The notes under the pieces: model-generated
What the model was told of the DNA's origin: nothing
What the model saw: only the letters and a program-made list of their open reading frames with translations
Databases searched by the model: none
Position numbers and translations under genes: made by a program
In this document: piece after piece, positions 1 through 64,000 of the stretch
Numbering within the stretch: the first letter of the stretch is position 1
How the letters are laid out: every line of letters begins with the position of its first letter
Source: Halobaculum gomorrense
Lineage (GTDB): Archaea > Halobacteriota > Halobacteria > Halobacteriales > Haloferacaceae
Length of the DNA: 64,000 bases
NCBI RefSeq assembly: GCF_900129775.1
Contig: NZ_FQWV01000004.1
Coordinates: 1 to 64,000 of the forward strand
Direction: 5' to 3'

Positions 1-25
1 ACCACTCATCCACACACACACACTC

Positions 26-58
26 AAGCCCGCTGGCACCACGCCAGCGGGCTTTTTT
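26..58 (+). terminator. Hairpin plus T-run terminator
   Basis: A perfect stem AAGCCCGCTGGC / GCCAGCGGGCTT (12 bp with a 5-nt ACCAC loop) is followed by six T residues on the + strand. It resembles an intrinsic terminator for a rightward gene that would lie left of the window. Archaeal termination needs mainly the T-run; the strong hairpin is seen directly, its function is inferred. Confidence 0.6.
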
Positions 59-140
59 CATATACACAGACACACAGACAGCGACGGCTCCGTCACGCGC
101 ATACCCCGACGATTACTGCTACGACGTGGGGATCCGCTAG

Positions 141-149
141 GCTTAAACG
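141..149 (+). promoter_or_regulatory. TATA box (box A) of tRNA-Cys
   Basis: The sequence GCTTAAACG contains TTAAA centred about 28 nt upstream of the mature tRNA 5' end. This matches the spacing of the haloarchaeal TATA element to the transcription start. No other gene start lies at that distance. Confidence 0.5.
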
Positions 150-173
150 CATCACACGTCTCCGTTCAGACGC

Positions 174-249
174 GCCAAGGTGGCAGAGTCCGGCCATACG
201 CATCTCCCTGCAGAGGAGAACCACGCCGGTTCAAATCCGGCCCTTGGCT
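174..249 (+). tRNA. tRNA-Cys (anticodon GCA)
   Basis: A cloverleaf can be drawn by hand. The acceptor stem GCCAAGG pairs with CCTTGGC. The anticodon stem TCTCC/GGAGA holds the loop CTGCAGA, giving anticodon GCA. The T arm is GCCGG-TTCAAAT-CCGGC, and position 73 is T (U73), the classical identity base for cysteine tRNA. CCA is not encoded. A TATA-like TTAAA lies about 28 nt upstream. No intron is visible. Confidence 0.95.
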
Positions 250-333
250 TCTCGCGCTCGCCGGAAACCTGGTAGCCGTCGCTGTGTTCGCCGAAAGAAA
301 ACGGTTAAACTCCGGGCGACCCGTGGCTCACGT

Positions 334-1203
334 ATGCAACGACGCGCCGCGGCTATTTACGTCGCGTTCTTCCTCGTCGTGGGGACGGCCTCGTTCTCGC
401 TCATCGCGACAGCGAGCGCGCCGCAGCTCTCCTTCGAGAACCCCGAACACGAACTGAGTCAGGGAGACACGTTCACTGTCGACGGGCAAGAGTTCACCGT
501 GTCCGGCATCTCCGCCGAGATCAAGGGCGGTGGCGGCGGTGGCCACGGCGGCGGCGGCCAGGCCCATCTCGTTCGCTCGGGCACGCTGGAGTACACGAAC
601 GACTCCGCGCGCTACACCGTCGAGTGGGCGAACGGCTCCGACATCACCTACGAGGGCCAGTCGTGGACGGTCCAAACGGACAACGCGTCTAACACGGTGA
701 CGCTGGTGGAGAACATCGACCGGAGTGCGATACTTCAGAACGACTCCGATGTCGAAAACGAGACGACGACCGTTGACGGGGAGGAGTATGTCGTCGAACG
801 CGACGACGGAAACCGGACGTTGATCCCGGCGAACGAGTACTTCCCCGAGCCCGAGACGCGCGAGTACGCGGTCGGTGACGAACTCGACAACGTCGAGAAC
901 AACACCGCGACGCTCGTCTCCGTGACACCGGAGGCGGCCACGCTCGAGTACTTCGCGCTCCGCACCACCGAGATCTCGGTCGCCAACAAAGCGAACGTGA
1001 GTGTCGGTTCGACGACGTACTTCGCGTACTTCCCCGACAACTCGACGATGGTGCTCACCCAGGAGTTCGAGACGTACGATCGCTACCAGGAAACGACCGC
1101 GAGCCAGACAACGATGACGAACGGCCTGTGGGGCGTCACGATCCTCAGCGGCCTGTCCGCGTTCGTCCTACTGGGACTGGCGTACATGCCGTCGCGGTAC
1201 TGA
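334..1203 (+). CDS. Membrane-anchored extracytoplasmic protein, unknown function
   Basis: The 289-residue product starts with a basic MQRR followed by a hydrophobic stretch (residues about 6-26), either a signal peptide or N-terminal anchor. It ends in a second hydrophobic segment (about 263-285) and a short basic tail. The middle is acidic and rich in Asn-X-Ser/Thr sequons (at least eight), as expected for a glycosylated surface protein. A glycine-rich GGGGGGHGGGG stretch lies near residue 68. I chose ATG 334 over in-frame starts that would overlap the tRNA, because TTAAAC at about 304-309 gives TATA spacing for a leaderless transcript. I do not recognise the family. Confidence 0.75.
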   Translation: MQRRAAAIYVAFFLVVGTASFSLIATASAPQLSFENPEHELSQGDTFTVDGQEFTVSGISAEIKGGGGGGHGGGGQAHLVRSGTLEYTNDSARYTVEWANGSDITYEGQSWTVQTDNASNTVTLVENIDRSAILQNDSDVENETTTVDGEEYVVERDDGNRTLIPANEYFPEPETREYAVGDELDNVENNTATLVSVTPEAATLEYFALRTTEISVANKANVSVGSTTYFAYFPDNSTMVLTQEFETYDRYQETTASQTTMTNGLWGVTILSGLSAFVLLGLAYMPSRY

Positions 1204-1347
1204 ACGCGACACCGCTCCTCCGCGCAGTCCGGTGAACGCTGTTCTGTCGCGACCGCACTCGGCTCGCTCTGCTCATGTCGTTCGGTTCGCTCTTGGGTTC
1301 ACATCACGGTCTGTCGCCGTCTGGATCTCGCTACCGCTCGACCACTA

Positions 1348-1453
1348 CGGGCGCGACGGGATTTGAACCCGCGACCGTCGGATGACTTCCCTCGCCGGGG
1401 TCCCGACGCGGTTAGAAGTCCGACGCTCTGAATCCGGACTGAGCTACGCGCCC
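1348..1453 (-). tRNA. tRNA-Arg (anticodon UCU) with 29-nt intron
   Basis: Read on the minus strand, the acceptor stem is GGGCGCG/CGCGCCC. The D arm is GCTC...GAGC, the anticodon stem TCGGA/TCCGA, and the T arm GCGGG-TTCAAAT-CCCGT. The loop CTTCTA-A gives anticodon UCU only if plus positions 1384-1412 are removed as an intron after nucleotide 37. The splice region forms a canonical archaeal bulge-helix-bulge: a 4-bp CUUC/GAAG helix flanked by 3-nt bulges UAA and UCA. The mature tRNA would be 77 nt including the discriminator G. Without the intron the anticodon loop would not close. Confidence 0.93.
1384..1412 (-). other. tRNA-Arg intron (BHB type)
   Basis: This 29-nt segment lies between tRNA nucleotides 37 and 38. 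Its 3' end GAAG pairs with CUUC of the anticodon loop, and a 3-nt bulge sits on each side. That is the structure recognised by the archaeal tRNA splicing endonuclease. The assignment rests on the structure; no splice data are available. Confidence 0.9.
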
Positions 1454-1582
1454 ACGGATGGACGCACACGCGGCGACGGCAAAAGCGGCGCGGTCCCGCG
1501 CGACCGTGTTGCCCGTGCGGCGACCGTGACCGTCGTCGCCCGTCTCGCAGGCTTTAATCCCGCCACCGGCCAACGGACGGTG

Positions 1583-2185
1583 ATGCGAGTCATCGGAACG
1601 GTCGGCCTGCCGGGCAGTGGAAAAGGCGAGGCCGCCGCGGTCGCCCAAGAGGAGGGCGTCCCCGTCGTCACGATGGGAGACGTCATCCGCGCGGAGTGTC
1701 GCGACCGCGGGCTCGACCCCGCCGAACACCACGGTGAGATCGCTCGCGCGCTGCGCGAGGAGAACGGTCCCGCGGCGATCGCCGAGCGCTCGATTCCGCT
1801 GATCGAGGAGGCCGCCGGCGCGGCCGACGCGGACGCCGTGCTCGTCGACGGACTGCGCGCCCCCGTCGAGCTGGCGCGCTTCCGCGAGCGCTTCAGCAAC
1901 GACTTTACGCTCGTCGCCATCACCGCGCCGTTCGAGGTACGCGCCGAGCGGTTAGGTGACCGCGGGCGCGACGACTCCGATGTCGACACCGAGGCCCTGA
2001 AACAGCGGGAGGAGCGCGAACTCGGCTTCGGCATGGGCGAGGTCATCGACGCCGCCGACGTGTCGATCGACAACACCGACACGCTCGCGGCGTTCCGCGA
2101 CCGCGTCCGCGCGGTGCTCCGCGGGAACGTCGCCGCCGCAGCCGAGGATGCTGCCGATGACGACGCTGCGGAGGTGGGAAAGTGA
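1583..2185 (+). CDS. UPF0200 nucleotide kinase-like protein
   Basis: A 200-residue P-loop protein. The Walker A motif GLPGSGKG lies at residues about 7-14, followed by VTMGDVIR, as in adenylate kinase/dephospho-CoA kinase folds. The arrangement and length match the archaeal UPF0200 family, a predicted nucleotide kinase of unproven substrate. ATG 1583 follows directly on an in-frame GTG (1580). Upstream in-frame codons run into the tRNA-Arg gene, so the short form is preferred. The stop overlaps the GTG start of the next gene (GTGA), so the two are probably translationally coupled. Confidence 0.85.
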   Translation: MRVIGTVGLPGSGKGEAAAVAQEEGVPVVTMGDVIRAECRDRGLDPAEHHGEIARALREENGPAAIAERSIPLIEEAAGAADADAVLVDGLRAPVELARFRERFSNDFTLVAITAPFEVRAERLGDRGRDDSDVDTEALKQREERELGFGMGEVIDAADVSIDNTDTLAAFRDRVRAVLRGNVAAAAEDAADDDAAEVGK

Positions 2186-2604
2186 CGACCGTCTACAGCG
2201 TCGACGCTCGGATCGAGGCGCCGGTGCGCGATACCGAGGTGACCGACCGCGTCCGCGACGCCGTCGAGGCGCTGTTCCCCGCCGTCGAGTTCGTCTCCGA
2301 GCCGGGCCTCCTCGTCGCCGAGACCCACTCGCTCGACGACTTCTCCGACAAGCTCCACGAGCAGGAGATCCTCGACACCGCGCGCCGGGAGTTCGATCGC
2401 AACCGCACCGACGACGGCTTCACGTTCAGCCTGAAGAAGCAGGCCGCCTTCCAGGGCGTCGTCAACTTCGCCGTCGGCGACCCCGACGAGTTGGGCGACA
2501 TCGACGTCGCGGTGACCGTCCGCTCCCCGTCGGTCGAGGAGTACATCGACCACCTCGCGCCGCCGACGGAGGACGGCGCGCCCGTCGACCCCGACCGTCG
2601 TTGA
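2182..2604 (+). CDS. UPF0201 RNA-binding-domain protein
   Basis: A 140-residue acidic protein beginning at GTG 2182, overlapping the previous stop by 4 nt. The N-terminal MTTVYSVDARIEAPV and the segment with TDRVRDAVEALFP resemble the archaeal UPF0201 family (ribosomal L5-like/RNA-binding fold). The family is conserved in archaea and lacks a firm function. Genomic coupling with the UPF0200 kinase suggests a shared role, which is inference only. The stop precedes convergent MgtE genes by two bases. Confidence 0.8.
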   Translation: MTTVYSVDARIEAPVRDTEVTDRVRDAVEALFPAVEFVSEPGLLVAETHSLDDFSDKLHEQEILDTARREFDRNRTDDGFTFSLKKQAAFQGVVNFAVGDPDELGDIDVAVTVRSPSVEEYIDHLAPPTEDGAPVDPDRR

Positions 2605-2606
2605 CG

Positions 2607-3164
2607 CTACGTGAACACCAAGACCGCCCCGAACAGTACCAGCACCCCGAGCACGTCACAGACGTTGGTGACGACGGGGATGACCACGTCGTCGGGGTCG
2701 AGCGAGAGTCGGTAGGCCGCATACGTCGCCACGAGCGTCACCGCCACCGCGAGAACGGCGAGCGTGACGCCGGCCGATAGCGCGACGACGAGCACCGTTC
2801 CCGGCCCGAGCGTCGTCTCGCCGACGAGCGACGCCAGCGTCCACGCGCCGAGCCCGATGACCGGAAAGAGCGTCACCGCGAGCGCGACCGTGGCGACGGC
2901 GTTGCCCGCGAGCTCGTCGTCCGTGGGGTCGAACGAGAGCGTCCCGAGGTGGAACGCCGTCGAGAGGCGCGCCGCGAGGATCGAGCCGAGGTTGCCGGCG
3001 GTGCCGATGGTGACGGGGACGAGCACGAGCAGCGACGGCGCCCGGAGTAGCCGCTCTTCGAACGCCCCGAGGACGAGCCCCGACCCCAGCTCGACGACCG
3101 TGAGCGCGAGCAACACGGGCAGCATCGCGCGGGTGATCGCTCGGACGGTCCAGTCGGTCGCCAC
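2607..3164 (-). CDS. MgtE-type Mg2+ transporter half, second gene
   Basis: A 185-residue membrane protein with about five hydrophobic segments. The cytosolic N and CBS domains of full MgtE are absent. The segment VLVPVTIGTAGNLGS is the recognisable pore-region signature of the MgtE/SLC41 integral-membrane domain, and the C-terminal part contains DPDDVVIPVVTN, the second conserved stretch. It starts with GTG immediately after the TAG of the upstream half-gene, so the two are co-translated. It probably forms a Mg2+/divalent cation pathway with its partner. Truncation relative to bacterial MgtE is a family variant, not decay. Confidence 0.8.
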   Translation of the reverse strand: MATDWTVRAITRAMLPVLLALTVVELGSGLVLGAFEERLLRAPSLLVLVPVTIGTAGNLGSILAARLSTAFHLGTLSFDPTDDELAGNAVATVALAVTLFPVIGLGAWTLASLVGETTLGPGTVLVVALSAGVTLAVLAVAVTLVATYAAYRLSLDPDDVVIPVVTNVCDVLGVLVLFGAVLVFT

Positions 3165-3758
3165 CTACCCGCCACCCCCGAGGAAGCCGGCGATCGAAAG
3201 CGTCGCGCGCACCGCGACGAGGAGGAACAGCATGCCGAACACGTCCCCGGTGGTGGTGACGAGCGGGCCGACGAGCGTGTCGGGGTTGCGCCCGCGGCGG
3301 TAGCCCGCGAAGACGACGACCAGGACGACGGCGGTGAGCGCGATCCCGGACAGTAGTCCGGCGATCAGCGCCACCCCGACCAACACCGGCAGCGACGCCA
3401 CGGGCGCGCCGAGCAGCGTGAGCACGAAAAACGCGAGCACCGCCGCGACCGTCGAGGCGAGCAGGCCGTTCGCGAGTGCAGCGGTGGCGGCGCGGCGGAC
3501 CCGCTCGTCGCCGGCGCGCACCCGCGGCTCGACGAGCCCCTGGTGGAGGCCCGTGGAGAGCCGGGCACCGAAGCTCCCGTACACGTTCCCGCGGGTCGCA
3601 AGCAGCGCGGGGACGAGCACGAGCAGTCCCTCGACGGCGCGCAGCTCCGCGCGCATCCCGCCGAGGACGACCCCCGCGAGCAGCCCGCCGACGAGGCTGG
3701 CCCCGAGGGCGGGCAACGCCTCGCGGTACGCTTCCTCGGCGGTTTCACGCAGTTCCAT
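3165..3758 (-). CDS. MgtE-type Mg2+ transporter half, first gene
   Basis: A 197-residue membrane protein homologous in layout to its downstream neighbour. It has the signature LVLVPALLATRGNVYGS and the later NPDTLVGPLVTTTGD. The soluble regulatory N domain and CBS pair are missing. Only one base-free junction separates it from the second half (TAG then GTG). Eukaryotic SLC41 proteins carry two such domains in one chain, so this operon looks like the split equivalent. A heterodimer is inferred. Confidence 0.8.
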   Translation of the reverse strand: MELRETAEEAYREALPALGASLVGGLLAGVVLGGMRAELRAVEGLLVLVPALLATRGNVYGSFGARLSTGLHQGLVEPRVRAGDERVRRAATAALANGLLASTVAAVLAFFVLTLLGAPVASLPVLVGVALIAGLLSGIALTAVVLVVVFAGYRRGRNPDTLVGPLVTTTGDVFGMLFLLVAVRATLSIAGFLGGGG

Positions 3759-3878
3759 CGACTAGGTCGACGCGCCGGGTCGACAAAAATCGGGTGCCCG
3801 CAACCGGGGGCGTCGACGCCGCGGCGCTCCTCCGTCGGGACCGACGCGCACTTGGTCGTGAACCGCCTCGTCCCGCCA

Positions 3879-4820
3879 ATGACCGACTCGCAGGCGCGGG
3901 TGCTGTTGACGAACGACGACGGAGTCGACGCCGCCGGCCTCGCGGCGCTGTACGAGGAGCTGCGGGCCGTCGCCGACGTGACCGTCGTCGCGCCGGCGGA
4001 AAACCAGTCCGGGGTGGGGCGCGCGCGTTCCCGCGCCGTCGACGTCAACGACCACGAGTGGGGCCACGCGGTTCACGGCACGCCCGCTGACTGCGTCGCC
4101 TACGCGCTCCGGGCGCTGGAGACGGAGTTCGATCTGGTCGTTTCCGGCTGCAACCACGGACCGAACTGCGGCGAGTACATCATGGGCCACTCGGGCACCG
4201 TCGGCGCGGCCGTCGAGGCGGCGTACCTCGGCGTCCCCGCGGTCGCCGTCTCCGCGTACCACCGCGAGAAGTTCTTCCCGCCCGCGGAGTTCACCTTCGA
4301 GACGCCCGCACGGCTCACCCGCCTGCTCGCCGAGCGCGTGCTCGACCGCGGAGGCGATGACGTGGCCGGCGGGGGTGGCGCCGGCGTCGGCGACGGCGGC
4401 GGAGATCACGTCGCAGGCGGCGACTCCCGAGCGGATCTGGCGGACGCCGACCTGCTCTCGGTGAACGCCCCCGTCGACGCCGACGGCTGCGACCTCCGGC
4501 TCACCGAACCGCTCGCCGACTACGGCGTCGACGTGCGCGAGGCCTCCGCCGAGGAGCGAGAGACCCACGACGGCGACTGGCGGCTCGAGTCCGACTTCTG
4601 GGCGCGCCTCGATCAGCCGGGTCGGCACCCGACGCTGGAGCAGGTCGGCGACTCCTACCCCGCCTGGTCCGACCGCGCGGCGGTCGTCGACGGCGACGCG
4701 AGCGTCTCCCCGCTTCGCGTGCCCCAGACGGCGGTCCACTCCGAGCGGCTGGACGACCTCATCGCCGCGGTGAACCGCGCGTGGCGGACCGAACGCGAAG
4801 CGGTCGCGGACGACGACTGA
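3879..4820 (+). CDS. surE: 5'-nucleotidase SurE
   Basis: A 313-residue protein with the SurE signature LLTNDDGVDAAGL at residues about 8-20 (metal-binding DD pair), then APAENQSGVG, HGTPADCV and VVSGCNHGPNCGEYIMGHSGTVGAA. SurE is a metal-dependent nucleoside 5'/3'-monophosphate phosphatase acting in the cytosol. A glycine/aspartate-rich insert of about 35 residues (near 163-190) is not typical of bacterial SurE and looks like a halophilic linker. ATG 3879 places the family N-terminus correctly. Longer in-frame starts would antiparallel-overlap the MgtE gene. Confidence 0.93.
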   Translation: MTDSQARVLLTNDDGVDAAGLAALYEELRAVADVTVVAPAENQSGVGRARSRAVDVNDHEWGHAVHGTPADCVAYALRALETEFDLVVSGCNHGPNCGEYIMGHSGTVGAAVEAAYLGVPAVAVSAYHREKFFPPAEFTFETPARLTRLLAERVLDRGGDDVAGGGGAGVGDGGGDHVAGGDSRADLADADLLSVNAPVDADGCDLRLTEPLADYGVDVREASAEERETHDGDWRLESDFWARLDQPGRHPTLEQVGDSYPAWSDRAAVVDGDASVSPLRVPQTAVHSERLDDLIAAVNRAWRTEREAVADDD

Positions 4821-4834
4821 TCGGCTCGCGATCG

Positions 4835-4853
4835 CTGCCCGTCGTGCGGGCAG
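4835..4853. terminator. Hairpin between convergent genes
   Basis: CTGCCCG-TCGTG-CGGGCAG is a perfect 7-bp stem located 15 bp after the surE stop and just before the stop of the convergent MFS fragment. It has no T-run, so a terminator role is only suggested by position. Confidence 0.35.
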
Positions 4854-4871
4854 TTCCCGAACCGACGACAG

Positions 4872-5486
4872 TCACTCCACGACAGCCACGACGCCCGTGA
4901 GCGCCAGCGCCGCGACCAGCGCGCCCGCGAGGAACAGCGAGTGCCAGTCGAGCCACGGGGCGGCGACGCCGGCGATCGCGGCGCCGCTCACCGCGACGAC
5001 GGCGGCGGGCGCGGCGACGCCGCCGAAGGCGCCGAGCGTGTCGAGGACGCCCAGCGTCCTACCGGTCCGTTCGGGGTACAGCCGCGAGAGGAGCCGGACG
5101 GCCACGGTCTTGTGGACGCCGGTTCCGAGGCCGACGAGCAGCATTCCGAGGACGACGACGCCAAGCGCGAGCGGTTCCGGGACCGGAACCGCGAGCACGA
5201 GCGCGCCGATCCCCGTGACGCCCGCGCCGGCGACGATTACCCACCGGACGCCGACACGGTCGGCGAGCGCGCCGCTGGGGAACTGCATCGCAGCGTAGAC
5301 GGTCAACATCGCGGTGAACGCGGCTCCGAGCGCGGCCGTCGAGACGCCGAACCCGGCCTGAAACGTCGGAAACAGCGGGGGGAGCGCGTACCGGAGGAAC
5401 TTCGCGAGAAACCAGATCAGCGCCGTGAGCGCGAGCACGTCGTACTCCGCGAGCGCGCGCAGCCGCGTCCCGACGCCGGTAGCCAT
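4872..5486 (-). CDS. MFS transporter, N-terminal half only
   Basis: The 204-residue product has about six hydrophobic segments and the MFS motif-A region GALADRVGVRW between TM2 and TM3. A complete major facilitator protein has 12 segments and about 390-420 residues. The frame stops at a TGA 52 bp from the surE stop, and no C-terminal half follows in any frame. This looks like a C-terminal truncation, perhaps caused by a deletion that brought surE next to it. A functional six-TM homodimer cannot be excluded but is less likely. Confidence 0.7.
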   Translation of the reverse strand: MATGVGTRLRALAEYDVLALTALIWFLAKFLRYALPPLFPTFQAGFGVSTAALGAAFTAMLTVYAAMQFPSGALADRVGVRWVIVAGAGVTGIGALVLAVPVPEPLALGVVVLGMLLVGLGTGVHKTVAVRLLSRLYPERTGRTLGVLDTLGAFGGVAAPAAVVAVSGAAIAGVAAPWLDWHSLFLAGALVAALALTGVVAVVE

Positions 5487-5579
5487 CCGATCCGGTCGAG
5501 GGGGCTCGCGGGCAAAAGCCGCGCGGAAGCGGCCGGGCGGCCGCCGCCAGCTACGGCGGGTCGAACGAGGGCCGCGGCG

Positions 5580-6968
5580 TCACCCGAACGGCCCCATCCC
5601 GCCCATGCCGCCGCCACCGCCGCCGCCCTGCTGTTGCAGCTTCTTCATCATCCGCTGCATGTCGCCGTCGCCCATGTTGCCGAACTGGTCCATCGTCCGC
5701 TTCATCATGCTGTGCTGTTCGAGCAGCTCCTCGATACGCTCCTCGGGGACGCCCGAGCCGCGGGCGATCCGCTCCAGCCGGTCGCTCTTGATGACCGCGG
5801 GGTTCTCCAGCTCCTCCTCGGTCATCGAGTCCATCGCGATCTCGAAGCTCCGCATGCGCTCTTGGGTCACGTCCATCGCGTCGTCCGGGAGCTGGTCCAT
5901 GATCCCGCCGCCCATGCCGGGGATCATGTCGAGCACCTGATCGAGTGGGCCCATGCGGTCCATCGCCTTCATCTGGTTGCGCATGTCTTTGAGGGTGAAC
6001 TCCCCCTCCATCATGTCCTCGGGGTCCCAGTCGTCTTCCGCTTGGGTCTCCTCCATCGCGCGCTCGACGCGCTCGGAGAGCTGCTTGAGGTCGCCCATTC
6101 CCAGCAGCCGCGAGATGAAGCCGTTCGGCTCGAAGCGCTCGATGTCCTGTACCGTCTCGCCAGCGCCGAGGAACGCGATAGAGGAGCCGGTCTCGTTGAC
6201 GGCCGTCAGCGCTCCGCCGCCCTTCGCGGTCCCGTCGAGCTTCGTGATGACGACGCCGTCGATGCCGATCGACTCCTCGAACTGGCGGGCCTGCTCTTTG
6301 GCGCCCTGCCCGATCGCGGCGTCGAGCACGAGCAGCGAGCGGTCCGGATCAACCGCGTCGTCGATCTGTTCGATCTCGTCGATGAGGTCGTCCTCCAGCG
6401 CGTGGCGGCCGGCCGTGTCGACGATGCGAACGTCGGCGTCGGCGGTCGCCTCCAACCCGTCGCGGGCGATCTGCACCGGGTCGTCGCCGTCGGGGTCGCC
6501 GTAGAACTCCACCTCGGCGTTCTCGGCCATCTGCTTGGCCTGGTCGTAGGCGCCGGGGCGGAAGGTGTCGGTCTGGATGACCGCCGGGCGCAGCCCCTTC
6601 TTCGAGAACCACCACGCCATCTTGGCGGCGGTGGTGGTCTTCCCCGAGCCCTGGAGGCCCGCGAGCACGATCGTCTGCTCCTCCAGCGGGATCTCGGTCG
6701 ACTCCCCGATGAGGCCGACCATCTCCTCGTAGACGATCTTGAGGACGTGATCGCGGGCGGTCGTGCCGCCGGGGGGGTCCTCCTCCAGCGCACGGGTCTT
6801 GATGCTGTCCGACAGCTCCATGACGAGGTCCACGTCCACGTCAGCCGACAGCAGCGATCGCTGGATCTGCTTGACGACTTCCTGCACGTCGTCCTCGTCG
6901 ATACGGGACTTCCCGCGGAGCGAGTCCATCGTGCTCCGGAGGGAACTCCCCAGATCGTCGAGTACCAT
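5580..6968 (-). CDS. srp54: Signal recognition particle GTPase SRP54 (Ffh)
   Basis: A 462-residue GTPase of the SRP that binds 7S RNA and signal sequences and docks with FtsY (also in this window). It has the N domain, then the G domain with [11 protein letters not shown] (G1, about residue 103), [10 protein letters not shown] (G2), VDTAGRH (G3) and TKLDG (G4). It ends in a methionine-rich M domain and a Gly/Met-rich tail. Length and order match archaeal SRP54. A TATA-like CCTTTACC about 30 nt upstream of the ATG on the minus strand suggests a short or absent leader. It is transcribed alone. Confidence 0.97.
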
Positions 6969-7107
6969 CTTGTTGGTCGTGGTAGTCGGTCCGTGCGGTA
7001 AAGGCTTCCCTGTCCTCGATCCGTGTCCGTGAAATCGTGAATTCGTGGGCGTGTGGGTTCGTATGGGTTCGTGTGAGTGCCCGCACTGCGTCGGAGTCGC
7101 CGTCCTC
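6969..7107. other. Intergenic: srp54 promoter side
   Basis: This stretch holds the minus-strand TATA-like element for srp54 near 6995-7003. It also holds a run of short GGGTTCGT-like repeats around 7045-7075 (GTGGGTTCGTATGGGTTCGTGTGAG). No coding signature is seen on either strand. It leads directly into the structured repeat. Confidence 0.4.
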
Positions 7108-7335
7108 GAAAGCCCCCGTGGCTGTGCGCTCGGTGCGGCCGCTGCGCTCCTCGGCTCGCTCCCTCCGGTCGTTCGCCCGCGGTGCTTGACGGTCCGCGCC
7201 TTCTCGCACAGCCACGGCCCCTTTCAGTCCCACCCGCCCACCCGCTGCGACCGCCCCGCCCCGCGCCCCCGCCTCTCCAGCCGACTCGCTCGTCACTCGC
7301 TCCGTTCGTTCCTCGCTTGCCCCTCGCGCGAACGG
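7108..7335 (+). repeat. Dispersed intergenic structured repeat, copy A
   Basis: One of two related copies in the window (the other is at 19825-20051 on the minus strand). It begins with GAAAG, CCC, then the stem arm CCGTGGCTGTGCG (7116-7128), a 76-nt loop, the perfectly complementary arm CGCACAGCCACGG (7205-7217), CCC and CTTTC (7221-7225). Conserved CAGTCCCACC and a TCGCTC/TTCGTTC-rich tail follow, to about 7335. Both copies keep the stem while changing two base pairs. The open frames through it (with an ESPRGCALG-like string) look spurious. It may be a structured RNA, a terminator-like element or a non-autonomous mobile repeat. Confidence 0.75.
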
Positions 7336-7421
7336 GCGCGACGAGCGCGCCCTCGCCGCACGCCACACGGTCGTCGGATTCGTACCGAACCCACTTCACG
7401 CCGTCTCGCGAATCACGACGC

Positions 7422-7940
7422 GTGTTCGGGCTCGACGCCGCCACGCTCGCCGCCTACGTCGCCGCCGCGGGTGCGCTGATCCTCGTCCCCGGGTAGGACA
7501 CCCTCGTCGTGCTCACCCGCAGGTTCGCCTCACGCGCGGCGGGCGTCGGCGTCGCGTGCGGGGTCGCCGTCGGCGTCCTCGTCCACGCGACCGCCGCGGC
7601 GCTGGGGCTGGCGGCGATCTACCGCGCGGTTCCGGCGGCGGCGACGCTCGTCACGCTCGCGGGCTTCCGCCGGGGGCTGGTCACCAGCGTCGCGAACCCG
7701 AAGGTCGCGTTGTTCTTTCTCGCCTTCCTCCCGGGGTTCGCCGGCGGGGGACAGCCGGCGACGATGGCCGCCCCCGGCGCGGTGTACGCCCTGTTGACGG
7801 TCGCGTACCTCGCGGCCGTCGGCGCGCTCGCGGGCCGGATCGACGCGGTGGCGACCGGACGGGTCGCCGGGGCGATCCGGCTGGGGTCGGCGGCGGCGTT
7901 GGTCGCGCTGGCCGCGGCGCTGATCGCGCGGGTGGCGTGA
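7422..7940 (+). pseudogene. Decayed LysE/RhtB-family exporter
   Basis: The frame starting at GTG 7422 encodes an N-terminal hydrophobic segment ending ALILVPG, where a TAG at 7494-7496 interrupts it. The family reads LxPGPDTL here, and the frame continues as DTLVVLTR directly after the stop. Downstream AAAALGLAAIYRAVPAAATLVTLAG joins FRRGLVTSVANPKVALFFLAFLPGF without the roughly 40 residues that normally lie between TM3 and this conserved NPKVALFF motif. One nonsense codon plus an internal deletion indicate a pseudogene. Amino-acid export would have been its ancestral role. Confidence 0.85.
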
Positions 7941-8006
7941 TCGGCCGGCGGCTGGGACGCGTCGCTCGGCGACGCGGACCGGACACCGGCTGCGCAGGCG
8001 GCCCAG

Positions 8007-9164
8007 CTATTCGGCTGCCGCCCCGCCGCCGTCGCGTCCGCGGAGGCGGTCGATCCGGTCGCCCAGCGCCACGGTCGCCGACAGCGGGTTCGGGACCCGC
8101 CGCCGCGACGGCTCCATCGCGTGCGCCTCGGCGTAGCGCTCGAACGCGTCGGCGACGGCGTCGGCGCCGACCCGCTCGGCCGCGAGGTCGTCCGCGGCGA
8201 GGACGCCGCGACGGGCGTACCACAGCCCCCCGACGAGCGCGCCGCCGGCGACGGCCACGAGCGGGCCGGTCGCCGCCCCGGGTCCGAACGCGGCGAGCAG
8301 GGACACCGCGGCGGCGACGACTGCACCGATCCGGCGGGCGAGCGCCCGCGAGCGGACGCGGCCCGCCTGCACCGCGAGCAGCGCGGCGCCGGTCTCGTCG
8401 TCGAAGGCGTCGAGGAACGTGCTCGTCACGAACAGCCGTCGGGTCGGCCCGACCCCGCGGACGTACGCGTTCGCGGTCCCCTCGTCGTCGGTGTCGAGCA
8501 CGCGAACGTCGCCGACGAGGTCCGCTCCGAGCCCGGCGCGGTCCCGGAGGCGGTCGACCCGGGCGGCGTCGTCGCCGGTCGGGGCTCGCGTCGACCGGAG
8601 CGCGCCGACCACCCACGGCGACGCGGCGAGCATCACGACCACGAGCGCGACGAGTCCGACCGCGACGGCGACCGCCGAGGCGCCGGCGTCGACTCCGACC
8701 CGAAACGGCGTGAACGCGAGCGCGAACACGGCGCTCACGCCCAGCAGCCACCGCGCCATCCGGGCGACCGCTCGGCCGGTTCCGAGGTCGATGCCGCGTG
8801 CGGCACGGACGCCGGGTATCGTCGGCGCGTACGCGGCGAGCGCGACGGTGCCGGCGGCCCCCATCGTCAGGAACTCCGCGAGGAACACGTCGACCGGCCG
8901 AATTCCGGTCGAGGCCCCGACGAGGACGGCGCGAACGGCCGCGCCCAGATCGAGGATCGAGAGGAGACCGTACGCGAGCACGCCGAGCGGGAGCACGGCG
9001 CCGACGTACAGCAGGCGGTACTTCCGGACCGGGTTCGAGAGCCGGCGGGCGACGGCGCTGCCGCCCGCGCCGACGACCAGCGCGAGCACGCACGACAGCG
9101 CCCAGAACACCAGCGGCGGCGCGAGGTCTGGGATCGGAGTCGGGGCGGACTGGAGGGCGATCAC
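8007..9164 (-). CDS. M48-like membrane protein lacking the zinc motif
   Basis: A 385-residue protein with about five N-terminal hydrophobic segments, a soluble domain, and two further TM segments near residue 280-330. The string [20 protein letters not shown] is typical of the strand and helix that precede HEXXH in M48 peptidases. At the catalytic position it reads [13 protein letters not shown] instead of LxxHExxHxxxR. Both zinc histidines and the glutamate are gone, so proteolysis is unlikely. GTG 9164 is the best start: ATACCCTTT lies about 27 nt upstream and no ATG is nearer. It is divergent from hisG. Confidence 0.7.
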
Positions 9165-9276
9165 GTCCGTCGGTGTCGGCGGTTCCACGAAAGGGTATCG
9201 ACCGTCGCGCGCCCCCCCGGTGTCTCGGGCACCGCTCCCCGACGGACTCAAGGACGGCGGTGCCGTCCCCTCGCCT

Positions 9277-10128
9277 ATGCGCATCGCCGTGCCCAACAAG
9301 GGCCGCCTGCACGAGCCCACGATCGAGCTGCTCGAACGCGCCGGCCTCCACATCGAGAACACCGCCGACCGGCAGCTGTACGCCGACACGGTCGACCCGG
9401 ACGTGTCCGTGCTGTTCGCGCGCGCGGCCGACATCCCCGAGTACGTCGCCGACGGCGCCGCGGACGTGGGGATCACCGGGCTCGATCAGGCTCGCGAGTC
9501 GGGGCACGACCTCGTCGACCTGCTCGATCTGGCGTACGGTCGCTGTCGCCTCGTGCTCGCGGCGCCCGAGGACGGCGACATCAACGAACCCGCCGACGTG
9601 GCGGGGCTGACTGTCGCCACCGAGTTCCCCCGGATCACGCGCGAGTACTTCGACCGCGAGGGGATCGACTGCGAGGTCGTCGAGGTGACGGGCGCGACCG
9701 AACTCACCCCGCACGTCGACATGGCCGACGCGATCGTCGACATCACCTCCACCGGGACCACCCTCCAGGTGAACCGCCTCGCGGTCGTCGACGAGGTGCT
9801 CGCGTCGTCGGTCCGGCTGTTCGCCCGTCCGGACGTGGCTGACGACGGGAAGGTCCAGCAGGTCGCCACCGCCTTCGAGTCCGTGATCGCAGCCGAGGAC
9901 AAGCGCTACCTGATGATGAACGCCCCGCGCGACGCGCTCGCGGACGTGAAGGAGGTGCTCCCCGGACTGGGCGGGCCGACGGTGATGGACGTGGCCGACG
10001 GCGACACCGAGCACGTCGCCGTCCACGCCGTCGTTGACGAGCGCGCAGTGTTCAAGGTCATCGACGACCTGAAGCGCGTCGGCGCCAGCGACATCCTCGT
10101 CACCGAGATCGAGCGGCTCGTGGAGTGA
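9277..10128 (+). CDS. hisG: ATP phosphoribosyltransferase HisG (long form)
   Basis: A 283-residue enzyme of the first step of histidine synthesis (ATP + PRPP to phosphoribosyl-ATP). It shows [11 protein letters not shown] at the N-terminus, [12 protein letters not shown], and the PRPP-binding stretch [13 protein letters not shown] (about residues 151-163). The roughly 75-residue C-terminal extension ending in the ILVTEIERL segment is the regulatory domain of HisG-L, so HisZ is not required. hisI, another step of the pathway, lies elsewhere in this window at 33.4 kb, so the his genes are scattered, as in other haloarchaea. Confidence 0.96.
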
Positions 10129-10163
10129 GGGGCCGACCGCGGGATTGCGCGCTGTGGACTCGC

Positions 10164-10237
10164 TTCCCTGGTACCCTGGTTCCCTGGTACCCCGGCTCTC
10201 CGGTTCGCCGTTCGCCGCTCGCCGCTCTCCGCTCGCG
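10164..10237. repeat. Tandem 16-bp repeat and heptamer run
   Basis: Two 16-bp direct repeats (10164-10179 and 10180-10195) differ by one base and each contain the palindrome GGTACC. They are followed by about five degenerate 7-bp units of the form G(T/C)TCGCC (about 10203-10237). The block sits between convergent hisG and the CPBP gene. It may serve as a boundary or terminator; no coding potential is seen. Confidence 0.6.
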
Positions 10238-10239
10238 TC

Positions 10240-11238
10240 TCACCGTTCGTTGCTGTCGTCGCCGTTGTCGTCGTCGTTGGTGTCGCCGCCGCCGCGCCAG
10301 CGAAGCTCCGGCACCGCGATCCGCGGGTCGAACGGTCGCGCGGGAAGTCCCTCCCGGACCCGAACCCACGCGACCGTCGCGACCGTGCCGAGAGCGATCG
10401 CGCCCACCCCGAGCAGCCCGGCCTCGGGGCCGAACGACCCGCCGGTCACGAGCGCCGGGCCGGTCGGTTCGAGGTCGACGACGGCGGTGCCGACGCCGAG
10501 GCCGCTGACGGAGAAGCCATACAGCAGCCCCTGCGCGGCGTTCCAGGAGACGTGGACGCCCACCGGAAACGACAGGCGCCCGGTGAGCACGAAGCCGACA
10601 CCGAGGAACGCGCCCGCGAACGTGACGCCGAGCGTCGAGGCGAGCGAGGCGCCGGGGTTGCCAGCGTGGAGCAGGCCGAAGACGCCCGCGGAGACGGCCA
10701 GTGCGCCCCCGACGGCGATGCGCTCGCCCGCGAACCGGAGGCCCTCGGCGACGTTGACCAGCAGGAGGCCGCGCGAGACGAGTTCCTCGTAGACCCCCAC
10801 GACGAGGAACACGAGGAGCACGGCGCCGAAGCCGGCAGCCGTCCCCACGAGGGTGCCGGCGACGCGGAACCAGCCGGCCGCGAGGCCGACCCCAGCGATC
10901 GCGGTCTGGAGGCCGACCCCGAGCGCGAGGCCGGCGACGAGGTCCGCGAGCCAGCCGGTCTCCCTGCGCAGCCCCAGGTCCGCGAGCGCGCGGCGGTCGA
11001 CGTATCGGGCGGCCGCCAGCGTCGCCCCGGCCACCGCGAGCATCGGGAGGACGGTCGATATCGGAGCGGACAGCCCGAGGATGCCCGCGGCGCCGCCGCC
11101 GCCGACGAGCGCGACGGCGATCGCGAGGAGGGCGACGCCGAGCCGGACCGGCGCGCGCGGGCGACGCTCGGCGTCGTTCCAGACGGTCGACCGGACGGCC
11201 GCCCGGCCGGCCCGGGCGGCGTCGAAGACTCGGTTCAT
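10240..11238 (-). CDS. CPBP-family intramembrane metalloprotease
   Basis: A 332-residue polytopic membrane protein. It carries the CPBP/CAAX-protease (ABI) motifs: EELVSRG (EExxxR-type) near residue 149, FGLLHAGNPG, and HVSWNAAQG (HxxxN type) near residue 226. These are the predicted metal ligands and are intact. The C-terminus is a charged tail ending in an Asp/Asn-rich stretch. The start ATG overlaps the TGA of the upstream membrane gene by 4 nt (ATGA), so the two are translationally coupled. The substrate is unknown. Confidence 0.85.
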   Translation of the reverse strand: MNRVFDAARAGRAAVRSTVWNDAERRPRAPVRLGVALLAIAVALVGGGGAAGILGLSAPISTVLPMLAVAGATLAAARYVDRRALADLGLRRETGWLADLVAGLALGVGLQTAIAGVGLAAGWFRVAGTLVGTAAGFGAVLLVFLVVGVYEELVSRGLLLVNVAEGLRFAGERIAVGGALAVSAGVFGLLHAGNPGASLASTLGVTFAGAFLGVGFVLTGRLSFPVGVHVSWNAAQGLLYGFSVSGLGVGTAVVDLEPTGPALVTGGSFGPEAGLLGVGAIALGTVATVAWVRVREGLPARPFDPRIAVPELRWRGGGDTNDDDNGDDSNER

Positions 11239-11588
11239 CCGGGCGCAGTCTGGTAGATCGCGAGCAGGCTGTTGATCCCGTACGCCGCGAGGATCGTGAG
11301 CGCGTAGTGCATCGCGGTGATCATCGCGGTGCCGCGGCGATTCAGCCCGTACGCCAGGTACACCACGGCGTAGTCGACGACGAGCGCGATCGCGATCACC
11401 GCGGCCGGCGGAAGCACGGCCGCCGACAGCCCGACCAGCGCCATCGCGACGCCGGGTGGAACGGCCTGTCGGAGTTCGGCCTCGCCACCGAGCACGAAGT
11501 ACGCCGCCGTGTTCGCGAGCAGCGTCGACAGCACCGCGATGAGGAGGACGCCGCCGAGGATTCCGAGGGGAGACGACTGCAGCAGCAC
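11235..11588 (-). CDS. Small three-to-four-TM membrane protein
   Basis: The 117-residue product is almost entirely hydrophobic, with segments at about 8-30, 44-66, 66-82 and 90-110. I do not recognise a family beyond a haloarchaeal conserved membrane protein. It starts one base after the end of tbp and overlaps the CPBP gene by ATGA, so tbp, this gene and the CPBP gene are probably one transcript. A role in membrane proteolysis with the CPBP protein is a guess from coupling. Confidence 0.65.
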   Translation of the reverse strand: MLLQSSPLGILGGVLLIAVLSTLLANTAAYFVLGGEAELRQAVPPGVAMALVGLSAAVLPPAAVIAIALVVDYAVVYLAYGLNRRGTAMITAMHYALTILAAYGINSLLAIYQTAPG

Positions 11589-11589
11589 G

Positions 11590-12150
11590 CTAGCCGAGCA
11601 GTCCCAGTTCCGAGAGCCGGTCGGAGATCACGCCAACGGCGGCCTCGGCGTCCGACGGCTTCGTCCCGCCGGTGATGACCAGCTTGCCGGAGCCGAACAG
11701 CAGCGCCACCACGTCGGGGTCGTCGATGCGGTAGACGAGCCCGGGGAACTGCTCGGGCTCGTACTCGATGTTCTCCAGGCCGAGCCCGATCGCGATCGCG
11801 TTCAGGTTCAGATCCGCGCCCAGGTCCGCGGAGGTGACGATGTTCTGGACGGTGATCTCGGGGTCCTCGTCGATCGGGATATCCAGGGCCCGCAGCTCGT
11901 CGAACACCATGTGGAGCGCCTCGTGGACGGCATCGGTGCTCTTGGCGCCCGTGCAGACGATCTTGCCGGAACGGAAGATGAGCGCGGCGCTCTTCGGGTC
12001 GGCCGTGCGGTAGACGAGCCCGGGGAACTGCTCGGGATCGTAATCCGCCCCTTCGAGGTCCATGGCGACCGTCTGGAGGTCCAACTCCTGATCGATCCCC
12101 GTCGACGCGACGACGTTCTCGATGTTAATCGACTCCGTGGGGTCAGCCAT
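11590..12150 (-). CDS. tbp: TATA-box-binding protein TBP
   Basis: A 186-residue general transcription factor made of the two direct repeats typical of TBP. Each repeat contains the conserved pair EQFPGLVYR followed by a SGKIVCTGAKS / SGKLVITGGTK stretch. The halves are at about residues 8-95 and 96-186. The acidic N-terminal MADPTESINIENVVA is normal for haloarchaeal TBP. ATG 12150 lies about 26 nt below a TTTATTC element, so the message may be leaderless. It is probably the housekeeping TBP, though haloarchaea often have several. Confidence 0.97.
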   Translation of the reverse strand: MADPTESINIENVVASTGIDQELDLQTVAMDLEGADYDPEQFPGLVYRTADPKSAALIFRSGKIVCTGAKSTDAVHEALHMVFDELRALDIPIDEDPEITVQNIVTSADLGADLNLNAIAIGLGLENIEYEPEQFPGLVYRIDDPDVVALLFGSGKLVITGGTKPSDAEAAVGVISDRLSELGLLG

Positions 12151-12167
12151 TCTCACGTGATCCGACT

Positions 12168-12183
12168 GTTTAAACGAATAAAG
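12168..12183 (-). promoter_or_regulatory. tbp promoter
   Basis: On the minus strand CTTTATTC followed by the palindrome GTTTAAAC lies 18-33 nt upstream of the tbp ATG. TTTATTC has the correct distance for a leaderless start; GTTTAAAC could be a second TATA or an operator. TBP binding to its own promoter is plausible but unproven. Confidence 0.5.
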
Positions 12184-12318
12184 TAGTACCGCCCCGCCCG
12201 ATGCGGATTCACGCCGTGGGTTGCCGCCGGCTCCGGGCGGTGCTCGGGCTGCGCTCGGGCGGCGACGCCGCGCGGACGAACCCGTGCGTTCAAGCGCCGC
12301 GCCCCCGCAGTCTCCCGC

Positions 12319-13299
12319 GTGTACGGCTTGGAGTTCGTCGGCGATGAAGACCGGTTCGCGGCGCTGGAGGCGGGCGTCGCCGCCGCCGGGGTCGAGCGGG
12401 TCGCCCCGGGACTGGCCGTCGCCGACGCGGTCGACCCCGACCGACTGGCCGGGCTGGCGTACACCAGGCGCGCGCTCGACCTGCTCGGGCGGACAGACGC
12501 CGACCCGCGAAGCGCCCGCGCAATCGTCGAGGCGGCGAGCATCGAGCGGGAGGGGACGGTCGCCGTCCGCGCGCGCGTCCTCCGCGACAGCGCCGCCGTC
12601 TCGACGAGCGAGGTCGAGCGCGAGTGCGGGAGCGCGCTCGTCGCGCGCGGCTTCGCGGTTGACCTGGACGACCCCGACCACACCCTCCGCGTGCTGTTCG
12701 CCGACGGCGCCTGCCTCGTCGGTTGGGTCGTCGCCGAGTCGGTCCGCGACTTCTCGGCGCGCCGCCCGACCGATCGCCCTTTCTTCCAGCCGGGGAGCAT
12801 GGCGCCGATGGACGCCCGCGCGTACGCCAACCTCGCGGGGGCCGGTCCGGGCGCCCGCGTCCTCGACCCGATGTGCGGGACCGGCGGCGTGCTCATCGAG
12901 GCCGGCCTCGTCGGTAGCGACGTGGTCGGCAACGACGCGCAAGCGAAGATGGCCCACGGCGCCCGCGAGAACCTCGCGCACTACCTCGGCGGCTCGGGCG
13001 TTGACCGCGTGGTGATCCGCGGCGACGCCACCGACCTCGCGCTCCGAACTGACGCGGTCGACGGGGTGGTGTTCGACGCGCCCTACGGCCGGCAGTCGAA
13101 GATCGCGCGCCACAGCCTCGACGACCTCGTGGGCGACGCGCTCGCGGAGGCCGCACGGGTCGCCCCGCGAGGGGTGCTCGTCGCGGATCGGTCGTGGCAC
13201 GAGGCGGCCGTCGACGCCGGCTGGCGCGTCACCGACTCCTTCGAGCGACGGGTCCACCGGAGCCTCGTGCGACACGTGCACGTGCTGGAACGGGCGTAG
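12319..13299 (+). CDS. trmG10: tRNA (guanine10-N2)-methyltransferase, Trm-G10 type
   Basis: A 326-residue protein with an N-terminal THUMP-like region (about 1-140) and a Rossmann methyltransferase domain. It has FFQPGSMAPMDAR, the SAM-binding LDPMCGTGGVLIEAG (about residues 181-195) and the catalytic motif DAPYGRQ. Related enzymes usually have DPPYG; here the first proline is alanine, though the essential D and PY remain. It would form m2G/m2,2G at tRNA position 10. Start is GTG 12319. It is divergent from tbp and convergent with the ftsY operon. Confidence 0.9.
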   Translation: MYGLEFVGDEDRFAALEAGVAAAGVERVAPGLAVADAVDPDRLAGLAYTRRALDLLGRTDADPRSARAIVEAASIEREGTVAVRARVLRDSAAVSTSEVERECGSALVARGFAVDLDDPDHTLRVLFADGACLVGWVVAESVRDFSARRPTDRPFFQPGSMAPMDARAYANLAGAGPGARVLDPMCGTGGVLIEAGLVGSDVVGNDAQAKMAHGARENLAHYLGGSGVDRVVIRGDATDLALRTDAVDGVVFDAPYGRQSKIARHSLDDLVGDALAEAARVAPRGVLVADRSWHEAAVDAGWRVTDSFERRVHRSLVRHVHVLERA

Positions 13300-13389
13300 C
13301 GCGAGCGGCTCCCGCCGGTGACGACATCTCCCGGCGACCATGGCGGCTGCTGTCTCGCGAACCGAGACCGGCTGAAAAACGAAGCCCAG

Positions 13390-14523
13390 CTACGTCTCGC
13401 CGAGCAGCTCGTCGACCAGTTCCTCGGGGTCGAACCGTCGGAGGTCGTCGTACCCCTGCCCGACGCCGAGAAAGAGGATCGGCTTGCCCGTCACGTACGC
13501 GATGGAGATCGCGGCGCCGCCCGAGGAGTCGGCGTCGGCCTTCGTGAGGACGGAGCCGTCGATCGCGGCCGCGTCGTCGAACTCCTGGGCGCGCTTGACC
13601 GCGTCCTGCCCGGCGACCGCCTCATCGACGAAAAGGGTGAGGTCAGGGTCGACGACGCGGTCGATCTTCTCCAGTTGGGCCATCAGGTCGTTGCTCGTGT
13701 GGAGGCGACCGGCGGTGTCGCCAAGGACCACGTCGACGTCGTTGGCCTCGGCGTACTCGACGCCGTCGTAGATGACGGCGGCGGGGTCGCCGCCCTGCTC
13801 GTGGGCGATGAGCTTCCGGTCGAGCGCCTCTGCGTGCTCGCGGATCTGCTCGTTTGCTCCGGCGCGGTAGGTGTCGCCGTTCGCGAGCACCGACGAGTAG
13901 CCGCGCTCACCGAGCCACTCGGAGAGCTTCGCGATGCTCGTGGTCTTCCCGACGCCGTTGACGCCGGTGAACACGACGGTGACGGGCTTGTCCGCCTCGG
14001 CGATCCGCTGCTCGAGGTCGAACTGCCCGACGCTGATCACGTCCAGCAGCGCGTCGTGGAGCGCCTCCGTGACGAGCTGGTCTGTCGTCTGCACCTGCGC
14101 GCGCGTCTCGCCGAGCATCTTCTCGCGGACGGTTTCGAGGATGCGGTCGGCGACGCTCATCTCCACGTCGCTGGACAACAGCGCGAGTTCCAGGTCCTGA
14201 AGGGGCTCTTCGAGGTCTTCTTCCTCGATGATGACCTTCCCGGTCGCGAACGCCGCCGCGCGCTTGAGCCGGCCCGGTCCCGAGGAGTCGTCGGCCGCCG
14301 GCTTCCCGTCGGGTTCGGCCGCCGCCGACTCTTCGGCCGCCGGCGCGCCCGTCTGCTCGGATTCGCCGGTCTCGGGAGTCGCCTCGGCGTCGGCTTCCTC
14401 GGCCTTCTTTTCGACCTCCCCGGCGGCGTCGTCGGACGCGGTAGCGTCCGACTGACCAGTCGAGGTGTCCTCGACGACGTCCTCTCTGAACGAGGAGAGC
14501 TTGTCCTTCAGGCCGTCGAACAT
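13390..14523 (-). CDS. ftsY: SRP receptor FtsY
   Basis: A 377-residue GTPase. It has an acidic, low-complexity A domain (residues about 15-90), then the NG domain with FTGVNGVGKTTSIAKL (G1), NGDTYRAGANEQ, GDTAGRLHT and TKADADSSGG. It docks the SRP54-ribosome complex at the membrane. G3 reads LGDTAGR where VDTAGR is usual, and the family lysine in the G1 TTTxxKL region is kept. It is the last gene of the L39e-L31e-aIF6-L18a-prefoldin alpha-FtsY operon, a widely conserved archaeal order. Confidence 0.96.
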   Translation of the reverse strand: MFDGLKDKLSSFREDVVEDTSTGQSDATASDDAAGEVEKKAEEADAEATPETGESEQTGAPAAEESAAAEPDGKPAADDSSGPGRLKRAAAFATGKVIIEEEDLEEPLQDLELALLSSDVEMSVADRILETVREKMLGETRAQVQTTDQLVTEALHDALLDVISVGQFDLEQRIAEADKPVTVVFTGVNGVGKTTSIAKLSEWLGERGYSSVLANGDTYRAGANEQIREHAEALDRKLIAHEQGGDPAAVIYDGVEYAEANDVDVVLGDTAGRLHTSNDLMAQLEKIDRVVDPDLTLFVDEAVAGQDAVKRAQEFDDAAAIDGSVLTKADADSSGGAAISIAYVTGKPILFLGVGQGYDDLRRFDPEELVDELLGET

Positions 14524-14526
14524 CCC

Positions 14527-15012
14527 TTACTCGTCCCCGTCGCCGCCCTCGTCGGACATCTGCTGCATCTGCTGCATCTGCTGTTGCTGCATCTGCTGTT
14601 GCATCTGCTGGGCCTGCTGTTCGAGCTGCTGACTCTCGGCCTCGAGGTCTGCCTTCTCCTCGCTGACGGTGTCGATCTGCTCGTCGAGGGTCTCCTTGCG
14701 GCGCTCCAGCGCCTCGACGGCGTCGCCTTCCTCCAGCTCGGCGGCGTAGTCGCCGCCGAGGCTTACGACGATCTCGTCGAGGTCCTGCACCTCGGCGCGG
14801 ACGTACGCGCCCCCGCCCAGCGGCACCTGCACCGTCGAGCCGGTCTCGATCTGGCCGATGGCCTCGATCGCCTCGTCGACGTCGCTCTGCTCCTGTCGGA
14901 GGTCGTCGATCTCGTCTTCGAGCTCCTCGATCTCCGCTTCGATCGCCTGGATCTCTTGGGAGATCTGCTGCATCTGCTGCTGACCCGGACCGCCGCCACC
15001 ACCGAGACTCAT
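14527..15012 (-). CDS. pfdA: Prefoldin alpha subunit
   Basis: A 161-residue coiled-coil chaperone subunit. Two long helices (about 12-58 and 95-150) flank the beta-hairpin region around VQVPLGGGAYVRAEV and IVVSLGGDYAAEL, the pattern of prefoldin alpha. The C-terminal helix is an unusually Gln/Met-rich run of QQMQ repeats before an acidic tail. Prefoldin captures unfolded proteins for the thermosome. The ATG overlaps the L18a stop (ATGA), showing translational coupling. Confidence 0.93.
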   Translation of the reverse strand: MSLGGGGGPGQQQMQQISQEIQAIEAEIEELEDEIDDLRQEQSDVDEAIEAIGQIETGSTVQVPLGGGAYVRAEVQDLDEIVVSLGGDYAAELEEGDAVEALERRKETLDEQIDTVSEEKADLEAESQQLEQQAQQMQQQMQQQQMQQMQQMSDEGGDGDE

Positions 15013-15185
15013 TCGGCGACCACCTCGCCGATCTCGATCTGGGTGCGGTTCAGGTTGTGCTCGGCGCCGAACTTCGAGAGGACGTGCTCGCGCGCGACGT
15101 TCTCGTTGACCGCGTCGATCGAACGGGTGAACGCCTGCATCCCGTCTCGGGTCTTGAACTGACCGCTAACAGTGAACTGGCTCAT
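15009..15185 (-). CDS. rpl18a: Ribosomal protein L18a (LX)
   Basis: A 58-residue protein read directly from the sequence: it starts MSQFTVSGQFKTRDGMQAF, continues through VNENVAREHVLSKFGAEH and ends IEIGEVVAE. This is the short archaeal L20a/LX (L18ae) protein of the large subunit. Its stop overlaps the prefoldin alpha start by 4 nt, and it lies 130 bp after the aIF6 stop in the conserved operon order. Small size makes it easy to miss. Confidence 0.93.
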   Translation of the reverse strand: MSQFTVSGQFKTRDGMQAFTRSIDAVNENVAREHVLSKFGAEHNLNRTQIEIGEVVAE

Positions 15186-15315
15186 GTGCCCGAAAAACCG
15201 CTCGGGAGCGGGAAGTACCTTCCGACTCGGGGACCGAGCCGGGCCGACGCCCGCGGCGGCGACCGTCGGAACGGTTCGTCGTCCGGAGCCTCGCTTCTTC
15301 GAGGGGCGGCTCGCC

Positions 15316-15981
15316 CTACTCGATGAACCCGAGCGTGTCGTCGATCCGACCCAGCTCGGGGCCGGTCGTGTCTCCGCCGACGGCGTACCCGTCGTCGTTG
15401 GCGAGCAGCCCCGAGCCGACCAGCGGCGCGCCGTAGTTGACGGTACCGAGATCGGCGTACGCGTCGAGGTGCTCCTCCAGCGCCTCCAACTCCGGCTCCT
15501 CGCTGTGCGGGTGACAGAGGACGCCGGTGTTGTTGGCGACCGCGGCGGTGCCGACGGTGTTGACGCCGCCGAGCGACCCCCGCTTCACCGGCACGTCGAG
15601 CACGTCCCCGACGACGGCGACCGCCTCGTCGGACAGCTCCGGGTGGACGTACGCGCCGTAGTCGTTCGCGAGGACGACGTTGCCCGCGGCGTTGAGCTTC
15701 CCGGGGAGGCGCTCGACGGGGTCGTCGGTCGCCTCGCGGATCGCGTCGATCTCGCGGTCGGTCGCCTGTCGGGAGACGAGCGTCCCGTTCTCGTTGCCCG
15801 CGGTGAGCGCGCCGACCGTGCCGGAGCCGCCGACGGTCGTGCGGAGCACGTCGACGCCGAACTCAGCTTCGAGTTGGTCGGCGAGGTCGTCTTCCACGTC
15901 GGGCCGCACCACGAGGCAGTCGCTGGCAGCGTGCGCGTAGACTCCGACGTACGACGACCCGGCGAACGAAACGCGAAGCAC
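15316..15981 (-). CDS. tif6: Translation initiation factor aIF6
   Basis: A 221-residue anti-association factor that binds the 50S subunit. The fold is five pseudo-repeats, visible as recurring GxSxVG / NxxG segments: [68 protein letters not shown]. Length fits archaeal aIF6. It starts at GTG 15981, three bases after the L31e stop. The conserved gene neighbourhood with L31e, L39e and L18a supports the call. Confidence 0.96.
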
Positions 15982-15984
15982 GCC

Positions 15985-16260
15985 TCAGGCCGGCTCCGCC
16001 TCGACGACGATGTCGCCGTCCTCGTCGAAGCGGGCCGCGCGCAGGCGCACCGTGCTCGGCGGCTTCTGACGCCCGCGCGCCCAGACGGTCTCGTTGACCG
16101 CGGGGTCGAGACGGACGTCGCCCTCGTCGACCGAGAAGTGCTTCGCCAGGTGCGCGCGGATGAGCGACATCGCCTTGTCGCCGCGCTCCTGAGATGGCGC
16201 CTGCTTCGCCTCGCGGAGCGGGACCGTGACGACGCGCTCCTCGAAGTCGTTGGCGCTCAT
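15985..16260 (-). CDS. rpl31e: Ribosomal protein L31e
   Basis: A 91-residue large-subunit protein near the peptide exit tunnel. It shows the family core ERVVTVPLREAKQAPSQERG and AMSLIRAHLAKHFSVDEGDV, then ETVWARGRQKPPSTVRLRA. The C-terminus is acidic. The start codon abuts the TAA of L39e directly, and the gene runs into aIF6 with 3 bp between, so this is one operon. Confidence 0.96.
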   Translation of the reverse strand: MSANDFEERVVTVPLREAKQAPSQERGDKAMSLIRAHLAKHFSVDEGDVRLDPAVNETVWARGRQKPPSTVRLRAARFDEDGDIVVEAEPA

Positions 16261-16413
16261 TTACTCGTCGGTGTCCGAGCGCCGCCAGTGGCGTCGCTTC
16301 GGGTTGCGGGTCACTTCCATATCGGTCTTCATCATCACCCACGCCGGAACGCGGCTGTTCTGCCGCTCCAGCTTGGCAAGGCGCTTCTTTTTCGCCTTGG
16401 ATTTCTTGGTCAT
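16261..16413 (-). CDS. rpl39e: Ribosomal protein L39e
   Basis: A 50-residue, very basic protein beginning [19 protein letters not shown] and containing [14 protein letters not shown] and [13 protein letters not shown]. It is the small L39e of the exit tunnel. It is the first gene of the leftward operon with L31e, aIF6, L18a, prefoldin alpha and FtsY. The upstream GTTTTCCC (in the inverted AGGG-AAAA-CCCT) may contain the promoter. Confidence 0.95.
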
Positions 16414-16570
16414 GGTATCCGGCAGATTCTCCGTCAGTAGGGAAAACCCTGTCCATCCGGGAGCGCTTCGCCGGTGACGCCGGGGGACGGCTCCGCGACG
16501 CGACGCCCGTCGTGGCGCCCGACGCGACGACCGATGCGCCACCGGTCGCGACGGCCGAAACGGCGACCGA

Positions 16571-17059
16571 TCACAGTCCCGCGAGCGACCCGACTCCGGC
16601 ACCGATGGCCGCCGCGAGCGCCCCGCCGAGGGCGACACGGACGGCCGCCTCCAGCACGTCGCGGCCGACGAGCCGGACCCGAAGCGACGCGATGATGGCC
16701 AGTTCGACGGCGACGACGCCGACGGCGAGGAGGTAGCCGACGCCGAGGTTCGAGAGCACGACGAGCGCCGGGAGCGCCCCCGCGAGGAACGCCCCGCCGC
16801 CGGCGAAGGCGGCGCGGCGCAGCGGCTCGTCGGCCGCCGAGAGCGCGCCGTCGTCGTCGCGTGCGGCCGCCAGCCCGGCGTGGAGCGCCACTCCGACGGC
16901 GGCGGCCAGACCGACGAGCCCCGCGGTCCAGCCGTCGACAGCGACCGCGGCGGCGAACAGCGGCGCCGGCACCACGACGGCCCCGGCGGTGAGCCCCGCC
17001 AGCGCCGGCTCGCTCACCCGGTACCGAAGCGTCGTCCGCGTCTGGCCCCGTCCGCGCAT
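16571..17059 (-). CDS. Four-TM membrane protein, VIT1/CCC1-like
   Basis: A 162-residue protein with about four hydrophobic segments after a basic N-terminus [14 protein letters not shown]. The second half ([22 protein letters not shown], and [18 protein letters not shown] near the end) resembles the C-terminal membrane part of VIT1/CCC1 iron/manganese transporters. The N-terminal half is less clear and the protein is short for the family. Iron or manganese transport is therefore a weak inference. It is monocistronic and upstream of the divergent gate-domain gene. Confidence 0.5.
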
Positions 17060-17237
17060 TCGCTCGGGCTACCCCGTCAGGTGTCATAAAGGCGACGCCG
17101 GTTCCGCCGGCGCAGGACCGCGATTCTGCGGCTCGCCGACCCGTCTCGTTGCCCGTCCCCGACCCGGTCGCCGTCGTGTCCACGTTCGCGGTCGCCGCGG
17201 CGAAACCGGCTTGTGGGTTCGTCCCCGCCTTCCGGTA

Positions 17238-18272
17238 ATGACTCCGGCCGGCGTCGGCGCGTTCGTCTCCGTCCCCGCTATCGCGGGGATCCTGCCACTC
17301 GTCGTGGAGGCGCTGGGCCGGGTCGCACGCATCGCGGTCCTCATCGCCGTCGGCGTCTTCCTCGCGAACGTCGCCGTCGAGTTCGGCCTCGTCGAGCGGG
17401 TGGCCGGCTTCTCGCGGTACCTCACCGGCCCCGCGAACCTCCCCGACGAGGCCGGCACGGCCATCGTCACGACCGCGGCGTCGACGACCGCGGGGTACGG
17501 CATGCTGGCGGACTTCCGCGAGTCCGGCCGGCTCTCGGACCGCGCGACGATGGTCGCCGTCGTCATCAACACGTTCTTCGGCTTCGTCCAGCACCTGTTC
17601 ACGTTCTACGTCCCGGTCGTCATCCCGATCCTCGGCCGCGAGACCGGCGTGCTGTACGTCGGGACGCGCGGCGCCATCGCGCTTGGGATCACCCTGACGG
17701 GCGTGCTGGCGGGGGCGCTGCTGTTGCGCGGCGAGACGGGCGAACTCGACCCGCCGGACGCGGACGCCGCGGCGCCGGACGGCGGCGCGGCGGACGCCAC
17801 GCCGGGCGACACCGACGACGGGGCGGGGCTCCGCGACAAACTCACGGCGGCTGCCGAGTCGACGCGGTCGAAGCTGACCCGGATCGTCCCGCGGCTCGCG
17901 CTGGTGTACGTGCTCGTCACGGTGCTGGTCGCCCGCGTCGACCTCCGGGCGCTCTCGGCGGTGGCGGGGCCGCTGGCCGACGTGGCGGGGCTCCCCGCGG
18001 CCGTCGTCCCCGCCATCGTGATCTTCGTCTTCGACACGACCGCGGGCGCGGCCGCGTTCGCCCCCCTGATCGGCACGACGCTGACACCCGAGCAGGCGGT
18101 CGCGGGGATGCTCGTCGGCGGGATCGTCTCGTTCGCGTTCTCGACGTTCAAGCGGTCGATCCCGTTCCAGTACGGCGTCTGGGGGCCGGAGTTCGGCTCG
18201 AAGGTGATCGCGGTGAACACGGCGCTGAAGGTACTGTTCATCTCGGTCGCGCTGGTCGTGTTCCTCGCGTGA
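17238..18272 (+). CDS. Nucleoside-recognition (Gate) domain membrane protein
   Basis: A 344-residue polytopic protein. It has two hydrophobic halves around a hydrophilic Asp/Ala-rich loop (about 170-205). Motifs typical of archaeal Gate/nucleoside-recognition proteins are TAASTTAGYGMLADF in the first half and PAIVIFVFDTTAGAAAFAPLIG in the second, an inverted-repeat arrangement. Substrates of this family are poorly defined (nucleosides, ions). ATG 17238 is used because the upstream in-frame extension overlaps the divergent gene and has no membrane or family features. It precedes the MTA/SAH deaminase by 95 bp. Confidence 0.75.
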   Translation: MTPAGVGAFVSVPAIAGILPLVVEALGRVARIAVLIAVGVFLANVAVEFGLVERVAGFSRYLTGPANLPDEAGTAIVTTAASTTAGYGMLADFRESGRLSDRATMVAVVINTFFGFVQHLFTFYVPVVIPILGRETGVLYVGTRGAIALGITLTGVLAGALLLRGETGELDPPDADAAAPDGGAADATPGDTDDGAGLRDKLTAAAESTRSKLTRIVPRLALVYVLVTVLVARVDLRALSAVAGPLADVAGLPAAVVPAIVIFVFDTTAGAAAFAPLIGTTLTPEQAVAGMLVGGIVSFAFSTFKRSIPFQYGVWGPEFGSKVIAVNTALKVLFISVALVVFLA

Positions 18273-18367
18273 GCGGGCCGTGACCGCCGCGGAGGCGCCG
18301 GACCCCGCCGGGCCGGTCGCGCGGCGAACCCGACGGATTGAGTAGCCGCCGAACGCCACCCACGCCC

Positions 18368-19669
18368 ATGACCGACACACTCGCCGTCACGGATGGGCGC
18401 GTGCTCACGCCCGAGTTCGACGTGATCGAGGCCGACGTGCTGATCGACGCCGACGCGGGGGAGATCCTCGAGATCGGGCCCGGCCTCGCGGGCGACGCAG
18501 ACGGGACGCTCGACGCGACCGACTCGCTCGTGATGCCGGGGCTCGTGAACGCCCACGGCCACGCGACGATGACGCTCCTGCGCGGCTACGCCGACGACAA
18601 GACCCTCGAAGACTGGCTCCAGGAGGACATCTGGCCCGCGGAGGCGGCGCTGACGCCCGAGGACGTGGGCGTCGGCACCCGGCTGGCGGCTGTCGAACTG
18701 ATCCGCAGCGGGACGACCGCGTTCGCGGACATGTACTTCCACGTCGGCGAGGTCGTCGAGGCGGTCCGCGAGGCGGGCGTCCGCGCCCGCGTCGGCCACG
18801 GCGTCGTCACCGTCGGCAAGGACGCCGAGGCTGCCCGAGACGACTTCGCCGAGTCGCTGGCGGTCGCCGAGGAGTACGACGGCGCCGCCGACGGCCGGGT
18901 CCGGACGGCGGTGATGCCCCACGCGCCCCACACCGTCGGGACCGAGTTCTTCGAGGAGTTCGTCCCGAAGGCCCGAGAGGCCGGCATCCCGCTGCACTTC
19001 CACCTGAACGAGACCGAGACGTACCTCGACGAGATCGACGCCGAGGCGGGCGTTCGACCGACCGAGTACGCCGACGACCTCGGCCTCCTCGCCGAGGACA
19101 CGTGGGTCGCCCACGGCGTCCACCTCGACGCCGCGGAGATCGAGACGCTCGCCGAGCGCGGCACCGCCGTCGCCCACTGCCCGGCCTCGAACATGAAGCT
19201 CGCGTCCGGGATGGCGCCGGTGCAGGAGCTGCTCGACGCGGGCGTGACCGTCGCGCTCGGGACCGACGGCGCCGCCTCGAACAACGACCTCGACCTCTTC
19301 GACGAGATCCGCGACGCCGCGATGATCGGGAAGCTCGCGGCCGACGACGCCGCGGCCGTCGACGCCGAGACCGCCGTCCGGGTCGCGACGGAGGGCGGCG
19401 CCCGCGCGCTCGGGTTCGACTCCGGTCGGATCGAGGCGGGCGCGAACGCCGACCTCGCGGTCGTCGACCTCGACGCCGCCCACCTGACGCCCGAGCACGA
19501 CCTCGTCTCGCACCTCGCGTACGCCGCCCGCGGCAGCGACGTGCGCCACACGGTCTGCGACGGCGAGGTGCTGATGCGCGACGGCGAGGTGCTCGCGTTC
19601 GACGAGGCCGACGTGCGCGAGCGGGCTCAGGAGCACGCCGAGGCGCTCGTCGAACGCGCTGAGGAGTAA
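18368..19669 (+). CDS. mtaD: 5'-methylthioadenosine / S-adenosylhomocysteine deaminase
   Basis: A 433-residue amidohydrolase of the cytosine-deaminase/MtaD class. Metal ligands are visible: GLVNAHGHATMTLLRG (HxH, about residue 62), HFHLNET (about 215), VAHGVHLD and GTDGAASNNDLDL (catalytic Asp). The family deaminates MTA, SAH or 5'-deoxyadenosine. Location 0.5 kb upstream of S-adenosylhomocysteinase makes a role in SAH salvage likely, possibly via S-inosylhomocysteine. TRZ/ATZ chlorohydrolase-like names would describe the same family. Substrate is inferred. Confidence 0.87.
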   Translation: MTDTLAVTDGRVLTPEFDVIEADVLIDADAGEILEIGPGLAGDADGTLDATDSLVMPGLVNAHGHATMTLLRGYADDKTLEDWLQEDIWPAEAALTPEDVGVGTRLAAVELIRSGTTAFADMYFHVGEVVEAVREAGVRARVGHGVVTVGKDAEAARDDFAESLAVAEEYDGAADGRVRTAVMPHAPHTVGTEFFEEFVPKAREAGIPLHFHLNETETYLDEIDAEAGVRPTEYADDLGLLAEDTWVAHGVHLDAAEIETLAERGTAVAHCPASNMKLASGMAPVQELLDAGVTVALGTDGAASNNDLDLFDEIRDAAMIGKLAADDAAAVDAETAVRVATEGGARALGFDSGRIEAGANADLAVVDLDAAHLTPEHDLVSHLAYAARGSDVRHTVCDGEVLMRDGEVLAFDEADVRERAQEHAEALVERAEE

Positions 19670-19824
19670 GTCACAGCGACGTACCTGCGGTGGCGGGTGC
19701 CGGCGGGCCTCCGATCACGCGAGCGGTGCGCGGTCGAGCGTAGTGAGACCGCGACAGCGAGCGGCGAACGGAGTGAGCCGTGAGCGAAGCGAGTGTGACC
19801 TCACGGGGCCGGAGGCCCCGGGTA
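19670..19824. other. Intergenic, clustered short inverted motifs
   Basis: No gene is seen. The stretch is rich in motifs of the form GAGCG-AAG/TAG-GAGTG (around 19735-19800), each locally self-complementary, and a GGGGCCGGAGGCCCC palindrome near 19805-19819. It leads into copy B of the structured repeat. Confidence 0.4.
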
Positions 19825-20051
19825 GTGCCCGCCGGACGTGCGCGAGAGGTGAGCGACCGAACGAAGTGAGGGAGCGAATCGGTTGGGGAGAGCGTGGCGA
19901 CGGTGCGGTGCTGTGCAGTTGGGTGGGACTGAAAGGGGCCGCGGGTGTGCGGGAAGGCGGACGACGCAAGCACCGCAGCGTGAGCGGAACGACGTGGAGC
20001 GAGCGCGAGGAGCGCAGCGAGTCCCCCGAGCGCACACCCGCGGGGGCTTTC
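19825..20051 (-). repeat. Dispersed intergenic structured repeat, copy B
   Basis: This is the same element as at 7108-7335, in opposite orientation. On the minus strand it reads GAAAG, CCC, CCGCGGGTGTGCG (20031-20043), a 79-nt loop, CGCACACCCGCGG (19939-19951), CCC, CTTTC (19931-19935), CAGTCCCACC, then the TCGCTC-rich tail to about 19825. Compared with copy A, two stem base pairs differ on both arms, so pairing is preserved. The loop conserves GCTGCGCTCCTCG and GCGGTGCTTG. It lies about 110 bp upstream of the ahcY start on the opposite strand. Confidence 0.75.
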
Positions 20052-20130
20052 GAGCACTGCTCGTTCGCAACACTCTATCCAGCCACCCTTCGCGACCCCA
20101 ACAACCGATCGAATCAACCCGCATCCGGCG

Positions 20131-20138
20131 GGATTATA
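20131..20138 (+). promoter_or_regulatory. ahcY TATA box
   Basis: GATTATAC lies about 27-34 nt upstream of the ahcY ATG, the usual haloarchaeal distance for a leaderless or near-leaderless message. The flanking CGGG-ATTATA-CCCG is locally symmetrical. Confidence 0.5.
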
Positions 20139-20164
20139 CCCCGCGCAGACAACGACGAACCATA

Positions 20165-21454
20165 ATGAGTACACAGTCGTACGCACCCGTCACGGACCAC
20201 CTCGACGACCCCGAATCGGCCCGCGAGGAGGGCCGTCGCAAGATGGACTGGGCGCTCCAGCACATGCCCATCCTGAACCACCTCCGCGAGGAGTTCTCCG
20301 CCGAGCAACCGTTCGCAGGCCAGACCATCGGGATGGCGATGCACGTGGAGGCGAAGACCGCGAACCTCGTCGAACTGCTCGCCGAGGGCGGCGCGGAGGT
20401 TGCTATCACGGGCTGCAACCCCCTCTCGACGCACGACGACGTGAGTGCGGCACTGGACGCTCACGAGCGCATCACCTCCTACGCCGTCCGCGGCGTCGGG
20501 GACGAGGACTACTACGCCGCCATCGAGTCGGTCATCGCCCACGAGCCGACGATCACGGTGGACGACGGGATGGACATGGTCGCGGCCATCCACGAGGACT
20601 ACCCCGAACTCATCGACTCCATCGTCGGCGGCGCCGAGGAGACCACCACCGGCGTCCACCGCCTGCGCGCGATGGACGCCGACGGCGAACTCCACTACCC
20701 CGTCTTCGCGGTGAACGATACGCCGATGAAGCGGCTGTTCGACAACGTCCACGGCACCGGCGAGTCCTCGCTCGCGACGATCGCCATGACGACGAACCTC
20801 TCGTTTGCCGGCAAGGACGTCGTCGTCGCCGGCTTCGGCTACTGCGGCAAGGGCGTCGCGAAGAAGGCCGCCGGCCAGAACGCGAACGTCATCGTCTGCG
20901 AGGTCGACTCCCGGAAGGCCCTCGAAGCCCACATGGAGGGATACGACGTGCTGCCAATGGAAGAAGCCGCCAAGGAGGGCGACGTGTTCATCACGACGAC
21001 GGGCAACCGCGACGTGATCACTGCCGAGCACTTCGAGCGGATGAGCGACGGCGTCCTCCTCGCGAACGCGGGCCACTTCGACGTGGAGATCAACCTCGAC
21101 GAACTCGACGACCTCGCGGTCGACCGCTACGAGGCTCGCGACGGCGTCGAGGCCTACGAGATGGCCGACGGCCGCCGGCTGAACGTCCTCGCGGAGGGAC
21201 GGCTCGTCAACCTCGCGGCGCCCATCGCGCTCGGCCACCCGGTCGAGGTGATGGACCAGAGCTTCGGCGTGCAGGCCGTCTGCGTGCGTGAGCTCGTCGA
21301 GAACGGCGAGGCGTACAACGCCGGCGTCCACGAGGTGCCCGACGAGCTCGACCGCGAGGTCGCTGAGGTGAAGCTCGCGGCCGAGGGCGTCGAGTTCGAC
21401 GACCTCAGCGACGAGCAGCGCGAGTACATGGGCTCGTGGCAACACGGGACCTGA
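20165..21454 (+). CDS. ahcY: Adenosylhomocysteinase (SAH/SIH hydrolase)
   Basis: A 429-residue NAD+-dependent enzyme splitting S-adenosylhomocysteine to adenosine and homocysteine. It shows ITGCNPLSTHDDV, VDDGMDMVAAIHEDYPEL, the AVNDTPMKRLFDNVHGTGES segment with the catalytic lysine, and the Rossmann GFGYCGKGVAKKA (about residues 223-235). Features such as VDDGMDM and TPMKRLFDN are of the archaeal type rather than the plant/bacterial DDGGDLT type; this branch includes S-inosylhomocysteine hydrolases. A GATTATAC element at about 20131-20138 gives a near-leaderless start at ATG 20165. Confidence 0.95.
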   Translation: MSTQSYAPVTDHLDDPESAREEGRRKMDWALQHMPILNHLREEFSAEQPFAGQTIGMAMHVEAKTANLVELLAEGGAEVAITGCNPLSTHDDVSAALDAHERITSYAVRGVGDEDYYAAIESVIAHEPTITVDDGMDMVAAIHEDYPELIDSIVGGAEETTTGVHRLRAMDADGELHYPVFAVNDTPMKRLFDNVHGTGESSLATIAMTTNLSFAGKDVVVAGFGYCGKGVAKKAAGQNANVIVCEVDSRKALEAHMEGYDVLPMEEAAKEGDVFITTTGNRDVITAEHFERMSDGVLLANAGHFDVEINLDELDDLAVDRYEARDGVEAYEMADGRRLNVLAEGRLVNLAAPIALGHPVEVMDQSFGVQAVCVRELVENGEAYNAGVHEVPDELDREVAEVKLAAEGVEFDDLSDEQREYMGSWQHGT

Positions 21455-21493
21455 GCACGCGGAACGAGATGGAGCCACTGCTCCCGCGTACGG

Positions 21494-22345
21494 TCACGGC
21501 TCGCCCTCGACGGTGCCGAGGACGAAGCCGTACTTGAGCAGGGCGACGAAGACCGCGCCGCCGACGGCGTTCCCGAGGGTCGCGAGCGCCATGAACCGGA
21601 GGTACTCGGGGACCCCGATAGCCGGGTCGACCAGCGTCGCCGCCAGCACCTCGACGTTGCCGGCGATCGAGTGCGGGAGGTGCGCGAAGCCGATGGCCCC
21701 GGTGACGAGCACGACGAACACGACGCGGGCGATGGTGGAGTCGGCGGCGGCGACGAGCCACGCGAGCAGTCCCATCAGCCACCCGGTGAGCACGGCGCCC
21801 GCGAACAGGACCGCCGTCGGCTGGTCGAGGAAGGGCTCGGCGAGTTCGGCGAACGACGCCGTGCTCGCGAGGTCGTAGGCGGGCGCGAACCAGACGACGA
21901 AGGCGGCGAAGGCAACCCCGCCGACGACGTTGCCGGCGTACACGAGCGACCAGAGCCGCCCGAGGTCGCCGAGGTCGGCGCGGTCGTCGAGTACGGGGAC
22001 GACGGCGAGGGACGTGTGTTCGGTGAACAGCTCCGAGCCGCCGAGGACGACGAACACGAACCCCACCGAGTACGCCGCGCCGACGTACAGGCGGTGGACC
22101 ACCGGGTCGCCCCCAGCCACCGTCAGCGTCGTCACGACCGCGACCAACAGCGGCCCGAAACCGATGTCGAGCCCGGCGGAGATGGCCGAGAGGAACAGCG
22201 CCGGCGCCGGACGCTCCATCTCGTCGGTGGCCGACTGCATCAGCCGCTCGATGACGGTGACGTTCGAGGCCTGGTCGTCGCCCTCGCTGCGCGTTCCGCG
22301 GGTGGACCCGGCCTCGTCGTCGGGGACTTGCGTCTCCTCTGACAC
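21494..22345 (-). CDS. Formate/nitrite transporter (FNT) family channel
   Basis: A 283-residue protein with a 45-residue charged N-terminus and about six TM segments. Family features include FLSAISAGLDIGFGPL near TM1, GGSELFTEHTSLAVVP (FNT signature after TM2/3), YAGNVVGG, and IAGNVEVLAATL near the C-terminus. FNT channels pass formate, nitrite or related monovalent anions. The long hydrophilic N-terminal extension is typical of haloarchaeal members. No formate or nitrite enzymes are adjacent, so the substrate is open. Confidence 0.85.
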   Translation of the reverse strand: MSEETQVPDDEAGSTRGTRSEGDDQASNVTVIERLMQSATDEMERPAPALFLSAISAGLDIGFGPLLVAVVTTLTVAGGDPVVHRLYVGAAYSVGFVFVVLGGSELFTEHTSLAVVPVLDDRADLGDLGRLWSLVYAGNVVGGVAFAAFVVWFAPAYDLASTASFAELAEPFLDQPTAVLFAGAVLTGWLMGLLAWLVAAADSTIARVVFVVLVTGAIGFAHLPHSIAGNVEVLAATLVDPAIGVPEYLRFMALATLGNAVGGAVFVALLKYGFVLGTVEGEP

Positions 22346-22418
22346 GCCCCACGGTTCGGCGTCCGTACGGATTAATGTCCGCGCGTGGACCCGTATCCGG
22401 GCGTACGGGCCGCGGCCG

Positions 22419-22979
22419 CTACAGCGACACCCGCGCCCGCGTCTCGTACTCCGGCCCCTCCTCGGTCAGCGTCGATTCTGTGAGCCGGATCTCGTCCACC
22501 TCAAACCGCCCCACCGTCGGATCCTCGTCGAGGTAGTCGAGTACCTCCCGTTTCCCGCGGGCGTCGTCCATGCGCGCGAGGGTGAAATGCGGCGTGAACG
22601 TGTGGTCGGCCTCGTCGAACCCTCGGTTGACGGTCTCGCGCTCGACGGCCTCCGCGAGCCGCGTCAGTTCGTCGGCGCCGTATCTCTCCCGGATGCCGAC
22701 CCAGACCACGCTGATGTAGTCGGTCGACGGGAAGACGCCGAGGCCGCCGACCTCGGACTCGAAGGGGTCGACGGCGGCCGAGTCCACCGCCGACTCCAGA
22801 GCCTCGACCACGTCGCCGACGCGGGACTCGTCGGCGTCGCCGAGGAACTTCAGCGTGCAGTGTGCCTGCGCGGGGTCGGTGAACCGGAGGCTTTCGGTCC
22901 CCCGAAGCAGTTCTTGTACGTCCGCGAACGCCCCTGTGAGGCGCTCGGGGAGGTCGACGGAGACGAACAGACGCGGCAT
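22419..22979 (-). CDS. thpR: RNA 2',3'-cyclic phosphodiesterase ThpR
   Basis: A 186-residue 2H-phosphoesterase (LigT/2'-5' RNA ligase family). The two catalytic HxTx motifs are intact: AHCTLKFLG at about residues 40-48 and PHFTLARMD at about 130-138. It hydrolyses 2',3'-cyclic phosphate RNA ends, or joins tRNA halves in reverse, and may act during tRNA splicing. The start is the ATG that gives MPRLFVSVDLP, the family N-terminus. It is divergent from the TPR gene with 96 bp between. Confidence 0.92.
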   Translation of the reverse strand: MPRLFVSVDLPERLTGAFADVQELLRGTESLRFTDPAQAHCTLKFLGDADESRVGDVVEALESAVDSAAVDPFESEVGGLGVFPSTDYISVVWVGIRERYGADELTRLAEAVERETVNRGFDEADHTFTPHFTLARMDDARGKREVLDYLDEDPTVGRFEVDEIRLTESTLTEEGPEYETRARVSL

Positions 22980-23075
22980 GTGAGTGCGTTTGCGTCTCGA
23001 CGAAAAAAGGGCGGGGCAGGTCCCCACGACCCGCACGCGCAACATACATCCGTCCACGCGGTCGATACACGGCCA

Positions 23076-23906
23076 ATGAGCGACGACGAGCCCGAACGCC
23101 AACCGCACAAGTTCTCCGAGGGGCAAGGCCTCGACGAGGACTACGAGGAGTTCACGCTCGACCCGGAGGCGCTGACCGCCGACCCCTCGCAGGTCGACCC
23201 CGTCGACACGCGGGTGATCGCCGACCTGCTGGACGAGCGCAACATCCCGAAGGACCGCGTCGACGTGGAGAGCCTGCTGGAAGTCGGGCTCTCCTACATG
23301 GAGATCAATCGGTTCGAGGAGGCGACCGAGACGTTCGAGCGCGCCGCCCAGTTCGCCGACGATGACTCTCTCGAGGAGCAGGAGTCGTGGACGAACAAGG
23401 GCGTCGCCCACGCCGAGTTGGAGGAGTGGGACGAGGCGATCGGCGCGTACCAGGAGGCGCTCCGCATCGACGACGACTCCGAGCACGCCGCCAGCGCCGA
23501 GACGAACCTGGCGTACGCGCTCCACGAGTCCGGGCGCACCGAGCAGGCGCTGGAGCACGCCGAGAAGGCCGTCGAGATCGACCCACGCTTCCCGCAGGCA
23601 TGGTACAACCGGGGCTTCTTCCTCGTCGAGCGTGGCCTGCTGGAGGACGCCGTCACCGCCTTCGACAACGCGATCCGGCTGGGGATGCGCAACGCCGAGG
23701 TGCTGGAGGAGAAGGCGCGCGCGCTCGACGAACTCGGTCGCGAGGACGAGGCCGAGGAGGCCGCCGAGCGCGCCGAAGAGATCCGCAAGGAGGCCGAACA
23801 GGAGATGGTCCGCGAGCACGCCGACGGAGACGCCGGCACGGGCGGCGCGGGCGACATGGGCGGCGGTCGCGTGGGCGGTGACGACCTCGACCTCGGAGGG
23901 CTGTAG
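23076..23906 (+). CDS. Tetratricopeptide-repeat protein
   Basis: A 276-residue acidic protein with an N-terminal charged region. About four TPR units follow (residues about 67-215), with canonical spacing seen in MEINRFEEATETFERAAQF, AHAELEEWDEAIGAYQEAL, and AWYNRGFFLVERGLLEDAV. The tail is Gly/Asp-rich and ends DDLDLGGL. TPR proteins act as scaffolds, and the partner is unknown. Its stop directly abuts the ATG of the DUF424 gene, so the two are co-expressed. Confidence 0.85.
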   Translation: MSDDEPERQPHKFSEGQGLDEDYEEFTLDPEALTADPSQVDPVDTRVIADLLDERNIPKDRVDVESLLEVGLSYMEINRFEEATETFERAAQFADDDSLEEQESWTNKGVAHAELEEWDEAIGAYQEALRIDDDSEHAASAETNLAYALHESGRTEQALEHAEKAVEIDPRFPQAWYNRGFFLVERGLLEDAVTAFDNAIRLGMRNAEVLEEKARALDELGREDEAEEAAERAEEIRKEAEQEMVREHADGDAGTGGAGDMGGGRVGGDDLDLGGL

Positions 23907-24269
23907 ATGCCCGAGGAGTCGGGGAACGACGAGGCGGCACGAACGACCGTCCCCGACGCGGGCGCCGACTACCTGCTCACGCGGCGCGAGACGCCCGAAG
24001 GAACCCTCGTCGCGGTGTGCGACGCGGCCGTCCTCGGCGAGACGTTCGAGGACGGCCCCGTCTCGATCGAGGTGACGGAGTCGTTCTACGGCGGCGAGGA
24101 CGCCGAACCGGCCGACGCCGACGCGGTCGTCGAGGGGCTGTACGACGCCGACACCGCGAACCTCGTTGGCGAGGGCTGCGTCGGGGTCGCCGTGGACGCC
24201 GGCGTCATCGACGCCGACCGCGTCCTCGAAGTCGGTGAGACGCTCCACGCCCAGTTACTCTGGCTCTAG
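23907..24269 (+). CDS. DUF424 protein
   Basis: A 120-residue acidic protein. The string VAVCDAAVLGETFEDG followed by VTESFYGGEDA matches the archaeal DUF424 family (small proteins with a conserved CD..LLG...FY.G pattern). It starts right after the TPR stop with no gap. Function is unknown; a link to RNA or translation has been suggested by gene neighbourhoods, but nothing here shows it. Confidence 0.8.
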   Translation: MPEESGNDEAARTTVPDAGADYLLTRRETPEGTLVAVCDAAVLGETFEDGPVSIEVTESFYGGEDAEPADADAVVEGLYDADTANLVGEGCVGVAVDAGVIDADRVLEVGETLHAQLLWL

Positions 24270-24433
24270 GCGACGCGCGCACGCTCGCGACCCGTCCGGC
24301 AGGGGCGATGGCGTGAACTCCGACCACTGGCACCCGGACCCCGCGTCGCACCCACCTGATCGTGCCCGAATTCGGTTACCACGACCCCGCGTGACCGAAG
24401 GGATGTTACCCCTCCGACCCCTCATGATCGGTA

Positions 24434-25717
24434 ATGGAAGCGCCTGAGCAGGAACCATACCCGCTCGACGTTGAGGCCGTCCGCGCCGACTTCCCCATCC
24501 TCCAGCGGAAGGTGGGGGGCGACGTGACGGCCCCCGGCGAGGGGGAAGGCGACACGAAGCCGCTCGTGTATCTCGACAACGCGGCGACGAGCCACACGCC
24601 CGACCAGGTGGTCGACACCATCGCCGACTACTACCGCTCGTACAACTCCAACGTCCACCGCGGCATCCACCAATTGAGCCAGGAGGCGAGCACCGCCTAC
24701 GAACACGCGCACGACCGCGTCGCGGAGTTCATCGGCGCCGAAGGGAGGGAGGAAGTCGTCTTCACGAAGAACACCACCGAAGCGGAAAACCTGGTCGCCT
24801 ACGCGTGGGGCCTGAACGAACTCGGCCCCGAGGACAACGTCGTCCTCACCGAGATGGAACACCACGCGTCGCTGGTCACGTGGCAACAGATCGGCAAGAA
24901 AACCGGCGCCGACGTGCGCTTCATCCGCGTCGACGACGACGGGCGCCTCGACATGGACCACGCGCGCGACCTCGTCGACGACGACACCGCGATGGCGAAC
25001 GTCGTCCACGTCTCCAACACCCTCGGCACGGTGAACCCCGTGGCCGAACTCGCGGACCTGGTCCACGACCACGACGGTCTCGTCTTCGTCGACGGCGCGC
25101 AGTCGGTGCCGCACATGCCTGTCGACGTGCAGGCCATCGACGCGGACTTCTTCGCCTTCTCGGGGCACAAGATGTGTGGACCGACCGGTATCGGCGTCCT
25201 CTACGGCAAACAGCACCTCCTCGAGGAGATGCAGCCGTACCTCTACGGCGGCGAGATGATCCGGACGGTCACCTACGAGGACAGCGAGTGGGAAGACCTC
25301 CCGTGGAAGTTCGAGGCTGGCACGCCCGTCATCGCGCAGGGGATCGCGCTCCATGCGGCCATCGACTACCTCGAAGACCTGGGGATGGAGAACGTCCACG
25401 CCCACGAGCAACTGCTCGCGGAGTACGCCTACGATCGCCTCACGGAGTACGACGACGTGAACATCTACGGGCCGCCGGGCGACGACCGCGCGGGCCTCGT
25501 CGCGTTCAACGTCGACGGCGTCCACGCCCACGACCTCTCCAGCATCCTCAACGACCACGGCGTCGCCGTCCGGGCCGGCGATCACTGCACCCAGCCGCTG
25601 CACGACAAGCTCGATATCGCGGCCAGCGCCCGCGCATCCTTCTACGTCTACAACACGCGCGAGGAGATCGACGAACTGGTCGAGGCGGTCGACGACGCGC
25701 GCCAACTGTTCGCGTAA
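24434..25717 (+). CDS. sufS: Cysteine desulfurase SufS
   Basis: A 427-residue PLP enzyme that takes sulfur from cysteine for Fe-S cluster assembly. Visible features are YLDNAATSHTP, the PLP lysine in FAFSGHKMCGPTG (about residue 237), and the catalytic cysteine in VRAGDHCTQPLHD (about residue 377). A roughly 15-residue acidic/glycine insert (VGGDVTAPGEGEGD) sits before the first conserved block, as in halophilic homologues. SufU follows after 310 bp, forming the likely partner pair. Confidence 0.95.
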   Translation: MEAPEQEPYPLDVEAVRADFPILQRKVGGDVTAPGEGEGDTKPLVYLDNAATSHTPDQVVDTIADYYRSYNSNVHRGIHQLSQEASTAYEHAHDRVAEFIGAEGREEVVFTKNTTEAENLVAYAWGLNELGPEDNVVLTEMEHHASLVTWQQIGKKTGADVRFIRVDDDGRLDMDHARDLVDDDTAMANVVHVSNTLGTVNPVAELADLVHDHDGLVFVDGAQSVPHMPVDVQAIDADFFAFSGHKMCGPTGIGVLYGKQHLLEEMQPYLYGGEMIRTVTYEDSEWEDLPWKFEAGTPVIAQGIALHAAIDYLEDLGMENVHAHEQLLAEYAYDRLTEYDDVNIYGPPGDDRAGLVAFNVDGVHAHDLSSILNDHGVAVRAGDHCTQPLHDKLDIAASARASFYVYNTREEIDELVEAVDDARQLFA

Positions 25718-26027
25718 CTGGTCGTCTCGGATATCGGGTCGTTGCTCACGCCCGCTCGAAGGGAAGTCGGTGCGCCGGCGGCACGCGGCCAGTGGTGAAT
25801 GTCATCACGATCGGAACCGGCCCGCCGAACGCACCTCACTCCGATTTGTCCGCCGCTTCGAATTAATTCTATCCCCGTTTCCCGCAGAAACATAATTAAA
25901 CTCAGTACAAGTTTTCGAACTCGCGTCTTCTTTTCGGAACCGCGGATCGCTCGCTGCCGCCCGCTGCCGCGCGTCCGACGGCGTCCCCAGAACGCTTAAC
26001 CGCTGCACTCGCCAACAGACGATAACA
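25718..26027. other. Intergenic region, AT-rich island and sufU promoter
   Basis: No protein gene is seen. An AT-rich block at about 25858-25915 holds AATTAATTCTAT and ATAATTAAAC, both TATA-like, far from the sufU start. A second element CGCTTAAC lies about 37 nt upstream of the sufU ATG and could serve it directly. The first could start a small RNA or a long leader; nothing in the sequence decides. Confidence 0.4.
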
Positions 26028-26456
26028 ATGGGTATCGGCGGCGGCTCCGACATGTATCGCCAGCAGATCCTGGACCACTACAAGAACCCTCGCAACTACG
26101 GCGAACTCGACGACGTCACGTTCTCCCACACCGGCGAGAACCCCTCCTGTGGCGACACGATCACCGTCGATGTACGCCTCGAAGACGACGGCGAGACGAT
26201 CGACTACGTCGCGTTCTCCGGCGACGGGTGCGCGATCTCGCAGGCGTCGGCGTCGATGCTCTCCGAGCGCCTGCAGGGCATGACCCTCGAGGAACTGGAG
26301 GCGATGGACACCGACGACATCACCGAGATGCTCGGCGTCGACATCTCCCCGATGCGGATCAAGTGTGCCGTGCTCGCCCGTCAGGTCGCGCAAGACGGCG
26401 CGAAGCTACACGAAGGAGAAATCGACGACCTCGACGTGACGAAGACCGAGGACTGA
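26028..26456 (+). CDS. sufU: Fe-S scaffold / sulfur-acceptor SufU (IscU-like)
   Basis: A 142-residue protein with the three conserved cysteines: NPSCGD (C41), GDGCAIS (C68) and RIKCAVLA (C113). The residue before the third Cys is Lys, as in SufU, not the His of IscU, but the C68-C113 spacing (45) lacks the SufU insertion. MGIGGGSDMYRQQILDHYKNP is the usual N-terminus. It likely accepts sulfur from SufS for cluster assembly. It is separately promoted (CTTAAC about 37 nt upstream). Confidence 0.92.
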   Translation: MGIGGGSDMYRQQILDHYKNPRNYGELDDVTFSHTGENPSCGDTITVDVRLEDDGETIDYVAFSGDGCAISQASASMLSERLQGMTLEELEAMDTDDITEMLGVDISPMRIKCAVLARQVAQDGAKLHEGEIDDLDVTKTED

Positions 26457-26540
26457 CGCGTCGCGATTACCGTCGCGCTCTCTCGCGGCGTTCGGTCGAC
26501 CGGTCGCAGTCCTTCCTCTTGAGCGCCGAACGACGGCGGT

Positions 26541-27572
26541 CTACTCGGGCTTGAGGCCGCCGTCCTGCACGCGCATGATCGCCTCGCCGTCGGCGAGGTT
26601 CGGCGCGTCGACGAGCCGCACGATCCGCTTGTCGCCCTTCGACTTGCGGAGGTAGATACGGAACGTGGAGGTGTGGCCGAGGATGTTGCCACCGATCGGC
26701 TGGGTCGGGTCGCCGAAATAGGAGTCGGGGTTGGAGGCGACTTGGTTCGTGACGAGCACGACGCAGTTGTAGAGGTCGCCGATGCGCATCAGGTCGTGGA
26801 GGTGCTTGTTGAGCTTCTGCTGGCGTTCGGCGAGTTCGCCGCGGCCCACGTACTCCGCGCGGAAGTGCGCGGTCAGCGAGTCGACGGTGAGCAGCCGCAC
26901 CGGCCAGTCGGTGTCCTCGGCCTCGCTGGCGAGCTCCTTCGCCTTCTCGGCCAGCAGGATCTGGTGGTTGGAGTTGAACGCCTTCGCGACGTGGATGTGG
27001 TCGAGGAAGTCCTCGACGAGCGTGCGGAGGTCGTCGTCGTCGTCGGGCGACCCCTCGATCTCGCGGCGCTCGAACTCGCGTTCGAGGATCTCGTCGTCGA
27101 GTCCGCGGACCATGTCGTCGATCCGCTCGGGACGGAACGTGTCCTCGGAGTCGACGAAGATCGCGGCGCCGCCCAGGCCGCCGTCCTCGGAGTCGAGCTG
27201 GACGTTGACGGACATCTGGTGGGTCACCTGCGACTTCCCGGCGCCGAACTCGCCATACACCTCGGTGATCGACTGCGTCTCGAGCCCGCCGCCGAGCAGG
27301 TCGTCAGCCTCCTCGATCTGCCAGGAGAGCTTGCCGATCTGCTCGCGTCGTTCCAGCACCTGCGCGCCGGACTCGAAGCCGCCCACGTCGGCGGCCTCGC
27401 GGGCACCCTGGATGATGTCGTTGGCCGTCGAGTCGCCGATGTCGGCCGTGTTGCCCAGCTCGGCGGGGCTCGCGACCGCGATGCTCTGGTAGCTGTCGAA
27501 GCCCGCGTCGACGAGCTTGTCTGCGGTCGCGGGGCCGACGCCGGGGAGTTCCTGGAGATCGTCTTCTGCCAT
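26541..27572 (-). CDS. radA: DNA repair and recombination protein RadA
   Basis: A 343-residue RecA/Rad51 recombinase. The N-terminal helix-hairpin-helix region ([16 protein letters not shown]) is followed by Walker [10 protein letters not shown] (about residue 104) and the ATP-cap/core to the C-terminal [10 protein letters not shown]. Length equals that of known haloarchaeal RadA, with no intein. ATG 27572 restores the family N-terminus; the longer in-frame start adds ten unsupported residues. It catalyses strand exchange in homologous recombination. Confidence 0.97.
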
Positions 27573-27770
27573 CGTGCTCGGTTCTTGCGCTGGACCCCAC
27601 ATAAACCCTCGTTAACAGTAGATCGAAAGTGAAATCGCGGTACGCGAGCGGGTCACTCACGATCGGTGTCGGAAGGTTCAGAAGGGATGGAGCAGTCGCG
27701 AAGCTCGGGTGGGACCGGTGGTACGATCGAGTGAGACGGCGCTACTCGGGCACCTTCGTCTGCCCGACCG

Positions 27771-28451
27771 TCACTCCCAGGGGTGGCCGTTCGGGCTGTT
27801 CGGCCACAGGGGGTACCAGTACTCCTTGTCGGATTCGAGGTCGAGTTCGCCGTCGAGCACCGATTCGAGTTTGAACTCCAGTTTGGAGTCGCGCTCGCTG
27901 GTCGACTCGGGTACGAACGGGTAGTACGCGCCTCGACGGAACGAGTAGACCCAGTAGGCGCGACGGTCGGGGCCGCGCTCACGGGTCGCGCCGCTCCCCG
28001 TTCGCGTCCCCGAGGCGCTCGCTCCGCTCCCGCCTCGCCCGCGCTCGTCCGCGAAGCCGAACAGCGCAGCGAGCAGGCGAGAGCCGTAGCCGCGCTCGAC
28101 GAACTCGTCGGCGGCGAAGTGGACGGAGGTGACCAGGTCCTCTGGGTCGTCGTCGGCGAGGATGACCCAGTGGTAGCCGTGGTCGTCCTCGTGGCGGCGG
28201 AACGTCGTTCCGGTCTCCTCGGCGCCCGCGTCGAGGATCGCCTCCACGGCGTCGACGGTCTCGGCGAAGTCGGTGGAGTCGACCGAGGAGAAGCACAGCG
28301 CCGCCTCGCCGACGGAGGCGAACCCCAAGTCCGCCTCCATCGTCACGTACGCGGTGCTCATCCCGAACAGGTCCTCGGGGTCGGCGTCGCTGACGGCGTC
28401 GGCCTCCGCGCGCGATCCGAGCACCGATCTGAGTGTGTCGAAAATGCCCAT
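27771..28451 (-). CDS. PspA-associated protein PspAB-like
   Basis: A 226-residue acidic cytosolic protein. The N-terminal MGIFDTLRSVLG, then DLFGMSTAYVTMEADLGF and CFSSVDSTDF, resembles the haloarchaeal PspAB family, which is often found with PspA/Vipp1 stress proteins. A Gly/Ser-rich insertion near 145-165 separates the globular part from a charged C-terminal segment. No pspA is present here. The call rests on recalled sequence similarity, not on a motif. Confidence 0.6.
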   Translation of the reverse strand: MGIFDTLRSVLGSRAEADAVSDADPEDLFGMSTAYVTMEADLGFASVGEAALCFSSVDSTDFAETVDAVEAILDAGAEETGTTFRRHEDDHGYHWVILADDDPEDLVTSVHFAADEFVERGYGSRLLAALFGFADERGRGGSGASASGTRTGSGATRERGPDRRAYWVYSFRRGAYYPFVPESTSERDSKLEFKLESVLDGELDLESDKEYWYPLWPNSPNGHPWE

Positions 28452-28538
28452 CGGTCGTCCGTCGATACGAGGGGACGAGCCGTGTTCAAGCCGTCGCCGC
28501 TTCGGGACGCGGTCGTCGACCGACGCCGCGTCGCCGCC

Positions 28539-29117
28539 TCAGTTCCCTTGGATCGCGTCGATCACCATCGCCGCGGCGACGACCGGCTCCTTCGGCACGC
28601 CGGTGGCGTCGTCGATGGTGATGTCATAGGTGTCCTTCAGCGAGAACCGCCCGTCGATCCGGCCGACGTGGGTCCCGTCGGCGTCGGTGATCTCGTACCG
28701 GTGGGGGATCCAGTGGCCGAACGGCAGGACGTTTCGGGCGACGGTGACGGCCGCGCCGCGGGAGGCGATCTCCGCCAGCGCTGTCCCCGTCTCCGCGTCG
28801 CGGATCGTCCACCCGTCCCGCAGGAGCGAGAAGTCGTTGTCGAGGACGACCACGTCCTCGCCCGTCTGGGAGTCCGTGAGGACGTAGTTGCCGGCGATGT
28901 CCAGCATCCCGGCGGCGCTCACGGTGAACACGTCTGTTCCGTCGGCGTCGACGAACGGGAACTCCTCTTTCAGCTTGAACAGCTTCTGTGTTCCCCGGAG
29001 GACGACGTTGCCCGCGGCGTCCTCCGCGCGGTAGGTGTTGCGGACGAGGCCCTGGACCACGGTGTAGGAGTCGTCCGTCAGTTCGACGCCGGCGATGTCG
29101 GAGGTGCGCTCGCTCAT
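28539..29117 (-). CDS. LURP-one-related / scramblase-like protein
   Basis: A 192-residue beta-rich protein with the tubby-like LURP-one pattern. Repeating strands include YTVVQGLVRNTYRAEDAAGN, LFKLKEEFPFVD, DIAGNYVLTDSQTGE and PHRYEITDADGTHVG, ending in a hydrophobic helix VVAAAMVIDAI. The family (DUF567, related to phospholipid scramblase folds) is thought to bind membranes or lipids, but no activity is established in archaea. It is adjacent to htpX and the PspAB-like gene, hinting at an envelope-stress cluster. Confidence 0.8.
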   Translation of the reverse strand: MSERTSDIAGVELTDDSYTVVQGLVRNTYRAEDAAGNVVLRGTQKLFKLKEEFPFVDADGTDVFTVSAAGMLDIAGNYVLTDSQTGEDVVVLDNDFSLLRDGWTIRDAETGTALAEIASRGAAVTVARNVLPFGHWIPHRYEITDADGTHVGRIDGRFSLKDTYDITIDDATGVPKEPVVAAAMVIDAIQGN

Positions 29118-29191
29118 GGACGCCGATTCCTCGTGTCTCTATTTTAACGTTCGCTCCCCGAACCGGAGCGAACCCCGCCCTCAGTGCCGAC

Positions 29192-30070
29192 TCAGGCCGT
29201 TTCGAACTGCCGCTCCAGTTCCTGGAGACGTTCGACGCGCTTCTCGGTGCTGGGATGCGTCGAGAACAGCCGTCCGACGACCCCGGACTTGATCGGGATG
29301 ACGAAGAAGGCGTTCATCTCCGCGGTGTCGCGCAGGTCCTCCTTCGGGACGCGATCCATGCCGCTGTCGATGGTCACCAGCGCCGAGGCGAGCGCGCCCG
29401 GCTTCCCCGTGATCGCCGCGCCGCCGCGGTCGGCCGCGAACTCGCGGTAGCGCGACAGCAGGCGGATGAGCAGGAACGAGAGCACCCACACGGCCAGCGA
29501 GACGACGATCGCGACCAGCACCGGGGCCTGGTTGCCACCGCCGCGGTTGTCGCCGCCGCCGAACAGCCAGCCCCAGCGCACGACGATGAACGCCAGCGTC
29601 GAGAGGAACGACGCGATGGTCATCACCATCACGTCGCGGTTCTTGACGTGCGCCAGTTCGTGGGCGAGCACGCCCTCCAGCTCCTCGTCATCGAGCGTTC
29701 GCAGCAGCCCCGTCGTCACGCAGACGGTCGAGTTCTTCTGCGAGCGCCCGGCGGCGAAGGCGTTCGGGACCCGCGTGTCCGCAACCGCGACCGTCGGCTT
29801 CGGCAGGTCGGCCTGCTGGGAGAGGCGGGTGATCTTCCGGTGGAGCTCCGGGTACTCCTGTTCGGACACCTCGTTGGCGCCCATCGAGTACAGCGCGAGC
29901 TTGTCGCTGAAAAAGAACTGCCCCAGTGAGAACAGCCCCATGATCGCGACCATCGCGAACAGCCCCACGTACCGCGACAACACCGCGATGAACACGATGT
30001 AGAGGGCGAACAGGAGGAACCCCGTCAGGACCATCCGGCCCCGGAGGCCCCAGTCTGTCTTCCATTCCAT
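29192..30070 (-). CDS. htpX: Membrane metalloprotease HtpX
   Basis: A 292-residue M48 protease with two N-terminal TM segments (about 10-28 and 32-50). The intact zinc motif LAHELAHVKNRD lies at about residue 140, two more TM segments at about 155-205, and the downstream EFAADRGG carries the third ligand glutamate. It degrades misfolded membrane proteins. ATG at 30070 gives the MEWKTDWGLR start; seven more codons upstream are possible but unlikely. TTAAAC near 30095 may be its TATA on the opposite strand (GTTTAAG). Confidence 0.94.
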   Translation of the reverse strand: MEWKTDWGLRGRMVLTGFLLFALYIVFIAVLSRYVGLFAMVAIMGLFSLGQFFFSDKLALYSMGANEVSEQEYPELHRKITRLSQQADLPKPTVAVADTRVPNAFAAGRSQKNSTVCVTTGLLRTLDDEELEGVLAHELAHVKNRDVMVMTIASFLSTLAFIVVRWGWLFGGGDNRGGGNQAPVLVAIVVSLAVWVLSFLLIRLLSRYREFAADRGGAAITGKPGALASALVTIDSGMDRVPKEDLRDTAEMNAFFVIPIKSGVVGRLFSTHPSTEKRVERLQELERQFETA

Positions 30071-30205
30071 ACCTCGTAGTATCGGATGCACGGCTTAAAC
30101 GCTGTCGCGGGTCGCGGTCGGAGTGAGAGGGGGAACGGAACGCGGCGCCGGCCGTCGGCGACCGCAGGCGGACGAATTTATAACCCAACGGCAGCGAGTA
30201 CGGGT

Positions 30206-31405
30206 GTGGTCGAGGCACTTCTCCTGATTGGACTGGTGGTTGCGGTGTTCGTCGGCTTCAACATCGGCGGATCCTCGACGGGGGTCTCGTTCGGCCCGGC
30301 CGTGGGGAGCAACATCCTCTCGAAGACCGGCGCGGCGGCGCTCATGTCGGTGTTCGCGCTCGCGGGCGGGTGGACGGTCGGCCGCGAGGTGATCGAGACG
30401 ATGGGCGGCGAGATCGTCCCGTCGACGGCGTTCACGCTCCCGGCCAGCGTCGGCGTCCTCTTCTTCGTCGGGCTCGCGCTACTCATCTCCAACACGTTCG
30501 GCGTTCCCGCCTCCACGTCGATGACCGCCGTCGGCGCCATCGCGGGGCTGGGGGCGGCCACGGGGACGCTCAACACCGACGTGATGCTCCGGATCGTCGG
30601 CTGGTGGCTCGTGTCGCCCGTCGTCGCCTTCTGGATCTGCGCCATGGTCGGGCGCTACCTCTACCCGTATCTCGACGCCGCCTTCGCCATCGACCGATCG
30701 GCGGGGGCCGTCGTCGAGTTCGACGGGGTCCGCCCGCGGATCGCGCCCGCCGCGAGCGGCCGTGAGGTCGTCGGCACGGCGGCGGTGCTCGCCATCGCCT
30801 GCTACATGGCGTTCTCGGCGGGCGCCTCGAACGCGGCCAACGCCGTCGCGCCGCTGGTCGGCAACGGATCGCTGACGGCGAGCCAGGGCGTGCTGCTCGC
30901 GGGCGGGGCCATCGCCGTCGGCGCGTTCACCATCGCCCGCCGGACGCTCGACACCGTCGGCAACGACCTCACCGACCTCCCGCTGCTGGCGGCGCTCATC
31001 GTCGAGGTCGTCTCGGCGAGCCTCATCACGTTCCTCTCGGCGATCGGGATCCCGGCGTCGCTGGCCGTCTCGGCGACGATGTCGATCGTCGGGCTCGGCT
31101 GGGGTCGCGCGACGCGAACGACGACCATCGGCGACGCGGTCGGCGGCGCCGTCGGTGGCGCCCTCGGCGGCGAGGAGCCGCGGGACGAACCCCAGCGCCC
31201 GGAGGTGTCGGTGAACGCGCTCGCAGCCGACCGCCCCGACCCCGACGACGGCGTCCCACGGATGGGCGAGGAGCGGGGCGACGACCTGCTCGCGGAGGAC
31301 CTGTTCGACCCCGGGACGACCGGTCGAGTCGTCTCCTTCTGGATCTTCACGCCCACCATCTCGTTCGTGTCTTCCTACGCGCTGTTCGCGTTCGTCCCGC
31401 TGTAG
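30206..31405 (+). CDS. pit: Inorganic phosphate transporter, PiT family
   Basis: A 399-residue membrane protein with two PiT repeats: FNIGGSSTGVSFGPAVGS near the N-terminus and FSAGASNAANAVAPLVG around residue 210. These carry the GxNxxxN-like signature, partly changed to GxSxxG in the first copy. A hydrophilic loop of about 60 residues (305-365) precedes the last TM. GTG 30206 is chosen because TTTATAAC about 25 nt upstream gives a leaderless start. Na+ or H+ coupled phosphate uptake is the family role. Confidence 0.87.
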   Translation: MVEALLLIGLVVAVFVGFNIGGSSTGVSFGPAVGSNILSKTGAAALMSVFALAGGWTVGREVIETMGGEIVPSTAFTLPASVGVLFFVGLALLISNTFGVPASTSMTAVGAIAGLGAATGTLNTDVMLRIVGWWLVSPVVAFWICAMVGRYLYPYLDAAFAIDRSAGAVVEFDGVRPRIAPAASGREVVGTAAVLAIACYMAFSAGASNAANAVAPLVGNGSLTASQGVLLAGGAIAVGAFTIARRTLDTVGNDLTDLPLLAALIVEVVSASLITFLSAIGIPASLAVSATMSIVGLGWGRATRTTTIGDAVGGAVGGALGGEEPRDEPQRPEVSVNALAADRPDPDDGVPRMGEERGDDLLAEDLFDPGTTGRVVSFWIFTPTISFVSSYALFAFVPL

Positions 31406-31608
31406 CCGGCTCTCGCTGCCACGGGTCTCGATTCGCCCCCGCGTCCGTGCGTGCCCAACTCGTCTTCCGAACCGACCGCAGTTCCTTCGCTCCGACCGTA
31501 CCTTCGACCGCAATTCGGTTGTTTTGGCGTGCCTAAAGCCTCCTCGGCGTCGATCTGCTTCACGAGATAGCAACAACTAATGGTGCGGCCGGCCAAACCC
31601 GAGACGAA

Positions 31609-31998
31609 ATGCCCACGGTCGAATACCTCAACTACGAAGTGCTGGACGACAACGGATGGGAGATGGACGACGACGACCTCTTCGACAACGCGGCCGACGC
31701 GGGCCTCGACGACGAAGACTACGGTTCCCTCGAGGTCAACGAGGGCGAGTACATCCTCGAGGCGGCTGAGGCCCAAGGCTTCGACTGGCCCTTCTCGTGC
31801 CGCGCGGGCGCCTGTGCCAACTGCGCGGCCATCGTGAGGGAGGGCGAGATCGACATGGACATGCAGCAGATCCTCTCGGACGAGGAGGTCGAAGAAAAGA
31901 ACGTCCGCCTGACCTGCATCGGGTCGCCGGCGGCCGACGAGGTCAAGATCGTGTACAACGCGAAGCACCTCGACTACCTCCAGAACCGCGTCATCTAA
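31609..31998 (+). CDS. fer: Halophilic [2Fe-2S] ferredoxin
   Basis: A 129-residue plant-type ferredoxin. Cluster ligands lie in [15 protein letters not shown] (three Cys) and [12 protein letters not shown] (fourth). The extra acidic N-terminal domain (residues about 1-45), with [21 protein letters not shown], is the insertion known in halobacterial ferredoxins. It carries electrons for 2-oxoacid oxidoreductases and probably for AOR encoded at 37.2 kb. It has its own intergenic region of 200 bp upstream. Confidence 0.96.
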
Positions 31999-32146
31999 CT
32001 GCCGTCCGAGCGCGGTCTCACACCTCAGCGTTCTCCGTTTATCGTCGTTCTAGCCTCGCGTCAGCCATCCCCACTGCAGCGCGTCCCGTTCTCACGACCG
32101 AGACGCCGAGGGCAACGCCTAACTCCCGGGCGGCGTCCGACTCCGC

Positions 32147-33268
32147 ATGCGCGTACTCGGCGTCGCGACCGCGGCCGACCTCCTCCGCCTGCTCTTGATC
32201 CCGGGGCTCGCGTGGGCCGCCTACCGCGACATTCGCACCCGCCGCGTCGCGAGCGGGCTCTGGTATCCGCTGCTCGCGGTCGGCGCGCTCGCGTTCGTCG
32301 TCGAGGCGGCGGGCGCGTACCCGTTCGCCGACTACGCGGGGCGATTGTTCCTCGTCCGCGCTGGCTTCTCGCTGTTCTTCCTCGTGCCCTTCTCGGTGCT
32401 CGCCTACCGGATGGCCGCCTTCGGCGGCGCCGACATGAAGGCGCTCGTCGTGCTCGCGGTCGCGTTCCCGACGACGCCGGAGTACGTCGTTCCGCTGTGG
32501 ATCCTGCCCGACGTGACGTGGCTCCACACTGTCGGCTTCCCCGCCCACCCCTCGGCGCTCGGCGTCGCGGCGATGTCCGCGCTGACGAACGCGGTGCTGT
32601 TCGGCGCCGGCTACGTCGCCCTCCTGTTCGCCTCGAACGTCGCCGCCAGGCGGCTCTCGCCGGCGATGCTCGTCGGCCGCTGGACCGCCGTCGAGGACCT
32701 TCCGGAGGTGCACGGCCAACTCATCCGCGTCGACGGCCTGCGCCCCGAACGCGGGCTCGACCTCGACGCGCTCCGGATGTACCTCCGCTGGCGCGGCATC
32801 ACCCTCGCGGCCGTCCGGGCGGACCCGGCGACTCGCCGCGATCCCGCCTCCGTCGGCGAGACGTATCCGCCGACCGACGGCGCGGTCCACGACGGCCCGC
32901 GGACGGACGGCGGGACCGGCTCCGACGGGGGCTTCGAGTTCCCCGAGGCGGACGAGAGCTCGTCCGACCCCGAGATCGGGCCCGCCGCCGCCGGCACCGA
33001 CGACGGAGACGCCGGCACCGACGACGGAGACGCCGGCACCGACGACGACCTGTGGGCCGCCGAGCGCTTCCTCGACGACATCGAGGGGAGCGCCTACGGC
33101 ACGACGCCCGAGACGCTGCGCGAGGGACTGGAGCGCGTCGCTCGCGAGGACGCGCTGTGGGTGTCGCCGGGGCTCCCGTTCCTCGTCCCCCTGTTCGGCG
33201 GCCTCGTGCTCGCGCTGACGTACGGGGACGTGCTGACGGTCGCGCTCGGGGCGATCGGGGTGGCGTGA
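32147..33268 (+). CDS. pibD: Archaeal prepilin/archaellin peptidase PibD
   Basis: A 373-residue A24 aspartic protease. The catalytic aspartates are in [11 protein letters not shown] (first) and FGGADMKAL (the second, GxGD-like motif). Six or so TM segments surround them, then comes a hydrophilic domain with a 7-residue repeat GTDDGDA (2.5 copies, about residues 283-300), then a final TM pair. It would process the class III signal peptides of the archaellins at 60.1 kb and of pilins. The cytoplasmic insertion with the repeat is larger than in many homologues. Confidence 0.9.
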
Positions 33269-33380
33269 ATCGCGCGCGGCCCGATCGGCCGGTATGCCTC
33301 GCCAGGGGCCGCTGCGGGCGACCTCGCTGCGCCGGGAACACGCACAAGACCTATCCGCGACAGCGCCGACCTCACGAGCG

Positions 33381-33773
33381 ATGAGTGACTCGCAGCCCGA
33401 CGGCGCGGGCGACGGCGTCGCGGTCGACTTCGGCGACGACGGCCTCGTCCCCGCCGTCGCACAGGACGCCGACTCCGGCGAGGTGTTGATGCTCGCGTAC
33501 GTGACCGAGGAGGCCCTCGCGCGCACGCGAGAGACGGGTCGGGCGCACTACTACTCGCGCTCGCGCGACGAGCTCTGGGAGAAGGGCGCCACGAGCGGCC
33601 ACACCCAGGAGGTACGGGAGGTGCGCGTCGACTGCGACGCCGACACCCTGCTGTATCTCGTCGACCAGACCGGCGGCGCCTGCCACACCGGGCATCGCTC
33701 GTGCTTCTACCGGACCGTCGACGGCGAGCACGTCGGCGAGCGCGTGTTCGACCCGGACGCGGTGTACGAGTGA
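33381..33773 (+). CDS. hisI: Phosphoribosyl-AMP cyclohydrolase HisI
   Basis: A 130-residue enzyme for the third step of histidine synthesis. It contains [38 protein letters not shown] and the zinc/magnesium region [11 protein letters not shown] ... [13 protein letters not shown], with the conserved cysteines. The domain is HisI only, without a HisE fusion. ATG 33381 gives the acidic N-terminus common in haloarchaea. It is separated by 3 bp from the coiled-coil gene, so they form a small operon. Confidence 0.95.
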
Positions 33774-33776
33774 CGG

Positions 33777-35006
33777 ATGGCGCGCGACACCGCCAGCGAC
33801 CACGACAGGACCGGCGCGGCCGGCGAGTCCGGTGCGTCCGGCGCGTCGGGCACCGCCGCTGACGCCCCCGACCCGCTGCCGGACGCCGACCGCGACGCCG
33901 ACGCGATCGCGGCCGACCTCCGCGAGGCCCGTCGCCGCCGCGACGACGCGACCGCCGCCGTCGAGGAGCACGGCGAGTCGACGCTCGCGACCGTCCGCGA
34001 CGCCGTCGAGCGTGCCGACCGCCTGCTGGACCGCTACGTCGACTCAGCGACCGGCACCGGCGACTTCCAGGCGTACGTCGAGTTCCAGGGCGAGTTCGCG
34101 GCCGCCGTCGACGACCTCGGCGAGGACGTGCCGGGATACGACGCGTTCGAACGGGCCAACGAGGCCGTCGACGGCCGGCGGCTCTCCGAGTCCGACTTCG
34201 AGCGCGCACGAGAGGCGCTGGCGCCCGCGCGCGACCTCGCCGACCGGCTGGCCGAACGCGAGGACGCCGAGGCCGCGCTTCACGACGCCGAGCGTGACGC
34301 CCAGCGGCGCCTCGACGCGTTGGAGGAGCGGATCACCGACCTGGAGCGACTGGTCGAGTTGGGCGAGGCGGACCTCACCGCGCCGACCGAGGAGCTTCGC
34401 GATCCGATCGCCGCCTACAACGACGCCGTCCGCGACGCGTTCGCCGAGTTCCGGCGGGAAGAACCCGCTTGCGACGTGCTGGCGTTCGTCGCGGAGGCCG
34501 CCGAAACGCCGTTCGTCGGCTACGCTGCGCCACCGCCCGAGCTGCTGGCCTTCCTCAACGCGTCGCCGGCCGACGGAGCACCGCTCCCCGACCTCTTAGA
34601 GTACGCGGACTACTCGGCGTCGAAGCTCGACCACTACGTCGACGACCCGGGGACGTTCACCGCCCAGGTTCGACCCCACCGCACGTACTTGGAACGGCTG
34701 TCCGCGGCGCCGCTGACGGTCGACTGGCCGCCGCCGGCCGCCGAGACGCTGCGATTCAAGCGGGAGGAACTCGTCTCCGCCGTCGCCAAGTTCGCGCCCG
34801 AGGACGTGGTCGCCCGCGCGCGGGAACTGCGCGAGGCGGCCGATCACCCGGAGTACGAACGGCTCCGTCGCGCCGCCGAGGCCGCGGCGGAGCTGTCGGA
34901 CGCGGAGGCCGAGCGCGTCGCGTCTGGCGAGGCGGCCGCGGAGCTGGCCGAGGCCCGCAGGCGACGCAAGACGCTCGCGGACGCGCTCGACGGCCCGGAA
35001 CGCTAA
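33777..35006 (+). CDS. Coiled-coil conserved haloarchaeal protein
   Basis: A 409-residue, highly acidic Ala/Glu/Arg/Asp-rich protein with no hydrophobic segment. Long heptad-like helices are likely at about 40-75, 120-200 and 345-405. A more compact central part (about 225-320) holds GYAAPPPELLAFLNAS and DYSASKLDHYVDDP. I recognise it only as a protein found next to hisI in haloarchaea. A structural or chromosome-associated role is possible but unsupported. Its ATG is 3 bp after the hisI stop. Confidence 0.7.
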   Translation: MARDTASDHDRTGAAGESGASGASGTAADAPDPLPDADRDADAIAADLREARRRRDDATAAVEEHGESTLATVRDAVERADRLLDRYVDSATGTGDFQAYVEFQGEFAAAVDDLGEDVPGYDAFERANEAVDGRRLSESDFERAREALAPARDLADRLAEREDAEAALHDAERDAQRRLDALEERITDLERLVELGEADLTAPTEELRDPIAAYNDAVRDAFAEFRREEPACDVLAFVAEAAETPFVGYAAPPPELLAFLNASPADGAPLPDLLEYADYSASKLDHYVDDPGTFTAQVRPHRTYLERLSAAPLTVDWPPPAAETLRFKREELVSAVAKFAPEDVVARARELREAADHPEYERLRRAAEAAAELSDAEAERVASGEAAAELAEARRRRKTLADALDGPER

Positions 35007-35027
35007 CCCGACCCGACTCGCGATCGG

Positions 35028-35552
35028 TCACACCGACCGTGCGTACACCGCCGTCGGGTACGACTTCCCGTCCACCTCGAACGCCGACGCGCCGACCCGC
35101 TCGAACCCGCGCGCCTCGTAGAACGCGCGGGCGGCGCGGTTCTCCGTGAACGTCTCCAGGACCAGCCGGTCGAACTCGGAGGGGGCTCGCTCGATCACGG
35201 CCTCCAGCAGCGCCGTGCCGACGCCGCTCCCCTGCGCGTCGGGGTCGACGTAGATTGCCCGGAGTTCCGCGTCGTCGCGTTCGCAGAACGCCTTGCGGTC
35301 GTCGGTCCACAGCGCGTCGGCGAAGCCGACGACTGCGCCCGGTTCCCTGTCGACGGCGACGAGGAGCGAACGGCCGTCGGCCGTCGCGCGGTCGTACCGC
35401 TCCTGTAGCTCGACGCCGTCGGGGATGGTCATCGCGTCCAGCCGCTCGTCCGGGAGGATGCCGGCGTACGCGTCGCGCCAGGCGGCGCGGTTGACGACCA
35501 GCGCCGCGCGGAACTCCGTCGGGGAGGCGGCGGGGCGCACCTCGATGTCCAT
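35028..35552 (-). CDS. GNAT-family N-acetyltransferase
   Basis: A 174-residue acetyltransferase. The acetyl-CoA-binding motif A is seen as LRAIYVDPDAQGSGVGTALLEAV (Q/RxxGxG/A type) near residue 105. NRAARAFYEARGFERVG forms motif B. The N-terminal part is acidic. The substrate cannot be deduced. It is convergent with the coiled-coil gene and 67 bp downstream of glmM on the same strand, so it may be on the same transcript. Confidence 0.88.
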   Translation of the reverse strand: MDIEVRPAASPTEFRAALVVNRAAWRDAYAGILPDERLDAMTIPDGVELQERYDRATADGRSLLVAVDREPGAVVGFADALWTDDRKAFCERDDAELRAIYVDPDAQGSGVGTALLEAVIERAPSEFDRLVLETFTENRAARAFYEARGFERVGASAFEVDGKSYPTAVYARSV

Positions 35553-35619
35553 GCGCGGGGGTCGGGGTCGGCAGGAGGAAAGGGTTCGGGGGGTGTGCAG
35601 TCCAGAGACGGTCGGCCGG

Positions 35620-36996
35620 CTACGCCGCGGCGTCGGCCTTCGCCGCCTCCAACGCCTCGCGCACCTCCCGCGCGAGCGCAGCGGCGCGCTCGGGGTCGGC
35701 GGACTCGGCGTACACGCGCACCTTCGGCTCCGTCCCGGAGGGACGCACGAGCACCCACGCGTCGCCGTAGTCGAGCCGGTAGCCGTCCTTGGTGTCGGGC
35801 TCTGCGTCGGCGGCCGCGGCGTACGCCTCGGCGGCCGAAAGCATCGCCTCCAACTGGGCGTCGGAGTCGTACGAGAGGTTCTCGCGGACGTTCGTGTAGT
35901 CCTCGTAGGGGGCGACGACCTCGCTGACGGCGGCGTCGCGTTCGGCCAGCAGTTCGAGGAACTTCGCGGCGATGAACGCGCCGTCGCGCACGAGGCGGTA
36001 GTCGGGAAAGAAGACTCCCCCGTTGCCCTCGCCGGCGACGGGCACGGACTCGCCCTCGCGCCACAGCTCCTTGATCCGGGTGATGATGTTCGTCGAGCCG
36101 ATGGGCGTGAGCTCGAGGTTCGCGCCCGCGGCGTCGCACACGTCGACGAGGCGCTGGGAGACGTTGACGGCGGCGACGGTGGTGTCGCCCTCGCCCAGGT
36201 CGCGAGCGGCCAGCGCGGCCAACGAGGCGTCGCCCTCGACGTACGAGCCGGTCTCATCGAAGAAGATGGCCCGGTCGGCGTCGCCGTCGTGGGCGACCCC
36301 CACGTCGGCGTCCGCCGCGCGCACGAGCCGCCCGAGGTCGTCCAGGTTCGCCTCGACGGGCTCGGGGTCGCGACCGGGGAAGTGGCCGTCCGGCTGGGCG
36401 TTAACCGTCACCACGTCGCAGCCCAGTTCGCGGAAGAACGTCGGGGAGGTGAGCGCGCCGGCGCCGTGGCCGGGGTCGAGCGCGACCGTGAGGTCGGCGT
36501 CGGCGACGGCGTCGCGGTCGACCGCATCGAGCATCTCCGCGATGTAGTCGTCGTTGGCGTCGGCCACGCGCCGGGAGTCGCCCATGCGGTCCCACGACAC
36601 GCTCGTCGTCTCCTCCGCGAGGAGGCGCTCCTCGACGAGCTCCAAGCGGTTCACCGGGAGCTCGATCCCGTCGGCGCCGACGAGCTTCACGCCGTTGAAC
36701 TCCGGGGGGTTGTGCGACGCGGTGATCATCACGCCGGGAACCGCTTCGACCTCGCAGTAGCGGACGAGGCTCGGCGTCGGCACGATGCCGAGCCGATCCA
36801 CGTCGACGCCGGCGGCGGTGATGCCGGCGGCGGCGGCGTCGGCGAACGTCCGTCCCGAGGTGCGGGTGTCGCGGCCGAGGGCGACGCGCCCGGCGTCCCA
36901 CGTCGCCGCTGCGGCCGCGGCCACGCGCGAGACGAACTCCGGGGTGAACTCCGCGCCCACGACCCCGCGGGTGCCGCTCGATCCGAAGACCTTCAT
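35620..36996 (-). CDS. glmM: Phosphoglucosamine mutase-like phosphohexomutase
   Basis: A 458-residue alpha-D-phosphohexomutase. It has the N-terminal GSSGTRGVVG, the catalytic phosphoserine in GVMITASHNPPEFNG (about residue 97), the metal-binding AHDGDADRAIF (about 240), and the phosphate-binding RPSGTEPKVRVY near the C-terminus. The archaeal GlmM/PMM subfamilies overlap, so phosphomannomutase activity is also possible. ATG 36996 gives the standard MKVFGSSGTRG start; upstream codons run through repeats and are rejected. Confidence 0.9.
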   Translation of the reverse strand: MKVFGSSGTRGVVGAEFTPEFVSRVAAAAAATWDAGRVALGRDTRTSGRTFADAAAAGITAAGVDVDRLGIVPTPSLVRYCEVEAVPGVMITASHNPPEFNGVKLVGADGIELPVNRLELVEERLLAEETTSVSWDRMGDSRRVADANDDYIAEMLDAVDRDAVADADLTVALDPGHGAGALTSPTFFRELGCDVVTVNAQPDGHFPGRDPEPVEANLDDLGRLVRAADADVGVAHDGDADRAIFFDETGSYVEGDASLAALAARDLGEGDTTVAAVNVSQRLVDVCDAAGANLELTPIGSTNIITRIKELWREGESVPVAGEGNGGVFFPDYRLVRDGAFIAAKFLELLAERDAAVSEVVAPYEDYTNVRENLSYDSDAQLEAMLSAAEAYAAAADAEPDTKDGYRLDYGDAWVLVRPSGTEPKVRVYAESADPERAAALAREVREALEAAKADAAA

Positions 36997-37089
36997 TCGG
37001 TTCGTGGGTCCGACGGCCGGCGGGATAGTGGTTCCGAACCGTCGCGTGGGGCTCTCGCCGCGATCAGCCGCACGAACGGCGACCTCCGC

Positions 37090-37160
37090 GATCGGCGGCG
37101 GGCGGATTCCCGAGATCCGCGGCGGGCGGACCCCTGAGATCTGCGACGGGCGGACCGGCA
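37090..37160. repeat. Three tandem 24-bp repeats
   Basis: Three near-identical units of the form GATC-GCGGCGGGCGGA-CCC-GA start at about 37090, 37114 and 37138; the third is one base short and diverges at its end. They sit between the divergent glmM and aor genes, upstream of the aor TATA box (TTTAC near 37166). They could be operator or spacing elements for aor. Confidence 0.65.
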
Positions 37161-37190
37161 TCGGGATTTACCAGCTTCGACGGGAAACCC

Positions 37191-38891
37191 ATGGGCATGA
37201 TCCACGCGACCGGTCCGCTGCTGTCTGTCGACCTCGACGCCCGCGAGACCACCGAGGAGAGTATCGACGACGTGCTGAGCGAGTTCGTCGGCGGCCGCGG
37301 CGTCGCGACGAAGTTGGCGTTCGACCGCGTCCCGTTCGACGCCGACCCGCTCGGCCCGGAGAACCGCGTCTACCTCGCGACCGGCCCGCTCCAGCACTCT
37401 CGGATGAGCTTCACCGGTCGGATGAACATGACGAGTGTCTCGCCGCTGACGGACGGGCTCGCGTCCTCGAACGCCGGCGGCTTCCTCTCGCGCAACTTCA
37501 CCGGGACAGGCTACGCCGCCGTCGAACTGCACGGCGCGAGCGACGCGCCGCTTGCGGTCCACGTCCGTGAAGGGGGCGTGGAGTTCGAGGAGGTCCCCAA
37601 ACTCGCGGGCGCGGAGGTTCCCGAGGTGACCAAGTGGGCCGACGACGCGCACGGGCTGGAGGCCGAGCACCTCGCGTGCATCGGTCCGGCGGGCGAGCAC
37701 CTCGTGCGATACGCGTGCGTGATGACCAGCGAGACGCGCGCGTTCGGCCGCACCGGCCTCGGCGCGGTACTCGGCAGCAAGAACGTGAAGGTGCTCACCT
37801 TCGACGGCGACAGCGAGACCGACGTGGCGGTCGACCCGATCCAGACGGACATCCACCGCGAGGCCGCCACCGCCGACCACATCATGAAGCGCCAGGGCAC
37901 CACCAGCGTCACCGAGTTGGCCAACGAGGTGGAGGCGCTGCCGACGGCCTACTTCTCGAAGCAGTCGTTCGACGGCGTCGAGGCCATCGGCGGCGACGCC
38001 GTCGAGTCGAAAAAGTACAAGAAGGGGACCTGCTCGCAGTGCGCGTTCGCCTGCAAGCTCCCTACCCGCGACGAGGCCGCCGGCGTCGAGACGGAGGGGC
38101 CGGAGTTCGAGACAGTGATGGCGTGGGGGTCGAACCAGCTCGTCGACGACGTGGTCGAGGTGATGAAGGCCAACGAGCTGTGCGACCGCCTCGGCGTCGA
38201 CACCATCTCCGCGGGCGACACGATGGCCGCCTATCTCGCGAGCGAGGGCGACCTCGCGAACCCCGAGCGCGCCCGCGACCTGCTCCGGAAGGCCGCCCAT
38301 CGCGAGGGCGAGGTCGGCGACCTGCTCGCGGAGGGCGTCCACCGCGTCGCCCCCGAACTCAGCGTCGAGGACTGGTCGGTGAAGGGGCTGGAGTTCGCCG
38401 CCCACGACGGTCGCACGCTCAACGGGCAGGGCCTGTCGTTCGCCACGTCGAACCGTGGCGCCGACCACATGTACGCGAGCTTCTACTCGAAGGAGTACCC
38501 CCTCGTCGACAAGGAGCGGGCCGTCGACAAGCGCGGGCTCGACGGGAAGGCGCCGCTGGTCGCCGACGCGGAGGACCACAACGCTGTCCTCGACTCGGGC
38601 GTCGTCTGCAAGTTCAGCCGGGACTTCGTCGACGATGACCGCCTCGCGACCCTGCTCGACGCCGACTACGACGACCTGCTCGACGTGGGCGCGCGCGTCG
38701 TCGAACTGGAGCGGGCGTTCAACAACCGCCGCGGCTTCGACCGCGCGGACGACGCGCTCCCGTACGACATCGAGGGGTTCGATGACGCGCTCGACGAGTA
38801 CTACGAGGTCCGGGGGTGGCGCGCGGACGGCGTGGTCCCGGGGCTGGGCGAGGCCGATGCCGGATCCGGTTCAGCGGCCGCAGACGACTGA
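37191..38891 (+). CDS. aor: Aldehyde:ferredoxin oxidoreductase (tungsten, AOR family)
   Basis: A 566-residue enzyme. The AOR fold is shown by LLSVDLDARETTEE, FVGGRGVATKLAFD, SNAGGFLSRNF and GRTGLGAVLGSKNVK. The [4Fe-4S] ligands lie in KGTCSQCAFACK (CxxCxxxC) with the fourth Cys in SGVVCKFS. It uses a tungsto-pterin and reduces ferredoxin while oxidising aldehydes. ATG 37191 is 25 nt below a GATTTAC TATA, so a leaderless start; a second ATG at 37197 is possible. The Gly/Ala/Asp tail is non-conserved. Confidence 0.92.
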   Translation: MGMIHATGPLLSVDLDARETTEESIDDVLSEFVGGRGVATKLAFDRVPFDADPLGPENRVYLATGPLQHSRMSFTGRMNMTSVSPLTDGLASSNAGGFLSRNFTGTGYAAVELHGASDAPLAVHVREGGVEFEEVPKLAGAEVPEVTKWADDAHGLEAEHLACIGPAGEHLVRYACVMTSETRAFGRTGLGAVLGSKNVKVLTFDGDSETDVAVDPIQTDIHREAATADHIMKRQGTTSVTELANEVEALPTAYFSKQSFDGVEAIGGDAVESKKYKKGTCSQCAFACKLPTRDEAAGVETEGPEFETVMAWGSNQLVDDVVEVMKANELCDRLGVDTISAGDTMAAYLASEGDLANPERARDLLRKAAHREGEVGDLLAEGVHRVAPELSVEDWSVKGLEFAAHDGRTLNGQGLSFATSNRGADHMYASFYSKEYPLVDKERAVDKRGLDGKAPLVADAEDHNAVLDSGVVCKFSRDFVDDDRLATLLDADYDDLLDVGARVVELERAFNNRRGFDRADDALPYDIEGFDDALDEYYEVRGWRADGVVPGLGEADAGSGSAAADD

Positions 38892-38978
38892 GTCACGGTC
38901 GAGGGAGTCGCACCGTCCCGTTTCAGCGCTGATAGTCGGGGCCGAACGGTTATTGGCCTGCTTCCCGCCGGATCCGGT

Positions 38979-39071
38979 ATGAACGCAAAGCGGATGTCGA
39001 CGCTCTCGGTCGGCGTGCTGTTGGTGCTGGCGCTGGGGGCCGCCGCGCTGGTCGCAGTGCAGGTGGTCTGA
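38979..39071 (+). CDS. Thirty-residue single-TM small protein
   Basis: A short frame encodes MNAKRMSTLS followed by one hydrophobic helix VGVLLVLALGAAALVAV and ends QVV. A basic N-terminus then a single TM fits a small membrane protein. GGTTATTGG lies about 25-32 nt upstream of the ATG, giving TATA spacing for a leaderless transcript. The gene occupies the only gap between aor and the beta-CASP gene. No family is recognised. Confidence 0.5.
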   Translation: MNAKRMSTLSVGVLLVLALGAAALVAVQVV

Positions 39072-39171
39072 CGCCGGCCCGGCGCGTCCCGTCGTCCCGG
39101 CGGACGGCCGACCCGGCGGACGGCCGGCCGAACCGACGGACCCAACCCCGTCGAACCCCTCCCCACCGCCG

Positions 39172-40452
39172 ATGGAGATTCAGTTCCTCGGCGGCGCCCG
39201 CGAGGTGGGCCGCTCGGCGGTGCTCGTCGACGACGCGCTCCTCCTCGACTACGGGACACTGACCGGGGAGCCGCCGCAGTATCCCGTCGGCCGTCCCGAA
39301 CCGGACGCGGTCGTCGTCAGCCACGGCCACCTCGACCACGTCGGGCAGGTGCCGGCGCTGCTGCGGGGCGACCGCCGGCCGCCAATCCACTGGACGCCGC
39401 CGACGGCGGAGCTGGCGCGGGTGCTCGCCGAGGACTCCCTGAAGCTGCGCGGCTACGAATGCACCTTCACCGAGAGCCACGTCCAGCGCCTCGGCGAGGT
39501 CGAGGAGCGCCACGGCTACGGCGAGCCGTTCGTCGTCGAGGCGGGCGGCACCGACTACGAGGTCACCTTCTTCGACGCCGGCCACATCCCCGGCAGCGCG
39601 CACGTCCTCGTCGACAGCGGGGGACGCAGTCCCCCGGGCAGTCGGGCGGAGTCCGACGACGGCGACACGCGACTGCTGTACACCGCGGACTTCCACACCG
39701 ACGACACGCGACTGCTGTCCGGGTCGACCGCGCGGCCCGACGCCGATGTCGTGATCTGCGAGAGCACCTACTCCGACGTGACCCACGAGGACCGCAGTCG
39801 GGTGGAGGAGCGGTTCGTCGAGACGGTCCGGACCACCCGATACGAGGGCGCCACCGCACTGATCCCCGCCTTCGCCATCGGGCGCACGCAGGAGGTGCTG
39901 ACGGTGCTTGAGGACACCGAGATCCGGCCGTACCTCGACGGGATGGGCCAGCGCGTCACCGACATCGTCCGGCGGCACCCCGGGTACGTCCGCAACGCCG
40001 ACGCCCTGCGCCGGGCGAAGTCCGGAGCCAGATACGTCACGGGACGAGACGGTCAGCGGGAACGCATCGCCGCCGACAACGAGGCGGTCGTCACCACCTC
40101 CGGGATGCTCTCTGGGGGGCCGGTGCTGCGCTACCTCTCGATGCTGCGCTCGGACCCGACGAACCGGGTGTGTCTCACGGGGTACCAGGTCGAGGGGACG
40201 AACGGCCGGCGACTGCTCGAACGCGGTAATTGCGAACTCGACGGCGGCGTCGTCCCCGTCGCCGCCCGCGTCGATCTGTTCGACTTCTCGGCGCACGCCG
40301 ACCGCGACGGGCTCCGCTCGTTCCTCGACGACTACCGCGGCGCGACCGTCCTCGTCAACCACGGCGACCGCTGTCCGGCGTTCGCGGAGGAGCTCCGAGG
40401 CGACGGCTACGACGCGAGCGCGCCGGAGCTGGGCGAGCGCGTGACCGTCTGA
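39172..40452 (+). CDS. Beta-CASP metallo-beta-lactamase nuclease
   Basis: A 426-residue protein with the metallo-beta-lactamase motif VSHGHLDHVG (HxHxDH, about residue 46) and the beta-CASP motifs: FDAGHIPGSAHVLV, TADFH (motif 4-like), ESTYSDVTHEDR, TTSGMLSGGPV and FDFSAHADRDGL plus the final VNHGD. It lacks the KH domains of aCPSF1, so it resembles aCPSF2 or RNase-J-like archaeal mRNA nucleases. An in-frame insert at about residues 150-163 is formed by DNA hairpins (separate entry). Confidence 0.9.
   Translation: MEIQFLGGAREVGRSAVLVDDALLLDYGTLTGEPPQYPVGRPEPDAVVVSHGHLDHVGQVPALLRGDRRPPIHWTPPTAELARVLAEDSLKLRGYECTFTESHVQRLGEVEERHGYGEPFVVEAGGTDYEVTFFDAGHIPGSAHVLVDSGGRSPPGSRAESDDGDTRLLYTADFHTDDTRLLSGSTARPDADVVICESTYSDVTHEDRSRVEERFVETVRTTRYEGATALIPAFAIGRTQEVLTVLEDTEIRPYLDGMGQRVTDIVRRHPGYVRNADALRRAKSGARYVTGRDGQRERIAADNEAVVTTSGMLSGGPVLRYLSMLRSDPTNRVCLTGYQVEGTNGRRLLERGNCELDGGVVPVAARVDLFDFSAHADRDGLRSFLDDYRGATVLVNHGDRCPAFAEELRGDGYDASAPELGERVTV
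39618..39657. repeat. In-frame hairpin insert in beta-CASP gene
   Basis: CGGGGGAC-GCA-GTCCCCCG is a perfect 8-bp stem with a 3-nt loop (39618-39636), followed by GTCGG...CCGAC (39641-39657). It encodes a short hydrophilic GRSPPGSRAESD-like stretch between VLVDSG and DTRLLYTADFH, a place where the family loop is normally short. It resembles the double hairpin in the NOG1-like gene. Confidence 0.6.
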
Positions 40453-40574
40453 CGCCGCGCCGCGCTGTGGTCCCCGCGCTCGTTGCGCCGTCGCCGCGCC
40501 GCTGTCGCCGCACACGGCGACTACACTACTGGTTTGGCACAATCCCCAATGTCGTACGGACCGTTCGGGTACCC

Positions 40575-40997
40575 GTGGCTCGCGATCCGGGACCGGGCGA
40601 CCCCGAGTCGGTCATCGAGCGTCGCGACCGTCGCCTCTCCCGCCAGGGGCACGCCGCGGTTTCCAGTGCGCTGACCGCATCGGCGCTCGCGGTCGCCGCG
40701 CTCGCGCTGGCTGTCGCCCTCGGAGTGGTCGGGTCGCGCGCGCTGTATCCGGTGTTCATGCTCGTCGCGCCGGGCGCGATCGTCGGCGTCTGGCTCAACG
40801 CGGCGCTGATCGACCGCGTCGAGCGCCCGACCGTCTGGTTCCGACGGATCGTCGGCGCCGGGTTGGGCGTCGACGCGGCGGTGTTCGCGGCCGCCGTCGC
40901 GGCCGGCGGCGCGGCGATCGCGACGGTTCGACTGCTCGCGGCCTTCTTCGCGGTCGCGTGGGTGACCGGGGCCGCGGCGACGTGGCGGTTCAGGTAG
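40575..40997 (+). CDS. Membrane protein, four TM, unknown
   Basis: The 140-residue product has a charged N-terminus (RDPGPGDPESVIERRDRRLS) and about four hydrophobic segments, ending in a basic WRFR. No family is recognised. GTG 40575 is the only sensible start codon; the frame remains open upstream into the beta-CASP gene, but those codons are not membrane-like. It precedes the sugar dehydrogenase by 63 bp. Confidence 0.55.
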   Translation: MARDPGPGDPESVIERRDRRLSRQGHAAVSSALTASALAVAALALAVALGVVGSRALYPVFMLVAPGAIVGVWLNAALIDRVERPTVWFRRIVGAGLGVDAAVFAAAVAAGGAAIATVRLLAAFFAVAWVTGAAATWRFR

Positions 40998-41060
40998 CGG
41001 CGGACGCGTCCCACCGGAACCGGCGACGACTATTCCCTTCGGCGGCCCGTCGCGACGGGT

Positions 41061-42431
41061 ATGGACGGATCCGAACGGGACCCGTCGTTCGATCGCCGGG
41101 CCTTCCTCCGCCGAACGGGGGTCGCGAGCACGCTCGCGGCGACCGCCCTGGCGGGCTGTGTGAGCGCCCCGAGCGGCGACGACGCGCCGCGGAACGCGAC
41201 CCGTTCGACGGACGCCGACGGAACCCAGAGCGACGGAACCGCCCAGAGCGACGACGGCGATACCGGCTCCGGCCCGGACACACTCGCGACCGAACTCGTC
41301 GCGGACGGCTTCACCGCGCCGCTGGGGGTGGAAGCGCCCGCCGGGGTCGACGGCCGGCTGTACGTCGTCGACCAGCGCGGGACGGTGACGGTCGTCAACG
41401 GCGGGGACCGGTCGACATTCCTCGACGTGGCCGACCGGTTGGCCGGCGCGGGCGGCGAGATGGGCCTGCTCGGGCTCGCGTTCCATCCCGACTTCCCCGA
41501 GGAGGACCGCGTGTACGTCAGGTACAGCGGCCCGCTCTGCGACGACATGCCGAGCGACTACAGCCACGCGTTCGTGCTCTCGGAGTTCCGGGCGACGCCC
41601 GACGCGGCCGCCGCGAGCAGCGAGCGCGTCCTCCTCGCGATCGCCGAGCCGCAGTCGAACCACAACGCCGGATCGGTCGCGTTCGGCCCCGACGGACTGC
41701 TGTACGTCGGCGTCGGCGACGGCGGCGCCGGCGGCGATCGGGGCGTCGGCCACGTCGAGGACTGGTACGACGCCGTCAGCGGCGGCAACGGACAAGACGT
41801 GACCGAGAACCTCCTCGGGAGCGTCCTCCGCATCGACCCGCTCGGCAGCGACGGCGATCCCTACGGCGTTCCCGACGGCAACCCGCTCGTCGGGGCGACG
41901 GGACTCCCGGAACAGTACGCGTGGGGGTTCCGCAACCCCTGGCGCTTCAGCTTCGACCGGGAGACGGGCGACTTCCTCGTCGCCGACGTGGGGCAGAACC
42001 GCTACGAGGAGGTGAACCGCGTCGAAGCCGGCGGAAACTACGGCTGGAACGTCCGCGAGGGGTTCCACCCGTTCGACGCCGCCGAGGCGCCGACGGAGAC
42101 GCCGGACGGTGACCGCCTGCTCGACCCGGTGATCGAGTACCCCCACTCCGGTGACACCGCGGTGACCGGGATCTCGGTCATCGGCGGCCACGTCTACCGC
42201 GGCGACGCCGTCGCCGACCTCGCGGGGACCTACGTGTTCGGGGACTACCGCCCCGGCGGCGACCTGTTCTTGGCCGACCCGCGGGAGTCGGGCCGGTGGC
42301 CGACCCGCGCGGTACCGACGGCGGGGCTCGCCGGCGGCCTGCTCTCCTTCGGCGAGGGTCCCGACGGTGCGCTGTACGTCTGTACGGTCGGGGACGGCGG
42401 CGGGTCAGTGCGGCGGATCGTCGAGGGGTGA
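41061..42431 (+). CDS. PQQ-dependent sugar (glucose/sorbosone) dehydrogenase, Tat lipoprotein
   Basis: A 456-residue protein. The N-terminus has a twin-arginine motif DRRAFLRRTG and a lipobox ALAGC (Cys about residue 33), so it is exported folded and lipid-anchored outside the cell. A Ser/Thr/Asp-rich linker (about 35-75) leads to a six-bladed propeller of the soluble glucose dehydrogenase/YliI type: VVDQRGTVTVV, GLLGLAFHPDF, NHNAGSVAFGPDGLLYVGVGDGG, AWGFRNPWRFSFD and GTYVFGDY. It oxidises sugars or related alcohols with PQQ and Ca2+. Confidence 0.9.
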   Translation: MDGSERDPSFDRRAFLRRTGVASTLAATALAGCVSAPSGDDAPRNATRSTDADGTQSDGTAQSDDGDTGSGPDTLATELVADGFTAPLGVEAPAGVDGRLYVVDQRGTVTVVNGGDRSTFLDVADRLAGAGGEMGLLGLAFHPDFPEEDRVYVRYSGPLCDDMPSDYSHAFVLSEFRATPDAAAASSERVLLAIAEPQSNHNAGSVAFGPDGLLYVGVGDGGAGGDRGVGHVEDWYDAVSGGNGQDVTENLLGSVLRIDPLGSDGDPYGVPDGNPLVGATGLPEQYAWGFRNPWRFSFDRETGDFLVADVGQNRYEEVNRVEAGGNYGWNVREGFHPFDAAEAPTETPDGDRLLDPVIEYPHSGDTAVTGISVIGGHVYRGDAVADLAGTYVFGDYRPGGDLFLADPRESGRWPTRAVPTAGLAGGLLSFGEGPDGALYVCTVGDGGGSVRRIVEG

Positions 42432-42476
42432 GGCAGGCGCGTCGGCCGACCGGTCGCTCCGTCGGACCCGGACGGA

Positions 42477-43499
42477 TCACAGCCAGCCCTCCCGCCGGAA
42501 GTACGCGACGAGCACGAGCGCGATGCCGGCCATGCCGAGCATCGTCGCGTGGTAGGCGTACGGCCAGCCCAACTCCGGCATCGACTCGAAGTTCATCCCG
42601 AACACGCCGGCGACGAACGTCAGCGGGAGCAAGATCGTCGCGACGACCGTGAGCCGGCGCATCACCTCGTTCGTCGATTGCGAGAGCGTGTTGAGGTAGA
42701 TGTCGCGCGCGCCCGCGGTGAGGTCGCGGTACGTCTCGGTCAGTTCGACGAGCTGCACGAGGTGGTCGTACACGTCGCGGTAGTACTTCTCGCTCCCGTC
42801 CGCGACCTGGTCGGCGTCGCCGCGCGAGAGGGCGTTCACCGCGTCGCGCGTCGGCCACACGACCCGCCGAACCGACAGCAGTTCCCGTCGGAGGTCGTTG
42901 ATCACCGCGAGCGTGTCGGGGTCGGGCGCCTCGATGACGCGCTCCTCGACGGTCTCGATGTCGTCCTCCAGTTCCTCGAGCAATCGGAAGTAGCCGTCGA
43001 CGACGCGGTCGACGACGAGGTACCCGGCGAAGTCCGGCCCGCGCGCCAGCGCCCGCCTGTCGGCATCCGCGAGGCGGTTCCACACCGCCTCGACGGCCGC
43101 GTCGCCGTCGACGGTCACCGTCACGAGCCAGTCGTCGCCGACGAACACGCCGACGGGGTCCGTCCGGATCTCCTCGAGGAACGTCGTCTCGCCGACGCGG
43201 AACCGCGCGGCCTTCACCAGCAGGAACGCGTACTCCTCTAGCAGCTCCGACTTCGGGCGGGCGTCGCCGAGCACGTCCTCGACGTGCAGCGGGTGGATGC
43301 CGAACCGTTCGGTCACCGTCGCGATGTCGCCGGTCGGTTCCGGGACGGCTCCCGTCGCCGTCCGATCGTCGCGGTCGAGCGCCGCACCGCCGTCCGGTGA
43401 ATCGACCCAGACCCAGGTCGTTCCGGGCGCCTCCGCGGCGGCCGTCACCGCTTCGAAGGTCGCGGCCTCGCCGTCCGTGTACGACATCGCGCGGATCAC
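42477..43499 (-). CDS. corA: Magnesium/cobalt transporter CorA
   Basis: A 340-residue transporter. A large acidic cytosolic N-terminal domain is followed by the long helix (about 165-285) and two C-terminal TM segments. The signature GMN occurs in AGVFGMNFESMPELGWPYAY near residue 305. CorA forms pentameric Mg2+ channels. The GTG 43499 start overlaps the preceding stop (GTGA); an in-frame ATG four codons later (MSYTDG) is an alternative. This is the second Mg2+ system in the window besides the MgtE pair. Confidence 0.94.
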   Translation of the reverse strand: MIRAMSYTDGEAATFEAVTAAAEAPGTTWVWVDSPDGGAALDRDDRTATGAVPEPTGDIATVTERFGIHPLHVEDVLGDARPKSELLEEYAFLLVKAARFRVGETTFLEEIRTDPVGVFVGDDWLVTVTVDGDAAVEAVWNRLADADRRALARGPDFAGYLVVDRVVDGYFRLLEELEDDIETVEERVIEAPDPDTLAVINDLRRELLSVRRVVWPTRDAVNALSRGDADQVADGSEKYYRDVYDHLVQLVELTETYRDLTAGARDIYLNTLSQSTNEVMRRLTVVATILLPLTFVAGVFGMNFESMPELGWPYAYHATMLGMAGIALVLVAYFRREGWL

Positions 43500-43735
43500 C
43501 GCACCCCTCCTCCGCTGTTCGACTTGCCATCACGGTCTCGGTCGCCACGCTCTCGACCGGCGTCCGACTCCGCGGTCGCACGCGCGTGGCCGTACGTCAC
43601 CGTCGCGAGCGTCACGCCGACCAGCAGACCCATGAGGCTCGCCTCGCGGCCGGGGTACGGCTCGACGGTTCCGATCACGTAGCCGGCCAGCGATAGCACC
43701 GTCACCGCCGCCGACGCGAGGAACTGTCTGTCCAT
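43496..43735 (-). CDS. Two-TM small membrane protein
   Basis: A 79-residue protein with hydrophobic helices at about 4-22 and 32-48, followed by a charged tail of Arg/Asp/Gly. Its stop overlaps the CorA start by 4 nt, so it is translationally coupled to CorA and may assist or regulate it. No family is recognised. Confidence 0.6.
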   Translation of the reverse strand: MDRQFLASAAVTVLSLAGYVIGTVEPYPGREASLMGLLVGVTLATVTYGHARATAESDAGRERGDRDRDGKSNSGGGVR

Positions 43736-43810
43736 GCGACGCGTCTCGACGCCGGCAAGCCTAACGGTTCGGGGCTAACGCCCTTATCTCTTGGTACCGT
43801 ATTACGAGAT

Positions 43811-44230
43811 ATGTCCGTCGACGAACCGACCCCGTCCGTCCCCGATCTCACCGCCGACGAGCGCGCGGCGCTCCACGCCATCCAACTCGGAATCGAGCAC
43901 GCCCAGCGGGCGTACGCCGACCTGCTCGGGTGTCACCACCGCACCGGCCACGCGATGGATCGGTTCGCGAAGGCGGAGGAACACCTCCGCGCGGCCGGCC
44001 ACGACGAGTATGCCGACGAGATCCGTGACCGGCTCCTCCCAGCGGGCGTCGTCGAGGACCGCTGGACGTACGAGATCGTGACGGCGTACCGACGCAACCT
44101 CCTGAACGAACTGGACGCGTTCGAATCGGTTGTCCGCGAGGATATCGCCGACGGCGTCGACCACGTCACCGAGCGCGCACAGCAGCGCGCCTGGCGAGAC
44201 CGCGCGGAGTCCGAGCAGTGGACTGAGTGA
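43811..44230 (+). CDS. Conserved haloarchaeal soluble helical protein
   Basis: A 139-residue acidic protein predicted to be mainly helical, with LHAIQLGIEHAQRAYADLLGCHHRTGHAMDRF, HLRAAGHDEYADEIRDRLLP and VVEDRWTYEIVTAYRRNLL. The cluster of His, Cys and Glu in the first helix pair could bind a metal. I do not recognise a characterised family. It has its own promoter region (CCTTATCTC at about 43781) and lies convergent to the DUF5808 gene. Confidence 0.65.
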   Translation: MSVDEPTPSVPDLTADERAALHAIQLGIEHAQRAYADLLGCHHRTGHAMDRFAKAEEHLRAAGHDEYADEIRDRLLPAGVVEDRWTYEIVTAYRRNLLNELDAFESVVREDIADGVDHVTERAQQRAWRDRAESEQWTE

Positions 44231-44242
44231 GCCTCGCGCCGT

Positions 44243-44518
44243 TCAGTCGTCGTCGACGACGACATCGACCGGTTCGGTCTCTTCGTCGGGCTCGGCGTCG
44301 CGACTCGCGCGCTCTTGGTACAGCAGCGCGCCGGCGACGACGAGCACGAGCCACGAGCGCCAGTTGGCGAGGTTGAGCGTGTAGCCGATGCCGAACGGCT
44401 TCTCCACCAGCATGCCCTTCCCGGGCTTCCAGTACGAGGACAGCAGGCGGCCGACGCTCGGCCGCTCGAAGTTGTACGGGATCCCGAAGAGCTCCCCGGT
44501 CTGGGGTTTGTCTACCAT
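44243..44518 (-). CDS. DUF5808 membrane protein
   Basis: A 91-residue protein. The N-terminal soluble part holds GELFGIPYNFERPSVGRL, SYWKPGK and PFGIGYTLNLANWRSW, the pattern of DUF5808 (a short domain rich in aromatic and Gly residues). It is followed by one TM (about 58-68) and a very acidic C-terminus. Function is unknown. Confidence 0.75.
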   Translation of the reverse strand: MVDKPQTGELFGIPYNFERPSVGRLLSSYWKPGKGMLVEKPFGIGYTLNLANWRSWLVLVVAGALLYQERASRDAEPDEETEPVDVVVDDD

Positions 44519-44825
44519 GACTCCGACAACGACCGGGACGGATAAATCGTTTTGGCTCGCGACCGACAGTTCGGCGGCGAACGTTTATCCGGGATAGCGA
44601 CCCAGTCATCCCGATGCATTGACAATCGACGCGCGCCGGCAAGCGGGTGCGAGGCCGACCGAACGGCGGCCTTGATGCGAACGGCGTCAGCCGTGAGCGC
44701 GTGCGGCCCGACGGCGCGCGACCGAGCGGCCGACCGAGCGTCGTCGGTCGGCCGCCCCGTCTCGAACACGGCCGCCTGTTCGCCCCCACGGTCACCGTCA
44801 CTGTCTGTGCACCCCGGTGGCGACG
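44519..44825. other. Intergenic, no gene seen
   Basis: Two TATA-like elements facing left, rc of GGATAAATCG (44541-44550) and of GTTTATCC (44583-44590), are close to the DUF5808 start. The rest is GC-rich with repeated CGGTCGGCCG/CGACCGAGCGGCC motifs (44690-44755) that could fold into hairpins. No coding signal is convincing on either strand; it may contain the 3' end of the Kae1-Bud32 operon. Confidence 0.4.
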
Positions 44826-46511
44826 CTACTGGTAGCGACCGCGCCCCTCGACGCCGCGGAGCCGCTCCAGCACCGCCGGGTCGCCGACCGCGCGGTAGCC
44901 GTCCTCGACAGCCGCCACGAGCGATTCCGGGTCGCTCGCCGTTCCCTCGATCGACTGTTCGAACACGTGCAGGTCCATCGCGTAGTCCTCGACGTGGTCG
45001 GAGCTGAAGCCGAGGCCGAAGTCGATGCAGAAGAGCCGGCCGTCTGCGCGCGCGCGCCGCTCGTCCTCGCCGCCGACCCTGACGTTGCGCGTCGTCGGGT
45101 CGCCGTGGACGATCCCCGCGTCGTGGAGTCGCGCGAGGTGTTCGCCGACCGTCCGTGCGCGGTCGGGCGTCAGCGCCGCAGCCAGATCGCACTCGCCGAC
45201 GAACTGCATCGCGAGCGTCGCCCCAGGCACGTCCACGTCGTGCACGAGCGGCGTCGGCACGCCCGCCTCGCGGGCGGCCGCGAGCAGCCGCGCCTCGGCG
45301 ACGGTTCGGTCGCGCCGCAGCGTCGCGTCAAGTTCGGGGTGGCGATACCCCTTCGGGAGCCGTCGCTTCACCACCTCGGCCCCGCGGACCTCAACGGTCG
45401 CCTCCGCGCCGCGGAGGTCGGCGCCGCCGGCGTCGCCGTCTTCGTCGCTGCCCCGGCCTTCGTCGCTCCCGCCGGCAGCGCTCGGCACGCGCGCGACCGA
45501 TTCACCCGAGCGCCACGTCACCGGCACCTGATCCGGGCGGAAGTCCGGGTCGATGGCAGAGTCCTCGACGGCGACGGTATCGCCGGCGGCGGCCATCTTC
45601 GCGCCGAGCACCGCGATCATGCCGGCGTTGTCGCGGAGGAACCGCGGCTCGGGCGCGTGGAAGTCGGCGCCGCGCTCGGCGCACATCGATTCGAGCATCT
45701 CCCGGAGGCGCGCGTTCTGTGCGACGCCGCCGCCGAGCACCAGCTCGTCGGTGCCGGTGAGCGACAGCGCCCGCTCGGCCACCTCGGTCAGCATGGCGAA
45801 CACGTGCTCCTGCAGCGAGAAGCACACGTCTTCCACGGGCACGCCGTCGTCGTATGCGGCCTTCGCCGCCGACATGATCCCCGAGAACGAGAAGTCCATC
45901 CCCTTCACGACGTACGGGAGGTCGACGAACTCGCCGTCCCTCGCGTGCTGCTCGATCTTCGGGCCACCGGGGTGGCTCCAGCCGACGTGGCGCGTGAACT
46001 TGTCGAGCGCGTTGCCGACGCCGGTGTCCATCGTCTCGCCGAGCACGCGGTAGCGCCCGTCGTGAAAGCCCAGCAGGTGGGCGTTCGCGCCCGAGGCGTT
46101 CAGACAGACGGGCGAGTCGAACCCGGCGCGGTGGCGGCCGATCTCCAGGTGCGCGAGCATGTGGTTGACACCGACCAGCGGCACGCCGAGCGTCCGCGCG
46201 AGCGCCCGCGCCGCGGTCGCGACGATGCGCAGGCAGGGACCGAGTCCCGGCCCTCGGGAGAAGGCGACGGCGTCGACCGGCGGCCCATCGCCGTCGTTGC
46301 CGTCTTCACCGTACTCCTCGCGGGCGTGCTCCAGCGCCGCCTCGATCACCCGCGGGATCGAATCGCCCATGTGCTCGGCGGCCTCGCGCGGATGAATGCC
46401 GCCGCTGTCGGGCTCGTACGGATCGGATTCGATACACACGGAGTCGGCCTCGGCGTCGAACACCGCGGCGCTGGCGCACCAGGCCGTGCCCTCGACGCCG
46501 AGGACGCGCAT
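44826..46511 (-). CDS. kae1-bud32: KEOPS complex Kae1-Bud32 fusion
   Basis: A 561-residue fusion. The Kae1 part (1-330) has MRVLGVEGTAW, the metal-binding HMLAHLEIG (HxxxH), SGANAHLL and GGGVAQNARLR. The Bud32 kinase part (about 365-561) has VKRRLPKGYRHPELD, the catalytic IVHGDPTTRNV and CIDFGLGF. A Ser/Gly/Asp-rich linker of about 30 residues lies between. It forms threonylcarbamoyl-adenosine (t6A37) in tRNAs with Sua5 and other KEOPS subunits. S24e lies 6 bp upstream, so it is co-transcribed with the information operon. Confidence 0.96.
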   Translation of the reverse strand: MRVLGVEGTAWCASAAVFDAEADSVCIESDPYEPDSGGIHPREAAEHMGDSIPRVIEAALEHAREEYGEDGNDGDGPPVDAVAFSRGPGLGPCLRIVATAARALARTLGVPLVGVNHMLAHLEIGRHRAGFDSPVCLNASGANAHLLGFHDGRYRVLGETMDTGVGNALDKFTRHVGWSHPGGPKIEQHARDGEFVDLPYVVKGMDFSFSGIMSAAKAAYDDGVPVEDVCFSLQEHVFAMLTEVAERALSLTGTDELVLGGGVAQNARLREMLESMCAERGADFHAPEPRFLRDNAGMIAVLGAKMAAAGDTVAVEDSAIDPDFRPDQVPVTWRSGESVARVPSAAGGSDEGRGSDEDGDAGGADLRGAEATVEVRGAEVVKRRLPKGYRHPELDATLRRDRTVAEARLLAAAREAGVPTPLVHDVDVPGATLAMQFVGECDLAAALTPDRARTVGEHLARLHDAGIVHGDPTTRNVRVGGEDERRARADGRLFCIDFGLGFSSDHVEDYAMDLHVFEQSIEGTASDPESLVAAVEDGYRAVGDPAVLERLRGVEGRGRYQ

Positions 46512-46517
46512 CCGGCG

Positions 46518-46826
46518 TTAGGCTTCCTCGGCCTCGGCGTCCTCGTCGCCGGCGATGGCGTTCCGCTCGAGGACGTAGTCCTGCTCCACGTCGGTGGCGT
46601 GCTCGGCTGTCTCGTACACCTTCGCGTAGCCGACGGTCTTGCGCATGCCGAACTTCGTGTCCAGCTCCTGGATGACGACCTCGTCGGAGCCCTTGTCGAG
46701 TTTGGCGGCCAGCGAGTCGCGGACCTGCAGGCGGGCGGGGGTGGCTTCGTCGTGGCGCACCTCGAACCGGACGTCCGTCCGGTGGAGCATGGGGTTCTCG
46801 TCCTCCGAGATGATGTCGATGTCCAT
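46518..46826 (-). CDS. rps24e: Ribosomal protein S24e
   Basis: A 102-residue small-subunit protein with MDIDIISEDENPMLHRTDVRFEV, DEVVIQELDTKFGMRKTVGYAKVY and an acidic tail. The pattern KFGMRKTVGYAKVY is diagnostic for S24e. The gene for S27ae, which in many archaea follows S24e, is not between it and kae1-bud32, where only 6 bp remain. It lies in the leftward operon below DUF359. Confidence 0.95.
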   Translation of the reverse strand: MDIDIISEDENPMLHRTDVRFEVRHDEATPARLQVRDSLAAKLDKGSDEVVIQELDTKFGMRKTVGYAKVYETAEHATDVEQDYVLERNAIAGDEDAEAEEA

Positions 46827-46959
46827 GGTTCAGTTGTCAGTCAATGCACCCGGCACCGGGAAAAGGACTTCGAAGCGGCGTGCGCCCGTGCGCGTCCGGC
46901 GTCCAGCCCGCTGTTCAGTCGATTCCCCCGCGGAACGCGCGGATCCGGTGGGCGGCTCG

Positions 46960-47496
46960 TCACCGCCGTGCCAGCAGGTCGAGCGCCGCGTCCGCGTCGC
47001 CGTCCATCCGTTCGAGCAGGTCGCGCGCCTCCCGCTTCGAGGCCGCGGTCACGTCCACGAGCACCATCCCCTCGTCCGGTTGGCCGTAGACGACGCTCGC
47101 GCCCTCGGGCGCGGCGACGACGGCGGGTACCGTGGCGAGGTCCTCCTCGCCGGTCACGTGGATCACGGTCGGCTCGTCGCGGGCCAGCGCGTCGACGAGC
47201 GCCGAGAACAGCCCCTCGGAGAGCGTCGCCGGCGCGTTCTCGACCTCGATCCGGGGGGCGTCGCCGTCGAGGACCGCGGCGATCTCCTCGCCGACGGCCT
47301 CACGCTTCGTCTTGCCGTCGATCACGGCCACGTTGGGGTCGCGACCGGCGACGCGGAGGTGGTAGGTGACCACGTCGCCGACGGCGACGATCGGGTCGCC
47401 GGCATCGGAGAGCAGTCGCTCGGTGTCGGTGTAGACGGGACCGAGGGGCGCTTTGAACGTGCCGCGGAGGTCGTCGGGCAGCGAGAGCAGCGTCAT
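46960..47496 (-). CDS. DUF359 GTP-dependent dephospho-CoA kinase
   Basis: A 178-residue protein with VAVGDVVTYHLRVAGRDPNVAVIDGKTKREAV and VIHVTGEEDLATVPAVVAAPEGA ... VVYGQPDEGMV, the conserved blocks of DUF359/UPF0218. A Thermococcus member has been shown to be a GTP-dependent dephospho-CoA kinase, the last step of CoA synthesis. It replaces the bacterial CoaE. It lies between spt4 and S24e in the operon. Confidence 0.85.
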   Translation of the reverse strand: MTLLSLPDDLRGTFKAPLGPVYTDTERLLSDAGDPIVAVGDVVTYHLRVAGRDPNVAVIDGKTKREAVGEEIAAVLDGDAPRIEVENAPATLSEGLFSALVDALARDEPTVIHVTGEEDLATVPAVVAAPEGASVVYGQPDEGMVLVDVTAASKREARDLLERMDGDADAALDLLARR

Positions 47497-47523
47497 TCGG
47501 GGACGGTGTGAGTCGGGTGCGCG

Positions 47524-47721
47524 TTACCGGACCTTCAGCGCGTAGCTGCCCGGTTCGCTCACGTTCATCTCGGGGGCGATCTCGGACTCCTCGGGGTGGG
47601 GGATGATGACGTAGCCGGCCCAGTCCTCCGTCAGCGAGGAGGAGCCGCAGTTCTCGCACGTCTGGGCGTCGGGGCCGTTGACGAAGTGGCACTCGCGGCA
47701 GGCGAGGCGGTCCTCCGCCAT
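47524..47721 (-). CDS. spt4: Transcription elongation factor Spt4 (RpoE2)
   Basis: A 65-residue zinc protein with LACRECHFVNGPDAQTCENCGSSS (CxxC...CxxC) and SYALKVR at the end. It pairs with Spt5/NusG on RNA polymerase. Its ATG shares one base with the rpo7 stop (TGATG), showing tight coupling. Confidence 0.95.
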   Translation of the reverse strand: MAEDRLACRECHFVNGPDAQTCENCGSSSLTEDWAGYVIIPHPEESEIAPEMNVSEPGSYALKVR

Positions 47722-48299
47722 CAGTTACCCTCCGCGGGCGCCCCCTCGGCGCGGCGTCGAACGTCCGCCTCCAGCCACTCGTGCTTGCCGAGCCCGGGCT
47801 GTTTGGCGGTGAGGCCGATCTTCGAGTCGCGCGGGTTGCGCTCGTCGATGGACTTCGTGACGACGCGGATGCGAACCGAGTCGTCGACGCCGAGCGTCCG
47901 GTCGGACTCCGTCGAGGCGAGCTGCTGGTTCTCGCCGTCGTACGCGAGGTACTCGTCGGAGATCTGCGAGACGTGCAGCAGGCCGTCCACGGGGCCGATG
48001 CCGACGAAGGCGCCGAACTCGACGACCTCCACGACGTTCCCGTCGACGACCTCCTGCATGTCCGGATCGAAGGTCACGGCGTCGAACTCCGCCTGGTAGT
48101 AGACGCCCGGTCTGTTCGGGAGGACGGCGCCGTCGCCGATGTCTTGGACCTCGATGACGCTGACAACGCTGCCGACGTCCTCGTCCATCCGTCCCTCCAA
48201 CTTGTCCTGCAAGAGCTTGCGGACGCGGTCGCGGCTTACGTCCGCCAAGTGCTCCGGCGGAACCTCGACCGTGTCCTTGAGTCGTACCCGTTTGTACAT
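47721..48299 (-). CDS. rpo7: RNA polymerase subunit Rpo7 (RpoE1)
   Basis: A 192-residue stalk subunit. The N-terminal RNP-like domain starts MYKRVRLKDTVEVPPEHL, and an S1 domain follows with VVEVVEFGAFVGIGPVDGLLHVSQISD (about residues 85-111). It forms the stalk with Rpo4. It is the gene before spt4, the order seen in most euryarchaea. Confidence 0.96.
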   Translation of the reverse strand: MYKRVRLKDTVEVPPEHLADVSRDRVRKLLQDKLEGRMDEDVGSVVSVIEVQDIGDGAVLPNRPGVYYQAEFDAVTFDPDMQEVVDGNVVEVVEFGAFVGIGPVDGLLHVSQISDEYLAYDGENQQLASTESDRTLGVDDSVRIRVVTKSIDERNPRDSKIGLTAKQPGLGKHEWLEADVRRRAEGAPAEGN

Positions 48300-48300
48300 G

Positions 48301-48711
48301 CTATGGTTCTGTTATCGCGAGTGTGTTCGCGCCCCTTAAACCGATTACGCGTACGCCCCGAGCGAGGAGGCGCTCGCGCAGGGGGCGGTCGTTCGTGACG
48401 ACATAGCCGTCGAACCGCTCGTCCGCGCCGACGCCGGAACCGCGTCCGGCACCGCCCGAGGCGAGTTCGACGACCGCGTCGTCGGCGTACTGCTCCGTCG
48501 TCGCGAGGACCCGACACCGTTCGGCGAGGTCGCGGCCGACGGCGGCGGCGGTGGCCTCCTCGCCGGCGCCCGCCGCGAGCGTCTCCAGTTCGGCGACGAC
48601 CGGTTCCGGGGTGACGGGGTCGGGGTCGTCGACCAGGCGGTCGAGCTCCTCGAACACGCGAACGCCGCACTCGACCGGCATCATGAGCGCGTTCGTGTCG
48701 AGGACGACCAT
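48301..48711 (-). CDS. PIN-domain nuclease (Fcf1/Utp24-like)
   Basis: A 136-residue PIN protein. Acidic catalytic residues are seen in VVLDTNALMMPVE (N-terminal Asp), VVAELETLAAG, DDAVVELAS and FDGYVVTNDRPLRERLLARGV. In archaea this gene sits between aIF2-gamma and rpo7 and is related to eukaryotic Fcf1/Utp24, which cleaves pre-rRNA. ATG 48711 is preferred; GTG 48717 two codons earlier is possible. No antitoxin gene is near, so a toxin role is unlikely. Confidence 0.88.
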   Translation of the reverse strand: MVVLDTNALMMPVECGVRVFEELDRLVDDPDPVTPEPVVAELETLAAGAGEEATAAAVGRDLAERCRVLATTEQYADDAVVELASGGAGRGSGVGADERFDGYVVTNDRPLRERLLARGVRVIGLRGANTLAITEP

Positions 48712-48725
48712 CGTCACCGGCTCCG

Positions 48726-49955
48726 TTACTCCGTGAGGGTTCCGACGCCGATGAGGCGCCAGCGCGCGCCCATCCGGCGGTTGATCGCGATCTTCGCGCC
48801 CGCCTCGGCGCAGACGGGTCGCTTGAGGTTCACCTCGCACTCGCCCGTCCGCGCGCTGGTCACCGCGCCGACCGTGGTGGCCGTGCCGACGGTGAGCATC
48901 AGCGGCTCGCCGGTGGAGATCTCTTCGACCTCTCCCTCCCCGACGACGCGGTCGAGCAGTTCGACCTCCATCTCGAAGGCGTTGCGCGTCGGCGGGAGCG
49001 TGCCGGGCTCGCCGGCGACCTGGCCGGCGAGCGCGTCGCCTTTCGTCAGGCTGGGATCTAGTCCCGTCCCGACGCCGAGCAGCCCGCCCGGGCCGACCTC
49101 CTCTTGCGACTGGCCGCCCGCCTGCAGCGAGCGCACCGAGGTCTCGATCGCGTGGTACTCTGAGGAGCCGCCTTCTTCGACCTCGCGGCCCGGCCGGAGT
49201 TCGATCTCGTCGTCGACCTCCAAGGTTCCCTGCGCCAGCGACCCGCCGACGACGCCGCCCAGCAGGTCCGTAGCCTTCGTGCCGGGGCGGTTGATGTCGA
49301 ACGACCGCGCGGTGTACATCTTCGCCGGGAGCGTCTCGTCGCGTTCGGGCGTGGGGATGCGATCCTCCAGCGCCGCGATGACGAGGTCGACGTTGACCTC
49401 TTGTTGGGCGCTGACGGGGACGATCGGCGCGTCCTCGGCGACGGTGCCCTCCACGAACTCCCCGATCTGCTCGTAGTTCTCGCGAGCGCGCTCGTCGTCG
49501 ACGAGGTCGATCTTGTTCTGGGCGATGACGATGTTCTCGATGCCGATGATGTCCAGCGCCATCAGGTGCTCTTCGGTCTGCGCCTGCGGCACGTCCTCGG
49601 TGGCGCTCACGACGAGCACCGCGCCGTCCATGATCGATGCACCCGAAAGCATCGTCGCCATCAGCGTCTCGTGGCCCGGGGCGTCGACGAACGAGACCGT
49701 CCGCAGGATCTCGGTGTCGACGCCGTGCTCCGGGCACGTCTCCTCGACGGTGTAACACTCGGGCTCGGCACAGTCCGGGCACCGACGCAGCGTCGCGTCG
49801 GCGTAGCCCAGACGGATGGAGATCCCGCGCTTCATCTCCTCGCTGTGCTGGTCGGTCCAGTCGCCCGACAACGCTTGCACTAGCGTCGTCTTTCCGTGGT
49901 CGACGTGACCGACGAGTCCGATGTTCACCTCCGGTTGTGTTTGCTCCGTCACCAT
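48726..49955 (-). CDS. eif2g: Translation initiation factor aIF2 gamma subunit
   Basis: A 409-residue GTPase. G1 [10 protein letters not shown] (residues 16-25), a four-Cys zinc knuckle in [27 protein letters not shown] (G3) and NKID (G4) are all present. It delivers initiator tRNA. On the minus strand GGAGG stands 3 nt before the ATG and 6 nt before an in-frame GTG, so translation may begin at GTG (second codon). A TTTATC TATA lies about 45-50 nt upstream. It is the first gene of the operon ending in Kae1-Bud32. Confidence 0.96.
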
Positions 49956-50279
49956 GGGCCTCCGAGAGTAATCTCGTTGGAACTTCGCTTCGTGCGCCTG
50001 ATAAAGGTGCTGTTACGGCGATGGCGGCGTCGCGTGCGTGTCGTTCTGTTTCAGGGCCACCGCGCGGGCGCCGTTTCGGGTGGAACCGCGGCATCGCCCG
50101 TGTAGATCCCCGTCCCGATGTAGATCCCCGTCCCGATCGCGCCGCCGCGGCCGAGCGGACGCACGCACTCTCGCCGCCGTCCGGCGCCGACCGCGACACC
50201 GTGAAACACACACGAGACGCCCCGAGAACCGAACGAACGGGCTTATACGCCGTCGTCGTCAACGGACGGACAACTGACC
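49956..50279. other. Divergent intergenic region with 18-bp tandem repeat
   Basis: It contains the leftward TTTATC TATA of aIF2-gamma (near 50000-50006) and the rightward CTTATACG TATA of the NOG1-like gene (50242-50249). Two exact 18-bp direct repeats GTAGATCCCCGTCCCGAT occupy 50102-50119 and 50120-50137. No gene is seen. Confidence 0.55.
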
Positions 50280-51302
50280 ATGACATTCGAAGACCTCCCC
50301 ACGACACCGCGGGCGGAGGAACTCATCGACAAGGCGTTCTCCCGCGCCTCGCGCACCGGCCGCGCGAAGGACGGGTGGGACGCCCAAGAGTCGATGCTGA
50401 TCACCGCCGCCAATATCCTCTCGGACAACCTCGCGAACGTCTCCACCTCCTGGCCCGACTTCGAGTTCGAGGTCGAGCCGTTCTACTACGAACTCGCCGA
50501 CGCCGTCGTGGACGGTTCGGATCCGTCAGGATCCGAAGTACACCGGGACTCGGAGAGTCCCGGGGGTGTGGACGAGCTCCGACAGGCGCTCTCGGAGATC
50601 AACTGGGCCTCCCGCCAGATCGAGGAGATCCGCTCGGAGTACCAGACGAAGATGCGGAAGTCGGGCGTCGAAACCGCCAGAAAGCACCGCAAGCAGGCGT
50701 TCGCCCGCATGGCCGACATCGTCGAGGAGGTCGAGGACGACCTGCTGACGGTGGGCGAGGCCCGCGACGCGCTGAAGACCCTCCCCGACATCCGCCCCGA
50801 CGAACCCGCGATCGTCGTCGCCGGCTATCCCAACGTCGGCAAGTCGTCGTTCGTCAACCACGTCACCCGCGCCTCCAACGAGATCGCGTCGTACCCGTTC
50901 ACCACCAAGGCGGTCCAGATCGGCCACTTCGAGCGCGACCGCATCCGCTACCAGATCATCGACACGCCCGGCATCCTCGACCGCCCCGAGGAGGACCGCA
51001 ACGGCATCGAGCGGCAGGCCGTCTCCGCGCTCACCCACCTCGCCGACGCCGTGGTGTTCGTCCTCGACGCCTCCGGCGACTGCGGCTACCCGCTCGACGC
51101 GCAACTGGAACTGCTCGCGGAGGTCGAGGAGCGGTTCGACGCGCCCGTTCTGACCGTCTGCAACAAGAGCGATCGCTCGACGGACGTGGAGGCCGACGCG
51201 TACATGAGCGTCACCGAGGACGAGAACGTCGACGCGGTTCTCGACATGGCCGTCGAGGCGGTCGGCTTCGAGCCGGACCTGCCCTCGCGCAGCGAGCACT
51301 GA
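50280..51302 (+). CDS. NOG1-family GTP-binding protein
   Basis: A 340-residue OBG/NOG1-type GTPase. A helical N-terminal domain (1-165) precedes G1 AGYPNVGKSS (about residue 180), then YPFTTKAVQIGHF (G2), DTPGILDRP (G3) and NKSD (G4). NOG1 proteins help assemble the large ribosomal subunit. An in-frame insertion with the sequence GSDPSGSEVHRDSESPGG interrupts the N-terminal domain around residue 80, where its DNA forms two perfect hairpins. TATA (CTTATACG) stands 31-38 nt before the ATG. Confidence 0.92.
   Translation: MTFEDLPTTPRAEELIDKAFSRASRTGRAKDGWDAQESMLITAANILSDNLANVSTSWPDFEFEVEPFYYELADAVVDGSDPSGSEVHRDSESPGGVDELRQALSEINWASRQIEEIRSEYQTKMRKSGVETARKHRKQAFARMADIVEEVEDDLLTVGEARDALKTLPDIRPDEPAIVVAGYPNVGKSSFVNHVTRASNEIASYPFTTKAVQIGHFERDRIRYQIIDTPGILDRPEEDRNGIERQAVSALTHLADAVVFVLDASGDCGYPLDAQLELLAEVEERFDAPVLTVCNKSDRSTDVEADAYMSVTEDENVDAVLDMAVEAVGFEPDLPSRSEH
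50516..50563. repeat. In-frame double hairpin insert in NOG1-like gene
   Basis: TTCGGATCC-GTCA-GGATCCGAA (9-bp stem, 50516-50537) is followed by CCGGGACTC-GGA-GAGTCCCGG (9-bp stem, 50543-50563). Both are perfect. Together they encode about 16 hydrophilic residues without shifting the frame, in a loop between ELADAVVDG and VDELRQALSE. Confidence 0.75.
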
Positions 51303-51318
51303 CCCGGTCGAACGACCC

Positions 51319-51714
51319 CTACTTCGACTTGAACTCCGGTTCCCGCTCGCCGTTCGACGCGGCGTCGCCCCGAGCGTCGGCGTCGAGCAGGCGGTCGAGG
51401 CGACCCTCGAACTCCTCGTCGGAGACCTCCCCGTCCGCGTAGCGGCGCTTGAGCCGCTCCACCGGATCGGTCTCGGAACCGTCGACGGCGGCGTCTGCCT
51501 CGTCCGCCACGTTCCGTCGACGCAGGCGGACCCAGCGTCCGACGATCCACAGCAGGAAGACCCCGAGCACGGCGGCGGCGGCACCGCCGGTGACCGTCGC
51601 GGGGAGGCGGCCCACGTACCACAGCGCGGCGACGACCACGATCGTATCGACGCCGAACGCCAGGAACGTCCCGAGCATCGCGCCGGTGACGAGGCTCGGA
51701 TCGGAGTCGGTCAC
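51319..51714 (-). CDS. SHOCT-domain membrane protein
   Basis: A 131-residue protein with two TM segments (about 13-32 and 40-58). A short C-terminal SHOCT-like helix pair follows: DPVERLKRRYADGEVSDEEFEGRLDRLLD. SHOCT motifs are short oligomerisation elements; the overall function is unknown. It is convergent with the NOG1-like gene. Confidence 0.8.
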   Translation of the reverse strand: MTDSDPSLVTGAMLGTFLAFGVDTIVVVAALWYVGRLPATVTGGAAAAVLGVFLLWIVGRWVRLRRRNVADEADAAVDGSETDPVERLKRRYADGEVSDEEFEGRLDRLLDADARGDAASNGEREPEFKSK

Positions 51715-51790
51715 GGTGACGTGTCGCTCGGCGGATCACTTGGCGGTTCCGGGCGGTCCCCGTCGGAACGGCCGGGGGAACGCACCCGGG

Positions 51791-52579
51791 TTACTCCAAC
51801 TCGTAGGTCACCGTCACCGACGCCGAGACCGTCACCGGCCCCGGCTCGAACGACGTGGACGCGCTCGCGCCGGCGGTCGTCTCGTAGGCGACTCGCGAGT
51901 CGTACGGCCGAACGCTGGCGGCGCCGACCCGGATCGACAGCTCGGTGCCGATCGAGCGGTCGGCGGTGCCGGCGACCGTCTCGGCGGTCGCGCGGGCGTC
52001 GCTCACAGCGGCCGCGAGCGCCTCCTCGCGCAGTTGCGCGCGCTTCTCGTCGCTCAGCGTGAACTGGACGGCGTCGACGCTGGTCGCCCCGTTGTCGACG
52101 GCGAGGTCGACGGCGCTGCCGGCGTCGTCGGGCGTCGTCTCGAACTCCAGCGCGTGGTGCGCGCGGTAGCCGACGAGCTCGCGCGTGTCGCCCGAGTAGT
52201 CGTACTCGGGGGCGATCCGGAAGGCGACCGTCCGGACCTCGTAGCCTGCGTCGGTCAGCGCGGTCCGGAGCTGCTCGACCTGCGAGGCGACCTGCGACCG
52301 CGCGGCAGTCGCGCTCTCGGCGGTCGCTTCGACGGCGACGCCGATCACGGCGAGGTCCGGCGAGGCGCTCACCGTCGCGGTGCCGGCGCTGGTAACGGTG
52401 TTCGTGGCGGCCACGCCGCCTTCGGTCCCGCCGGTCGCCGATCCGGCGCCGTTCGCGGTGCCCGCTGCGCTCGTCGGTCCCGCCGCGTCCGTCGGGTCGG
52501 TGCTCGTCGCGCCGGCGCAGCCGGCGAGCACGAGCATCGCGGCGACGAACAGCGCGGGGAGGGTGCTGGTTCTGTTCAC
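51791..52579 (-). CDS. SIMPL-domain (DUF541) lipoprotein
   Basis: A 262-residue exported protein. The signal ends in a lipobox VLAGCAG at about residue 22, followed by a Thr/Gly/Ala-rich linker. The SIMPL domain (residues about 65-262) shows ATVSASPDLAVIGVAVEA, GYEVRTVAFRIAPEYDYSGDTRE and AVSDARATAETVAG. GTG 52579 is chosen because it places the hydrophobic signal right after a short NRTSTLP. Members bind or oligomerise at the envelope; function is uncertain. Confidence 0.85.
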   Translation of the reverse strand: MNRTSTLPALFVAAMLVLAGCAGATSTDPTDAAGPTSAAGTANGAGSATGGTEGGVAATNTVTSAGTATVSASPDLAVIGVAVEATAESATAARSQVASQVEQLRTALTDAGYEVRTVAFRIAPEYDYSGDTRELVGYRAHHALEFETTPDDAGSAVDLAVDNGATSVDAVQFTLSDEKRAQLREEALAAAVSDARATAETVAGTADRSIGTELSIRVGAASVRPYDSRVAYETTAGASASTSFEPGPVTVSASVTVTYELE

Positions 52580-52638
52580 ACCCGGGCGGACGCTCGCGTG
52601 AACCGTTACGCTATCGTACACACAAATGCGCGTTTGTG

Positions 52639-53967
52639 TCACGCTGTTGTCCCGCCGGTGCGCGCCTGTTCGACGGGGATGTACCGAACCGACACGTCGA
52701 CGGCGGTCGCCGCGCCGATGCCGAGCGGCGCGCGGGCGTCGTCCGCCAACCGTGTCGCGAGCGCGTCGCCGATCTGCGGCGGCGCCGTCCCCGGCGGATA
52801 CCCGACCGTCACCGTCACCGCGGTCGGCTGTCGGAAGGGGAAGCCGCCGTACGTCACCGCCACGTCGAGCACGCGTGCGTCGCCGTCGAGCAGCGCGTCG
52901 GCCTCCTCGTGGGCGGCCGTCTCGAACTGTGCGCTCTGATAGGAGGCGACCGTGACCCCACCGAGGACGGCCGTCGAGAGCAGGATGGCGACGCCCAGCA
53001 CCCCGATCCGGCGGACGGTCGTCGCGCGCGCCTCGTCGAGGCGCCAGAACGACTCCGGCCGGTACCCCTTGAACCACAGCGTCGCGATCGCGGCGAAGTT
53101 GATCGCGGCGAAGTTGACGACGACCAGCAGGGCCGCGCCGGCGACGGTCCCCGGTCGTCCCCACGCGATCCCGATGCCGACGACGGCCGTCGGCGGCACC
53201 AGCGCCGCCGCGATCATGACGCCGACGAGCGCCGAGGAGACGCCCGAGGCCAGCGACAGCGCGCCCGCGACGCCCGACCCGAGCGCGATCGGCAGCGAGA
53301 GCACGTCCGGCGCGAGCCGCTCGCGCACCTCCGCGATCGAGAACACCTCCTCGACGCCGAACGGGACGACCCGCCCGTACCTGAGCAGCGCCGCGAACAC
53401 CGCCGCGCTCGCCACCGCGAGCACCGCCCCGATCGCCTGCAGTTTCACGCCCCGAGCGAACAGGTCGTCGTCGTCGAGCACGGTGCCGACGCTGGCGGCC
53501 ATCGCCGGGCCGATCAGCGGCGCGATCACCATCGAGCCGACGACGACCGCGGCCGAGTCGAGCAGTAGCCCCGCGGTCGCGACGACGGCGCTGATCACCG
53601 TCATCGTCACGAACGCGCCGAGGCGCGGCGACATCTCCGTCGCCCGGGCCTCCAACTCCTCGCGCGCGATCCGGTTGCCGTTCCCATCCTCGTCCTCCGC
53701 GTACCGCTCCTCTAACTCCTCGAACCGCTTCGAAACGACGGTCTCAGCGTCCAGAACGACCGTGTACGCGTCGCGTTCGAGTCCGGCCTCCCGCAGCTTC
53801 GACAGCACCGGCTCGACGGCCTCCGTGGGGAGGGGAAACGAGACGACGGCGGTGTACTCGCGACCGCTGGTCTCGTCGGAGAGGACGTAGTCGATCCCCT
53901 CCTCGTCGAGCGTCGAGAGGACGGTCTCCCGCTTGCCCGCCGGCACCATCACCTGAACGAGTCGCAC
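52639..53967 (-). CDS. DUF389 (TIGR00341-type) membrane protein
   Basis: A 442-residue protein. The N-terminal 90-residue soluble domain begins MRLVQVMVPAGKRETVL. About six TM segments follow, with the DUF389 core MVIAPLIGPAMAASVGT and IAAALVPPTAVVGIGIAWG. The soluble C-terminal domain starts near residue 345. The family is widespread and uncharacterised, probably a transporter. It lies 60 bp upstream of the SIMPL gene on the same strand. Confidence 0.88.
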   Translation of the reverse strand: MRLVQVMVPAGKRETVLSTLDEEGIDYVLSDETSGREYTAVVSFPLPTEAVEPVLSKLREAGLERDAYTVVLDAETVVSKRFEELEERYAEDEDGNGNRIAREELEARATEMSPRLGAFVTMTVISAVVATAGLLLDSAAVVVGSMVIAPLIGPAMAASVGTVLDDDDLFARGVKLQAIGAVLAVASAAVFAALLRYGRVVPFGVEEVFSIAEVRERLAPDVLSLPIALGSGVAGALSLASGVSSALVGVMIAAALVPPTAVVGIGIAWGRPGTVAGAALLVVVNFAAINFAAIATLWFKGYRPESFWRLDEARATTVRRIGVLGVAILLSTAVLGGVTVASYQSAQFETAAHEEADALLDGDARVLDVAVTYGGFPFRQPTAVTVTVGYPPGTAPPQIGDALATRLADDARAPLGIGAATAVDVSVRYIPVEQARTGGTTA

Positions 53968-54039
53968 GGCGGCACCTCACGGAGGGGACAGTTATAGCCG
54001 ACGGGAAGGGGACGCTCGGGATCGGCGCCCCGGCGCCGA

Positions 54040-54876
54040 TCACTCTGGATGCAACCGACGCAACACCGGGATCGACTCCAGTTTCTCGTCGGGAAGGGCG
54101 CCCCAATCGACGCCGTCGGGTCGCGCGGGCGGGTCGCCGCCGCGGGCGTCCACCGTCCGGATCGTTCGACCGGGGGTGCAGATCAGGTCTAGCGGCACGT
54201 CGTGGGCGTCGAGGTCGACGGCCTCGTCGACGACCTGCATTCCGTGGACGGTCGTCGCCACCGCGGTCGCGTCGTCGACGGCGCCCAACTCCGCCAGCAC
54301 GGCGAACTCCAGGTCCGCGAACCCCTCGCCCTTCCCGACGCGACCGCCGGCCTCTGTGACCGCGACGCTCCCGGAGACGATCAGGTCGACGTGGGGCACC
54401 TCGTCGGGCCCGACGGGGACGCCGTGCGTCGAGGCGCCGGAGACGGTGGTCGCGTCGTCGATGTCCGGCACCTCCCCGGGTGCCAGGCGGAGGAACGGCT
54501 GTTCCTCGCGCAGCCGGGGAGCGGCCACGTAGACGGTCTTGCCCGCGCGGAGCGCAGCGCGGCGGACCGGGAGCTGCGGCGCGTCGGGGTTCGCCTTCAG
54601 CGTCTCCGCCGCCTCCCACTCCGGCGTGTTCGTCAGCCGCTCGCACGCCGCGTCGGCGTCCGCGAAGTTCGGGATCCGGCCGTGCGGCGGGAACGGAAAG
54701 CGCGCCTCGCCGGACGCCTCCAGCGCGTCCCAGACGCGCTCGCGGAGGGGCTGTTTGTTCACGTTCGGGGCGTGGACCCGACGGTGTTTCAGCGTCATCC
54801 ACGTCATCGAGCCGTCGTGGGCGGCCTTCGGGGCGGGCGGTGCGAGCCACCCGACGCCGGCTATAGAGGGGTCCAT
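54040..54876 (-). CDS. 5-formyltetrahydrofolate cyclo-ligase-like protein
   Basis: A 278-residue protein of the MTHFS fold. It has a basic KHRRVHAPNVNKQPLRERVW, then EARFPFPPHGRIPNF, KTVYVAAPRLREEQPFL and the nucleotide-binding VGKGEGFADLEFAVL (GxGxGFYD-like), but no clear folate-binding residues. MTHFS makes 5,10-methenyl-THF from 5-formyl-THF; the haloarchaeal group may have another role. ATG 54876 fits a leaderless start from AATAAAAG 24 nt upstream. Confidence 0.75.
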   Translation of the reverse strand: MDPSIAGVGWLAPPAPKAAHDGSMTWMTLKHRRVHAPNVNKQPLRERVWDALEASGEARFPFPPHGRIPNFADADAACERLTNTPEWEAAETLKANPDAPQLPVRRAALRAGKTVYVAAPRLREEQPFLRLAPGEVPDIDDATTVSGASTHGVPVGPDEVPHVDLIVSGSVAVTEAGGRVGKGEGFADLEFAVLAELGAVDDATAVATTVHGMQVVDEAVDLDAHDVPLDLICTPGRTIRTVDARGGDPPARPDGVDWGALPDEKLESIPVLRRLHPE

Positions 54877-54892
54877 ATCGGTCCTAGCAGCG

Positions 54893-54900
54893 CTTTTATT
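54893..54900. promoter_or_regulatory. Shared bidirectional TATA element
   Basis: The sequence CTTTTATT on the + strand (AATAAAAG on the minus strand) lies 24-29 nt from the ATG of the divergent genes on both sides (54876 leftward and 54924 rightward). It is the only AT-rich element in the 47-bp gap, so one TATA box may serve both directions. Confidence 0.45.
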
Positions 54901-54923
54901 CCACATCGTGAGTATCCCCGTTC

Positions 54924-55685
54924 ATGGTCCTCGGAGGTCCGCTGGTGCGCCCCGACGAGTCGTTCGATCGCGATCCCGGGTCGTACTCCGTCGAGCGCGC
55001 GCTCGGTCTGGTCGCCGCGCTCGCCCTCCTCTCGGCGCTGTCGGTCGTCGTCATCGGCGCCGGGGTCGCCCACGCGATCCCGGACGAGGCGACGGTGGAG
55101 AACCCCGAACGTCCCCCGGCGTCAGCCTGCGACGACGAGTCCACGGTGAACCTGACCGTCGACGGGGAGCCCGTCACGTTCGCCACGCCGGAGACCTGCG
55201 ACGAACCGGCGCGAGTCCCGACCGATCGGCTCGTCTGGCGTGCCGTCGGCGGCGAACTCCCGGGGCAGTTCTTCGCCCCGATGCTCGGGTGGCTCCTCGT
55301 CGGCGGGGTCTTTCACGCTGTCACCCGCTCGGACGGCGAGTCGCCGGCCGGCCCGATGACGGTCGCAGCGTGGGGGCGCGTCTCGCGCGTGCTCGGGACG
55401 CTCCTGCTCGCGCTCGTCCTCGCCTGGACCGCGGCCGGCTCCGGGGTCGCCCCCGGGACGCCGACCGCCGAGGCGACGATACGGACGATCGGGTGGGCGT
55501 TCGAGGCGAGCGTCCCGCTCGCGATCGGCGTTCGGACCGCCGCGATCGGTTGGGGCGCGTGGATCGAGTACCACGGCCTGCGGCGCGTCCGCGACCTCCC
55601 ACCTCGCCGCGCGTTGTTGGTCGTCGGGCTCGTCGCCGGCGTCTCCCTCGTCGTGTCCCTCTGGGCGCTTCTCTCGGTCGGGTGA
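54924..55685 (+). CDS. Polytopic membrane protein with extracytoplasmic loop
   Basis: The 253-residue product has about five TM segments (near 28-50, 115-130, 150-168, 185-205 and 228-250). A hydrophilic loop of about 60 residues after TM1 contains two cysteines (ACDDES and ETCDE), possibly a disulfide outside the cell. It resembles Yip1-like membrane proteins in the arrangement of TM2-5 but no motif proves that. It is 73 bp upstream of engB and may share its transcript. Confidence 0.6.
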
Positions 55686-55758
55686 CGGTCTTCGGACCGA
55701 CGGCGTTCGTGCCTGCGGACCCGCGCTGCTTATCCGCCGCGGCGGCCCACCCACGCAC

Positions 55759-56391
55759 ATGACCTTTGAGGGGCGGCCGAACCGGGACGCCGAGGTGGTG
55801 CTCGTCGGCCGGTCGAACGTCGGTAAGTCGACGCTGATGCGCGAGCTGACCGGCCACGATGTGTCCACGGGCAAGAAGCCGGGCGTCACTCGCAGGCCGA
55901 ACCACTTCGACTGGGCGCCTCAGTCGTTCATGTTCACCGACCTGCCGGGCTTCGGGTTCATGACCGGCGTCGAGGAGGAGAAACGCGAGGCGATCAAGAC
56001 GGACGTGGTCCGCTACGTCGAAGAGAACGCTGACTCGATCGTCGCGGGCGTGCTCGTCGTCGACGGGAAGGCCGTGATCGACATCATCGACCGCCACAGC
56101 GACGCGGACGAGATCCCCCACGACGTGGAGCTGTTCGGGTTCCTGCAGGACGTGGACGTGGCGCCGGTGGTCGCGGTGAACAAGATGGACAAGGTGGACG
56201 ACCGCGACGAGCGCCTGGACGAGCTGTGCGACCGGCTGGGGCTGTACCCGCCGTGGCAGCAGTGGTCGGGCGAGGGCGGAACGATCGCGCCGATCACCGC
56301 CAAGAAGGGGTCCATCGAGCCGCTGAAGGAAGCGCTTCGGGGACACTTCCGCGAGGCCAAGCGCGACGACCTGCTGCAGTTCGTAAAATAA
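55759..56391 (+). CDS. engB: Ribosome-assembly GTPase EngB
   Basis: A 210-residue GTPase with G1 GRSNVGKS (residues 17-24), G2 GVTRRP (KPGVTRRP), G3 DLPGFGFM, G4 NKMDK and G5 ITAKKG. This is the typical EngB/YihA set, acting in large-subunit assembly. The G3 region DLPGFGF is the archaeal form. Confidence 0.95.
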
Positions 56392-56467
56392 CCCGATCGG
56401 TCCCCGCCCACCGATCCCGATCGAGTACGAGCGTTTATGCCGCAGAACGCCACACTCTCGTACAGCA

Positions 56468-57928
56468 ATGGCGAGCGCGGACGCGAACACCGATCACGAC
56501 GACGCGGCGTTCCCGGTCCCCGAACTCCGCGAGCGCGCCGAGGCGTGTGCCGACCGGCTGCGCGAGGCCGGCGAGTTCCTCCTGTGCTCGCACATCGACG
56601 CCGACGGACTCACCAGCGCCGCGGTCGCGACGGCGGCGTTCGAGCGCGCGGGCTTCGACTTCGAGACGGCGTTCTTCAAGCAGCTCGACGCCGACGCGGT
56701 CGCCTCCATCGCCGCGACCGACTACGACGTGGTCTGCTTCACCGACTTCGGCAGCGGCCAACTCGACGTGATCGCCCCCCACGAGGAGGCCGGCGAGTTC
56801 GTCCCTGTCATCGCCGACCACCACCAGCCCGCCGAGGTGGAAACGAGGTACCACCTGAACCCCCTTCTCGAAGGGCTCGACGGGGCGAGCGAACTCTCCG
56901 GGGCGGGCGCCTCGTACCTGCTCTCGCGCGCGCTCGGCGACGCGACGACGACGGACAACCGCGATCTGGCCGCGCTTGCGGTCGTGGGCGCGGTCGGCGA
57001 CATGCAAGACGGCGACGGCGGCCTCTCGGGCGCCAACGAGGGCCTCGTCTCCGACGCGGTCGACGCCGGCGCGCTGGAGGAAGTGACCGACCTCGCGCTG
57101 TACGGTCGCCAGACCCGCCCGCTGCCCAAACTCCTGGAGTACGCCAGCGAGGCGCGCATCCCGGGCATCTCGAACGACCAGGCCGGCGCGATCGAGTTCC
57201 TCTCGGAGCTCGACGTGCCGATGAAGGACGCCGACGGCGAGTGGCGCCGCTGGGTCGACCTCGACGCCGACGAGCGGCGGACGGTCGCCAGCGCGCTCAT
57301 CCGCCGCGCCGTCTCCTCGGGCGTCCCGAGCGAGCGCGTCGACTCGCTCGTCGGCACCACCTACGTCCTCGCCGACGAGGAACCGGGCACGGAGCTGCGC
57401 GACGTGAGCGAGTTCTCCACGCTGCTCAACGCGACGGCGCGCTACGAGCGCGCCGACGTGGGGCTCGCGGTCTGCCTCGGCGACCGCGACGAGGCGCTCG
57501 ATCGCGCCCGGACCTTGCTGCGAACCCACCGCCGAAACCTCTCGGAGGGACTCCAGTGGGTGACGAACGAGGGGGTCGAGCGCGAAGACAACGTCCAGTG
57601 GTTCGACGCCGGCACCCGGATCCGAGAGACGATCGTCGGCATCGTCGCGGGGATGGCCGTCGGCGCCGACGGCGTCTCCGCCCGCAAGCCGATCGTCGCC
57701 TTCGCCGACAAGGGCGACGGGGAGACGAAGGTCTCGGCCAGGGGGAGCGGCTTCCTCGTCCGCGAGGGGCTCGACCTCTCGGCGGTGATGCGCGAGGCCA
57801 GCCGCGCGGTCGGGGGCGACGGCGGCGGCCACGATGTTGCCGCCGGGGCGACGATCCCCGCCGAGGAACGCGACGCGTTTCTCGCGGCGGTCGACGAACT
57901 CGTCGGCGAACAACTGGGCGAAGAGTAG
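56468..57928 (+). CDS. RecJ-like DHH/DHHA1 single-strand nuclease
   Basis: A 486-residue phosphoesterase. The DHH domain has SHIDADGLTSA (motif I), FTDFGSGQ (motif II) and IADHHQP (motif III, DHH), then AVVGAVGD. The C-terminal DHHA1 domain has the conserved GGDGGGHDVAAGAT. It corresponds to archaeal RecJ/GAN-type exonucleases, which act with the CMG helicase or in repair. Haloarchaea carry several paralogues. It lies 76 bp after engB. Confidence 0.9.
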   Translation: MASADANTDHDDAAFPVPELRERAEACADRLREAGEFLLCSHIDADGLTSAAVATAAFERAGFDFETAFFKQLDADAVASIAATDYDVVCFTDFGSGQLDVIAPHEEAGEFVPVIADHHQPAEVETRYHLNPLLEGLDGASELSGAGASYLLSRALGDATTTDNRDLAALAVVGAVGDMQDGDGGLSGANEGLVSDAVDAGALEEVTDLALYGRQTRPLPKLLEYASEARIPGISNDQAGAIEFLSELDVPMKDADGEWRRWVDLDADERRTVASALIRRAVSSGVPSERVDSLVGTTYVLADEEPGTELRDVSEFSTLLNATARYERADVGLAVCLGDRDEALDRARTLLRTHRRNLSEGLQWVTNEGVEREDNVQWFDAGTRIRETIVGIVAGMAVGADGVSARKPIVAFADKGDGETKVSARGSGFLVREGLDLSAVMREASRAVGGDGGGHDVAAGATIPAEERDAFLAAVDELVGEQLGEE

Positions 57929-57960
57929 CGACCCCGAGGCGCAGCGGCTACGGAGGGCAG

Positions 57961-58539
57961 TCAGGTGGACTCGGAGGCGGACGACTTCCCGAGATCGCGG
58001 AACAGCATCCGGTAGTCGTCCGGCGAAAACGCGCTCGCGAGGTCGTCCATCTCCGACTGGAGCGATTCGATATGGGAGAGTAACTCCTCGTACTCCGGAG
58101 ACGACCGGATGTCAGACCGGGTGCGCTCGGACTCGAGGACGGCGCGTTTCGTGACGAGCGACGCCGTTTGCTGGAGCGTGTCGTCGTACTGTGCGCGCGT
58201 TCCCAGCCGCTCGACAGCGGACTGGATGTCGTCACGGGTGGCCGGCTTCACGAGATACAGGTCGAACCCCATCTCGACGATGTCGACGTCGGGCTCGACG
58301 GCGGTCACCATCGCCACCCGACAGTCGAGGCCGCGCTCGCGGATCTCCGCGAGGACCTCCGACCCGGAGGTGTCCGACAGCCGACGATCGAGCAGCACGG
58401 CATCAGTAGTCGAATCAACGAGTTCGAGCGCTTCTGTGCCCGTGTTTGCCACCGTGACGTCGTGGGTACCCGCGAGATAGCCGCGGTACAGATCGGCTAC
58501 CTCGGGTTCGTCCTCGACGATGAGCACGCGCCGTGTCAC
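57961..58539 (-). CDS. HalX-domain response regulator
   Basis: A 192-residue receiver protein. The acidic pair is in VLIVEDEPEV, the phospho-acceptor Asp in AVLLDRRLSDTSG (about residue 51), T in VTAV and K in LVKPATRD. A HalX-like C-terminal helical region follows (about 120-180, with LLSHIESLQSEMDDLASAF). HalX is a haloarchaeal output domain of unknown action. It starts with GTG and lies divergent to the KaiC-like gene, with 231 bp between. Confidence 0.88.
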   Translation of the reverse strand: MTRRVLIVEDEPEVADLYRGYLAGTHDVTVANTGTEALELVDSTTDAVLLDRRLSDTSGSEVLAEIRERGLDCRVAMVTAVEPDVDIVEMGFDLYLVKPATRDDIQSAVERLGTRAQYDDTLQQTASLVTKRAVLESERTRSDIRSSPEYEELLSHIESLQSEMDDLASAFSPDDYRMLFRDLGKSSASEST

Positions 58540-58770
58540 CGCGACCGAACCCCCACATGCTCGACCCCGCCGTCAGTCATGTTCGTCAACCAGACGTGTT
58601 TCTGCTTAAAGCTATCGCACACGATCCGGCCGCGTGAAGATATTAACGCAGAATATGATGGGGTTGTGTCGTGTAGTACGCTCGCACGATCGGGGGTCAC
58701 TCGGGCCGGTGGTTGAGGGGACGGACGCACGGCGGAACCGTTTTGATTAGTGGGGACGGCGAATACGCAT

Positions 58771-59502
58771 ATGGTAGCCACTGTCCCGACCGGAATCGAC
58801 GGCCTCGACTCCATCCTCAACGGCGGCCTCGTCGAGAACGCGACGGTGCTCGTGAGCGGAAACCCCGGGACGGGAAAGTCCCTCTTCGGGATCCAGTACC
58901 TCTACGACGGCGTCATCGACCACGACGAGCACGGAATCTACATCTCCTTCGAGGAGAACGAAGAGGACATCCGCCAGGCGGCCGAGTCGATCGGCTTCGA
59001 CCGCTGGGGCGACCTCGTCGACGACGGCTCGATCAAGGTGTACGACAAACAGCACATGCTGCGCGAGGGGGACTTCTCGTCGGCGCTGGACACGCTGCTC
59101 GAGGACTTCGCGAACGCCTCCTACGATCGGCTGGTGCTCGACTCGCTGACGATGTTCTCGCTGTTCTTCGAGGATGAGAAAGAAAAGCGGACGTACCTCC
59201 TCAAGTTCTCGGACATCCTCAAGCAGAACGGCTTGACCTCGCTGCTCATCAACGAGCAGGGGGCGGTGTTCCCCGAGACGGAGATCGGCCTCGAGAACTT
59301 CCTCACCGACGGCAACATCTACTTCATCCAGACGCCGACCGACTCGGGAGTCAATCGCTACGTCTGGGTGGCGAAGATGCGGAAACAGGACATCGACACC
59401 GACATCTTCCCGATGGAGATCGACGACGGCGGGATCAAGGTGTACGAGCGCGCGGGCGGCTTCTCGATGATGGGCCGTGACGGCCCTGACGCCGGGTTCT
59501 GA
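58771..59502 (+). CDS. KaiC-like / RAD55-type ATPase
   Basis: A 243-residue single RecA-like domain. Walker A is SGNPGTGKSLFG (about residues 30-40) and Walker B is DRLVLDSLTMFS. Motifs GIYISFEENEEDI and LLINEQGAVFPE are typical of archaeal KaiC-family proteins. ATG 58771 is about 25 nt below TTTTGATTAG, so the message may be leaderless; a longer start 21 nt upstream is less likely. It is flanked by the HalX regulator and the archaellin regulator, suggesting a motility or signalling role; the function is not proven. Confidence 0.85.
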   Translation: MVATVPTGIDGLDSILNGGLVENATVLVSGNPGTGKSLFGIQYLYDGVIDHDEHGIYISFEENEEDIRQAAESIGFDRWGDLVDDGSIKVYDKQHMLREGDFSSALDTLLEDFANASYDRLVLDSLTMFSLFFEDEKEKRTYLLKFSDILKQNGLTSLLINEQGAVFPETEIGLENFLTDGNIYFIQTPTDSGVNRYVWVAKMRKQDIDTDIFPMEIDDGGIKVYERAGGFSMMGRDGPDAGF

Positions 59503-59562
59503 GCGCGAAACCGCCGTGTTCGACCCCGGCGAGGCCGCCCGCGATCGCGGTTCGGCTTCCGA

Positions 59563-59904
59563 TCAGCCGTCGGTCATCGTCCGCCACACGTCGTCGAGCT
59601 TGTTCTTGACCTCCGAGCGCTCCTCCAACTCGACGGTCAACCCGTCGCGGAACGTCACGTTCACGCCGTCGACGCAGCGCCGGTACACCTTTATTCGCCG
59701 GTGTTCGTCGGAGAGTGGCCGATCGTGCAGTTCCAACAGCTCGGTGTTCTCCAACTCGTTGATGCGGCGATAACAGGTGGCGATCGGCACGTCCAACTGG
59801 TCCGACAGCTCCTGTGCCGACTTCGGCTCGCCCGCCGCGTCGAGGATTTCGGGGTTGTACTTGTTCCCCAGCACCTCGATGATATCCTCGTCGTCCGCGG
59901 ACAT
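59563..59904 (-). CDS. Winged-helix transcriptional regulator
   Basis: A 113-residue ArsR/PadR-like winged helix. The recognition region reads KSAQELSDQLDVPIATCYRRINELENTELLELHDR (helix-turn-helix about 28-50), and the wing ends HRRIKVYRRCVDGVNV. It lies divergent from the archaellins with 213 bp between. A perfect inverted repeat immediately upstream of the ATG suggests autoregulation. It likely controls archaellin or motility genes, but direct proof is missing. Confidence 0.85.
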   Translation of the reverse strand: MSADDEDIIEVLGNKYNPEILDAAGEPKSAQELSDQLDVPIATCYRRINELENTELLELHDRPLSDEHRRIKVYRRCVDGVNVTFRDGLTVELEERSEVKNKLDDVWRTMTDG

Positions 59905-59906
59905 GA

Positions 59907-59922
59907 CTCTCAATACTGAGAG
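59907..59922 (-). promoter_or_regulatory. Inverted-repeat operator at the regulator gene
   Basis: CTCTCA-ATAC-TGAGAG, a perfect 6-bp inverted repeat with a 4-bp spacer, stands 3 bp from the ATG of the winged-helix gene, between it and its TATA-like GCTTATTG (about 59930-59937). Its CAATAC core recurs at about 60010-60015 upstream of the archaellin TATA box. Confidence 0.55.
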
Positions 59923-60046
59923 AGACTGCAATAAGCGTACCGCCTCTACCCCCGTCTCTCCGCCCGAATTGCCGGCCAACCGATCCTCGATATCGGTCTC
60001 GATAGCTCCCAATACGGATATCTGAAGTGATAATTGACGCCGTAGA

Positions 60047-60054
60047 TTTAATAA
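60047..60054 (+). promoter_or_regulatory. Archaellin promoter TATA
   Basis: TTTAATAA at 60047-60054 is the only strong TATA-like element in the region upstream of arlA1. It stands about 64-71 nt from the ATG, so the message should have a leader of about 35-40 nt. This is unusual in haloarchaea, where leaderless messages are common. Confidence 0.6.
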
Positions 60055-60117
60055 TTGAATCCGATTCGTCCTTGCCACAGCCCGGCCCGCGGTAGGGACG
60101 GGACCGAGAGAACCACA

Positions 60118-60711
60118 ATGTTCGAATTCATCACGGACGAGGAAGAGCGCGGGCAGGTTGGTATCGGGACGCTCATCGTGTTCATCGCGATGGTGCTGGT
60201 GGCGGCGATCGCCGCGGGTGTCCTGATCAACACCGCGGGCTTCCTCCAGAGCAAGTCGCAGGAAACGGGTCAACAGTCGGCAAAGCAGGTCAGTAACCGC
60301 CTCCAGGAGGTCGTCACGGTCGGGACGGTGGACACCGGAACCAGTACCATCAAGAAGGTGAACGTGACGGTGACGCAGGCGCCCGGTGCCGGCGAGATCG
60401 ACCTCTCGAACGCGACGATCAACTGGATCGGTCCGGACGGCACGGAGACGCTGACCCACTCCAGTGCGAACGAGGGGGGCTGGGTGTTCAACACCTACGC
60501 GGTGAAGAACACCGACTCGTCCAAGACCGTGCTCAACGACGCCGACGACCGCTTCAACGTCGAGTTCGACCTGACGGCGTCGAACGCGCCGGCCAAGCTC
60601 ACCGAGGGCTCGGAGGTCACGATCAAGATCAACACGATGTCGGGCGCGACGACGACCATCCGCTTCACGGTGCCCGAGTCGCTGGGGCAGAAGCAGGCAG
60701 TCGAACTGTAA
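60118..60711 (+). CDS. arlA1: Archaellin A1 (flagellin)
   Basis: A 197-residue archaellin. The class III signal peptide [12 protein letters not shown] is cleaved by PibD before [18 protein letters not shown], the conserved hydrophobic helix. The C-terminal part is beta-rich, with N-glycosylation sequons (NVTV, NATI). The start of the coding sequence is nearly identical in DNA to the next gene. Only two bases separate the two genes, so they form one transcript. It forms the archaellum filament. Confidence 0.96.
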
Positions 60712-60713
60712 TC

Positions 60714-61313
60714 ATGTTCGAGTTCGTCACGGACGAGGAAGAGCGCGGGCAGGTCGGTATCGGGACGCTCATCGTGTTCATCGCGATGGTGCTGGTGGCG
60801 GCGATCGCCGCGGGCGTCCTGATCAACACCGCGGGCTTCCTCCAGAGCAAGTCGCAGGAAACGGGCCAACAGTCGACCAAGCAGGTCAGTAATCGCCTGC
60901 AGGAGGTCGTCACGACCGGGACGGTCGACCAGTCGAACAGCACGATCACCGCGGTGAACGTGACGGTGACGCAGGCGCCCGGCGCCGGCGAGATCGACCT
61001 GGAGAACGCGACGATCACCTGGATCGGCCCGGACGGGACGTTCATCATCAATCACGAGAACGCTTCCACCCAGGTCGACGACGAGTTCACCACGTCGGTC
61101 GTGAAGAACGCCGAGGGCTCGCCCACGGTGCTCAACGACCCGGACGACCGCTTCAGCATCAACTTCGACCTCTCGGCGGGGAGCGAGGATCCGAGCCTCC
61201 TCACCGAGGGCGACGAAGTGACGATCAAGATCAACACGATGGCCGGCGCGACCACGACGATCCGCTTCACCGTGCCCGAGTCACTCGGGCAGACGCAGGG
61301 CGTCGAGCTGTAA
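60714..61313 (+). CDS. arlA2: Archaellin A2 (flagellin)
   Basis: A 199-residue archaellin paralogous to the upstream gene. The first 60 residues are nearly the same ([12 protein letters not shown], then [18 protein letters not shown]), and the C-terminal [14 protein letters not shown] matches too. The middle (about 75-165) is diverged. Both carry several N-X-S/T sites ([19 protein letters not shown]). It is the minor or alternative filament subunit. Confidence 0.96.
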
Positions 61314-61369
61314 GCCGGCCGCGCTGAACGCGACTACACTTTTTACCGCACGCGATAGAACACCGAGCC

Positions 61370-62374
61370 ATGAGCGACGACGCGCCGCGCGGGAACCCCG
61401 GCGTCGACCCGGACGACCTCGACATCTCCAAGAGCGAGTACGTCCGCGAACTGGGCGACGACCGGTACGTCGTCTCGCCCGGCCGCCGTCAGCCGCAGCA
61501 GCCCCGCAAGGGGGACCGAGCGGACGAGCCGTCATCCGGCGCCGATGCCGACGCTGACGGCGCCGCCGCGGACGTGTCGACCTCCCCCGACGCCGCGTCG
61601 ACTGCCGATGCTGTCCGCGAGGGGCTCGACCCCGAAGCTGGTCCCGGTGCGGCCGATGCGACGCCGGCGTCGATGTCGTCGTCGGGATCGTCGCCGCCCG
61701 CCGAGCGGTCGGACAGTCCGACTGGCGGTCCGCGGGACCCTGTCGACGGCCGCGCGGGCGGACCCGCTGGCTCGGCCGCCGAACCCACTGGCTCGGCCGC
61801 CTCTCCCGACGCCTCGGCAGACTCGACGAGCGAACCCGCGAGCGGATCCGCTGGAGCCTCCGGAGCCGCCGACGGACTCCCGGGTGACCCGACCGCAGCG
61901 GAGCGACGGACGGACGCCGGTCGGTCCGCTTCACCCGACACCTCGGGGTCGCCGGATCGGCCGACCTCCCACGCCCGCCGGGGCGCGCCTCGGGAGAGAT
62001 CGACCGCCTCGCCAGCCGATCTCGACGCCGGCGCCGTCGGAGAGTGGCTCGCCGCCTCGCTCGCGGACACCGAGTTCGCCTACGGATTCGACGCGACGCT
62101 GTCGCTCGACGGCCGGACGGCGCGCCACCGGATGGCCTCCGACGACGTGGGCGAGACGTTCGAGACGCTCGTCACCTGGTTCGCGGACGCCGCCGGCGGC
62201 GACACGGCTCCGGAGGACGCGCTCGGTATCCTTCTGGCCGGAATGGACACCGCGCCGCGGCTCCCGCCCGACGCCGTCCGGTCGGCGCTGGCGGGGCTGG
62301 GCGTCTCCCGCGACGACTCCGTCGATGACGTGTTGGCGGCGCTCGACGAGGTCGGCGGACTCCGACTGGAGTGA
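61370..62374 (+). CDS. Disordered motility-cluster protein (DUF7500-like)
   Basis: A 334-residue protein. A conserved N-terminal 40 residues, with DDLDISKSEYVRELGDDRYVVSP, is followed by a low-complexity Ala/Asp/Ser/Pro/Gly region (about 45-215). A compact C-terminal domain ends it (about 220-334: VGEWLAASLADTEFAYGFDATLSL, PPDAVRSALAGLGVSRDDS). It probably tethers two small domains through a long linker. Location between archaellins and CheY implies a role in motility signalling; the DUF name is from memory. Confidence 0.6.
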   Translation: MSDDAPRGNPGVDPDDLDISKSEYVRELGDDRYVVSPGRRQPQQPRKGDRADEPSSGADADADGAAADVSTSPDAASTADAVREGLDPEAGPGAADATPASMSSSGSSPPAERSDSPTGGPRDPVDGRAGGPAGSAAEPTGSAASPDASADSTSEPASGSAGASGAADGLPGDPTAAERRTDAGRSASPDTSGSPDRPTSHARRGAPRERSTASPADLDAGAVGEWLAASLADTEFAYGFDATLSLDGRTARHRMASDDVGETFETLVTWFADAAGGDTAPEDALGILLAGMDTAPRLPPDAVRSALAGLGVSRDDSVDDVLAALDEVGGLRLE

Positions 62375-62476
62375 GCGGTCCGGCCGACCGCGGCTCGAGC
62401 ATCCATCCGCCGCAGTTTTCACTGCTGATAGGCACGGGAATGCGTTTATTATCGCCGCCGAGGCGATATCGCCTAT

Positions 62477-62839
62477 ATGCCGACCAGCGTGCTGATCGCG
62501 GACGACTCGGAGTTCATGCGGAACCTCCTGCGGGAGATCCTCGAGGGCGAGTTCGAGATCATCGGCGAGGCCGAGAACGGCGTGGAGGCGGTCGACCTCT
62601 ACGGCGAACACGCCCCCGACATCGTGATGATGGACATCGTCATGCCGATCCGCAACGGGATCGAGGCGACCACCGAGATCACGGAGGAGCACCCCGACGC
62701 GAGCGTCATCATGTGCACCAGCGTCGGGCAGGAGGAGAAGATGAAGGCCGCGATCAAGGCGGGCGCCGAGGGGTACATCACGAAACCGTTCCAGAAGCCG
62801 AACGTGCTCGAAGCTATCAACGACGTCGTCCCCGCGTAG
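62477..62839 (+). CDS. cheY: Chemotaxis response regulator CheY
   Basis: A 120-residue receiver-only protein. DD at residues 9-10, phospho-acceptor Asp53 in MMDIVMP, Thr/Ser in CTSVGQ, and Lys in TKPFQKP are present. It transmits chemotaxis signals from CheA to the archaellum motor through adaptor proteins. Two bp separate it from the cheC gene, so they are co-expressed. Confidence 0.96.
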   Translation: MPTSVLIADDSEFMRNLLREILEGEFEIIGEAENGVEAVDLYGEHAPDIVMMDIVMPIRNGIEATTEITEEHPDASVIMCTSVGQEEKMKAAIKAGAEGYITKPFQKPNVLEAINDVVPA

Positions 62840-62841
62840 GG

Positions 62842-64000
62842 ATGTACGTCGACATCCAGTCGCTGGGGGAGTTCTCCGATCTCGCGAGTCAGGGAGCGGA
62901 TCGGGCGGCCGACGCGCTCGGGCAGCTCGCCGGCGCGAACGTCTACGTCGACGTGACCGACGTGACGCTGATGGCCGCCGGCGACCTCCGGGAAGCGTTC
63001 GCCGGACGGGAGTTCGTGGGCGTCGAGATCGGACTACGCGGGGGGATCGCCGGGCAGACCGTGATGGCGTTCGAGCTGGAGGCCGCCGAGAGTCTGGTCG
63101 AACGATTACTGCCCGGCGGTGGCGACGGAGAACTCGTTCGAAGCGGCGTCACCGAGGCGGGTAACATCATGACCTCGGGATTCATCGACGGCTGGGCCGA
63201 CCACCTCGGCGTCGCAATCGACATGACGCCGCCGGCGTACGTCCGCGCGTCGGGGACGGACATCCTCCCCGACGGCACCTTCGACGACGACCGACAGGGC
63301 GTGTTCATGTTCGAGTCGCAGGTCTCCTCGATGGACGAGGACCTCGAGTTCACGATCTACATGCTTCCCGAGTACGCCGGCTTCACGGAGATGCTCGGCC
63401 ACGACGGCCCCGTCGGCGATACCGGCGACGCGGTCCCGGTGAACAAGCTGCCGACGTTCAACCGGATGACCGAGCAGGGTGCCGCCGCCGCCGCCGACAA
63501 CATCACCATGATGACCGGTACGGAGACGGACGTGGATGTCTCGCGGCTCCGGTTCGTGCCGGTACAGGACGTGCCCGCCGAACTGGGCACCGAGACCGTC
63601 GCGGGGACGGTGTTCGAACTGCACGGCGACCCGAGCGGCTACCTCGCCATCCTCTTCGACGAGGCGTCCGCCGAGGAGGTCGCCGGCGGGATGATCCCCA
63701 CGGAGACCGAGCCGGGGATCGGCGACATGGAGAAGGGCGCGCTGCGGGAACTCGGCAACATCATGACATCGGGGTTCATCGACGGCTGGGCGAACGTGCT
63801 CGACACGAGCATCGAGCACACCCCGCCGCAGTTCGTCCACGACATGGGCTCGGCGGTGATGAGCCCGCTCGTGAGCCGGCTCGGGCAGACGCAGGACCAC
63901 GCGTTCATCATCGACTCGACGGTCCGCACCCCCGACGGCAACGTCCGATGCGACATCTACGCCCTCCCCGACCAGCGCGAACTGGCCGCGGCGCTGGACC
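62842..64000 (+). CDS. cheC: CheC-type CheY-P phosphatase, two CheC domains, partial
   Basis: The frame is open from ATG 62842 to the right edge (386 codons), so the gene is cut by the window. Two tandem CheC-type domains are seen, each with the E-x2-N phosphatase motif: TEAGNIMTSGFIDGWADHL (about residue 105) and RELGNIMTSGFIDGWANVL (about residue 306). Both active sites are intact. It would dephosphorylate CheY-P and is directly downstream of cheY. A two-domain CheC has been described for haloarchaea (CheC2). Confidence 0.9.
   Translation, partial: MYVDIQSLGEFSDLASQGADRAADALGQLAGANVYVDVTDVTLMAAGDLREAFAGREFVGVEIGLRGGIAGQTVMAFELEAAESLVERLLPGGGDGELVRSGVTEAGNIMTSGFIDGWADHLGVAIDMTPPAYVRASGTDILPDGTFDDDRQGVFMFESQVSSMDEDLEFTIYMLPEYAGFTEMLGHDGPVGDTGDAVPVNKLPTFNRMTEQGAAAAADNITMMTGTETDVDVSRLRFVPVQDVPAELGTETVAGTVFELHGDPSGYLAILFDEASAEEVAGGMIPTETEPGIGDMEKGALRELGNIMTSGFIDGWANVLDTSIEHTPPQFVHDMGSAVMSPLVSRLGQTQDHAFIIDSTVRTPDGNVRCDIYALPDQRELAAALD

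Follow-up and report, generated by a model that had tools for sequence, protein, structure and literature searches.

A dispersed palindromic DNA repeat of Halobacteria with a near-invariant frame and a helix of variable sequence

The window analysed here, a stretch of 64,000 nucleotides from a 3.2-Mb haloarchaeal genome (G000), contains two copies of a repeat whose arms differ in their letters and are still paired. Does such a repeat represent a structured RNA or a cruciform or non-autonomous DNA element, the two possibilities offered by the original prediction? Both copies, A on the plus strand from 7108 and B on the minus strand from 20051, were confirmed by sequence, together with the 13-bp stem and a loop of 76-79 nt in which the words GCTGCGCTCCTCG and GCGGTGCTTG are exact in A and B (Table 1). 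The two base pairs reported as changed on both sides between A and B do differ, at arm positions 4 and 7. Two details were corrected: the tail is CCCCTTTCAGTCCCACC, one C having previously been counted twice, and 7335 is not a boundary: the sharply conserved core of A stops at 7234, and in both copies the core is followed by a second, variable repeat module, which reaches to about 7366 in A and to about 19689 in B.

Structure and pairing of the repeat

Table 1. Parts of the two repeat copies, with their positions in the window.
Feature	Position	Strand	Remark
Copy A, left frame GAAAGCCC	7108-7115	+	GAAAG is paired with CTTTC, and CCC forms the left side of the internal loop
Copy A, left arm of the 13-bp helix, CCGTGGCTGTGCG	7116-7128	+	
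Copy A, loop, 76 nt, type I	7129-7204	+	contains GCTGCGCTCCTCG and GCGGTGCTTG
Copy A, right arm of the 13-bp helix, CGCACAGCCACGG	7205-7217	+	
Copy A, right frame CCCCTTTCAGTCCCACC	7218-7234	+	CCC, then CTTTCAGTCCCACC at 7221-7234
Copy A, downstream module CTCTCCAGCCGAC .. CCCTCGCGCG .. hairpin ending CGCACGCCAC	7235-7366	+	end approximate
Copy B, left frame GAAAGCCC	20044-20051	-	
Copy B, left arm of the 13-bp helix, CCGCGGGTGTGCG	20031-20043	-	
Copy B, loop, 79 nt, type I	19952-20030	-	
Copy B, right arm of the 13-bp helix, CGCACACCCGCGG	19939-19951	-	
Copy B, right frame CCCCTTTCAGTCCCACC	19922-19938	-	CTTTCAGTCCCACC at 19935-19922
Copy B, downstream module, made longer by a nested insert; ends in GCCCGCCGGCACCCGCCACC	19689-19921	-	end approximate

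In the window, CTTTCAGTCCCACC and GAAAGCCCCCG are found at A and B only. Copy A, which is located upstream of the SRP54 gene (5580-6968, on the opposite strand), folds with -64 kcal/mol as RNA (z -4.8) and with -33.1 as DNA (z -3.4), while copy B lies between an amidohydrolase gene (18368-19669) and the S-adenosylhomocysteine hydrolase gene (20165-21454). Concerning the neighbouring sequence, a LysE-type translocator gene adjoining copy A (7420-7940) looks like a pseudogene: its start region is broken by a TAG, the Pfam LysE match is confined to the second half of the profile, and the region is open in relatives of the genus, unlike in the window. Elsewhere (1348-1453, minus strand) there is a tRNA match over 106 bases, a length suggesting an intron-containing tRNA gene.

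The frame GAAAGCCC-(13-bp helix)-loop-(13-bp helix)-CCCCTTTCAGTCCCACC was recovered about 8-10 times in the window's genome by BLAST and pattern searches, and some of these copies are cut down to the bare frame, as in CGAAAGCCCCCGCGGCCCCTTTCAGTCCC. In a set of 136 copies, selected partly by pairing, the frame GAAAGCCCC .. GGCCCCTTTCAGTCCCACC is almost invariant, the CCC/CCC internal loop is kept in nearly all copies, and information drops to near background outside the frame edges. The hairpin has a 5-bp foot, then the CCC/CCC internal loop, and beyond this a helix of about 13 bp, which stays paired although its letters differ between copies.

To evaluate pairing we used 154 copies defined by the frame alone, pairing not being used in their definition, and because a MAFFT alignment opens gaps in the variable arms, pairs were counted at fixed register. 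Over the 13 positions, 87.7% of arm cells were paired, against 57.9% when the 3' letters were shuffled (the maximum over 500 shuffles being 60.2%) and 28-40% when the arms were slid by 1-3 positions; the covariation score was 0.668 versus 0.165. These copies have 113 distinct left arms. Pairing stays high up to position 13 and collapses at position 14, the helix ending exactly at 13 bp, in fixed register, in 77 of the 154. This limit holds for loop type I (GCTGCGCTCC..GCGGTGCTTG), for type II (GTCGCT..GATAT..) and for other loops, the loop interiors being of unrelated types in different lineages, with a fast turnover. Hairpin-less copies of 29-31 bp also occur, and they retain the exact frame. 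An inverted partner, tail to tail, is present downstream in about one fifth of the copies (32/154) and almost never upstream (2 copies); in 25 close pairs the spacers measure 20-29 nt, nearly all of them 25-29 nt.

Other small modules are associated with the hairpin. Haloarchaea of the family to which the window's genus belongs often have a second dispersed module (CTCCCCAGCC .. CCTCGCGCGC .. terminal hairpin) 3' of the tail (examples L336-L365), and this module was also seen without the hairpin (L003). Some loops (L009, L005 and L006, and also L200/L253, which is locus A of G394) hold nested inserts consisting of two small hairpins in a row, such as those around CACGAGAGC..GCTCTCGTG and CAGAACGC..GCGTTCTG, and their stems vary yet stay paired. 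In one copy (L174 1258) the loop interior apparently runs in the opposite direction to the frame, as if recombination had taken place between the arms of the hairpin.

Distribution and history at orthologous sites

The tail 14-mer CTTTCAGTCCCACC was found in 187 of 392 sampled Halobacteriales genomes, corresponding to 64 of the 95 genera sampled, with up to 71 occurrences per genome, while a reversed-pattern control gave values near zero across the same sample. Element-rich genomes carry 66 (G104), 58 (G263), 47 (G187), 45 (G378) and 44 (G301) exact tails. The spread is patchy: in one genus (g2) nearly all sampled members have 0 exact tails, and other genera of the same family have 58-71. The 19-mer GGCCCCTTTCAGTCCCACC has at least 80 matches in GTDB genome contigs, all haloarchaeal among the matches listed, and a 16-mer of the tail has no match in 93 other genomes of the phylum. 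Homologues are abundant across haloarchaeal genomes and their stem is kept, so that the original prediction withstands the refutation test proposed with it. The family looks class-wide, being old and widespread in Halobacteria and, so far as tested, confined there. A virus-borne element was rejected, since the 19-mer has 0 matches in IMG/VR and phage records have none; plasmid records with DNA similar to the window are from Halobaculum only, which is probably the genus of the host. The literature searched, which covered MITEs, PATEs and small mobile repeats of haloarchaea as well as extragenic palindromes, describes related kinds of element, but we found no name or description of this family in it, and none of its relevant papers has a 12-letter piece of the frame. 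This absence is not proof of novelty, and the family is apparently unnamed.

The history of the copies was followed at orthologous sites within the genus, where the gene loci of both A and B are present in 11 out of 11 genomes. G000, G266, G394 and G302 have an intact element at locus A; in G395 it is collapsed, in G260 decayed, and in others absent or unrecognisable. The element of locus B was found in G000, G266 and G394 and as a remnant in G302, and is absent from the rest of the genus. G266 and G394, which are about 95% identical around the loci, have 16 element sites in common, and each of the seven own-genome copies examined has an ortholog in G266, G394 or both. At some common sites the arms are identical or carry 1-2 changes, some of them one-sided (L254, L243); at others they are wholly different, along with 60-80 bp on the upstream side and DNA on the downstream side. 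One copy (L252) is absent in G266 through a deletion, by which the CCC run of the left frame has become fused to that of the tail. No clean insertion with its empty site was found in the window's genus, and the one clean polymorphism is this kind of event, a deletion.

From this comparison it is evident that the copies in the genus are old and orthologous, and that they are lost by deletion or replaced with flanking DNA as a unit. It had been proposed that the pairing is selected or copied as a unit. Unit replacement is what we observed; compensation pair by pair at a single site was seen only weakly, at locus A, and the changes between A and B lie between paralogous loci. Since orthologous arms are unchanged, changed on one side or replaced wholesale, copying of the whole unit matters at least as much as compensation base by base.

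IS6-type ends and comparison with known elements

In the MAG QS_9_67_17, cores up to 94.6% identical are located in unrelated surroundings, and the copied unit is bounded by terminal inverted repeats GGTAGTGTTCAGATAAG, one lying some 52 bp upstream of GAAAG and the other some 47 bp downstream of the tail. In some lineages, then, the hairpin is found inside a MITE of about 215 bp with IS6-type terminal repeats and target duplications of exactly 8 bp; in Halonotius roseus a unit of 341 bp contains two hairpins. When 31 units were examined for target duplications, matching peaked at 8 bp only, with 4.26 of 8 positions (53% of bases) against 2.37 (about 30%) in shuffled data, where the maximum was 3.10, and the duplication is perfect in two units (L116 and L166). 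The GGTAGTGTTCAGATAAG repeats also bound PF13610 (IS6-type) units of about 690-720 bp in haloarchaea (L288, L299, L303), and in the window's own genome a PF13610 gene on contig C10 (L286) has nearby terminal repeats, GGCGGTGTTCAGATAAG / CTTATCTGAACACTACC, which resemble in kind the MITE ends of other species. None of the PF13610 units examined includes the conserved hairpin frame. Haloarchaeal IS6-type ISs of 696-697 bp with 8-bp duplications are on record, as is an IS6-type MITE, MITEHarch3, and the membership of archaeal elements in the IS6 family has been questioned (PMC6807381).

Both IS6-type ends were present in 24 of 128 genome_contigs copies, in none of 29 copies in the order sample and, at the expected place, in none of 65 copies in G000, G266 and G394, A and B included. 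The IS-like target duplications considered earlier were seen in lineages with the MITE form; A and B have no terminal repeats. We found no IS6 transposase in the two MITE-bearing MAGs, whose assemblies are possibly incomplete. There is no PF13610 match in G104, G263, G187, G378 and G301, all of them rich in elements, so that IS6 cannot be the sole agent. Dispersed copies in G104 are 80-95% alike, up to 95% over 170 bp; since this genome, with its 66 exact tails, has neither PF13610 nor PF01797, another agent exists or existed. No ORF-bearing full-length relative was found between two frames, all partner arms being located within 186 nt. Moreover, conservation of the frame exceeds that of the terminal repeats. 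Simple decay of a MITE would not predict this difference, which points to some further function.

We consider it probable that A and B belong to a mobile, palindromic DNA repeat that is non-autonomous and for which IS6 is one vehicle. Given the IS6-type ends and the 8-bp duplications, the MITE form would be moved in trans by a transposase of the ISH14/ISH29 kind. Dispersal would depend on an IS6-type transposase in trans where terminal repeats exist and on another agent elsewhere.

The family resembles several known systems in part. In its QS_9, QH_7 and Halonotius copies it has in common with haloarchaeal IS6-family MITEs (MITEHarch3; parents such as ISH14/ISH29, PMC6807381) the GGTAGTGTTCAGATAAG ends of the PF13610 units of about 700 bp, the 8-bp target duplications and a length too short for a transposase gene. 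Unlike such MITEs, most copies, including A and B, are without terminal repeats, and the likeness to MITEHarch3 is by description only. SMR-A/B of Haloquadratum walsbyi (PMC3119063) are similar in their size of about 110 bp, inverted ends, lack of a transposase and many copies, and for the bare core of the present family, too, no target duplication was found. The ends of SMR-A/B have no relation to those of any transposon, and the targets of SMR-A are PATE palindromes (PMC3119063); the present core, which is intergenic and has an invariant internal frame and a covarying helix, is set apart by the description of SMRs. PATEs and IS200-IS605-type palindromes (PMC3119063) are likewise palindromes beside short conserved oligonucleotides, in which core deletions via repeats leave a short remnant. 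However, unlike the situation for PATEs, element number is not tracked by the presence of the Y1 transposase (PF01797); none of the Y1 genes examined has the frame at its borders, and among the Y1 loci examined the motif occurs in one only, more than 1 kb away, in a genome with 71 copies.

Bacterial REP, REPIN and BIME sequences are intergenic hairpins with a stem mismatch, a conserved flanking oligonucleotide and inverted pairs, present many times per genome. The present family also consists of intergenic mismatched hairpins with inverted tail-to-tail pairs, but its stem letters are free to vary and no RAYT-like gene is required. A RAYT/IS200-type agent was rejected: G104 (66 copies), G041 (29) and G008 (32) have no PF01797 match, the element-free G060 and G098 have 10 and 6 matches, and there is no correlation. 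Other candidates were discarded as well, namely a CRISPR repeat, suggested by the resemblance of GTGGGACTGAAAG (no arrays with spacers in the loci read), an attC-like folded site (no cassettes beside copies in the loci read) and the intergenic repeats of HF1-type haloviruses, which are AT-rich and carry promoters, and hence are unlike this family.

Possible causes of the conserved frame and pairing

For the conservation of the frame, the explanation that we prefer is a protein that recognises the hairpin. Persistence of frame and hairpin would follow if a protein recognised the folded foot-bubble-helix, single-stranded or extruded; this putative recognition step would fall during mobilisation or replication, and the helix would serve as a spacer of fixed length whose letters are free. 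A more far-reaching version, tentative and in our opinion rather unlikely, is that the foot, the CCC/CCC loop and the 13-bp helix form the substrate of a haloarchaeal protein acting on folded single-stranded DNA, that the paired helix is a measured spacer, and that IS6 MITEs merely captured the structure. The roles that may be named for such a protein, in mobilisation, replication or chromosome upkeep, are equally tentative. A folded substrate of this kind would be comparable in principle to attC or REP hairpins, to which it is unrelated in sequence and machinery.

Alternatively, the frame could be a chromosomal binding site or architectural element, with a putative haloarchaeal DNA-binding protein recognising GAAAGCCC..CCCCTTTCAGTCCCACC as cruciform or duplex. 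Enterobacterial REP/BIME sequences, which bind host proteins, are the model for this explanation, according to which intergenic copies would be kept by selection. It agrees with a frame that is conserved beyond the terminal repeats, that persists in copies without them and that remains exact in hairpin-less copies of 29-31 bp, and also with the 16 copies kept at orthologous sites in G266 and G394 and the orthologs of all seven own-genome copies. However, copies are lost or missing at the same site in close relatives and whole genera are nearly without them (g2 mostly 0, same-family genera 58-71). An essential binding site is disfavoured because the distribution is so patchy, and we judge both the binding site and its maintenance by selection to be unlikely.

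The mobile-DNA reading that we favour for A and B has also to be compared with a structured small RNA gene or a cis-acting RNA element, and here the genomic context is informative. Using a purpose-written, codon-model gene caller, which is approximate, on 119 loci, we found 1 of 136 tails inside an ORF, 120 intergenic and 15 at locus edges. Among copies in tandem gene contexts, 32 share the strand of the genes and 37 have the opposite one, with no strand preference; 37 copies lie between divergent genes and 14 between convergent genes. A transcription terminator was rejected, there being no enrichment between convergent genes (14/120). No conserved TATA-like signal was found upstream, and an Rfam search gave no match at the gathering threshold or at E 1. 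The strand balance and the lack of an upstream TATA-like signal speak against a cis-acting RNA, a terminator and a promoter-driven small RNA gene. The strong covariation, the fixed 13-bp helix between two internal loops and the stable fold of copy A as RNA are what an RNA would be expected to have, but the same covariation is given by DNA hairpins, loop interiors are of unrelated types between lineages, and inverted pairs and collapsed, hairpin-less forms occur. An RNA is for these reasons very unlikely. Of the two possibilities originally offered, the element is supported by the MITE ends, the 8-bp duplications in some lineages, the recent dispersal into unrelated surroundings and the absence of strand bias, while for the structured RNA no positive support was found beyond the pairing, there being no promoter, strand bias or Rfam match and the loops turning over rapidly.

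Just as improbable is that the pairing is functionless and the repeats are debris, the arms being kept complementary by template-switch correction of quasi-palindromes in replication: orthologous palindromes do change in large steps or by wholesale replacement with neighbouring DNA, one hairpin was deleted by microhomology and other intergenic hairpins of unrelated sequence are found inside loops, but the helix ends at exactly 13 bp in fixed register in half of the copies, the CCC/CCC mismatch that correction would remove is kept in nearly all of them, and one-sided intermediates were seen (L254, L243).

The mobile repeat proposed here connects covarying hairpins with an archaeal MITE of IS6 type. 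A near-invariant frame, combined with a fixed helix length and free arms, offers a testable case of selection on the shape of a DNA hairpin. It should be noted, finally, that covariation alone, often taken as proof of RNA structure, can arise from mobile DNA.
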